Origin: Magnetococcales bacterium
GTDB taxonomy: Bacteria; Pseudomonadota; Magnetococcia; Magnetococcales; Magnetaquicoccaceae
DNA length: 37,569 nt
Assembly: GCA_015231775.1 (NCBI GenBank)
Contig: JADGAY010000018.1
Location: 1 to 37,569, forward strand
Reading direction: 5' to 3'
In this document: positions 1-37,569 of the stretch, one piece after another
How positions within the stretch are numbered: the first letter of the stretch is position 1
Layout: every line of letters begins with the position of its first letter
Notes under the pieces: model-generated
Told to the model about the DNA's origin: nothing
Database searches by the model: none
Seen by the model: the letters and a program-made list of their open reading frames with translations, nothing else
Translations under genes and position numbers: made by a program

Positions 1-6
1 GACTTA

Positions 7-147
7 GAGGCTGTTTGGTGATGCCATGAATGGAATCACCAAACCAACACGAATCGAAAAAATCGATTCGTACTTCTCAAATTGCTGCGCAATTTGGCGG
101 GCCAAGAATGGCCCGCGTCGGCTGTTTGGCATTGGCCAAACAGCCTC
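7..147 (+). repeat. Five-hairpin mobile-type repeat, copy A
   Basis: First copy of a 141-bp element found four times in the window. The ends are the inverted repeats GAGGCTGTTTGG and CCAAACAGCCTC, and the trinucleotide TTA lies directly outside both ends (4-6 and 148-150), like a 3-bp target duplication. Inside are five successive palindromes. Hairpins 1 and 2 carry unpaired substitutions relative to copy C, so this copy is slightly decayed. It has the same orientation as copy C and ends about 20 bases before the start codon of the response regulator, so its last hairpin must lie in or next to that gene's 5' leader. No transposase is encoded. Confidence 0.9.
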
Positions 148-167
148 TTAGAAGGATGGAGTCGTAC

Positions 168-1190
168 ATGAGCGACCTTCTTTTTGCCGATGAGGCCGCC
201 CCACGTCCGTCGGACGGAGCCGGACGCGCTTCTAAACCGCAGACCTGGAAATTGATGATCGTCGATGACGATCCGGATGTGCACGCCTTGAGCACCATGG
301 TGCTGCGCACCTTCCGCTTCGAAGGTCGGGGGTTGCGGTTTCTGCACGGCTACTCCCGCGCCGATGCCGAACGCCTGATGTGCGAAAACCCGGATACGGC
401 GGTACTGCTGCTCGACGTGGTGATGGAGAGCGATCAGGCGGGACTCGAGGCGGTCCATTTCATTCGCCAAACCTTGCGCAATCGTTTCGTGCGCATCATC
501 CTTCGCACCGGTCAACCAGGTCACGCGCCGGAACAACGGGTGATCCTGGATTATGACATCAACGATTACAAGGAAAAGACCGATCTCACCGACATCCGCT
601 TGACCACGGCGGTGATCACGGCGTTGCGCTCCTACCGCGACATGATGGTGATCGAACAGAACCGGCAGGGGTTGCAGAAGATCATCCAGGCCACCGGCAG
701 TCTGTTCGAGCCGCGCTCGATCCGCAAACTGGCCAACGGCGTGCTCACGCAACTGGTGTCGATTCTCGGCCTGGACGAAAGCGCGCTCTATGCCCAGGCG
801 TCGGGATTCGCGGTCAACGGCGACAGCGGACGCATGGTGTTGTATGCCGGAACCGGACGCTACAGGGACCGGATCGGCGAGACGGTCGAGGCGGTGGTCG
901 ATGCCGACACCCTGGCCCTGATCCATCGCTCCTTGGAAAACCGCGAAAGCCTGTTCGAGGGGGAGCGCTTCGTGGGCTATTTCCAGACCCGCCAGGGGTC
1001 GGTGAACCTCCTGCACCTGCGCGGGGTCGGCCCGTTCGAGGAGTGGGATCGGGAGTTGATCCGGCTCTACTCCACCAACGTCGGTCTGGCGTTCGATCAT
1101 GTGCTGCTCAATCGGGAGATCTTCGGCGCCCTGGGTCGGGGCGAGCCGGTGGCCATGGCGGAGATCATGGCCGATCACGAGGATGGATGA
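168..1190 (+). CDS. Response regulator, receiver plus DUF3369
   Basis: A 340-residue two-component response regulator. Residues about 28-150 form a receiver domain with the acidic cluster DDD at 33-35 and probable phospho-acceptor Asp83 in LLLDVV. The stretch RTGQPGHAPE...DIND is typical of regulators carrying a DUF3369 domain, which fills roughly residues 170-340. No HD-GYP, GGDEF, kinase or DNA-binding output domain follows, so the phosphorylation signal is probably relayed by protein contact. The start at 168 is chosen because GGATGGAG precedes it. The frame stays open upstream to 30, but that part is repeat copy A and gives a spurious N-terminal extension. No partner kinase is visible. 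The ligand and target cannot be read from the sequence. Confidence 0.85.
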   Translation: MSDLLFADEAAPRPSDGAGRASKPQTWKLMIVDDDPDVHALSTMVLRTFRFEGRGLRFLHGYSRADAERLMCENPDTAVLLLDVVMESDQAGLEAVHFIRQTLRNRFVRIILRTGQPGHAPEQRVILDYDINDYKEKTDLTDIRLTTAVITALRSYRDMMVIEQNRQGLQKIIQATGSLFEPRSIRKLANGVLTQLVSILGLDESALYAQASGFAVNGDSGRMVLYAGTGRYRDRIGETVEAVVDADTLALIHRSLENRESLFEGERFVGYFQTRQGSVNLLHLRGVGPFEEWDRELIRLYSTNVGLAFDHVLLNREIFGALGRGEPVAMAEIMADHEDG

Positions 1191-1239
1191 TCCGGTTCGG
1201 ATGACAGGTCGGGAATTCATGGGAGGGGATGGTCTTGGC

Positions 1240-2079
1240 ATGAACGGTTTGGATCAAGGGCGTGGTTTCGTCGCGGCGGATTGGCTGTTGGAACAGCGAG
1301 GGGATCCCGGCATCCGCCTGGTACAGGTGGGCGGGGAGAGTCACTACCCACGCATGCATCTGCCGGGTGCCTGCCTGGTGACCTATCCGGAATTCACCGC
1401 GCAGCGGGATGGCCTGCCGGCCATGTTTCCGGAACTGGCGGATCTCGAACGGCTGTTCGGGCGGCTCGGGATCGGCGTGGAGACACCGGTGGTAGCCTAC
1501 GACCTGGTGGGCGGGACCGACGCGGCCCGCTTTGCCTGGACCCTGGCCCGGGCCGGACACGCGGGGGGCTGCGCGATTCTGGATGGCGGTCTGCCGGTGT
1601 GGTATCAACGCCAACTCCCCATGGAGACGGCCATCCCCCGCATCGAGGCCGTGCGCTTCCAGACCCGTCCGGTCGAGGCGTGGGAGGCGGATCGGGAACA
1701 GGTTCTGGCGACGATCGCCAGTCACGCGGAGGGGGCGCTGCTCGATACCCGCTCGCGAAACGAATATCTGGGGCTCACCCTGCGCGGACCCCGCGGCCAT
1801 CTGCCCGGTGCCGTGCATCTGGACTGGATCGACACCCTGATGGGACGTCAGGATCCCCGACTGCGATCCGACGAGGCGTTGCGGTCGCTGTATGCCGCCA
1901 TCGGCCTGGACGATCCAACCCGCGAGGTGATCGTCTACTGCGAAACCGCCCATCGCGCCGCGCACACCTGGGCCGTGTTGCGTCATCTCGGCTGGGAGAA
2001 AGTGCGTCTTTACGACGGCTCGATCTCCGAATGGCGTCTGTACGATCTGCCGGTGGTGGCCGGCGACTCTCCACGTTAG
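1240..2079 (+). CDS. Tandem-rhodanese sulfurtransferase
   Basis: About 279 residues with two rhodanese domains, the layout of thiosulfate and 3-mercaptopyruvate sulfurtransferases. The N-terminal domain is the inactive type. The C-terminal domain carries the active-site loop CETAHRA, with the persulfide-forming cysteine at about residue 234, followed by the usual rhodanese ending (LYDGSISEW). The loop is neither the CRKGVT of classical thiosulfate sulfurtransferases nor the CGSGVT of SseA, so the donor is uncertain. The start is ambiguous. ATG 1240 is used because GGGAGGGG lies upstream, though its spacing is long; ATG 1219 and ATG 1201 are in frame. It follows the response regulator by about 50 bases and ends 20 bases before ffh, so these genes may be cotranscribed. 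Confidence 0.82.
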   Translation: MNGLDQGRGFVAADWLLEQRGDPGIRLVQVGGESHYPRMHLPGACLVTYPEFTAQRDGLPAMFPELADLERLFGRLGIGVETPVVAYDLVGGTDAARFAWTLARAGHAGGCAILDGGLPVWYQRQLPMETAIPRIEAVRFQTRPVEAWEADREQVLATIASHAEGALLDTRSRNEYLGLTLRGPRGHLPGAVHLDWIDTLMGRQDPRLRSDEALRSLYAAIGLDDPTREVIVYCETAHRAAHTWAVLRHLGWEKVRLYDGSISEWRLYDLPVVAGDSPR

Positions 2080-2099
2080 GCATTCATTGGAGGAGCAGC

Positions 2100-3530
2100 A
2101 TGTTTGATTCCCTCTCCGACCGCCTGGAAGCGGTCTTCAAGAAACTCAAGGGGCAGGGTTCGCTCAACGAGAAGAACATCCGCGACGCCATGCGCGAGGT
2201 ACGCATGGCCCTGCTCGAGGCGGATGTCCATCTTGATGTGGTCAAATCCTTCATCGCCAGGGTGCGGGAGAAGTCCCTCGGCCAGGAGGTGATGAACTCG
2301 CTGACGCCGGGGCAGCAGGTGGTCCATCTGGTCCACAAGGAGCTGATCCACGTCATGGGTGGGATCAACGAACGGTTGAACCTCGCCGCCCAACCCCCGG
2401 TCGTGGTGCTGATGGTGGGACTCCAGGGCTCGGGCAAGACCACCACCACCGCCAAGCTCGCCAAGCGCCTGCTGGAGAAGGAGCGTCGCAAACCGCTTCT
2501 GGCCTCCCTGGACGTCTATCGTCCCGCGGCCATGGACCAGCTCGCCACGGTGGGTGAATCGGTGGGGGCCAAGGTGATGCCCACCTCGCCGGGGGAGGAT
2601 CCCCGCGAGATCGCCAAACGGGCGCTCCAGACCGCCCGCACCGGCGGCTACGACGTGCTGCTGCTGGATACCGCCGGGCGTCTGCATGTCGATGCCGAGC
2701 TGATGAACGAGCTGGTGGATGTCGCCGCCCTGGTCAAGCCCACCGAGATCCTGCTGGTGGTGGACTCCATGACCGGTCAGGACGCGGTCAACGTGGCCCG
2801 CAACTTCGATGAAAAACTGGCCCTGACGGGCGTGATCCTCACCAAGACCGATGGCGATGCCCGCGGCGGCGCGGCGTTGTCGGTACGTCACGTCACCGGC
2901 AAGCCGATCAAGTTCCTGGGCACCGGCGAAACCATGGAGGGGCTGGAACCGTTCCATCCCGACCGGGTCGCCTCGCGCATCCTGGGCATGGGCGACATCC
3001 TGTCGCTGGTCGAGAACGTGATGGAGAAGGTCGATCTCAAGGAGACCTCGAAATTACAGGAAAAGCTCCTCTCCTCGACCTTCACCCTGGAGGATTTTCT
3101 GGTCCAGATGCGCCAGATCAAGAAAATGGGCCCCCTGGAGGAGATCATGGGCATGATCCCGGGGGTCAAGCAGGCGATGAAGGGGCGGGACATGGCGGTG
3201 AACGAAAAGCACCTGCGCCGCGTGGAGGCGATCATCCTCTCCATGACCCCCACCGAACGGCGCAAACACCAGATCATCAACGCCTCGCGCAAAAAGCGCA
3301 TCGCCGTGGGCTCCGGCACCACGGTCCAGGAGGTGAACCAACTCCTCAAGCAGTTCATCCAGACCCAGACCTTGATGAAACGGTTCGGAAAACTCGGCGG
3401 CAAGGGGTTCCTGCGCGGCTTCCCCGGACTGGGCGGCGGTGGCGGGGGCGGTCTGCCCGGTCTGGGCGGGGGCGGCGGTTTTCCGGGGGCCGGGCTGTTC
3501 GGCGGCAACAAGCCACCGGGCATGCCCTGA
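2100..3530 (+). CDS. ffh: Signal recognition particle GTPase Ffh
   Basis: A 476-residue SRP54-type GTPase. It binds 4.5S RNA and signal sequences of nascent membrane proteins and docks on FtsY. The N domain covers about residues 1-95. The G domain has the P-loop GLQGSGKT (107-114), DVYRPAA, DTAGR and TKTDGDARGG. The methionine-rich M domain follows, with LEDFLVQMRQIKKMGPLEEI and the RNA-binding region around SMTPTERRK. The final 50 residues are a long glycine-rich tail (GLGGGGGG... repeated twice), longer than in many Ffh proteins. GGAGGAG precedes the ATG. No ffs RNA gene was seen in the window. Confidence 0.97.
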   Translation: MFDSLSDRLEAVFKKLKGQGSLNEKNIRDAMREVRMALLEADVHLDVVKSFIARVREKSLGQEVMNSLTPGQQVVHLVHKELIHVMGGINERLNLAAQPPVVVLMVGLQGSGKTTTTAKLAKRLLEKERRKPLLASLDVYRPAAMDQLATVGESVGAKVMPTSPGEDPREIAKRALQTARTGGYDVLLLDTAGRLHVDAELMNELVDVAALVKPTEILLVVDSMTGQDAVNVARNFDEKLALTGVILTKTDGDARGGAALSVRHVTGKPIKFLGTGETMEGLEPFHPDRVASRILGMGDILSLVENVMEKVDLKETSKLQEKLLSSTFTLEDFLVQMRQIKKMGPLEEIMGMIPGVKQAMKGRDMAVNEKHLRRVEAIILSMTPTERRKHQIINASRKKRIAVGSGTTVQEVNQLLKQFIQTQTLMKRFGKLGGKGFLRGFPGLGGGGGGGLPGLGGGGGFPGAGLFGGNKPPGMP

Positions 3531-3840
3531 TCGATTCAGGAACCTGTAGGGCCTGTTGAACGCGCCTGGATCGAGGAGAGATCCGCGAACCCCTTGACGT
3601 TCACAAGCGGATGGGAAACGATCGCCTGCGCCCCATGCCTCCCAAGGTCATGGCGGCGGCCACGTTGGACGAACTGTTCAGGGAGCGCTGAACGGAATTG
3701 GTTTGGGAAGGAGAGCGGGTAACGCTTTACTTGGTCGGATCTTTGTGTGAAAATGTACGATTTATCCAGTCATCCGCCCAATGGCGTTTGACACGGGTCA
3801 CTGATTGACGTTCAGACCTTGAACGAGGAGTGTGCAAGCC
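3531..3840. other. Intergenic region upstream of hflK
   Basis: A 310-base gap without a convincing gene. A short plus-strand open frame (about 3560-3691, 43 codons, ending in ATLDELFRER and TGA) has codon use like the neighbouring genes. It could be the C-terminal remnant of a lost gene, but it has no ribosome site and no recognisable family. The 3' half becomes AT-richer (3720-3775) and probably holds the hflK promoter, although no clear -35/-10 pair stands out. No repeat copy lies here. Confidence 0.4.
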
Positions 3841-4953
3841 ATGGCGTGGAACGACGGTGGTGGGAATCCGGGCCCCTGGGGGCCGAGCGGCGGTGTGCCC
3901 CCGCAGCCACCGGACCTTGATCAAATCGTCCAGATGTTGCGTGACCGGTTCCAGGGCGGGAATCCGATCGCCCGGTTGTGGCCGGTCGTGCTCGCATTGG
4001 CCCTGGTCGTCTGGATGGCCACCGGCATCTACGTGGTCGGACCGGACGAGAACGGGGTGGTGTTGCGTTTCGGGCGGCATGTGGAGACCACCGGACCCGG
4101 CCCCCACTGGCGTCTCCCCTACCCGATCGCCACGGTGCTCACCCCGAAGGTGACCAAGGTGGAACGGATCGAGATCGGTTACCGGACCCGTGCCCGCGGC
4201 GACACCCGCGCCAGTGGGGACGAGGTGGACGTGCCCGCGGAGTCGCTGATGCTCACCGGGGATGAGAACATCATCGACATCGACATGAGCGTCCAGTACC
4301 GCATCAAGGACGGGGGCGCGGCGAACAATCTGTTCAATCTGCGCAACCCCTCGGCGGATCGCCACAAGGTGGTGCGTGACGCGGCGGAATCGGCGATTCG
4401 TCAGGTGATCGGTCGCAACGAGATCGACAGCGCCCTGACCGCCGGCAAGGAGAAGATCCAGTCCGACGCCAAGCTGACCATGCAAAAAATCCTGGACAGC
4501 TACAACAGCGGCATCACCATCATGACGGTGCAGTTGCAGAAAGTCGCGCCGCCGCCGGAGGTGGTGCATGCCTTCAAGGACGTGGCCAGCGCGCGGGAGG
4601 ATCGGGAACGGGCGATCAACGAGGCCCAGGGCTATGCCAACGACATCCTGCCCAAGGCCAAGGGCGAGGCGGCCAAGTTGATTCAGGAGGCCGAGGGCTA
4701 CCGGGCCGCCAAGGTGACCCGCGCCCAGGGCGACGTGCACCGTTTCCTGGCGATCCTCAAGGAGTACGAGAAGGCGCGGGACATCACCGAGACCCGCCTC
4801 TATCTGGAGGCCATGGAAGAGGTGCTGAGCAACGTGAACAAGGTGATCATCGAGCCCCGTGCCGGACACAATCTGCTGCCCTATCTGCCGATTCCGATGC
4901 CAGGTGGTCACCGGGGCGGCGCCGCTTCGGGCAAGGTGGAGGTGACGCCATGA
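3841..4953 (+). CDS. hflK: HflK, SPFH membrane protein
   Basis: A 370-residue HflK. With HflC it forms the SPFH-domain cage in the inner membrane that encloses FtsH and modulates its proteolysis. The N-terminus is the Gly/Pro-rich stretch usual for the family (MAWNDGGGNPGPWG). One membrane segment lies at about residues 43-67, followed by the SPFH/Band 7 domain starting GPDENGVVLRFG and a long helical region (AREDRERAINEAQGYANDI) near residues 240-300. ATG 3841 is chosen because GAGGAG lies about 11 bases upstream; an in-frame GTG at 3832 is too close to it. The stop codon overlaps the hflC start as ATGA, indicating translational coupling. Confidence 0.95.
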   Translation: MAWNDGGGNPGPWGPSGGVPPQPPDLDQIVQMLRDRFQGGNPIARLWPVVLALALVVWMATGIYVVGPDENGVVLRFGRHVETTGPGPHWRLPYPIATVLTPKVTKVERIEIGYRTRARGDTRASGDEVDVPAESLMLTGDENIIDIDMSVQYRIKDGGAANNLFNLRNPSADRHKVVRDAAESAIRQVIGRNEIDSALTAGKEKIQSDAKLTMQKILDSYNSGITIMTVQLQKVAPPPEVVHAFKDVASAREDRERAINEAQGYANDILPKAKGEAAKLIQEAEGYRAAKVTRAQGDVHRFLAILKEYEKARDITETRLYLEAMEEVLSNVNKVIIEPRAGHNLLPYLPIPMPGGHRGGAASGKVEVTP

Positions 4954-5825
4954 ACAAGAATCTTTCCCTGGGGCTCTCCCTGGTCGGGGTGGCGATTCTG
5001 GTGCTGATGACCCAATCGGTCTACACCGTGGCCCAGTGGCGTCAGGCGCTGGTGGTGCAGTTGGGCAAACCGGTCGAACCGGCCATCAGCGAACCGGGGC
5101 TCCATTTCAAGATCCCCTTCTTGCAGGAGGTTCACTTCTTCGATCGCCGTTTGCTCGATTTTGATCAGGAGCCACAAGAGATCCTGTCGGCTGACAAGAA
5201 GAATCTCAAGGTGGACAGCTATTCGCGCTGGCGCATCGTGGACCCGCTAAAGTTCTTCCAGACCGTGCGCGACGAGAATGGCGCCGCCGACCGGCTCAAC
5301 GACATCATCTACTCCAACATCCGCGAGGTGTTGGGGCAGTTCACCATGATGGAGATCGTCTCGGCCTCCCGTTCCGATCTGACCCAGCGCATCCGCGAGC
5401 AGACCAACGTCCAGGCCAACAAATACGGCATCGAGATCATCGACGTGCGGATCAAGCGCACCGATCTGCCGGCGGAGAACTCCAAGGCGGTGTTTCGGCG
5501 CATGCAGACCGAACGCGAACGCCAGGCCAAGCAGTATCGCGCCCAGGGCGAGGAGGAGGCGGTGAAGATCCGCTCCAAGGCGGTGCGGGAGCGGGAGATT
5601 CTGCTCGCCGATGCCTACAAGAGCGCCCAGGAGATCCGGGGTGAGGGGGACGCGGAGGCCACCAAGGTCTATGCCGATGCCTATCAGTCCGATCCGCGTT
5701 TCTACCAGTTCACCCGGACCCTGGAGGCCTATTCCAAGTCCATGGGCAAGGATACCACCACCGTGGTGCTGGAACCCTCGGGTTTCTTCCGCTATCTGCA
5801 AGGGATGAATCCGTCGGGTCGTTGA
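4950..5825 (+). CDS. hflC: HflC, SPFH membrane protein
   Basis: A 291-residue HflC, partner of HflK in the FtsH-regulating complex. It has an N-terminal membrane anchor (about residues 7-28), then an SPFH domain with the family features FKIPFLQEVHFFDRRLLDFD and YSRWRIVDPLKFFQTV. The coiled region follows (MQTERERQAKQYRAQGEEEAVKIR begins near residue 185), and the C-terminal FFRYL motif is typical of HflC. Length is normal. Its ATG shares four bases with the hflK stop, and the small DUF2065 gene follows 55 bases after its stop, the order seen around hflKC in many proteobacteria. Confidence 0.95.
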   Translation: MNKNLSLGLSLVGVAILVLMTQSVYTVAQWRQALVVQLGKPVEPAISEPGLHFKIPFLQEVHFFDRRLLDFDQEPQEILSADKKNLKVDSYSRWRIVDPLKFFQTVRDENGAADRLNDIIYSNIREVLGQFTMMEIVSASRSDLTQRIREQTNVQANKYGIEIIDVRIKRTDLPAENSKAVFRRMQTERERQAKQYRAQGEEEAVKIRSKAVREREILLADAYKSAQEIRGEGDAEATKVYADAYQSDPRFYQFTRTLEAYSKSMGKDTTTVVLEPSGFFRYLQGMNPSGR

Positions 5826-5880
5826 TGCCCATGGGGACTCCTTGTTACAGGTTTGAAACCGGCGGCGTGATCGAGGTGGC

Positions 5881-6066
5881 ATGAAGGATTTCTTGAGTGT
5901 GTTGGGCATGGTTCTGATCGTGGAAGGGGTGCCCTACTTTCTGGCTCCGGAGCGGATGCGTCGTTGGGTTCTGGCCATCGCCGAACTGCCGGAGGGGATG
6001 TTGCGACGCACCGGATTTCTGCTCATGGCCGTCGGGTTGTGGTTGGTCTATCTGGCGCGCGGGTGA
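5881..6066 (+). CDS. DUF2065 small membrane protein
   Basis: A 61-residue protein of the DUF2065 (YjeT-like) family, commonly encoded just after hflC. It consists of two hydrophobic helices (about 5-21 and 44-58) joined by a conserved short loop containing YFLAPERMRRW. Its function is unknown; the constant neighbourhood suggests a role near the HflKC-FtsH complex. GAGGTGGC immediately precedes the ATG. It is followed after only four bases by the yceD start, so it links the hflKC operon to the ribosome/lipid operon downstream. Confidence 0.85.
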   Translation: MKDFLSVLGMVLIVEGVPYFLAPERMRRWVLAIAELPEGMLRRTGFLLMAVGLWLVYLARG

Positions 6067-6070
6067 GACG

Positions 6071-6691
6071 ATGGCACCACTCGGAATGGATGGGAATCGG
6101 GATGACGACGCTTTCCAGCCGCGCTGGGAGCTGTTGGGCGACCATCCCCGCCCCTTGGGGGATATCACCCTGGATCTGAACCACCTGCTGCATCGCGCCC
6201 AACCCTGGAAAGCTTGCGGCGTGCTCGGACCGGCGGATCTCACCGAACTGGCCGAGACCGCTCCCCTGGAGGGACAGGCCGAGCTGCTGCTCGAGGCCAG
6301 ATCGGTGCGTCAGGAAGGACGGTTGGTCGCGCGGGTACGGGGGATTTGTCGCGCCACGCTGCGCTTGACCTGCGTGCGCTGTCTGGTTGATTTTTGTGCG
6401 CCGATCGAAGCCGACATCGATGCCGCCTTCGCGGTCGGGAGCGATCCGGCGGCCAAGAACAAGAGTTGGCGCTTCGAGGAGGATGTCGAATATCTGCCGG
6501 ATGGGACGCTCAAGCTCCGCCATCTGGTTGAACAGGAGTTGTTGCTTACCCTGCCCATGAACCCGATCTGCCTCTCCGGGTGTGCTGGACTGTGCGCGGG
6601 GTGTGGGGCGGATCTGAATCGCGCCCCGTGTACCTGCCGTGAAATCGAGCCGCAAGGCCCGTTCGCGGCATTGAAATCGTTGCGGTCTTGA
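6071..6691 (+). CDS. yceD: YceD family (DUF177) protein
   Basis: A 206-residue DUF177 protein. Homologues are conserved next to rpmF and are implicated in 23S rRNA accumulation. Visible features are the central CVRC pair in RLTCVRCLVDF (about residue 100) and a C-terminal Cys-rich patch CLSGCAGLCAGCG, which together probably bind a metal. The C-terminus has the usual CLSGCAGLCAGCGADLN form. The stop TGA at 6689-6691 lies exactly at the left edge of repeat copy D, so the usual yceD-rpmF adjacency is interrupted by about 220 bases, most of it the element. Confidence 0.85.
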   Translation: MAPLGMDGNRDDDAFQPRWELLGDHPRPLGDITLDLNHLLHRAQPWKACGVLGPADLTELAETAPLEGQAELLLEARSVRQEGRLVARVRGICRATLRLTCVRCLVDFCAPIEADIDAAFAVGSDPAAKNKSWRFEEDVEYLPDGTLKLRHLVEQELLLTLPMNPICLSGCAGLCAGCGADLNRAPCTCREIEPQGPFAALKSLRS

Positions 6692-6833
6692 TGCGTATTT
6701 GGGAATTCCACCCCTGGAATCCCCAAATACGCACGGTTCGAACACCTTCGAACCGTGCTTGAACAAATTGCCTGGCAATTTGGCGGGCCCTCCATGGCCC
6801 GCATCGGTGGTTTGGCCATTGCCAAACCGCCTC
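6692..6833 (+). repeat. Five-hairpin repeat, divergent copy D
   Basis: A 142-base relative of the 141-bp element, between yceD and rpmF. Hairpins are at 6693-6732 (18-bp arms, one mismatch), 6731-6758 (12-bp perfect arms, four-base loop), 6764-6782, 6783-6802 and 6806-6831. The third and fourth hairpins keep the sequence of copies A-C, while hairpins 1, 2 and 5 differ in sequence but keep pairing. The trinucleotide TGA flanks both ends (6689-6691, 6834-6836); the left one is the yceD stop codon. The left end lacks the GAGGC terminus, while the right CCTC end is kept. It could act as an attenuator or processing site ahead of rpmF. Confidence 0.85.
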
Positions 6834-6914
6834 TGAATGCTTGTCCCCTTGGGATCTGGGGAGACGAGAGTCGCGTGAACACGTTGGTTTGATCTTATAG
6901 CAAGGAGAACACCC

Positions 6915-7094
6915 ATGGCCGTACCAAAAAAGAAAGTTTCCTCCGCGCGTGGCGGCATGCGTCGCGCCCACAATGCCCTGACCGCCCCGGCATTGTCCCT
7001 CTGCCCCAACTGCCAGGAGCCGCGTCCGCCCCACAAGGTGTGTCCGCACTGCGGTTGGTACAAAGGGCGCGAGGTCGTGACGGTCAAGGAGTAA
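6915..7094 (+). CDS. rpmF: Ribosomal protein bL32
   Basis: A 59-residue large-subunit protein bL32. The N-terminus MAVPKKKVSSARGGMRRAHN is the family signature, and a zinc ribbon is formed by Cys30, Cys33, Cys43 and Cys46 (CPNC and CPHC). It is the four-cysteine, zinc-binding form. AAGGAG lies ten bases before the ATG. It is preceded by repeat copy D rather than directly by yceD and followed after 36 bases by plsX, so the yceD-rpmF-plsX-fabH order is kept around the insertion. Confidence 0.97.
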   Translation: MAVPKKKVSSARGGMRRAHNALTAPALSLCPNCQEPRPPHKVCPHCGWYKGREVVTVKE

Positions 7095-7130
7095 CGGGGC
7101 GTATCAAGCGCGCCAAAGGAACGACCGATC

Positions 7131-8177
7131 GTGACCATTCGCATCGCCCTGGATGCCATGGGGGGCGACAAGGCCCCCGCGGCCCCCATCGAGGGGGCTG
7201 TGCTGGCCTTGGGACAGCACCCCGAGTGCACGTTCACCCTGGTGGGACAACCCGAGGTGATCGCCAGGGAACTCGCGCGCATTGGCGTGGATCCGGCACG
7301 CTTTGTCATCCACCCGGCCAGCGAGGTGGTGGGCATGGCGGAAAAGCCCTCCGTGGCGCTGCGCACCAAGAAGGACTCCTCGATGCGGGTGGGTGCCAAT
7401 CTGGTCAAGCGTGGCGAGGCGGACGCCTTCGTCTCCTCGGGTAACACCGGGGCGCTCATGGCCACGGCGCGCTATGTCTTAAAAACCCTCCCCGGCGTCG
7501 ATCGACCGGCCATCATGGCGGTCATGCCCTCGATCACCGGTCAAACCCTGATGCTCGATGTCGGGGCCAACGTCGATTGCTCGGCGGATCATCTCTGTCA
7601 GTTCGCCCTGATGGGCAAGGTCTATGCATCGGCGGTGATGGGACTGAAAAGGCCGCGCATCGGTCTCTTGAACATCGGCGAGGAGGAGATCAAGGGCAAC
7701 GAGGTGGTCAAGGAGGCCGGCGAACGGCTCAAGGCCGATGGCGGGGATGGCTACATCGGCAATGTCGAAGCCTCGGAGATCTTTGCCGGCGGAGTCGATG
7801 TGGTGGTGTGCGACGGTTTCGTCGGCAACGTCACCTTGAAGACCATCGAGGGGATGGCGCGCATGTTGACCCATTTCCTCAAGGAGTCGTTCGGCGCCTC
7901 GGTCTGGACCAAGCTCGGCTATCTGGCCGCCCGGCCCGCCATGAACAATTTCCGCTCCCGTGTCGATCCGCGCAAGTACAACGGCGCCATCCTGCTGGGG
8001 CTCAACGGCATCGTGGTCAAGAGTCACGGCGGGGCGGATCCTTACGCCTTCAGCCGGGCCATCGGGGTGGCCGTGGATCTGGCCGCCAATCGCGTCAACG
8101 AGAAAATTCGCCGTGACATCGCGGCACATGCCGGCGTTTCCGCCGGTAACGGGGGAGAGCAGGCATGTCCAGGTTGA
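7131..8177 (+). CDS. plsX: Phosphate acyltransferase PlsX
   Basis: A 348-residue PlsX, which converts acyl-ACP and phosphate to acyl-phosphate at the start of phospholipid synthesis. The N-terminus ([15 protein letters not shown]) is diagnostic, and [13 protein letters not shown] and [12 protein letters not shown] are conserved family segments. It starts with GTG at 7131, with AAAGGA about 12 bases upstream; no better in-frame ATG precedes the conserved start. The 3' end overlaps fabH by 13 bases, so the two are translationally coupled, as is common in this operon. Confidence 0.96.
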
Positions 8178-9148
8178 GGGCGCGCATCATCGGCACCGGT
8201 TCCCACCTCCCGGAAAAACGGCTCACCAATCACGAACTGGCCCGGATGGTCGATACCTCCGACGAATGGATCTTCTCGCGCACCGGCATCCGCGAACGAC
8301 GCATCGCCGCCGAGGGGGAGTACACCTCGGATCTGGCCGTGCAGGCCAGTCGCAACGCCATCCAGGCCGCGGGCATCGATGCGTCCACCATCGATCTGAT
8401 CATCGTCGCCACCACCACCCCGGATCTGGTTTTCCCCTCCACGGCCTCCATCGTGCAACACAAACTGGGACTCTCCCACACCCGCATGCCGGCTTTTGAC
8501 GTGCAGGCGGTGTGCGCCGGGTTCATGCACGCCCTTTCGGTGGCCGATCAGTTCATTCGCGCCGGCACCTGCTGGCGGGTGCTGGTGATCGGCGCGGAGA
8601 CCGCTTCGCGCATCCTCGACTGGACCGATCGTGGCACCTGCATCCTGTTCGGGGATGGGGCTGGGGCGGTGCTGCTCGAGGCGGAGCTGGACGGCGAACG
8701 GGGCGTGCTCTCCACCCACCTGCATGCCGACGGCTCGCAGATCGATCTGTTGCTCACCGACGGCGGGATCTCCCGAGGTCCGGCGCCGGGGGGCGGCATG
8801 GGGGTGATCCGCATGCAGGGCAACGAGGTGTTCAAACAGGCGGTGAAGACCATGGAGTCCTGCGTGGACGAGACCCTGGCCGCCAACCAGATCTCCAAGG
8901 AGCAGGTCGATTGGCTGGTGCCCCATCAGGCCAACATCCGCATCATCCAGAGCACGGCCAAGCGGTTGGGCATGCCCATGGAGCGGGTGGCGGTGACCGT
9001 GGACCGGCATGGCAACACCTCGGCGGCGAGTGTCCCCCTGGCGCTCGATGAGGTGGCGCGGGCCGGCCTGATCCATGCGGGTCAGCGGGTGATGATGGTG
9101 GCCTTTGGGGGCGGCTTCACCTGGGGATCGGCGTTGGTGCGCTGGTAA
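8165..9148 (+). CDS. fabH: Beta-ketoacyl-ACP synthase III FabH
   Basis: A 327-residue FabH, which condenses acetyl-CoA with malonyl-ACP to start fatty acid synthesis. The catalytic triad is visible: Cys117 in QAVCAGF, His254 in VPHQANIRI and Asn284 in [10 protein letters not shown]. Length is normal and the protein ends with the standard [19 protein letters not shown] precedes the ATG, which lies inside the plsX reading frame. Twenty-one bases after the stop, a strong purine-rich ribosome site begins the short leader ORF ahead of purU. Confidence 0.97.
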
Positions 9149-9169
9149 CGACAGACCAGGGAGGGGGGC

Positions 9170-9217
9170 ATGACGGTTTTGAATGGTTGTTCTTCATCGG
9201 TTTGGCCTCTCTCATGA
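9170..9217 (+). CDS. 15-codon leader ORF coupled to purU
   Basis: A short open frame, MTVLNGCSSSVWPLS, preceded by the strongest ribosome site in this area (GGGAGG at 9159-9164, five bases before the ATG). Its TGA stop overlaps the purU ATG as ATGA (9214-9217). purU itself has no Shine-Dalgarno sequence, so ribosomes terminating here would be the natural way to start purU. The peptide contains no run of a regulatory amino acid. It could be a translational-coupling leader, or the remnant of a longer gene. Only the sequence arrangement supports it. Confidence 0.5.
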   Translation: MTVLNGCSSSVWPLS

Positions 9218-10068
9218 CCAAGCCAACCTCGGAAATCATCTTCCTCAGCCACTGTCCGGACCGTGTGGGTCTGGATGCGCGCATCACCGGTTTCTTTGCC
9301 GACGAGCTTTTCAACATCCTCGACCTCTCCCAACACTCGGAACGGGGCCGCTTCTTCATCCGCATCGAGGGGAGCGAGGAGGGGAGTCCCCAGTCCATCC
9401 AAACCTGGACCGAAAAGTTCTTTCCCATCGCCCGCGAACTGGACATGTCCTATTCGTTCCACGACCCGCTGGAGCGGTTGCGGGTGGTAATGTTCTGCTC
9501 CAAGACCCTGCCCTGTCCGTTGGAGGTGCTCTCCCGCTGGTTGAGCGGTGAAATGCGCATCGACCTGCGCGCGGTGGTGAGCAACCATCTGGCGATCGAA
9601 CCGATCATCCGCAAACTGGATCTGCCCTTCTATCACACCCCGACCAGCGGAGACGCGACGCAGTTCGAGCCGATGCAGATGCGCATCATCGAGCAGCACA
9701 GCCCGGATCTGATCGTGTTGGCCCGTTACATGAAGATCCTCTCACCCCGTTTCCTGGACCAGGTGCGCACGCCGATCATCAACATCCACCACTCCTTCCT
9801 CCCCTCGTTCATCGGCAACGACCCGTATGAGCAGGCCTATCGGCGCGGGGTGAAGTTGATCGGTGCCACGGCCCATTTCGTGACCAGTGAACTGGATGAA
9901 GGACCGATCATCCATCAGGATGTGGTGCGTATCGGTCATCAATTCTCGGTATCCGACATGAAGCAGGTGGGTGCGGACATCGAAAAGCAGGTACTCGCCT
10001 CGGCGTTGCGCAAGTTCACGGAGCGCAAGATCATTCAGTGGCAGGGACGGACGGTGGTGTTTCACTAA
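9214..10068 (+). CDS. purU: Formyltetrahydrofolate deformylase PurU
   Basis: A 284-residue PurU, which hydrolyses 10-formyltetrahydrofolate to formate and tetrahydrofolate. An ACT domain fills residues 1-85 (FLSHCPDRVGLDARITGFF). The formyl-transferase catalytic domain follows, with HHSFLPSF, the folate-site loop around GNDPYEQA, and the active-site region TAHFVTSELDEGPIIHQD. ATG 9214 is chosen because it starts the ACT fold and overlaps the upstream 15-codon ORF as ATGA; an in-frame TTG at 9187 would add nine residues but has no ribosome site. The TAA stop is also the left flanking trinucleotide of repeat copy B. Confidence 0.93.
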   Translation: MTKPTSEIIFLSHCPDRVGLDARITGFFADELFNILDLSQHSERGRFFIRIEGSEEGSPQSIQTWTEKFFPIARELDMSYSFHDPLERLRVVMFCSKTLPCPLEVLSRWLSGEMRIDLRAVVSNHLAIEPIIRKLDLPFYHTPTSGDATQFEPMQMRIIEQHSPDLIVLARYMKILSPRFLDQVRTPIINIHHSFLPSFIGNDPYEQAYRRGVKLIGATAHFVTSELDEGPIIHQDVVRIGHQFSVSDMKQVGADIEKQVLASALRKFTERKIIQWQGRTVVFH

Positions 10069-10209
10069 GAGGCTGTTTGGCAAATGCCAAACAGCCGACG
10101 AGGGCCATTCTTGGCACGCCAAATTGCGCAGCAATTTGAGAAGCACGAATCGATTTTTTCGATTCGTGCTGGTTTGGTGATTCCATTCATGGAATCACCA
10201 AACCGCCTC
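10069..10209 (-). repeat. Five-hairpin repeat, copy B (inverted)
   Basis: A 141-bp copy of the element in the opposite orientation to A, C and D. The ends are GAGGCTGTTTGG on the left and, on the right, CCAAACCGCCTC with one substitution. TAA flanks both sides (10066-10068 and 10210-10212), and the left TAA is the purU stop codon. All five hairpins are recognisable; the GGGCC hairpin has two unpaired changes (GAGGGCC...GGCACGCC). It lies between purU and the panE-type gene, where its stems could end or stabilise the purU transcript. Confidence 0.9.
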
Positions 10210-10246
10210 TAAGTAAGCGAGACCGACCATTCACGCTGGAGAGCCC

Positions 10247-11242
10247 ATGAATACGCACCCCACGACACCTGACGATGTGGTCACGGAGCCCATGTGCGGT
10301 TCCAAGGTTCCCACCACGGTGCTGGTGATCGGCGCGGGCGCGGTTGGCGGCTTCTACGGCGCGGCCCTGGCTCGCGCCGGCGCCCAGGTCACCACCCTGC
10401 ACCGCTCGGATTTCGATCATGTCCGCCAACACGGCATACGCATCGATGGCCTGGAACGTCAGGAGATCTTCCATCCCCATCGGGTGATCAACCGGCTCGA
10501 AGAACTGCCCTCCCCACCCGATTTCCTGCTGGTGAGCCTCAAGGCCCTGCCCGATCCGCCCGTGGCCGAGATCATCCGTCCGGCAGTTGGCAAGCAGACC
10601 GTCATCATCCTGCTGCAAAACGGACTCGACATCGAAGAACCGGTGCAACAGGCGTTTCCCGATCACGAAATCATCGCCGGCCTGGCCTTCGTCTGCCTGC
10701 AAAAGATCGCGCCAGGCCACATCCGCCATCTCTGCCATGGCAAGATCACCCTGGGACGCCACCCCTCCGGCACCTCACCCAAGGTGCGTCAACTGGCGGA
10801 TCTGTTCACCGCCGCCGGTCTCCCCTGTCAGATCACCGACACCCCGGCACGGGCACGCTGGATCAAACTGGTCTGGAACGCGGCCTTCAACCCGACCTCC
10901 GTGCTGGCCGGGGATCTGACCACCGAGGCGATTCTGTCGCTGCCCGAGGGGGAACGGCTGGTACGTGAAATTATGCTTGAAGTCATCGAAGTTGCCGCCG
11001 CCAACGGCCATCAACTGCCGAAAGCGTTGATCGAGACCCATCTGGAGGCCACCCGTTCGATTCCCCCCTATCACACCAGCATGGCCCTCGATCACCTGGC
11101 CGGTCGGGCCATGGAGATCGACGCGATTCTGGGCGCGGCGGTGCGCGCCGCCCATCGCGTCGAACGGTCCGCGCCGCTCCTGGAAGGGCTGTTGGCCCTG
11201 ATGAGACTTCTGGAAGGGAAGAAAATCGGCAAATCCGAATGA
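10247..11242 (+). CDS. 2-dehydropantoate 2-reductase family
   Basis: A 331-residue member of the ketopantoate reductase (PanE/ApbA) family, which reduces 2-dehydropantoate to pantoate with NADPH in coenzyme A synthesis. The Rossmann fingerprint GAGAVGGFYGA starts near residue 28. NGLDIEE and the catalytic-lysine region WIKLVWNAAFNPTSVL are conserved, and the C-terminal helical domain ends with the substrate-binding region (IPPYHTSMALDHLAGRAMEIDAI). The first 23 residues are a non-conserved extension, so ATG 10292 is an alternative start. GGAG precedes ATG 10247. Paralogues with other 2-keto acid substrates exist, so panE itself is probable rather than proven. Confidence 0.85.
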   Translation: MNTHPTTPDDVVTEPMCGSKVPTTVLVIGAGAVGGFYGAALARAGAQVTTLHRSDFDHVRQHGIRIDGLERQEIFHPHRVINRLEELPSPPDFLLVSLKALPDPPVAEIIRPAVGKQTVIILLQNGLDIEEPVQQAFPDHEIIAGLAFVCLQKIAPGHIRHLCHGKITLGRHPSGTSPKVRQLADLFTAAGLPCQITDTPARARWIKLVWNAAFNPTSVLAGDLTTEAILSLPEGERLVREIMLEVIEVAAANGHQLPKALIETHLEATRSIPPYHTSMALDHLAGRAMEIDAILGAAVRAAHRVERSAPLLEGLLALMRLLEGKKIGKSE

Positions 11243-11257
11243 ATCAAGGGGCAAACA

Positions 11258-11401
11258 CTACCCGTGGCGAATCCAGGAGACCAGGATCATCACCTGCACC
11301 ACGGTCATCAGGATCAGACCATAAGCCCCACCCACATAGAGGGCATTGAGGATTTTGACGGTGATATTCGAGCTCTCGGCCACGTTCTGCTCGCTGCTCA
11401 T
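11258..11401 (-). CDS. 47-residue single-span membrane protein
   Basis: A small gene encoding MSSEQNVAESSNITVKILNA..., with one hydrophobic span (about residues 17-44) and the C-terminus WIRHG. GAGGAG lies about 14 bases and GGAG directly before the ATG on the minus strand, and codon use matches its neighbours. It converges on the panE-type gene with a 15-base gap. I recognise no family. It is the last gene of the minus-strand run motA-motB-membrane protein, but a terminator hairpin at 11668-11699 separates it from the others, so it probably has its own promoter. Confidence 0.6.
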   Translation of the reverse strand: MSSEQNVAESSNITVKILNALYVGGAYGLILMTVVQVMILVSWIRHG

Positions 11402-11667
11402 CTCCAGCTTGACTCCTCATGTTAGACGCACGGGGTGACAAAAGTTACCGGATGGGGGCCCCACCCCCCTCACCTCCCGACCGTCAGCCTCCCTTGCGGG
11501 CGCTCCACGGCAACGGTGGGATTCGGGTCCGGTTCGCGATCCGGAGCCACCCCAAACCCCGGATCACGAACCGTTGCCTGCTTGACGCATGCCGGACTAT
11601 AAAGCAAAAAACAAACCAGATTCTTCCAGACTATTCAGGTGGATTGCCTGTATGGAACCACATGCGA
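11402..11667 (-). promoter_or_regulatory. Structured leader region of the 47-residue gene
   Basis: A non-coding stretch of about 270 bases read on the minus strand. It contains TATAGT (about 11595-11600), a possible -10 box without a good -35, followed by a long stem: 11559-11573 pairs with 11530-11544 (15 bp around a 14-base loop). Read as minus-strand RNA the stem is fully paired with one G-U, whereas as plus-strand RNA it has an A-C mismatch, which points to the minus strand. A purine-rich, GGGGG-containing tract follows to 11450. It may be a 5' leader or a separate small RNA. Confidence 0.4.
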
Positions 11668-11699
11668 AAACAGGGTTCGATGGCGATCGAACCCTGTTT
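11668..11699 (-). terminator. Intrinsic terminator after the motA-motB cluster
   Basis: A perfect 14-bp stem (11668-11681 with 11686-11699) around a GGCG-type tetraloop. On the minus strand the stem is followed directly by a short T run (AAAA at 11667-11670 on the plus strand, partly inside the stem). It lies about 30 bases beyond the stop of the 137-residue membrane protein and fits termination of the minus-strand motA-motB transcript. Confidence 0.7.
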
Positions 11700-11730
11700 C
11701 TCAATGGCATGGCCGTGGCCAGTTTGAGGA

Positions 11731-12144
11731 TTAATTCTTCAGATGCATCAGGAATGTGGCAATGGAGTTGCCAGCCGGCAGCACCGCCATGGAGAAGAGG
11801 GTGACCACCACGATCAGAAGCAGCGCCACGCTCAGATGATCATCCTTGCGCCGCAACCGCATGCCGTTGAGGATCAACCCACCGATGGCCACCAGCGCGG
11901 TCATCCACAGGAAGAACCAGCTCAAGGTCATCAGGTCGCGATTCCAGTGTCGGGCGACCCCCATGTTCATGATCCGGTGAAAGAACGACTCCTCCGCTGG
12001 CTTGGCGTTCTGGGCAAAATACATCCCCATGGACCAGAACAGAAAGCTCACCCACTTGCACCAGAGCAAGGGATTGCCAGCCGGATTGAGGAGTGTTTTA
12101 CGCCGCTCCTTGCGGCGGACCACCACTTCTTCCTGCGCAGCCAT
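11731..12144 (-). CDS. Three-span membrane protein of the motAB cluster
   Basis: A 137-residue protein of unknown family. After a basic N-terminus (VVVRRKERRKTLL) come three hydrophobic spans at about 28-47, 75-100 and 107-127, with a short polar loop between the first two (NAKPAEESFFHRIMN). ATG 12144 has GGAGGGG eight bases upstream, so the upstream in-frame TTG is not needed. It follows motB by 28 bases and precedes the terminator at 11668, so it is probably cotranscribed with motA-motB and could assist or regulate that stator. No function can be assigned from motifs. Confidence 0.7.
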   Translation of the reverse strand: MAAQEEVVVRRKERRKTLLNPAGNPLLWCKWVSFLFWSMGMYFAQNAKPAEESFFHRIMNMGVARHWNRDLMTLSWFFLWMTALVAIGGLILNGMRLRRKDDHLSVALLLIVVVTLFSMAVLPAGNSIATFLMHLKN

Positions 12145-12172
12145 GGTCAGTTCCCCTCCAAGCAATCAAGAA

Positions 12173-12901
12173 TCATTGGTCACCGGGCGCGGTCGAGTCA
12201 CCCTCGCCTCGAGACTCGGACGTCCGCATCACGCCGATCTCCACGACGAATTCGTGGGGATCGTGGCGCGCCCCCGGCACTTCACCCGGCTTGCGGGCCG
12301 GCGAGACCACGCGCACGCGCCGCGGATCGATGCCACCCTCGCCGATCAGGAACTCGGCGATCGCCTGGGCCTCGACCACGCCGGCGGCCCACGGATTCAG
12401 GATTCCGGCCAGTGGCGGCGGCGGTGACGGATCCGGCAAGCCAGTCACCTGGATCTCGTTGCGCAGGCTCTGCAACATGGTGGCGATCTGACTCAATTTT
12501 AGCTTACTTTCCGGATGAATCTCCAGTGTTTTCGGTTTGAACAACGTTTTCTTGGAGAGTTTCAAAAAGATGCCGGATTCGGTCTCTTTAAGCTCCGCCT
12601 CGCCGTTGTCCACCAGGTTGTTCACCATCAGATCCAACTTTTCGATCAACTGCACCAGCTTGATCTCCTGTTGGAAATCCACGCTCACGAGGCTATCCCC
12701 ACCCACGGGATTGACCTGTTCCGAGCGGTTCAGGCCGAAGGCATTCTTCATGGTTCCCTGCAACTTCTTGAACTTCGTGGCGTTCACCGTGGACATCGAG
12801 AACAGAATCACGAAAAGACAGAGCAGCAGCGTGGCCATGTCCGCCCAGGAGATGAACCAAAGCGGGGTTCCCTTTTTACAGGTTGGACATTTCTTTGCCA
12901 T
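12173..12901 (-). CDS. MotB-like stator protein, divergent C-terminus
   Basis: A 242-residue MotB-type protein. After an N-terminal Cys pair (CPTC, residues 5-8) comes the single membrane span with the ion-binding aspartate Asp21 in WADMATLLLCLFVILFSMS, the MotB signature. The C-terminal peptidoglycan-binding OmpA-like domain is recognisable but divergent. The usual GHTD is replaced by TGLPDP followed by a proline run (PSPPPP), and the usual NWELSxxRA helix by NPWAAGVVEAQAIA. ATG 12901 is chosen with AAGGAT upstream; the TTG two codons earlier is rejected. It is encoded 46 bases after motA. Confidence 0.85.
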   Translation of the reverse strand: MAKKCPTCKKGTPLWFISWADMATLLLCLFVILFSMSTVNATKFKKLQGTMKNAFGLNRSEQVNPVGGDSLVSVDFQQEIKLVQLIEKLDLMVNNLVDNGEAELKETESGIFLKLSKKTLFKPKTLEIHPESKLKLSQIATMLQSLRNEIQVTGLPDPSPPPPLAGILNPWAAGVVEAQAIAEFLIGEGGIDPRRVRVVSPARKPGEVPGARHDPHEFVVEIGVMRTSESRGEGDSTAPGDQ

Positions 12902-12947
12902 TCTCAAGCATCCTTAATCTGGTGCTAGGATCCACGCCTCATGTTGA

Positions 12948-13703
12948 TCAGGCGGTCAGTTCGCGATGCTTGCGCGACAGGGCCGAGATCAGGGACTTTT
13001 CCAGGATACGCGGATTGACGCCACGTTGAATCCCCTGAACGCCATCCATGACCAGTTCGTAGATGACCGATTCGTGGGTGCTGTAATGATGCAGTTTGAT
13101 GCCGAAGGGGATCACGACGATGTTGGCGACGATGGCACCGTACATGGTGGCCAGGAGCGCGGTGGCCATCGAGGGACCGATCGCATCCGGGTTGGAGAGG
13201 TTGGAGAGCAACTCCACCATGCCGATGAGCGTACCCACCATACCCATGGCCGGTCCCGCCTCACCCATGCTTTCGAACATCACCACCCCGACGTGGTGGC
13301 GGATCTGCATGTACTCCATCTCCTTGGTGAGGATCTCGCGCAGGTAGGCCGGATCCACGCCATCGACGCAGAAGGTGATGGCGGTCTTTAGGACCGGGTG
13401 ATGGATCTGCACCTTCTCCAGGGCCAGGATGCCCTCCTTGCGGGCGATGTTGGAGCAGTTGATGATCTGCTCGATGATCTCCTTCGGATGCTCCTTGGGG
13501 ATCTTGAACAGCTTGGAGAGGATCGCCATGGTGTTCATGATGTCCTCGATGCTGAACTTCACGAAGGTACTGGCGATCAGACCACCGACCACGACGATAA
13601 ACGCGTGCATGCTCCAAAACAGGGGCAGGTTGTGACCCATCAGACCGAAGACGATCAGAACGGCCAGAACCAGGCCGATGACGGTAGAGATATCCAGTTT
13701 CAT
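12948..13703 (-). CDS. MotA/PomA-type stator channel protein
   Basis: A 251-residue MotA-family protein with four membrane spans (about 6-23, 30-48, 148-167 and 178-200) and a cytoplasmic loop between the second and third. Pro151 in GEAGPAMGMVGTLIGM is the conserved channel proline, and ALLATMYGAIVAN matches the fourth span. Length and the Thr in ALLATMYG resemble sodium-type PomA more than E. coli MotA; the coupling ion is inference. It is the first gene of motA-motB-membrane protein. The start at MKLDIS is used because the upstream extension is not conserved, although the ribosome site is weak. Confidence 0.9.
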   Translation of the reverse strand: MKLDISTVIGLVLAVLIVFGLMGHNLPLFWSMHAFIVVVGGLIASTFVKFSIEDIMNTMAILSKLFKIPKEHPKEIIEQIINCSNIARKEGILALEKVQIHHPVLKTAITFCVDGVDPAYLREILTKEMEYMQIRHHVGVVMFESMGEAGPAMGMVGTLIGMVELLSNLSNPDAIGPSMATALLATMYGAIVANIVVIPFGIKLHHYSTHESVIYELVMDGVQGIQRGVNPRILEKSLISALSRKHRELTA

Positions 13704-13901
13704 TGTGCGCACCCCAGAGCTGGTCAAAATGCCAAAATCCTGACGAACCGAACCGGTATCCATCGCATTGACGGAGCCAGTCGCCCGGAAAATCGGCGCA
13801 TGTCAACCACATCGACAGGCGTTCGATGGCCAAGCAGTAGCAATATTGCAACAAACAGACCAAACAGGATGGGAAACAACCAGGAAAGACTCAAGGCGGG
13901 T

Positions 13902-13939
13902 GTTACCGTGGAGCCACGCACAGGAAGCCCCACGGTAAC
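13902..13939 (-). terminator. Hairpin downstream of glnS, no T run
   Basis: Inverted repeat GTTACCGTGG (13902-13911) and CCACGGTAAC (13930-13939) around an 18-base loop, beginning 18 bases after the glnS stop on the minus strand. The stem is perfect, but no T run follows, so it would be a rho-dependent or processing hairpin at best, protecting the glnS 3' end or separating it from motA. Confidence 0.35.
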
Positions 13940-13957
13940 CATTGGGTCACGTCAGGA

Positions 13958-15637
13958 TTATAATTTCTGCTCGATCTTGGCCCAGGCATCCCGCAACCCG
14001 ACCGCCCGGTTGAAGACCGGATGGGCAGGCGTGGAGTCCAGATCCCGGTGGAAATAACCGAGCCGTTCGAACTGATACGGCAACGGCTGTCCGGCCTCGG
14101 CCAACGCCGGCTCGAATCGGCAGCCATCCAGCACCTCGATCGACTCCGGATTGACCTGCTCCACGATATCTCCCTTGAGGGCATCGGGTTCGGGTACCGC
14201 AAACAGCGGATTGTACAGACGCGCCTCCCCCACCACGGAACGGGTCGCCGAGACCCAATGGATCACGCCGGCCACCTTGCGACCCACCGGATTGGCATTG
14301 AGGGTGGCTGGATCGTGGTCGCAACGCAATTCAACGATGCGCCCGGTGGACGGATCCTTCACCACCTCGCGACAACGGATCACATAGGCATTGCGCAAGC
14401 GCACCTCACCCCCGGTCACCAGCCGCTTGAACTGCTTGGGCGCGCTCTCGCGAAAATCCTCCTCCTCGATGAAGATCTCACGGGTGAAATGGATGGTACG
14501 CCGCCCCATGGCCTCGTTCTGGGGGTGATTGGGCGCGACGATCGACGCCTCGTACCCTTCGGGCAACGAATCGATCACCACCTTCAAGGGCCGCAACACC
14601 GCCATGGTACGCGGCGAACGGGAATCCAGATCGCTGCGCAGACAGGTCTCGAGCAGGGCATGCTCCACCCGGTTGGGGGATTTGGAGATGCCGATCAGCC
14701 GACAGAACTCCCGGATCGATTCAGGGGTGTAACCGCGCCGACGCAGACCGGAGATGGTCGGCATGCGCGGATCGTCCCAGCCGGATACCACCTTGGATTG
14801 CACCAGGGCGTTGAGCTTGCGCTTGCTCATCACCGTGTATTCGAGGGAGAGGCGGGAGAACTCGATCTGACGGGGACGGCACGGGATCTCCAATTGATCG
14901 AGGATCCAGTCGTAGAGCGGACGGTGATCCTCGAACTCCAGGGTGCAGAGGGAGTGGGTGACGCACTCCAGCGCGTCGGAGATACCATGGGCATAATCAT
15001 AGGTGGGATAGATCAGCCAGTCGTCGCCGGTGCGGTGATGAGCGACGCGCCGGATGCGGTACAGGGCCGGATCGCGCATGTTGATGTTCGGGGAGGCCAT
15101 GTCGATCCTGGCGCGCAACACCCGCGCCCCGTCCGGGAACTCCCCGGCCCGCATGCGCCGGAACAGATCGAGATTCTCCGCCACCGACCGCTCCCGATAG
15201 GGGCTGTCACGTCCCGGTTCGGTCAGGGTGCCACGATACGCCCGCATCTCATCGGCGGTCAGATCGCACACATAGGCCTTGCCCTTTTCGATCAACTCCT
15301 CGGCGAAACGGTAGAGATCGCCGAAATAGTCCGATGCATAGTACTTGCGATCCTCCCAGTCGAACCCCAACCAGCGCACATCCTCCTGGATCGAATCCAC
15401 ATACTCCACATCCTCCTTGGCCGGATTGGTGTCGTCGAAACGCAGATTGCACCGTCCACCCGGATTCTCCGCCGCCACGCCGAAGTTCAGACAGATCGAC
15501 TTGGCATGACCGATGTGCAGATAGCCGTTGGGTTCCGGCGGAAACCGGGTCTGCAAGCGACCATCGTTGATGCCGTTGGCCAGGTCGTGGGCAATGATGT
15601 CGCGAATGAAATCCGCGGAGGGCGCGATGTCGTTCAT
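13958..15637 (-). CDS. glnS: Glutaminyl-tRNA synthetase
   Basis: A 559-residue class I synthetase that charges tRNA-Gln. The HIGH motif is at residues 41-44 (LHIGHAKS) within the GlnRS signature [14 protein letters not shown], and the KMSKS counterpart is VMSKR at 269-273. The C-terminal beta-barrel anticodon-binding region covers about 340-559. Length and the lack of a YqeY extension resemble gammaproteobacterial GlnS. GlnRS is patchily distributed in bacteria and many alphaproteobacteria use GatCAB instead, so the gene is informative about lineage or transfer. The ribosome site before ATG 15637 is weak. Repeat copy C lies 60 bases upstream. Confidence 0.96.
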
Positions 15638-15698
15638 GAGCGTATGATGAATCGTATTCCGATAGGGTGTTGTGGGAACTCTGGATGAGAAAATATTA

Positions 15699-15839
15699 GA
15701 GGCTGTTTGGTGATTCCATGCATGGAATCACCAAACCAGCACGAATCGAAAAAATCGATTCGTGCTTCTCAAATTGCTGCGCAATTTGGCGGGCCAAGAA
15801 TGGCCCGCGTCGGCTGTTTGGCATTTGCCAAACAGCCTC
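15699..15839 (+). repeat. Five-hairpin repeat, best-preserved copy C
   Basis: The most intact 141-bp copy. Terminal inverted repeats of 12 bp (15699-15710 and 15828-15839) match exactly, and TTA flanks both sides (15696-15698, 15840-15842). Hairpins: 15705-15736 (perfect 16-bp arms, no loop), 15738-15766 (12-bp arms, AAAAA loop), 15770-15788 (8-bp arms, TGC loop), 15789-15808 (8-bp arms, AGAA loop) and 15812-15837 (12-bp arms, TT loop). It lies between the coiled-coil gene and glnS, both transcribed on the minus strand, and so probably within or near the glnS leader. Confidence 0.93.
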
Positions 15840-15849
15840 TTAATGAATC

Positions 15850-16233
15850 CTACTCCGATCCCGCGCCAGCGGCAACCGACGGCGACAGACTCTCCTGTCT
15901 TTCCGCGATCTGCTGGATACGCTGTCGAATATCGTTCAGGGTGGCGTCGAGGGAGAGCAACAGGTCGTTCTGATTGGCATAGATGCGCGAGCTCTCCTCC
16001 TCCTGCTCCTCGATACGGCGCGACAACTCCTCCTGACGGGCGGCCAACCCCTCGATCATCTGACTCGGCCAGGCGGCGGCGAAACGATCCAACTGCTCGC
16101 GGGTGGCCCGTTCGAGTTCGTCCATGCGGCGCAGCAGTTTGGCTTGACGTTGATAGAGGTGATCGATGCGCGCATGCACCTCGCCGGCGAGCAGATCACA
16201 ATCCGTGGGATCACACTTTTTTTCCCTGGCCAT
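15850..16233 (-). CDS. Coiled-coil protein of unknown function
   Basis: A 127-residue soluble, strongly helical protein. Residues about 15-115 are rich in Glu, Arg, Gln and Leu with heptad-like spacing (RQAKLLRRMDELERATREQL; QEELSRRIEEQEEESSRI), predicting a long coiled coil. Two cysteines lie near the N-terminus (CDPTDC). No family is recognised. GGAGGCGTGGC precedes ATG 16233. It follows flhX by 75 bases in the same direction and its stop lies eight bases from the edge of repeat copy C. The position suggests a link to flagellar assembly, but nothing in the protein proves it. Confidence 0.65.
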   Translation of the reverse strand: MAREKKCDPTDCDLLAGEVHARIDHLYQRQAKLLRRMDELERATREQLDRFAAAWPSQMIEGLAARQEELSRRIEEQEEESSRIYANQNDLLLSLDATLNDIRQRIQQIAERQESLSPSVAAGAGSE

Positions 16234-16308
16234 GCCACGCCTCCAACCCGCTCCATCCCTCCGGCACCTTCCACCCAGCCAAACCCGCCCACCTTAACAT
16301 AGGGACGC

Positions 16309-16620
16309 TCAGTGGGGAAAGTTCTTGTTCAACCGATAGACATACGCCAACACCTCGGCCACGGCCTTGTAGAGATCCGCGGGGATCACCTCCCCCACCG
16401 GCACCTTGCCCAACAGGTTCACCAGATCCGGATCCTCCATCAAGGTCACGCCGGCCTCGCGGGCCCTCTTCAAGATGGTCTCCGCCACCAGTCCCCGGCC
16501 CGAAGCGGTCACGCGGGGGGCGGTGTCCCGGGCGCGCTGATAGCGCAAGGCCACCGCCCGACGCTGATGCACCGGCAGTTCCGACTCACCATCCTCATCC
16601 TTGACCTTGGCCGCGCACAT
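16309..16620 (-). CDS. FlhX, FlhB C-terminal domain homologue
   Basis: A 103-residue stand-alone homologue of the cytoplasmic C-terminal domain of FlhB/YscU, the export-switch component of flagellar type III secretion. The match runs from VALRYQRARDTAPRVTASGRG to LLGKVPVGEVIPADLYKAVAEVLAYVYRL. It lacks the membrane domain and the self-cleaving NPTH motif, as is usual for FlhX, which can supply the C-terminal fragment in trans. The first 20 residues are polar and not conserved. It begins 13 bases after the CorA-family gene, with GGGGTG as ribosome site, and is separate from the flhA block. Confidence 0.85.
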   Translation of the reverse strand: MCAAKVKDEDGESELPVHQRRAVALRYQRARDTAPRVTASGRGLVAETILKRAREAGVTLMEDPDLVNLLGKVPVGEVIPADLYKAVAEVLAYVYRLNKNFPH

Positions 16621-16633
16621 CGAATCACCCCGG

Positions 16634-17650
16634 TCACAACCATCTGAGACGTTTGAAGATCCACACCTCGATCAGACCGACGATCACCAGCAGCAACCCC
16701 TCCATCGCGAAACCCTGCTGGCTGGGAAACCAGGCACTGTCGGCATTCAGGAACAACCCGCTGACGTTGCTCCCGAACCAACCCACCATGAAGGAGAGCG
16801 GCATGAAGAAGGCCGACATCATGGTGAGTTTGAACAGCAGATCGTTCAACCCCTCGCTGATGGCGTTGGCCACCGAATCCTGGATGATCCCGGCGGTGTC
16901 ACGGATCTCGTCGAGATCTTCCAACTGGCGGATGGTTTCGTTGACCACCTCGACCAGACGGGATTTGAGCGACTCCCCCACCCAGGGGAGATCATCGGCC
17001 ATGAGCCGGGCGATCGCCTCCTTCTGGGGGGCCAGATAACGACGCATGGCCACGGCGGCCACACGCAGATCCCCGAGTTGCTGACGGATCTTGGGCCCGT
17101 CCCGGCGGGTCTCATAGGGTTCGTGCTGGGTCAGGGTATACTCTTCAAGATCTTCGAGCTGATCATCCATGCGCTCCAGAATCGTGCCGATGCGCGCGGT
17201 GAGCTGTTCCAGGAAGGCGACCAGCAGCTCTCCCGGCGATTGCGGCCCCGATCCATGCTCCATGGTGCGACGGATCTCGTCGATGAAGGCGATCGGACGT
17301 CCACGCAGGCTGACGATGCCGATGTCATCCACCCACATGCGCAGGGCCACCATGTCGTGGTAATCGTTGCCGCTGTTTTCGTTGACGCTGCGCAGCATCA
17401 ACACCGCGCCATCCTGGAAGCGGGTATAGCGGGGGCGGGTCTCGTGGGCCAGCAGCGCCTTGACCGCGCATTCGTCGATGGCCGAGCGGCTCTTGATCCA
17501 GTCGATGGCCATCTCGGAGCGGTGATGGAGATGGAGCCAGAAGTGTCCGAGGGAGAAGATGTTCGTGGCCCCCACCTCACTCCAGGCAAGCCCCCGTCCC
17601 GCTCCCTGGGCCTCGAAACGCCAGGCGTGAATCAATGGATCGGTGGACAC
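16634..17650 (-). CDS. CorA/ZntB-family cation transporter, first copy
   Basis: A 338-residue CorA-superfamily protein, closest in layout to ZntB-type transporters of divalent cations. It has a large cytoplasmic alpha/beta domain (about 1-180), a long helix (180-275) and two C-terminal membrane spans (about 275-295 and 312-332), ending with the family's KRLRW. The pore-entrance motif, usually GMN or GIN, reads GSN in MVGWFGSNVSG, so ion choice is uncertain. It starts with GTG 17650, with GAGGAG about nine bases upstream. It leads the minus-strand set CorA-flhX-coiled-coil and is paralogous to the gene at 20561-21559. Confidence 0.88.
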   Translation of the reverse strand: MSTDPLIHAWRFEAQGAGRGLAWSEVGATNIFSLGHFWLHLHHRSEMAIDWIKSRSAIDECAVKALLAHETRPRYTRFQDGAVLMLRSVNENSGNDYHDMVALRMWVDDIGIVSLRGRPIAFIDEIRRTMEHGSGPQSPGELLVAFLEQLTARIGTILERMDDQLEDLEEYTLTQHEPYETRRDGPKIRQQLGDLRVAAVAMRRYLAPQKEAIARLMADDLPWVGESLKSRLVEVVNETIRQLEDLDEIRDTAGIIQDSVANAISEGLNDLLFKLTMMSAFFMPLSFMVGWFGSNVSGLFLNADSAWFPSQQGFAMEGLLLVIVGLIEVWIFKRLRWL

Positions 17651-18130
17651 CAGCCGTCACTCCTCAAACTTGAACCAGACACGCACGCAGCAGGCTTCCG
17701 GCCCCACGCATCGCGCGGAGGGACGCCAACAAAGAAAATTAAGCAAAATCCGGACCGTTCATTAACAGTTGAACGTGATTTATCATAGATGCTGATTTTG
17801 TGAAATATTCTTCACATTTATACCTTTTATAGTTGTATTGCATCGCGATAAAATTCTAAAGATCATCGAAATCCCAACACCCCTTCCCTCCGCTCCCGTC
17901 CCGGAAAAAAAATGATCAGATGATGAAATCTTGATGAAATCCTGCCTTGACAAAATGAGTCTATTTAGTTGATTATAGCTCAGTTGGTCCATCCAACGCC
18001 ACGATCACGCCAATCCCTGCCAAGCTTCAATCAACCCATTCGCATGACCCCATCACAACCCACAAAGTTGTGACATAATTTTATTTTGTTTAAAACATCA
18101 ATTACTTAAGTTATTAAAGGAGCCGCCATC
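17651..18130. other. AT-rich divergent intergenic region
   Basis: A 480-base gap between two divergent genes, markedly AT-richer than its surroundings from 17730 to 18120. No convincing gene is present; a 69-codon minus-strand frame at 17783-17992 has no coding character. It holds a direct repeat of GATGAAATCNTG (17921-17945), several AT palindromes and at least one plausible promoter (17947-17976) toward the pilin-like gene. Base composition suggests a regulatory region or imported DNA. Confidence 0.55.
17947..17976 (+). promoter_or_regulatory. Sigma-70-type promoter for the pilin-like gene
   Basis: A consensus TTGACA at 17947-17952, followed after 18 bases by GATTAT (17971-17976, four of six matches). 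It points toward the pilin-like gene at 18131 and would leave a leader of about 145 bases. No other -35 in the window is this close to consensus, but no experimental support is available. Confidence 0.5.
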
Positions 18131-18568
18131 ATGAACACCTCGATGATCGTCATCCTGGGTCTGATCCTCACATCCCTGCTCACCGGCGTCGGCGTCTACG
18201 ACTACCGCTACAGCCAACGCCTGGCGCAAACCGCCAAAGTCGAGGAGCAGCGCGCCGATGGGCGTGACGCCCTGCTCGAACTGGCCAAACGCCAGGAGAT
18301 CTTTTTCGCCAAATCCAAAGCCTACACCACCGATCTGGCCGCCCTCGGCTATGCGGACATCACGGATCTGAGCGTTTTCTCCCCGAAAAAACACTACAAA
18401 CTGGTGATCCTCTCCGCGGACGAAAACAACTACGCCCTCGCCGCCGAACCCCAGGAGGAACAACTCGCCGACACCAAATGCGCCGGCCTGACCCTCACCA
18501 AACAGGGAATGGCCAAGAGCGCGCGCGGTCCGGACACCACCGCCTGCTGGCAGCCTCCGGAAAGCTGA
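18131..18568 (+). CDS. Minor-pilin-like protein with plain membrane anchor
   Basis: A 145-residue protein. Residues 28-140 closely follow the body of PilE-type minor pilins: ALLELAKRQEIFFAKSKAYTTDLAALGY, then YKLVILS...YALAAEP, and a C-terminal disulfide loop between Cys117 (DTKCAGLTLT) and Cys139 (TTACW). However, the N-terminus (MNTSMIVILGLILTSLLTGVG) lacks the GFTLIE prepilin-peptidase site and is an ordinary membrane anchor at residues 5-22. It is therefore unlikely to be processed or polymerised as a pilin. AAAGGAG lies ten bases before the ATG. No other pilus gene is nearby. The family call is strong for the body; the function is open. Confidence 0.8.
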   Translation: MNTSMIVILGLILTSLLTGVGVYDYRYSQRLAQTAKVEEQRADGRDALLELAKRQEIFFAKSKAYTTDLAALGYADITDLSVFSPKKHYKLVILSADENNYALAAEPQEEQLADTKCAGLTLTKQGMAKSARGPDTTACWQPPES

Positions 18569-18662
18569 TCCCGCGCGGTTCCCGAACGCCCCCGCCGCTC
18601 CTCTTTCGGCAGCACGGCGCGACGCTCTCCAACCCCCATTCATCCATCCCTTGGGAGGCACC

Positions 18663-20498
18663 ATGGCCCAGGATCGCATCGGCGTGATGCTCGAAACGGT
18701 TTCCCGTCTGCATCGCAAGCAATCACTGCCCCATCTGGAAAACCTGCTCGGCAAAACCTCGGAGACCGAGCTGATCGCCCTGTTCAAGGCCATGCGCGAC
18801 GAAGAGGGGGCACGCATCCTGCCCCTGTTGCCGCGCGTCAAGGCCATCCGCGTGCTAGGCGCCCTCTCCACGGATCAACGGGCCCACCTCGTCTCCCTGG
18901 CCGAGACCCGGGAGATCATGCCGATTCTCGAGGATCTGCCCCCCGACGAGCTTAACCAGTTGGCCAGTCGGGTTGACAAACCCAAACAGGAGCAGATCCA
19001 GATCCTGCTCAACATGCGGCGACGTCCCACCAACCTGATCGATGACCGCATGATGGGTCGCTCATCCGAGAATGCCGATGGCTCCGTTGCCACGCCGGAT
19101 GACGAATACGGCACCAGCCCGGAAAAAAGCGTCTCGAGCGACCGCGCCCCGAAGAATCTCGAGAAGGCCCAGATGTTGTTCGAAAACATCCAGACCTTCC
19201 ATGCCAAGGCCGCCAACCGCACCCTCCAGAACATCATGGGCAAGGCCTATCCCGCGGATCTGGCCGCCGCTTTCGACATGCTCCCGTCCGATATCGTTCC
19301 GGAGCTGTTTCTGTTGATCCAGGAGAACGATCAGCGCGCCCGCGTGCTCGGCGAACTTAGCGAGACGTTGCAGCAAACCGTGGTCGGAGCCTGCCGCATC
19401 GAAACCCTCCCCCCGGTGGTCGCCCGCATGGCTCCGGACAAGCGCACCGATCTGTTCAGCCATCTGGACAAGGAGATGGCGGAAAAGATCATCGCCCAGC
19501 TCGACCAGGAGACCAAGACCGAGATCGAAAATCTCATGCAATATCCCCCCGAGAGCGCGGGCGGCATCATGACCTCCCAGTTCTTTGCCCTGCCCGAGGA
19601 TACCCTGGTCTCGGAGGCGATCGCGGCGGTGCGCACCCTGCCCACCTACGAGATGGTCTTCTACCTCTACGTTACCGACGAATCGGGACGCCTGACCGGC
19701 GTAAGCTCCCTGCGCCAACTGATTCTGGCCAACCCGCGCAAACCGCTGCGGGAGATGATGAATACCCAGGTGGTCCATATCCACACCCACGACCACCAGG
19801 AGGAGGTGGTGGAGATCGTGCGTCACTACCGTCTGCTCGGCATCCCGGTGGTGGATGAAATGGGGGTGATGGTGGGTCTGGTGACCGTGGACGACATCTT
19901 CCCGATCTTCCAGGACGAGGTCACCGAGGACATGCTCAAGATGGCCGGTGCCCACAGCGACGAAATCGAGGCCGACTCATCCCTGCCGATCGTGCGCATC
20001 CGTCTCCCCTGGCTGATGCTGGTGTTCCTGGGTGGCATCGCCGGGGTCGGCATCTACCACTATTTCGAGCAGGAGGTGCTGGAGATGATCTCCATGATCT
20101 ACTTCCTGCCCGTGGTCACGGCCCTGGCCGGCAATGTCGGCAACCAGTCGGCCACGGTGGTGATTCGTGGATTGCGCACCGGCGAGATCAAGGCCAACGC
20201 CTTCTGGAAGGTGGTCTTGCGGGAGGTCGGAGCCGGTTTCCTGATGGGTATCCTGGCAGGGGGTCTGCTCGGTGGTACCGCCTACATCCTGTTCCAGAAG
20301 ATCGATCTGGTGCAGGTCGTGGCCACCGCCGCCGCCCTGACCATCACCCTGGGCAGTCTCATCGCCACCACGGTTCCATTGATCCTGGGACGCAAGGGCG
20401 GTGATCCGACCGCGTTGACCGGACCCATGCTGACCACCATCATCGATGTCTCCGGAATCGCCAGTTACTTCCTGATCGCCCACTTTTTCATCGATTGA
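18663..20498 (+). CDS. MgtE magnesium channel with doubled N domain
   Basis: A 611-residue MgtE-family magnesium channel, about 150 residues longer than usual. The extra length is a second MgtE N-type domain. Residues about 8-125 and 165-300 align with each other (RLHRKQSLPHLENLLGK against TFHAKAANRTLQNIMGK), joined by a polar linker. Two CBS domains follow (SAGGIMTSQFF... to VTVDDIF, about 300-425), then the five-span pore domain with GNVGNQSATVVIRGL and the conserved pore aspartate in TTIIDVSG. ATG 18663 follows GGGAGG; the in-frame TTG at 18651 lies ahead of that site. It is followed after 62 bases by a CorA-type gene on the same strand. Confidence 0.92.
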   Translation: MAQDRIGVMLETVSRLHRKQSLPHLENLLGKTSETELIALFKAMRDEEGARILPLLPRVKAIRVLGALSTDQRAHLVSLAETREIMPILEDLPPDELNQLASRVDKPKQEQIQILLNMRRRPTNLIDDRMMGRSSENADGSVATPDDEYGTSPEKSVSSDRAPKNLEKAQMLFENIQTFHAKAANRTLQNIMGKAYPADLAAAFDMLPSDIVPELFLLIQENDQRARVLGELSETLQQTVVGACRIETLPPVVARMAPDKRTDLFSHLDKEMAEKIIAQLDQETKTEIENLMQYPPESAGGIMTSQFFALPEDTLVSEAIAAVRTLPTYEMVFYLYVTDESGRLTGVSSLRQLILANPRKPLREMMNTQVVHIHTHDHQEEVVEIVRHYRLLGIPVVDEMGVMVGLVTVDDIFPIFQDEVTEDMLKMAGAHSDEIEADSSLPIVRIRLPWLMLVFLGGIAGVGIYHYFEQEVLEMISMIYFLPVVTALAGNVGNQSATVVIRGLRTGEIKANAFWKVVLREVGAGFLMGILAGGLLGGTAYILFQKIDLVQVVATAAALTITLGSLIATTVPLILGRKGGDPTALTGPMLTTIIDVSGIASYFLIAHFFID

Positions 20499-20560
20499 CG
20501 GTTGTCTGGAGCCATCCACATTGACACTCTCCCACCCTCGGCACCGAACGGAGGCGCGCC

Positions 20561-21559
20561 ATGAGCAATGACGCCGGATCGATCTACGCCTATCAGATCG
20601 ACAAACAAGGCAAGGCCCAGGCCATCGGATGGCATGAAATCCGCACCTGGAAACCGGAAAACGGCTATTACTGGCTGGTGAGCCGCCCGGAAGGGGAAGA
20701 GACGCGCCGCTGGTTGCAAAACGAAAGCGGACTCGATCCCCAGGTGGTCGCCACGCTCTTGAACGACGACAATCGCCCCCAGACCACCTTCTCCGCCGAG
20801 GGAACCCTGATCACTCTGCGTGCCATCAATCAGGGACGCGCCAACGAGGATGACGACGATCTGGTCGGCGTCAACATCTGGGTGGATCAGACGCGCATCA
20901 TCGTGATCCGCATGCGCAAAATCCTCGCCTGCGACGACGTGCGCAACGAGCTTAAAGAGGGACAGGTCCCCCGCGACACCGGCGAACTCTTCGCCCGGTT
21001 GATCGATCGGATCATGAGCCGCCTCAGCCCCTTCACCAGCCGCATCGACCACGAACTCGATCTGTTGGAGGACCGCATTCTGCTCGCGTCCAAGATCGGC
21101 ACCACCCAGCAGGAGCTGTCGGTGATGCGCCATCGCATCATTACCGCCCGTCGCTATCTGATGCCCCAGCACGGGGTGCTCACCTCCCTGTACGGCGACC
21201 GGGCCTTCTGGCTCTCGGACCCCTGCAAGCGGCAACTCCGCGAGGCCAACAGCCACATCAACCGCGCCATCGAGGACATCAACTCCTGCCGCGAGCATGC
21301 CGCCCTGTTACAGGACGAGATCATGGCCCGGCTCGATCGCAACATGAACCGCACCATGAAAATCATCGCGGTCTTCACTGCCTTCCTGTTGCCGATGAAC
21401 GCGGTGACGAGCCTTCTGGGCACCAACATCGAGGGGATACCCGGTCAGGCCGGCACCAACACCCCGTATGGCTTTCTGTTCGAATGCATCGGTCTGTTCG
21501 CGTTGATGGTGATCTGCTACATGGTCTTCAAACGGTTGCGGTGGTTCGAGGAGGATTGA
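20561..21559 (+). CDS. CorA/ZntB-family cation transporter, second copy
   Basis: A 332-residue CorA-superfamily protein, ZntB-like, a homopentameric divalent-cation transporter of the inner membrane. The cytoplasmic domain covers about 1-250, a long helix runs down to two C-terminal spans (about 263-285 and 302-322), and the end is FKRLRWFEED. The pore motif reads GTN in SLLGTNIEGIPG, where GMN (CorA) or GIN (ZntB) is usual. GGAG lies eight bases before ATG 20561. It is cotranscribed with the doubled-domain mgtE upstream and ends at a shared bidirectional terminator. Confidence 0.9.
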   Translation: MSNDAGSIYAYQIDKQGKAQAIGWHEIRTWKPENGYYWLVSRPEGEETRRWLQNESGLDPQVVATLLNDDNRPQTTFSAEGTLITLRAINQGRANEDDDDLVGVNIWVDQTRIIVIRMRKILACDDVRNELKEGQVPRDTGELFARLIDRIMSRLSPFTSRIDHELDLLEDRILLASKIGTTQQELSVMRHRIITARRYLMPQHGVLTSLYGDRAFWLSDPCKRQLREANSHINRAIEDINSCREHAALLQDEIMARLDRNMNRTMKIIAVFTAFLLPMNAVTSLLGTNIEGIPGQAGTNTPYGFLFECIGLFALMVICYMVFKRLRWFEED

Positions 21560-21621
21560 GGCACGGACATTCCGTCATGCCACAAGCACCCCGTGCACAC
21601 CTCGCCATCAAACAAAAAAAA

Positions 21622-21646
21622 GCCCACTTCGATTCCCGAAGTGGGC
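21622..21646. terminator. Bidirectional intrinsic terminator
   Basis: A perfect 10-bp stem, GCCCACTTCG (21622-21631) with CGAAGTGGGC (21637-21646), around a five-base loop. It is flanked by an A run on the left (21614-21621) and a T run on the right (21647-21650). It lies between the converging CorA-type gene (+) and mgtE gene (-), and can terminate both transcripts. Confidence 0.9.
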
Positions 21647-21712
21647 TTTTCGCTTTCCTCGAACCATGACCGCCACGTTCACGCGCGGGGCGGTCGGCCA
21701 CGGCGACCGGCG

Positions 21713-23110
21713 CTACAGTTTGAACACCAGGAAGGCCACGGTCAGATAGTTGATCGAGCCCACCATGTCGATGAAGGCCAGGGCCAACGGCCCGGCGGCC
21801 ACTGCCGGATCCGCGCCGAGACGCTTGAAGAAAAAGGGCAACGACATGGCGATGGCCGCCGAGAAGGTGATGCTCAACGTCATCGCGATCCCGAGGGTGA
21901 TGGAGAGCAACGGATTCTGGAAGATCAGGTAGGATGCCCCGGCCAGACAGAGACCGTACACCGACCCTTGAATGACGTTGATCCCAAGCTCCTTGAACAA
22001 CAGTCGGAAAAAGTGTGAATTGTGAATGGTGCCAAGCGCCAGGCCGCGCACCACCACCGCGCCGGTCTGACTGCCCGCGTTGCCGGACATGCCGATGACG
22101 ATCGGGAAGAAAAAGGCCAGTTGCACCACCCGTTCCAGGATCTCCTCGAACCCTTCCAGGATCGCCGAAACCAGGATATAGGCGATGAAGGCGGTGATCA
22201 GCCAGGGGACGCGGGTACGGAAAATCTTGAACGGCGACTGGGCCAGGACATTGGTATCCTTGGAGCCGATACCGGCCATCTTCAGGATGGCGTTGGTGTT
22301 CTCCTCCTGGATGATCTCGATGAGATTGTCGATGGTGATCTGTCCCACCAGCACGCCGAATTCGTCCACCACCGGCATGGCCAGCAGGCGATAACGGCTG
22401 ATGAGGTTGGCCACCGAGCCCTGGGGGGTATCGACATGCACCTTGATCAAACGGGTCTGGGTGAACTCCCGCAGGCTCTTCTTCGGATCGGCCACAATCA
22501 AGCGCCGCAGGGAGCAGACACCGATCAGCCGCTGCATGTCGTCGAGGACATAGAGATAAAAGATCGCATCGTGGGAGGAGAGGGCCTGGATTGCCAGAAT
22601 CGCATCGCCGGCGGTGGTCTGATCCGACATGGCGATGATGTTGGTCTCCATCAGACTGCCGGCGGTACCCGGCTTGTAGATGATATCGTCCTCATCTCCG
22701 GACCGTTTTTCGAAGCGGTTCAATACCAGGGAGAGCCGCTCGGCCACCTCCGGCTCCAGACCGGTCAGGGCCATCTGCCGCACCTCCGGGGGGAGGGTGT
22801 CTAGGATGCTCCTGATATGCTCGCCGGGGCAGTTGGTGACCACGTAACGACGATGATCATCATCGAGTTCGGTCAACACCTGGGCGGCATGGGAGGGAGG
22901 CGCGATCCGGCAGAAAAGCTCCATGGCGCGCGGGCCGGGAAAACCGTTAAGCACCTCACCCAGGTCGGCGGGCTTGAGTTTGCTCAACAGTTGGGTCAAA
23001 TGGGCGGTCGCCCCGCGACGGTGCAGACGCACGATCGCCTCGGCGATGTTGTTGTTTTTTTGGGCGGGCTTGGCCGCTGCCTTATTGTCATCCAGAACCA
23101 TCATGGCCAT
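21713..23110 (-). CDS. MgtE magnesium channel, second paralogue
   Basis: A 465-residue MgtE with standard layout: N domain (about 22-150, RLHRRGATAHLTQLLSKL), two CBS domains (about 150-280) and five membrane spans (about 300-465). The pore motif GNAGSQTGAVVVRGLALG and the DPAVAAGP...FIDMVGS region with its conserved aspartate are intact. The usual SAGGIM at the N/CBS junction reads TAGSLM. ATG 23110 has GAGGAT upstream; ATG 23104 is an alternative. It is encoded 61 bases after another mgtE in the same direction, so the two form an operon. Confidence 0.93.
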   Translation of the reverse strand: MAMMVLDDNKAAAKPAQKNNNIAEAIVRLHRRGATAHLTQLLSKLKPADLGEVLNGFPGPRAMELFCRIAPPSHAAQVLTELDDDHRRYVVTNCPGEHIRSILDTLPPEVRQMALTGLEPEVAERLSLVLNRFEKRSGDEDDIIYKPGTAGSLMETNIIAMSDQTTAGDAILAIQALSSHDAIFYLYVLDDMQRLIGVCSLRRLIVADPKKSLREFTQTRLIKVHVDTPQGSVANLISRYRLLAMPVVDEFGVLVGQITIDNLIEIIQEENTNAILKMAGIGSKDTNVLAQSPFKIFRTRVPWLITAFIAYILVSAILEGFEEILERVVQLAFFFPIVIGMSGNAGSQTGAVVVRGLALGTIHNSHFFRLLFKELGINVIQGSVYGLCLAGASYLIFQNPLLSITLGIAMTLSITFSAAIAMSLPFFFKRLGADPAVAAGPLALAFIDMVGSINYLTVAFLVFKL

Positions 23111-23171
23111 GGCGGAATCCTCATCGAATCAAAGAGTCATTATCGCGTCATCGCACGGGACGAAAGCCGTC

Positions 23172-24569
23172 TCACAAGCCGTAGACCGCCGTGGCGATCA
23201 ACAGATAGTTGATCACCCCGAGCACATCGACCGTGGTCAATACATAAGGGCCTCCACCCACCGCTGGATCATGACCCATCTTCTGGAGCAACAGGGGGAG
23301 ACTCGAGGCGATCACCCCGGCGTAGGTGATGTTGCTCAGGATGCTGATTCCCACCACGAAGGCCAACGTGGTGCTTTTGAAGACCACCAGCGCGTAACCG
23401 GAGAGACAGGCCCCGTAGAAAAGCCCGATGAGGATGCCGGTCTGGGTCTCCTTGAAGAGGAGCGCGAAGTAGTCGCTCACCTGGATCACGCCGGTGGCCA
23501 GACCACGCACCGCCACCACGGCGGTCTGACTGCCGACATTGCCAGCCATGCCGAAGATCATGGGCATGAAGAAGCTCAACTGGATCACCTTGGACATGGT
23601 GTCCTCGAAACGACCGAGAATCCAGGCCGCGGCCAGTCCACCCAGAAACGGGGCCGCCAACCAGGGCAAACGACTGCGCGCCACGCTGGTGATCGATTCG
23701 GAGAGCAGGCTCAGTTTATGCTCGGCATCGGCGCCCACCGATCTCATCATCGATTCGGTATCCGCGTTCTGAATCACATGGATCAGATCGTCCACGGTGA
23801 TGATGCCCCGCATCACCCCCAAATCGTTGACCACCGGGATGGCCATGAGATCCATTTCCGTGACGATCTTGGCCGCCTCGGTCTGGGGGGTATCGACGTT
23901 GACGGTATTCACCCGGTCGTCCATGATGTCGCGCACCAACCGGTTGGGCGGCGAGAGCAGCAGACGTTTCAGGGAGCTTACACCCGTCAGTCGCTGCTGC
24001 TCGTCGAGCACGTAGACGTAGAAGACGAACTCGTGATAGGGCAGACCGCGCAACGCCTCCAGGGCCTCCTTGGCGGTGACGCTCTCCTCGATGGCGAAGA
24101 ACTGGGAGTTCATGATGTGACCGGCGGTATCCGGAAGGTATTGCAGCAGGGTCTGCACCTCCTTCTGGGTCTCCCGGTCCAGGGCGTTCATGAGGTGCTG
24201 CCCCACCTCAGGGTTGAGCTGACCGATGATGTGACCGCGGGTATCCGGCGGCAGGCTCTCCAAAATCGGCACGGCGCGATCCAGGCTGCACACCGAGATG
24301 ATGTGGATCTGGAAATCCTCGTTGAGTTCCTTCAGGGTTTCGCCGGCGTGCTGGGGCGAGGTGATGAAATTGAAGATGTCCGCCGCCTCGTCGAGATCCT
24401 CGGAGGTGTTGATCACCTGGGCGATGTCGGCGGGAAGCAGTTTGTCGAGAATGCGGGAGAGTTGGGCATTGGCCCCCTTGCGGTAGAGGCGACGGATCGT
24501 CTCCACAAATCGGGGAGCGTGACCGGACTCCATGGGTGCTTGCGGTTCGTCAACCACGATCATGCTCAT
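23172..24569 (-). CDS. MgtE magnesium channel, third paralogue
   Basis: A 465-residue MgtE, first gene of a two-gene minus-strand operon. The N domain (RLYRKGANAQLSRILDKL) covers about 20-145. The CBS pair is about 145-275, with the usual SAGGIM as TAGHIM. The five-span channel carries GNVGSQTAVVAVRGLATG and DPAVGGGPYVLTTVDVLG, including the conserved pore aspartate. It differs substantially from the adjacent paralogue, so the pair is not a recent duplication. AAGGAAGGA precedes ATG 24569. Confidence 0.93.
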   Translation of the reverse strand: MSMIVVDEPQAPMESGHAPRFVETIRRLYRKGANAQLSRILDKLLPADIAQVINTSEDLDEAADIFNFITSPQHAGETLKELNEDFQIHIISVCSLDRAVPILESLPPDTRGHIIGQLNPEVGQHLMNALDRETQKEVQTLLQYLPDTAGHIMNSQFFAIEESVTAKEALEALRGLPYHEFVFYVYVLDEQQRLTGVSSLKRLLLSPPNRLVRDIMDDRVNTVNVDTPQTEAAKIVTEMDLMAIPVVNDLGVMRGIITVDDLIHVIQNADTESMMRSVGADAEHKLSLLSESITSVARSRLPWLAAPFLGGLAAAWILGRFEDTMSKVIQLSFFMPMIFGMAGNVGSQTAVVAVRGLATGVIQVSDYFALLFKETQTGILIGLFYGACLSGYALVVFKSTTLAFVVGISILSNITYAGVIASSLPLLLQKMGHDPAVGGGPYVLTTVDVLGVINYLLIATAVYGL

Positions 24570-25139
24570 GTCGCGTCCTTCCTTACTTAAAAAGATTGGA
24601 ATATCCGATTAACGAAAAAGAAGAGGTGGCAAGAGGTTTTGGACGCACCGGTACGAGGAGCTGTCGCGCGCTGGAAAATGGGGCAGGCGACAACATACAA
24701 AACGCCATCTCGGAGCTGTTGCGATACAACAACCCATTTTCAGGAAGCTTTTGGAAAAAACAATCCCTGACGAGGCGTTCAATCAGGTTTGGGAATGGAC
24801 TCTGGCGGGCTTTGCTAAGGAGGGGGGATGCGGATGGCGGAACGGATTCAAGCCATGTCACCCTCCTGACAGCGCGTCAGAGTCACCAAACTCGGTGCGT
24901 CCACACATCCTCCGTTAAAAGTTAACACTTTTCACAGTTTAGCAAATCATGTGAATTGTGTCAATAGATTCTGTTAAGAATGTGAAAAAAAATTCTCTAA
25001 ATCGGGATTGAACCTGAACAGAAACTTGAACTGCCTGGATGCTATCTGCTATTCTGTTGGCTAAAATACCGATGGATCACAAAATACAACTACAAGAAAA
25101 TCAAGCAACACAAAACGAACGAGAAACGAGGCTATCACC
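24570..25139. other. Divergent intergenic region, mgtE and usp
   Basis: A 570-base gap between divergent genes. The segment bounded by the 10-bp inverted repeats GGACGCACCG (24641-24650) and CGGTGCGTCC (24893-24902) has normal GC content and no reading frame with coding support. From 24915 to 25110 it is strongly AT-rich and includes the palindrome GTTAAAAGTTAAC; this is probably where divergent promoters lie. I looked for a magnesium-sensing M-box leader upstream of mgtE and did not see one. Confidence 0.5.
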
Positions 25140-25991
25140 ATGAACGATACCGATGTCGCGATGACAGATCCCTGCAAGGTCGTGCTGCTGGCCACCGACG
25201 GGTCGGAATTCTCCGCCGGGGTCGAATCCGTGGGCCTCGAACTGGCGCAACACAGCCAATCCCATCTCCACCTGTTGCGCCTGCTCCTGGCCGAACCCGG
25301 CACCGACGCCTCCATCGTCGAAGAGCAGGACGCCAACCTGAAACTCGACCAGATCGCCAACCAGTGCCTCGCCTCCGGCATCGAGCATACCCGCATGATC
25401 CGCCCCGCCGAGGATCCCACCACCGGCATCCTCACCGCCGCCCAAGAGATCGATGCCCAGTTGGTCATCGTGGGCCGGCGCGGACGCCGGGGACTGGCCA
25501 AGAACAACGTCGGCGAGGCCACCACCAAGCTCCTCGACAAACTGGAGTGCTCGATCCTGGTGGTCCCCCGCCTCTTCTCCTTCTGGAGCAGCGGCGTCCT
25601 GCTGGTGATCGATCCGGACGAAACCGCCGGCGACCAGGCCGCCCTGGTGGCCATCCGTCTGGCCCACGGGGCCAACATCCCCTTGACCATTCTGCTGGTG
25701 GTGGATGAAAAGGATGAAGCGTGTCGCGACGCCAATCTCATCGTCAACCGGCTGGTCGCCATGGCGCAACTGCATGGGGTCTCCGCCGAGGGACTGGTGC
25801 ATGGCGGTGATCTGGACGAGGTGGTACTGGAGGTGGCCCGACAACGGTCCGACGATCTGATCGTCTGCGAACCGCGTGACCGCTCCATGTTCGACCGGCT
25901 GTTCAACATCAACGATCTGGTGAAGCTGATCGGCAAGGCCAACTGCCCGGTTCTGGTGGTCAAGGGCGCACCCAAAACCGATCAGGCGTGA
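25140..25991 (+). CDS. Tandem universal stress protein
   Basis: A 283-residue protein with two Usp domains (about 12-142 and 148-278). Domain one begins VVLLATDGSEFSAGVESV and holds a nucleotide-site-like GRRGRRG segment before GEATTKLLDKLECSILVVPR. The following Ser/Thr of the ATP motif is not in place (GEA), so ATP binding is doubtful. Domain two begins GVLLVIDPDETAGDQAALV and ends NCPVLVVKG without a clear ATP motif. GAGG lies about 11 bases before ATG 25140. Its stop overlaps the GTG start of the cytochrome gene (GTGA), so the two proteins are coupled and may act together. Confidence 0.88.
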   Translation: MNDTDVAMTDPCKVVLLATDGSEFSAGVESVGLELAQHSQSHLHLLRLLLAEPGTDASIVEEQDANLKLDQIANQCLASGIEHTRMIRPAEDPTTGILTAAQEIDAQLVIVGRRGRRGLAKNNVGEATTKLLDKLECSILVVPRLFSFWSSGVLLVIDPDETAGDQAALVAIRLAHGANIPLTILLVVDEKDEACRDANLIVNRLVAMAQLHGVSAEGLVHGGDLDEVVLEVARQRSDDLIVCEPRDRSMFDRLFNINDLVKLIGKANCPVLVVKGAPKTDQA

Positions 25992-27181
25992 CCACCCGCC
26001 CGACTCCACCCCTCTCGCGCTGGCAACGTCTGCGACGCTACCTGCGCGCCTGCTCCTTCATCGAACGGGAGGTGTGGGATCGTCCGACCCGTTTCTCCCA
26101 CTGGGCCCTGGCCGCCATGCTGGTCGCGGCCCTGTTCACCGGCTGGTTTGACCCCTCCTGGCAGTTGGATCGACACCTGCTGATCGGCGGCATGATCGCT
26201 GGATTGCTGCTGTTCCGATTGGTGTGGGGGCTGTTCGGTTCGGAGTTCAGCCGCTTCACCAACTTCATGCCCACCTCCAAGGCGCTGCGCGCGGATGTTG
26301 CCTCCCTCTTGCAGGATCGCCTCAAACTCCCCACCCCCGGCATCTCCCCGGCCAATGGCCTGATCAGCCTGATGCTCTGGCTGATCCTGATCGCTCTGAT
26401 GTTCAGCGGGCTCATGGCCTACGGTGGCGAGGAGCATCTCGGCCCCTTCGCTTCCCTGGTCTCCTTCAAGGCTGGCGAAACCGCGCAGCGGATCCACGCT
26501 TTCCTGTCCCTGGTTCTGATTGCCCTGGCCGGATTGCACTACTGGATCGTCTCCAGGGAGAGCCGGTTGACCCGCATCCCACTCATCCGGGGGATGATCA
26601 CCGGCTGCAAGCCCCTGGATCCGGAACTCCCGCGGGATTCGGAACGCTCCGCCCACGCCGTGTGGGCGATGCTGCTCGGCATGGTGTTGATGTTCGCCAT
26701 CGACCACGCCTCCAAAACCCTCGGCCAACTTCCCATGGACGGCTGGCGTCCCCTCCACTACCCGACGATCTATCAGGGCCGGTGCGGGTCCTGCCACTGG
26801 ACCATCCATCCGAGTCTGATGCCCGAGGAGCGTTGGCGCGAATTGTTGCACCATCTGGGGGATCACTTCGGACAGCGCGTCAGCCTCACCGGCCAAGAGG
26901 CGATCACCATCAGTTCGTTCGTGCTGGTGCACGCCTCCGAGGACTGGGATACCGAAGCCGCGCACCGCTTCCGCAAATACGCGGACGAGACCGTCAAGGG
27001 GATCAGCGACCACCCAGTCTGGCGCAAGCTCCACGCCCGCATGGATCCGAACCTGTTTGCCACCCCGCCAGTCAACAAGCCGAACAACTGTCCGGTCTGC
27101 CATCACGACGCCCTGAGCGGGCGGTTCGATCGCCACGCCATCCATCTGCCGCGCCCGGCGGGGCAACTCCCCACGCCGTGA
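25988..27181 (+). CDS. Cytochrome b561 / dihaem cytochrome c fusion
   Basis: A 397-residue membrane redox protein. Residues about 25-240 are a cytochrome b561/Ni-Fe-hydrogenase-b-type domain with four main spans and probable haem b ligands His38, His63, His170 and His184. After a further hydrophobic segment at 224-240, residues 255-385 contain two c-type haem sites, CGSCH (266-270) and CPVCH (368-372). They frame a His-rich region resembling the dihaem cytochrome c (DHC) family, which elsewhere is a separate gene beside a b-type cytochrome. The C-terminal domain must be periplasmic for haem attachment. It probably passes electrons between quinol and a periplasmic partner. It starts with GTG, overlapping the usp stop. 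Confidence 0.85.
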   Translation: MTTRPTPPLSRWQRLRRYLRACSFIEREVWDRPTRFSHWALAAMLVAALFTGWFDPSWQLDRHLLIGGMIAGLLLFRLVWGLFGSEFSRFTNFMPTSKALRADVASLLQDRLKLPTPGISPANGLISLMLWLILIALMFSGLMAYGGEEHLGPFASLVSFKAGETAQRIHAFLSLVLIALAGLHYWIVSRESRLTRIPLIRGMITGCKPLDPELPRDSERSAHAVWAMLLGMVLMFAIDHASKTLGQLPMDGWRPLHYPTIYQGRCGSCHWTIHPSLMPEERWRELLHHLGDHFGQRVSLTGQEAITISSFVLVHASEDWDTEAAHRFRKYADETVKGISDHPVWRKLHARMDPNLFATPPVNKPNNCPVCHHDALSGRFDRHAIHLPRPAGQLPTP

Positions 27182-27217
27182 GCAAGCGTGGAATGGTGGG
27201 CGCACACCTTTTGCCAG

Positions 27218-27643
27218 TCATGAACCTGGAACGTTGTTCCCGGATGGGTGCCAGGCCATCAGAAAGGTCTGCGGCGTGACGATCCGGAACCCGAAGCTCT
27301 CGCCAAGCTCCAAGAGATCCCGGTCACCCGTGATCAGGAGATCGACGCGACCGCACAGCGCCAGCTCCAGAAATTTATTATCCTTGGGATCCCTGCAAAC
27401 GGATATGGCATGGGTGATGGATACGCGTTCGGCCTGAATCAGGAGCGTTCCCAGAAAGTGCACAAAGGGGGGGACAACAATGCTGATATTTTCGGGCGTG
27501 CCGACCCCAAGCAATTCGTCGCGCGTGGCATCCGACCTCAACAGCGTGGCATGCCGCGCGACCGAGCGTACCAACCGCGCTGGCGTGGATGACTCCTTCA
27601 TCGCCGCACGCAACAGCACGTTGGTATCAAGGACGACTCTCAT
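27218..27643 (-). CDS. PIN-domain toxin
   Basis: A 141-residue PIN-domain ribonuclease of the type found in toxin-antitoxin pairs. The acidic metal site is visible: Asp6 in VVLDTNVLL, Glu43 in DELL, Asp85/Asp88 in CRDPKDNKFLELA and Asp107 in ITGDRDLL. The protein is complete. Its ATG overlaps the stop of the preceding small gene as ATGA, the usual antitoxin-toxin coupling. It converges on the cytochrome gene. Confidence 0.9.
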   Translation of the reverse strand: MRVVLDTNVLLRAAMKESSTPARLVRSVARHATLLRSDATRDELLGVGTPENISIVVPPFVHFLGTLLIQAERVSITHAISVCRDPKDNKFLELALCGRVDLLITGDRDLLELGESFGFRIVTPQTFLMAWHPSGNNVPGS

Positions 27644-27879
27644 GTCCAGAACGGATTCTGGTGCGCCACAGCCTCCGTGACCCTCTCGACCTCTTCGCGA
27701 GCCGATTCGATCAGGGCATCGATCGCCTCATCATCGCCAAGGCCAGTGGACAAAACACGCAACCGCGCTTCCAGACGGCCAGGAACCACCTCATCCTCGG
27801 GATCGACCGCCACCCAGACCTTGCGTGCCGAAGAGAGCCCACGCCGCGACAGCTCTCCAGGGAGCTTCCCAGCGTGCAT
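27640..27879 (-). CDS. Antitoxin of the PIN toxin, possibly frameshifted
   Basis: A 79-codon frame beginning MHAGKLPGELSRRGL and ending NPFWT, overlapping the toxin start by four bases. Position, size and the acidic helical C-terminus (DDEAIDALIESAREEVERVTEA) fit an antitoxin. GGAG lies eight bases before ATG 27879. However, a better ribosome site (GGAGGGG) lies upstream and starts a different frame, MNPAAMEIIE. Adding one base after the GAA codon would join it smoothly into MEIIExHAGKLPGEL. So the gene is either truncated at its start, inactivated by a one-base deletion, or affected by a sequencing error. Confidence 0.6.
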   Translation of the reverse strand: MHAGKLPGELSRRGLSSARKVWVAVDPEDEVVPGRLEARLRVLSTGLGDDEAIDALIESAREEVERVTEAVAHQNPFWT

Positions 27880-28019
27880 TCGATGATCTCCATGGCGGCG
27901 GGATTCATCTTCCCCTCCTGGGCTGCATTGACAACGATGCGGAATTCTAACCCACTGGCAAAGCGAAAAACAAGACGATTCAAGAACGTCATACTCCATC
28001 TCACGCCTGGGGGACGTCC

Positions 28020-29171
28020 TCACGCCTCGGTGTGAAAGCCGCTCCCCAGACCCAGGAATTGCGCCCGCTCCGCCTTCATGCCGCCCGCGCCGAGCATGGC
28101 CAGATCCAGGGAGTGCAATGGCACGCCCGCCTCCAGCAACGCGCCGCGCAGCTCCCCCACCCCGCCGCGCAGGGCCACCAGCGACGCCTCCTCCTGGGCC
28201 GAGATCGCCACCCGCACCAGACCCGCCCCATGCTCCAGCCGGGCTTGCACCATGCCCATGCGGGTCATGTTCAACGACAGCAGCACCGACAGCAGCGACC
28301 CATCCCCGGTTTTCCCCTCCTTGCGTCGCCGGTCGCGCTCGCGGCGCCATACCGCCTCGCCCAGCCCCCCATCGTTCATCCAGAACAGACGGTACCCCAA
28401 CAGATAGGCCCCCTCCTCGGGAGAGGCCGCCGCCTGGGGGAGAATGTGCTGCAAGGCCAGCAGATCCCCGAGGCGCTGCAAGGCATGACGCGCGCCGGCC
28501 ACCTCGGCGGCCACCTCCTCGCGGGTGGCGGGGGTGGTGGCATTGGCGGGCTGAGTCGGTTCGTGTCGCAGATGCTCGGCGGCCTGACGCACCAGACGTA
28601 CCGCGTCCGCCACCTCCTGGCGACTGCCGGCCTCGAGTACCCGCGTCAATCCGGCGAGATCCCCTTTCATCAGATCCCCCAGCCCCACGTTCGGCAGGGC
28701 CCGTTGCAGCACCCCGGCCAGGGTTTCGCGACCCGCCACCAGCACCCCGGAGCGCCCCCCGGCCAGCAGCGCCGACTCCCCGGTCCCGCCGGTGGCGCCG
28801 CGCGCCAGACCCGAGAGCAGCATCAGACGACCCAGCAGCTCCGGCCCCCGCGCCAGGCTCTGTTCGGCGGTCTGGGCCAGTTGCGCCGCCCCACCCGACT
28901 CGCTCGCCACCAGCCGCACCCCCACCTCCGGGGTCAAACGGGTCACCTCCAGGGTCACCTGTTCACCCGCTTGCAGGGCGTAACCACCCGAGAACGAAAT
29001 ACCGGAACCATTGGGAAAACGGATCACCCCCTGACCATCCGCGCCCACGTTCGCGACGCGACCGGCCAGCATCTGACCTTCGAAGAGTTCCGGAATGTCG
29101 GGCGCGGAGAACGGCGTGGAGGAGACGGGACCGCTTGCGCCGGGGGATGGCGGGATGAAGGAGAGGATCAT
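28020..29171 (-). CDS. FliK-like flagellar hook-length control protein
   Basis: A 383-residue protein, low in complexity and rich in Ala, Gly and Leu. The C-terminal part (about 295-375: LLSVLLSLNMTRMGMVQARLEHGAGLVRVAIS...LRGALLEAGVPLHSLDLAML) resembles the FliK C-terminal domain that contacts FlhB when the hook reaches its length. The N-terminal part resembles the extended ruler region of such proteins (LQAGEQVTLEVTRL). The neighbouring flagellar regulators on the same strand support the call. A terminator at 29226-29257 separates it from them, and its ATG 29171 has only a weak ribosome site. FliK proteins are poorly conserved, so the name is provisional. Confidence 0.65.
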   Translation of the reverse strand: MILSFIPPSPGASGPVSSTPFSAPDIPELFEGQMLAGRVANVGADGQGVIRFPNGSGISFSGGYALQAGEQVTLEVTRLTPEVGVRLVASESGGAAQLAQTAEQSLARGPELLGRLMLLSGLARGATGGTGESALLAGGRSGVLVAGRETLAGVLQRALPNVGLGDLMKGDLAGLTRVLEAGSRQEVADAVRLVRQAAEHLRHEPTQPANATTPATREEVAAEVAGARHALQRLGDLLALQHILPQAAASPEEGAYLLGYRLFWMNDGGLGEAVWRRERDRRRKEGKTGDGSLLSVLLSLNMTRMGMVQARLEHGAGLVRVAISAQEEASLVALRGGVGELRGALLEAGVPLHSLDLAMLGAGGMKAERAQFLGLGSGFHTEA

Positions 29172-29225
29172 CGCGGACCGAGGGTGGAAAAATGGGGGAA
29201 TTGGGTGCTGGGATATCCATCAAAA

Positions 29226-29257
29226 GGGTTCCGGGAGGATGATGCCCCCCGGAACCC
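29226..29257 (-). terminator. Intrinsic terminator of the flagellar regulatory operon
   Basis: A perfect 10-bp GC-rich stem (GGGTTCCGGG at 29226-29235 with CCCGGAACCC at 29248-29257) around a 12-base loop. On the minus strand TTTT follows at 29225-29222. It lies 25 bases after the stop of the DUF2802-type gene and divides the flhA-flhF-flhG-fliA transcript from the FliK-like gene. Confidence 0.75.
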
Positions 29258-29282
29258 GGTACCACGGGAATGATATCACCCC

Positions 29283-29783
29283 TTAATCGCGCTCATCCTG
29301 CTGGCCCCGGTGGAGACGCTTGAGCAAACTCACCTCCTCCACCGCCAGACCGGTCTCGGTGACCACCCGATCCTCGTCCACGCCGTTGGAGAGCAACAGA
29401 CGGGCCTCGCGATAGGCATCGGACATGCTCGCGGGCTGGCCGGATTCGTTCATCTTGGCGGAATGGCCCATGCCCGCCCCCATGCCGATATTCCCCGGAT
29501 TCGGACGGGACATGTAGTGCAGATCGGCCTGGATCCCTTGCAGATCCTTTTTCAATTGCTCGGGAATGGTCCGTATCGCCTCCCCCAGGCGTGCCTCCAG
29601 CGCGGCGATCTCCCGATGCATGGCATTGATGCACTCGGCGGGATCGAAGGTCTCGACGTCCGGCTCGGCGGGCGTGGTGGCCCTGGTCTCCTCGCGCAGT
29701 TTCTGCACCTGCTGGAACACCATGAAGACGGCCAAATAAAGGACCAGGAAACAGACGACAACGAGAAGATTCCACATGTTCAC
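29283..29783 (-). CDS. DUF2802-type protein of the flagellar operon
   Basis: A 166-residue protein with an N-terminal membrane span (about 5-24), a helical coiled segment (50-95), a Met/Gly-rich linker (MGAGMGHSAKM) and a C-terminal helical domain YREARLLLSNGVDEDRVVTETGLAVEEVSLLKRL. That domain matches DUF2802, a short region predicted to resemble a helix-turn-helix and commonly encoded near fliA, flhG or motility genes. Function is unknown. Its GTG start overlaps the fliA stop as GTGA; ATG 29777 is two codons in and equally possible. Confidence 0.75.
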   Translation of the reverse strand: MNMWNLLVVVCFLVLYLAVFMVFQQVQKLREETRATTPAEPDVETFDPAECINAMHREIAALEARLGEAIRTIPEQLKKDLQGIQADLHYMSRPNPGNIGMGAGMGHSAKMNESGQPASMSDAYREARLLLSNGVDEDRVVTETGLAVEEVSLLKRLHRGQQDERD

Positions 29784-30574
29784 GAGATTCGCCCCAATAC
29801 CCGTTTCATCCGCGCCCGCATGCGCAAGGCGGCCTTGCTGTGCAGTTGGGAGATGCGCGACTCGGTGAGTCCGAGCACCTCCCCGATTTCACTCATGGTC
29901 AACTCTTCGAAATAATACAGCGTGACAACCAGTCGCTCCTTTTCCGGCAGGGCGGAGATCGCCTCGGACAAGGCCAGACGCAGTTGTTGCAGACCGATGC
30001 TCTCCACCGGATCGATGATCTCCGGATCCGCGAGCATCTCCAGCACGTCCCACTCCTCCTCGTCCAGGGAGGGGCGCAGATCGTCGAAGGAGAGGATGGC
30101 GATGCCACGCACCGCGTCAAGACTGCGATAGAATTCGTCCAGGGAGAGGCCGAGATGGGCGGCCACCTCCTGATCCTCGACCGACTTGCCCATCTGCCCC
30201 TCGAGCAGCAGATAGGTCTCCTGGATCTGGGCCGCGGTCTGACGCACCGCGCGCGGCACCCAGTCCATGGAGCGCAGTTCATCGAGAATCGCCCCGCGCA
30301 CCCGGAATTCGGCGTAGGTCTGAAACTTGATGCCCCGGTGCGGATCGAATTTCGACACCGCGTCGATCAGGCCGAGAATCCCGACCTGGACCAGATCATC
30401 GATCTCCACCGATTGGGGCAGCTTCATCGAGATGCGGCTGGCCACGTACTTGACGATCGGCGCATACTTGAGGATCACCTCGTCGCGACTCAGCCCCTCC
30501 CAGGTCGCGCCCTGATCGTTGTCCGCCGGATCCTTGAGGCTCTCCGCCTTTTTCTGGGTGACCGCCGCCATCAT
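29780..30574 (-). CDS. fliA: Flagellar sigma factor FliA (sigma 28)
   Basis: A 264-residue sigma-70-family factor of the FliA/WhiG type, which directs late flagellar and chemotaxis promoters. Region 2 includes YVASRISMKLPQSVEIDDLVQVGILGLIDAVSKFDPHRGIKFQTYAEFRVRGAILDELR (split here by region), region 3 follows DWVPR, and region 4 holds the helix-turn-helix LTMSEIGEVLGLTESRISQLH. The frame continues upstream into flhG, but the start is placed at ATG 30574, overlapping the flhG stop as ATGA; ATG 30571 is adjacent. Coupling to flhG suits balanced expression of the anti-activator and the sigma factor. Confidence 0.94.
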   Translation of the reverse strand: MMAAVTQKKAESLKDPADNDQGATWEGLSRDEVILKYAPIVKYVASRISMKLPQSVEIDDLVQVGILGLIDAVSKFDPHRGIKFQTYAEFRVRGAILDELRSMDWVPRAVRQTAAQIQETYLLLEGQMGKSVEDQEVAAHLGLSLDEFYRSLDAVRGIAILSFDDLRPSLDEEEWDVLEMLADPEIIDPVESIGLQQLRLALSEAISALPEKERLVVTLYYFEELTMSEIGEVLGLTESRISQLHSKAALRMRARMKRVLGRIS

Positions 30575-31530
30575 CGCCCCTGCGACTCCGAATTCATGAG
30601 CGTATCGTCGAGCAGACGCCGCCAGAAAAAGATCATCCGTCCCTCTTCGTGACGTTTCTCGCGCCACAGACGCATCAGACTGGTGGCGATCTTCTGGAAC
30701 GACCGGGAGACCATCGCATCCGGATGGGTGATGGAGACCGGTTTCTGCACCCGCACCGACTGGGCCAGAAGCGCGTCCTCGGGGACCGATCCGACGAAAT
30801 TCAACACCACGTTCAAGAACTTGTCCGCCACCTGCGCCAGGGTGCGGTAGACATCCTTGGCCTCGGCGTCATCACGGACCTGATTGATCACCAGGTCGAA
30901 ATGAGAGGCGCGATGGTTGAGGAACAGCACCTTCATCAGGGCATAGGCATCGGTGACGCTGGTGGGATCCGGGGTGGCGATCACCATGATCCGCTCCACG
31001 GCGAGCACGAAGAAGCGGACATTCTCGGAGATTCCGGCGCCGGTATCCACCAACACCACGTCGAAATCGGCGTTCCAGTGGTCGATGTGATCCATCAGGG
31101 AGAGTTTCTGCTCCTCGGTGAGGGAGGAGAGTCCGGCGACACCCGATGCCGCCGGCAGGATGGTGATCCCTTCCGGACCCTGGATGGCCACCTGGTCGAG
31201 GGTCAACCGATCCTCGAGCACGTCCTGGATGGTGAATTGCGGGGACTCGATGCCCAACACCACGTCGATGTTGGCCAGGCCGAGATCCGCGTCGATCAGG
31301 AGCACCTTGAGGCCCTGTCGGGCGTACTGAATGGCGAGATTGACCGTGATCAGGGTCTTGCCGACACCACCCTTGCCACTGGTGATGGCCATGGTGTGGG
31401 GCACCTTGCGTTGCGACAACTCCTCGTTAACCGGCGGAGCGGCAAGCGGACCCTTGACCATCCCAGCCGCCTTGCGGCGCTCGGCCAACTCCATCAACGT
31501 CGCGACTTGATTGTCCAGATCCTTGATCAT
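30571..31530 (-). CDS. flhG: Flagellar number regulator FlhG (MinD-like ATPase)
   Basis: A 319-residue MinD/ParA-type ATPase that limits flagellar number and stimulates FlhF. The deviant Walker A motif SGKGGVGKT is at 51-59, and DADLGLANIDVVLG and VDTGAGIS are the switch regions. The N-terminal helix LDNQVATLMELA corresponds to the DQAxxLR activator helix that engages FlhF. The C-terminal amphipathic segment (SFQKIATSLMRLWREK) fits membrane binding. GGGGGAG lies close before ATG 31530. It is separated from flhF by 134 AT-richer bases and overlaps fliA. Confidence 0.93.
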   Translation of the reverse strand: MIKDLDNQVATLMELAERRKAAGMVKGPLAAPPVNEELSQRKVPHTMAITSGKGGVGKTLITVNLAIQYARQGLKVLLIDADLGLANIDVVLGIESPQFTIQDVLEDRLTLDQVAIQGPEGITILPAASGVAGLSSLTEEQKLSLMDHIDHWNADFDVVLVDTGAGISENVRFFVLAVERIMVIATPDPTSVTDAYALMKVLFLNHRASHFDLVINQVRDDAEAKDVYRTLAQVADKFLNVVLNFVGSVPEDALLAQSVRVQKPVSITHPDAMVSRSFQKIATSLMRLWREKRHEEGRMIFFWRRLLDDTLMNSESQGR

Positions 31531-31664
31531 GACTCCCCCGCCACACCGCCATCCCGTTGGTCGGGATCCACCGGTTCAGCACGGAAAAAAGGTGAATTTC
31601 TTTTCACAACCCCACCAATTCTAGCAATTCGCATTCCAAGCGTGATGCGCGCCACGCCACCCGA

Positions 31665-32864
31665 TCACAGTTCCAGATCGCGCTCCTCCAGAAACCAGCG
31701 CGCCATGGTCTTGGGTGACATCCAACCGAGATTCTCCGGCACCCGCTGCCCATCGGTATACATGGTCAAGGGCAATCCGGCGCGCACCGCCACGTTGAGG
31801 ATGCCCCCATAGGTGACGGTCTCGTCGAGCTTGGTGAAGATCAGTCCGGTCGGTTTCAACACCGAAAATCGTCTGAAAATCGCCTGTTGCTCGGTTTCAC
31901 GCACGTTGGCGGCCATGGTCAGGATCACCTCGCGATCATCCCCCATGATCGGCAGCAGACCGGCGGTGGAGTTGACCTGACGACGGTTGTAGGGGCTCGA
32001 TCCCACGGTATCGACCAGCACGAAGTCGCAGCGGTTGAGCGAATGGAGCCCGGCCTTGACCTCCGACAGGGTACGCGCCACCACCAGACGAACCTGCAAC
32101 AGCTTGGCATAGGTCTCCAACTGCGCCACCGCGCCGACGCGGAAGGTGTCCAGGGTGATCATGCCCACCGAACGCTGACGGTTTAAAATCAGATCCGCCG
32201 CCAGTTTGGCGAGGGTGGTGGTCTTGCCGACTCCGGTCGGACCCACCAGCACGATCACCCGCGACTTGCCATCGAGGGGGTCGCGGAATTTCAAGGTACG
32301 GGCAAAGGCCACGTCCAGGCCGCGCTCCTTGCCGGACTGATCCATCATGGCGATCTTGCGGGCGATCGGCTCCTCCACGCCGTGCATCAGCATGGTGCCG
32401 TAGTGGCGCTTGCCCATCATGTCGAGCCCCGAGGCATCGCCCACGATGGGAAACTCCGGGGGGAGATCCCCCAAAGTCGGCACGATCGGTGTCGGCATCG
32501 GCATTTCCGCCTCGCGACCCCGTGCGTTCGCCCCGCCTGGGGTCAGACGAGGGGCGGCGCGCTCCGAGCCGCGGGGTGCCGAACGGGCCGGTGGGGCGGC
32601 ATCCTCGTCCATGTCGATGTGATCATCCACCACCGCCGAGAACCGTCCCGCCTCGGCGCGGGCCGTGCCACCCCCTGCCGCGGCCTGGGAGGCCGGACTC
32701 GGACAGGCGGTCACCTCGATCATGGTCTTGCCCAGGGCCAGACCACCCGGTCCCTTCTCCCGAATGCTGCGGGTGGAGAGAATCACCGCGTCGGCGCCAA
32801 GTTGATCCTTGACGATCTGGAGCGCCTCGCGCATGTCACGCGCCTGAAATTTGGAAATGTTCAT
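31665..32864 (-). CDS. flhF: Flagellar placement GTPase FlhF
   Basis: A 399-residue SRP-type GTPase that sets the position of the polar flagellum. The N-terminal B domain has the conserved opening MNISKFQARDMREALQIVK. A disordered Ala/Pro/Arg-rich linker spans about 55-140, then an N domain and the G domain with P-loop GPTGVGKT (208-215), DTFRVGAVAQLETYA, DTVGSS and TKLDE. The start is placed at MNISKF; an in-frame ATG at 32897 adds an unconserved leader. It follows flhA by about 40 bases. It is a paralogue of Ffh, encoded at the other end of the window. Confidence 0.94.
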   Translation of the reverse strand: MNISKFQARDMREALQIVKDQLGADAVILSTRSIREKGPGGLALGKTMIEVTACPSPASQAAAGGGTARAEAGRFSAVVDDHIDMDEDAAPPARSAPRGSERAAPRLTPGGANARGREAEMPMPTPIVPTLGDLPPEFPIVGDASGLDMMGKRHYGTMLMHGVEEPIARKIAMMDQSGKERGLDVAFARTLKFRDPLDGKSRVIVLVGPTGVGKTTTLAKLAADLILNRQRSVGMITLDTFRVGAVAQLETYAKLLQVRLVVARTLSEVKAGLHSLNRCDFVLVDTVGSSPYNRRQVNSTAGLLPIMGDDREVILTMAANVRETEQQAIFRRFSVLKPTGLIFTKLDETVTYGGILNVAVRAGLPLTMYTDGQRVPENLGWMSPKTMARWFLEERDLEL

Positions 32865-32905
32865 GATACGGTCAGATCCTTGAACGTTTTCAATCAATCA
32901 TGCCA

Positions 32906-34981
32906 TCACGAAAGCGTCACCGTGCCCAGGGAGTGGACCGGGATGTTCGTGGGGATCTCGTTTTGCGACAGCACCGCCAGGTGCGGCAGGCTCGTCTCCG
33001 CCGCCTGCTTGAAGAACGGTCGCGCCCGTGCTCCGGTGATGATCACCGGCTGCTGCACATGCGCGGCGATGCGATCCACCGACTCGCGGATGCGCACCAT
33101 CAGCAACCCGGCGGCCCTGGGCGCCAAGGAGAGATAAGAGCCGTACTCGCCATCGACGATCGCCTCGTTGACAAGGTTCTCCGCATCCGCCCCCAGGATC
33201 AACGCGGACAGGCGTCCCTCGTCATCCAGGTAGCGGGTCACCAGCGAACGGGCCAGGGCCTGACGGGAGAGTTCCACCAACTGCGACGGCTGCTTGACGA
33301 CCCGGGCATAGTCGGAGATGGTCTCCAGAATGGTGCTCATGTCGCGGATCGACACCCGTTCGCGCAGCAACCCTTGCAGCACCTTCTGGAGCGTGCCCAG
33401 GGTGATGACGTGGGGAATCAGCTCCTCGACCAGTTTGGGTTGCCCCTTGGCGGTCAGGTCGAGCAGGTTCTGCACCTCCTGGCGATTGAGCATCTCGTGG
33501 GCATGGGTATGCACCAGTTCGGTGATGTGGGTGGCCAGCACCGTCGAAGGATCGACCACCGTGTAGCCCATCATCTCGGCGCGCTCGCGGTCGTTGCCGG
33601 ATATCCACAACGCCGGCAGTCCAAAGGCCGGTTCCACGGTGGGAGCGCCTTCGATCCGCCCGGAGACCGCGCCGCCCTCCATGGCCAGATACTGGGAGGG
33701 CTTAAGCTCCCCGCGTCCCACCTCGACCCCGCGGATCATGAAGGCGTATTCACCGGGACGGAATTGCAGGTTATCCTTGATGTGGATCGGCGGCACCACG
33801 AAACCCATGTCCGAGGCGAACTGTTTACGAATGGAGCGGATTTTCTCCAACAAAGTTCCCTGCTGACTCTCATCCACCAGCGAAATCAGGCCGTAACCCA
33901 CATCCAGACGCAACAGGTCCAAGGCCAGGAAATTCTCGATCGGCTCTTCGGTCAAGGCTTCGCTCTGGGCGCGGATGGTCTCGGAGCGGGCCTCAACCAG
34001 TTCCGCCTTCTCCAGACGCTTGAAGAGGGTGTAGGCCCAACCGCCCATCAGGATCGCCAACAGCGAGAACGGCACGGTGGGCATGCCCGGCAGGATGGCG
34101 AACAGACCGAGTACCAGGGCGGAGAGCAGAATCACCCGCGGTTGGGCGGTGATCTGGCCGCCGACCTGATCGCCGAGATTCTCGTCCGAGGTGGCGCGGG
34201 TGACCAGGAAACCGGCGGCGGTGGAGATCACCAGGGCCGGAATCTGCGCCACCAGGCCATCGCCGACGGTGAGGATGGTGTAGATGTTGGCCGAATCCGC
34301 GGCGGAGAGGTTGTGCTGGCCGACGCCGATGATGAAACCGCCGATGATGTTGATGAAGACGATGATGATGCCGGCCACGGCATCCCCGCGGACGAACTTC
34401 GAGGCACCGTCCATGGCTCCGAAGAATTCCGACTCCTGTTCGATCTCGCGACGCCGGGTCTTGGCCTCGGTCTCGGAGATCAGACCGGAGTTCAGATCCG
34501 CGTCGATGGCCATCTGCTTGCCGGGCATTTTGTCCAAGGTGAAGCGGGCGGCCACCTCGGCGATGCGCCCGGCACCCTTGGTGATGACCACGAAGTTGAT
34601 GATCACCAGGATGGAGAAGATGATCATACCCACCACCGGATTGCCCCCGACCACGAACTGGCCAAAGGAGCGGATCACCTCGCCGGCGGCCCCCTCGCCC
34701 TCGGCGCCGTGCAGGAGGATCAGTCGGGTGGTGGCGATGTTGAGCGACAGACGGAACATGGTGGTGATGAGCAACACGCTGGGAAACGACGAAAAATCCA
34801 GCGGTCGATGCACATAGACGGTCGTCAGAAGGATGACGATGCCCAAGGAGATGTTGACGGACAGGAACACGTCCAAGAGCCAGGAAGGAATCGGGATGAT
34901 CATGATGCCCAGCACCGTGATGATGCCCAACGCCATGACGATATCGTTCAGTCCTTTGAATCGTTTAAAGAATTGTGTCAT
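32906..34981 (-). CDS. flhA: Flagellar export gate protein FlhA
   Basis: A 691-residue FlhA, the large membrane component of the flagellar type III export gate. Eight hydrophobic spans occupy about 1-320. The FHIPEP-family signature runs through RIAEVAARFTLDKMPGKQMAID (about 139-160), followed by the cytoplasmic FHIPEP loop (DADLNSGLISETEAKTRR). The C-terminal domain (about 355-691) forms the substrate-docking ring and includes GFVVPPIHIKDNLQFRPGEY. Length is standard. GGGAGCTAGAGAAGC precedes ATG 34981. It leads the minus-strand operon flhA-flhF-flhG-fliA. Confidence 0.96.
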   Translation of the reverse strand: MTQFFKRFKGLNDIVMALGIITVLGIMIIPIPSWLLDVFLSVNISLGIVILLTTVYVHRPLDFSSFPSVLLITTMFRLSLNIATTRLILLHGAEGEGAAGEVIRSFGQFVVGGNPVVGMIIFSILVIINFVVITKGAGRIAEVAARFTLDKMPGKQMAIDADLNSGLISETEAKTRRREIEQESEFFGAMDGASKFVRGDAVAGIIIVFINIIGGFIIGVGQHNLSAADSANIYTILTVGDGLVAQIPALVISTAAGFLVTRATSDENLGDQVGGQITAQPRVILLSALVLGLFAILPGMPTVPFSLLAILMGGWAYTLFKRLEKAELVEARSETIRAQSEALTEEPIENFLALDLLRLDVGYGLISLVDESQQGTLLEKIRSIRKQFASDMGFVVPPIHIKDNLQFRPGEYAFMIRGVEVGRGELKPSQYLAMEGGAVSGRIEGAPTVEPAFGLPALWISGNDRERAEMMGYTVVDPSTVLATHITELVHTHAHEMLNRQEVQNLLDLTAKGQPKLVEELIPHVITLGTLQKVLQGLLRERVSIRDMSTILETISDYARVVKQPSQLVELSRQALARSLVTRYLDDEGRLSALILGADAENLVNEAIVDGEYGSYLSLAPRAAGLLMVRIRESVDRIAAHVQQPVIITGARARPFFKQAAETSLPHLAVLSQNEIPTNIPVHSLGTVTLS

Positions 34982-35210
34982 GCTTCTCTAGCTCCCACAA
35001 GTCCACGTCGAGCCGTCCGGATCCGATCCGGAGAATCCCTGTCAGACATCAAGCAAGTATCATGCCCAGGATTCCGAAACCTTTTCGCGGTCATCCCCCT
35101 TCCCTTCGCCCCCGCCATGACCGTACAATGGATCCATGCGTGTCCGCGCGCCGCGCCGGGTCACGCCTTGTCCACTCCACCGCACCCTTGCGTATCATCC
35201 CAGGAATCCG

Positions 35211-36398
35211 ATGAACACCGCAGAATCTTCGCCACCCGGCTCGGTCGGGATCGTCCAGACCCAGTATGTGGAGCTGTTCACCGATGGCCGCTCCGCCCTG
35301 CGCCTGGATTGCGGGGCCACCCTCGCGCCGGTGCGGGTCGCCTACGAGACCTACGGCACCTTGAACGCGGACAAGAGCAACGCCATCCTCATCTGCCATG
35401 CCCTCTCCGGCACCGCCCACGCCGCCGGTCGCCATCGCCAGGAGGATCGCAAGCCGGGCTGGTGGGACAACTTCATCGGACCAGGCAAACCCTTCGACAC
35501 CCATCGCTACTTCGTGATCTGCTCGAACAACCTGGGCGGCTGCGACGGCACCACCGGCCCGTCGAGCATCGATCCGGCCACCGGCAAGCCCTTTGGCCTG
35601 AGCTTTCCGATGATCACCATCGGGGACATGGCCCGGTTGCAAAAGGCGCTGGTCGATCACCTCGGCATCCCGTGCCTGTTGGCCGTGGCCGGTGGCTCCA
35701 TGGGGGGGATGATCGCCCTCCAATGGGCCCTGGACTATCCGGAAAGCCCGCGCGCCTGCGTCATCATCGCCTCCACGCCGCGCCTGTCGGCCCAGAACAT
35801 CGCCTTCAACGCCGTGGCGCGCCAGGCGATCATGGTCGATCCCAACTTCAACGGCGGCGACTACTACGGTGACAATGTCCCCCGCCCGGTCAACGGACTG
35901 GCCCTGGCGCGCATGGTGGCCCACATCACCTATCTGTCGGAAAAGGGGCTGCACGAAAAATTCGGTCGTCAACTCCAGGATCGGTGCGAACTCTCCTTCG
36001 GTTTCGAGCGCGACTTCGCGGTGGAGAGCTATCTGCACTATCAGGGCTCCTCCTTCGTCAACAAGTTCGACGCCAACACCTACCTCTACATCACCAAGGC
36101 CATGGACTACTTCGATCCCTTCCCGGATCCGGAGACCACGGCCAAACAGCTCCACAAGGTGGCGGCACGAATCCTGGTGATCAGCTTCGACACCGACTGG
36201 CGTTTCGACACCTCCCGTTCCAAGGAGCTGGTCAAGATGCTCAACTGGCATCAGAAAAACGTCACCTTCGAGCAGTTCCGCTCGATCCATGGCCATGACG
36301 CCTTCCTGCTCGAAGATCCGCTCTACATGGAGTCCCTGACCTCCTTTCTGAAACGGTTGCACCTGGAAACCCGCCATCCGAACCGAAGCGACCCCTGA
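35211..36398 (+). CDS. metX: Homoserine O-acetyltransferase MetX
   Basis: A 395-residue alpha/beta-hydrolase-fold acyltransferase that activates homoserine for methionine synthesis. The nucleophile is Ser163 in AVAGGSMGGM, the acid Asp lies in ISFDTDWRFDTSRSKEL, and the His is in SIHGHDAFLLE near residue 362. SNNLGGCDGTTGPSSI and GRQLQDR are family segments. ATG 35211 is chosen because AGGAA precedes it and the upstream extension is not conserved. metW, the usual downstream partner in proteobacteria, is absent; a TetR gene follows instead. Acetyl or succinyl specificity cannot be judged from position alone. Confidence 0.94.
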   Translation: MNTAESSPPGSVGIVQTQYVELFTDGRSALRLDCGATLAPVRVAYETYGTLNADKSNAILICHALSGTAHAAGRHRQEDRKPGWWDNFIGPGKPFDTHRYFVICSNNLGGCDGTTGPSSIDPATGKPFGLSFPMITIGDMARLQKALVDHLGIPCLLAVAGGSMGGMIALQWALDYPESPRACVIIASTPRLSAQNIAFNAVARQAIMVDPNFNGGDYYGDNVPRPVNGLALARMVAHITYLSEKGLHEKFGRQLQDRCELSFGFERDFAVESYLHYQGSSFVNKFDANTYLYITKAMDYFDPFPDPETTAKQLHKVAARILVISFDTDWRFDTSRSKELVKMLNWHQKNVTFEQFRSIHGHDAFLLEDPLYMESLTSFLKRLHLETRHPNRSDP

Positions 36399-36420
36399 TC
36401 ATCCGGAGGAGACCAGAGCC

Positions 36421-37014
36421 GTGGGACGCACCAGCGATGCCAAGGAACGCCTGATCCAGAGCGGCATGGAACTCCTGCACGCCGGCGGTTACGCCCGCGC
36501 CGGGGTCCAGGTGATCTGCGAACGCGCCGGCGTGCGCAAGGGGAGTTTCTATCACTTTTTCGCCTCCAAGAGCGCCCTCGGTCTGGCGGTGCTGGAGCGG
36601 TTGCACAACGAATCCAACCGTCTCCTCGACGAGGCCCTGGCCCCGGACCTCCCCCCCGAGGGACGCATCGCCCGACTCTTCGACCGGGCGGCGGCGATCC
36701 AGGAGAACTTTCGCGCCGAGACCGGCACGGTCAAGGGGTGTCCGTTCGGCAACCTGGCCCTGGAGATGAGCAACGAGGACGAAACCTTCCGGCTCTATCT
36801 GACCCGCGTCCTGCGCGAGATGATCAACCGTCTGGAAGAGGCCATCGCCCCCCTCACCCTACACGAAGAGGCCAAGGCCATGGCCGAGGCGATCTTCTCC
36901 CTGCTCGAGGGGGCGATCCTGTTGGCCAAGGCGGAAAACGATCCGGAGGTGATCCGGCGCATGGGCGAAATGGCCGCGCGGATTCTCGTGGCCGCGCCCG
37001 CCCCGACCCCCTGA
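36421..37014 (+). CDS. TetR/AcrR-family transcriptional regulator
   Basis: A 197-residue TetR-type repressor. Residues about 8-55 hold the DNA-binding helix-turn-helix (VQVICERAGVRKGSFYHFFASKSAL). The ligand-binding helical domain contains GCPFGNLALEMSNEDETFR, which resembles regulators with a TetR C-terminal domain of the AcuR/YxaF group. It starts with GTG 36421, with GGAGGAG about nine bases upstream. It lies 22 bases after metX and 72 bases before the antiporter gene, so it could be transcribed with either. No operator palindrome was identified. Confidence 0.9.
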   Translation: MGRTSDAKERLIQSGMELLHAGGYARAGVQVICERAGVRKGSFYHFFASKSALGLAVLERLHNESNRLLDEALAPDLPPEGRIARLFDRAAAIQENFRAETGTVKGCPFGNLALEMSNEDETFRLYLTRVLREMINRLEEAIAPLTLHEEAKAMAEAIFSLLEGAILLAKAENDPEVIRRMGEMAARILVAAPAPTP

Positions 37015-37086
37015 TGCCACCAGGCCGTCCCACCCGCGGACCCAGGGTCCGACTTCACTCTCTTCCCGCTTGAAGATCCAACGACC

Positions 37087-37569
37087 ATGGGTATCGCAAC
37101 CGATCTTGTCATCATCGTGCTGGCCGCCCTGCTCGGCGGGGGTATCGCCCACCTGCTGCGTCAACCGCTGATTCTCGGCTACATCCTGGCCGGCGTGGCG
37201 GTCGGTCCGCACACCGGCGGCATCACCGTCACCCAGATCCACGACATCGAACTGCTGGCCGAAATCGGCGTGGCCCTGCTCCTCTTCGCCCTGGGGCTGG
37301 AGTTCTCCTTCAAGGAGCTTCAACCGGTGCGCCGCGTGGCGCTGATCGGCACCCCCATCCAGATCATCGCCTCGCTGGCCCTCGGATTCGGCCTGGGACG
37401 GTGGCTGGGCTTCACCACCCCCGTCTCGTTGTGGTTCGGGGCGATGATCTCCCTGTCGAGCACCATGGTGATCCTCAAAACCCTCATGAATCAGGGCTAC
37501 ATGGGCACCCTGTCGAGCCGGGTGATGATCGGCATGCTGATCGTGCAGGATCTGGCCGTGGTGCCGATG
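37087..37569 (+). CDS. CPA2-family cation/proton antiporter, 5' part
   Basis: The first 161 codons of a monovalent cation:proton antiporter-2 (KefB/KefC-like) protein, cut by the window end. Visible are the first membrane spans with [41 protein letters not shown] and [15 protein letters not shown], followed by VQDLAVVP, all family signatures. ATG 37087 follows a weak site (GATCC). Whether a C-terminal TrkA-N domain is present cannot be seen. It would exchange potassium or sodium for protons across the inner membrane. Confidence 0.92.

Follow-up and report, generated by a model that had tools for sequence, protein, structure and literature searches.

Several groups of short, dispersed, palindromic repeats that are predicted to fold have been described in bacteria, among them ERIC, bcr1, NEMIS/Correia and YPAL, and they consist mostly of single or double stem-loops (PMC2267715); some structured intergenic repeats affect mRNA (PMC10969869). 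A second group is formed by the REP/BIME elements of RAYT transposases, in which the REPs measure 20–40 bp (PMC3733652). Small non-autonomous elements (MITEs) also accompany the IS5 family, in which the elements of the IS1031 group generate TNA target duplications (PMC12016507).

The element analysed here, copy D, is found in a window of 37,569 nucleotides (the whole stretch of DNA under analysis) from a Magnetococcales bacterium, and belongs to a family that shares traits with each of these systems. Like ERIC, bcr1, NEMIS/Correia and YPAL, the family is short, dispersed, palindromic and predicted to fold, but it carries five tandem hairpins, which covary across bacterial families, and has no match in Rfam. 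With the REP/BIME elements it has in common palindromic sequence, intergenic location and high copy number, whereas, when the features of the elements are compared, it differs from them in having DDE-type terminal inverted repeats and target duplications. The likeness to the IS1031-like MITEs of the IS5 family extends to the GAG... ends, the 3-bp TNA duplications, the absence of an ORF and the existence of an IS5 element sharing the end; unlike in those MITEs, the interior is made of five covarying hairpins, and in the relatives from other bacterial families the ends differ and the duplications are of 4 bp (NTAN). Covariation is usually taken as proof of a functional RNA and is here strong in a mobile DNA repeat, of which the dozens of copies per genome are natural replicates, so that two explanations, selection for the fold and template copying from arm to arm, can be set against each other in a test. 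The family appears to be undescribed in Rfam and is widespread, and it keeps its five-hairpin core while the transposon ends are exchanged. In the reading preferred here, to which we give a probability of roughly 60%, D represents a defunct five-hairpin MITE of ~141 bp, the stems of which are kept paired by a process acting at the DNA level.

A mobile element in the stop codon of yceD

Copy D, without its TGA flanks, coincides exactly with the interval listed in Table 1 and fills the gap between yceD and an rpmF-like ORF. The same site is empty in eight congeners (G001–G006, G009 and G010) and holds two tandem copies in a further congener, G007 (the MAG nHA4bin8, a Magnetococcales bacterium, and the sole genome matched by the exact core pattern in a genome-wide search). 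The TGA/TGA flanks and the eight empty sites together identify D as a MITE-like insertion. In the genome to which the window belongs, at least 65 copies (about 65) were found at E ≤ 1e-10, and 29 in G007; the true copy numbers are higher, since many copies sit at contig ends. The element is 141–150 bp long, has neither a transposase gene nor an ORF, and is intergenic in 31 of the 32 copies with flanking gene calls. Its terminal inverted repeats are GAGGCTGTTTGG...CCAAACAGCCTC, and the middle base of the TNA duplication is the same on the two sides in 19 of the 21 copies that have TNA at both (7.4 expected; 0 of 10,000 shuffles).

Table 1. Position of copy D, its parts and its neighbours, and of further copies of the element.
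Feature	Position	Strand	Basis or remark
yceD (Pfam YceD), upstream gene	6071..6691	+
Left 3-bp target duplication TGA (yceD stop codon)	6689..6691	+	sequence; TNA duplications of the family
Copy D, five-hairpin mobile element, subfamily B	6692..6833	+	R1, 128.4 bits; R2 (built without D), 56.8 bits
Hairpin 1 of D	6692..6733	+	19-nt arms 6692-6710/6715-6733
Hairpin 2 of D	6731..6758	+	GCACGGTTCGAA/TTCGAACCGTGC
Hairpin 3 of D	6764..6782	+	CAAATTGC/GCAATTTG
Hairpin 4 of D	6783..6802	+	GCGGGCC/GGCCCGC
Hairpin 5 of D	6806..6831	+	right terminal repeat = 3' arm + TC
Right 3-bp target duplication TGA	6834..6836	+	sequence
rpmF-like small ribosomal protein ORF, downstream	6915..7094	+	sequence and synteny with relatives
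Full copy at contig end	7..147	+	flanked by TTA/TTA
Full copy (including flanking TTA)	10063..10212	-
Copy C, reference for the comparison with D	about 15699..15839 (also given as 15696-15842)	+	flanked by TTA/TTA

In the congener G008, a complete IS5-family element of 913 bp (L096) has the family's 18-nt end and TGA duplications, and encodes an IS5-family transposase of 267 aa (NF033580, 239 bits). Several traits by which a MITE is recognized are found, namely short length without a transposase gene, terminal inverted repeats, target duplications and an autonomous element sharing the ends, and on these sequence features the family is placed among the putative non-autonomous IS5-type elements. 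An IS5-family transposase would have moved D, with the TGA stop codon of yceD as landing site. Two search results count against the preferred reading: in the window's own genome no intact IS5 transposase of this family was found, and a search by end pattern for a partner IS in G030 and G032, two genomes with relatives of the element, yielded nothing but the small elements in pairs.

The predicted RNA fold of D has an energy of –83.8 kcal/mol (z = –10.3 against dinucleotide shuffles), and D folds equally well on the opposite strand, or as DNA. In hairpin 1 a copy complementary to the right arm stands in place of the left transposon end: TGCGTATTTGG, the left arm, matches the complement of CCAAATACGCA exactly, and the match extends over 3 nt of hairpin 2. 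Such a left arm, which copies the complement of its partner and overwrites the transposon end, resembles the product of a template switch. The left terminal repeat is lost, and D, with its left end destroyed, is probably immobile.

Whichever base stands in its middle, a TNA target gives a stop codon on one of the two strands (TAA, TGA, or TTA/TCA reversed), and about seven copies lie exactly in the stop codons of genes, where the duplication restores the stop and makes the landing site a harmless one. Tandem or overlapping double copies are seen at G007 C7:3330-3618 (L069, L119), G000 C4:15745-16001 and G000 C300:1846-2143; in the C4 double copy, the last hairpin (5) of one element and the first (1) of the following element form a fusion.

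Paired changes and covariation in the stems

D and copy C differ at 14 stem positions, ten of which form five pairs that restore Watson-Crick pairing. Four of these exchanges, with both arms changed in each, had been reported in the initial annotation and are present: T-A to G-C in hairpin 1 (6703/6722), A-T to G-C (6736/6753) and A-T to T-A (6737/6752) in hairpin 2, and T-A to G-C in hairpin 5 (6809/6828). The fifth, which it did not list, is a G-C to A-T exchange in hairpin 1 (6697/6728) and adjoins a new 5-bp extension of that hairpin (6692-6696 with 6729-6733). Hairpin 1 also carries one A-C mismatch (6704/6721), and hairpin 5 one T-G wobble (6808/6829). Hairpins 3 and 4, described as keeping their sequence, do so in the stems, with the exception of the closing pair of hairpin 4, and differ in the loops. 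Against the five compensated pairs observed, the null mean is 0.55 and five or more occurred in 0 of 20,000 randomisations; when hairpin 2 is left out, three compensated pairs stand against 0.59 expected (p = 0.007).

The excess is not confined to this pair of copies. Among 74 copies of the window's family, 253 both-side changes (counted as cells) were found, against 82 ± 9 after shuffling and 45–72 with slid partners; across Magnetococcales the count is 401 cells against 122 ± 10, and for genomes from outside Magnetococcales it is 165 cells against 45 ± 5, in covariance-model alignments that are fitted to the structure and hence lean towards it. In a tree-aware test, the null of which came from an R-scape-like script of our own applied to a poorly resolved tree, the top five of 9,730 column pairs in the window's family are all structure pairs. 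Among the 53 structure pairs, five have E < 0.05, of which four belong to hairpin 2 and the fifth to hairpin 5, and one pair is significant among all column pairs; the pairs of hairpin 1 rank high, none of them being individually significant. Across families, the column pairs found significant in the tree-aware tests lie in the structure in 12 of 12 and 13 of 13 cases and cover all five hairpins. The covarying pairs anticipated in stems 1, 2 and 5 are thus found within the window's own family for hairpins 2 and 5, and not for hairpin 1, and for all five hairpins across families. Significant covariation beyond phylogeny, one of the traits by which a structured RNA family is recognized, is present both within the window's family and across families.

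Recombination or gene conversion between copies, by exchanging hairpin modules, would spread a few ancestral variants and so mimic compensations. Overlapping or tandem copies in C4, in C300 and at the D locus of G007 are in line with such exchange, as are hairpin 2 variants common to many copies (about 30 of the 74 have the same letters as D in hairpin 2); isolated exchanges, however, recur at one and the same pair in unrelated copies (pair 118/137, U-A to G-C, on several branches), and this explanation is improbable.

RNA or DNA as the level of stem maintenance

According to the initial annotation, paired changes imply selection for a folded RNA or a single-stranded DNA. Template switching between hairpin arms during replication yields the same paired changes (PMC8794818), and these alone therefore do not imply selection on RNA. 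The paired changes on which that statement was based are upheld and selection on DNA hairpins may act; that a folded RNA is under selection has no firm basis here, the signs expected of it being weak or absent.

If the five hairpins were a structured RNA, the stems would be kept paired by selection acting on each copy's transcript (for mRNA processing, stability or protein binding). This would fit the conserved loops and linkers and the covariation of stems in many families, and D, lying within the yceD–rpmF unit, would be transcribed. A slight excess of G-U over A-C in the window's family (139:103 events, p = 0.024), seen in pairs derived from G-C (98:55) and not in those derived from A-T (41:48), likewise hints at selection on a single strand and tells against the preferred reading. 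Across the phylum, however, G-U equals A-C (64:67 cells); G-U far outnumbers A-C in ordinary RNA helices. The orientation of the copies to genes shows no bias (8 along, 13 against), and the ratio of G-U to A-C does not differ with it (10:9 along, 14:15 against, both small numbers). A scan of D for terminators and promoters found nothing, and no hairpin is followed by the T run of an intrinsic terminator. In single copies, that is on terminal branches, stem changes are mostly one-sided (399, against 71 paired), and selection on transcripts is, on the whole, unlikely. Paired and one-sided changes do not differ in their mutation spectrum, and transitions that might proceed by way of G-U are not in excess; these equal spectra, the near balance of G-U and A-C, the lack of orientation bias and the rewritten hairpin 1 of D point to DNA rather than RNA.

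Mutation could in principle act on DNA by itself, template switching in near-palindromes copying one arm onto the other with no selection for folding. The mechanism is a known one, the common spectrum of paired and single changes agrees with it, and so does the replacement of the terminal repeat in hairpin 1 of D. It leaves unexplained, however, the conservation of loops and of the number, order and spacing of hairpins over unrelated stems, as well as the slower change of stems than of unpaired sites (0.020 vs 0.053 per site on internal branches, and 0.089 vs 0.133 changes per site on terminal ones, branch counts being approximate because the trees, built on about 150 columns, have poor resolution). 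Moreover, in 62 of the 75 branch-helix cases one pair has changed in isolation and not a tract, and mutation as the sole cause is distinctly unlikely. The preferred reading, that of a DNA-level process, would combine arm-to-arm template copying, by which mismatched hairpins may be restored in replication, with selection on the hairpin form of mobile lineages, single insertions mostly decaying afterwards. Selection on the form is suggested by the apical loops of hairpins 1 and 4 (ATCC[AC]T) and the linkers, which are conserved while the stem letters change; since changes in single insertions are mostly one-sided, such selection, if any, would act mainly on lineages that are still moving. Where the copies are unpaired, A:T to C:G transversions outnumber every other change (106 of 495), which is unusual for bacteria and resembles a mutT-like spectrum.

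Relatives of the element in Pseudomonadota

With the model R1, 28 copies of a 152-bp relative were found in G030, a genome from another family of the order, and with R2, built from the G030 copies, further copies in G030, G032 and G034, plus D. As R2 was built solely from a different bacterial family, its match to D (E = 5.8e-17, model E-values being rough) is not circular. D as a chance run of unrelated hairpins, the alternative that the initial annotation had allowed for, is refuted by this match; nothing was found in favour of such a run, which is scarcely conceivable.

A third model, R3, built from all these copies, matched 47 of 399 genomes drawn across Pseudomonadota (up to 7 candidates scored per genome), from nine taxonomic families, four of them in Magnetococcales and five elsewhere in the phylum. 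The relatives keep the five hairpins, their spacing, the ATCC[AC]T loops and an ACAAA linker, with stem letters that are nearly all different and terminal repeats that differ too. The surmise that two subfamilies with different stem sequences may exist was correct and too modest, the same fold being found with different stems in nine families. The target duplications of the relatives are of 4 bp (NTAN) and occur in 12 of 45 cases in G030 (1.3 expected), 7 of 15 in G032 (1.0 expected) and 14 of 37 elsewhere (4.4 expected). No match was found in the plasmids, phages and viral contigs searched, and no real match in Rfam, either at the gathering threshold for the window and 18 relative loci or in an E-value scan around D.

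A wider reading would be that of an undescribed, phylum-wide mobile family defined by its fold, with the order, spacing and apical loops of the five hairpins fixed, in which stems, terminal repeats and target length change, any available IS5-type transposase is used and the folded core, as DNA or RNA, is selected; we regard it as possible, if somewhat doubtful.

On the reverse strand, the ATCC[AC]T loop reads GGA (A-N-GGA for ATCCAT), which, judged by its letters, could correspond to the core of CsrA/RsmA sites; subfamily A of the window lacks the loop. In G003, the family's 18-nt end is present in at least 31 exact copies, which bound different elements of 237–310 bp, without the five hairpins. 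Elements of 45–66 bp consisting of just two facing ends are present in G009, G030 and G032, and hairpins 1 and 5 may descend from such elements.
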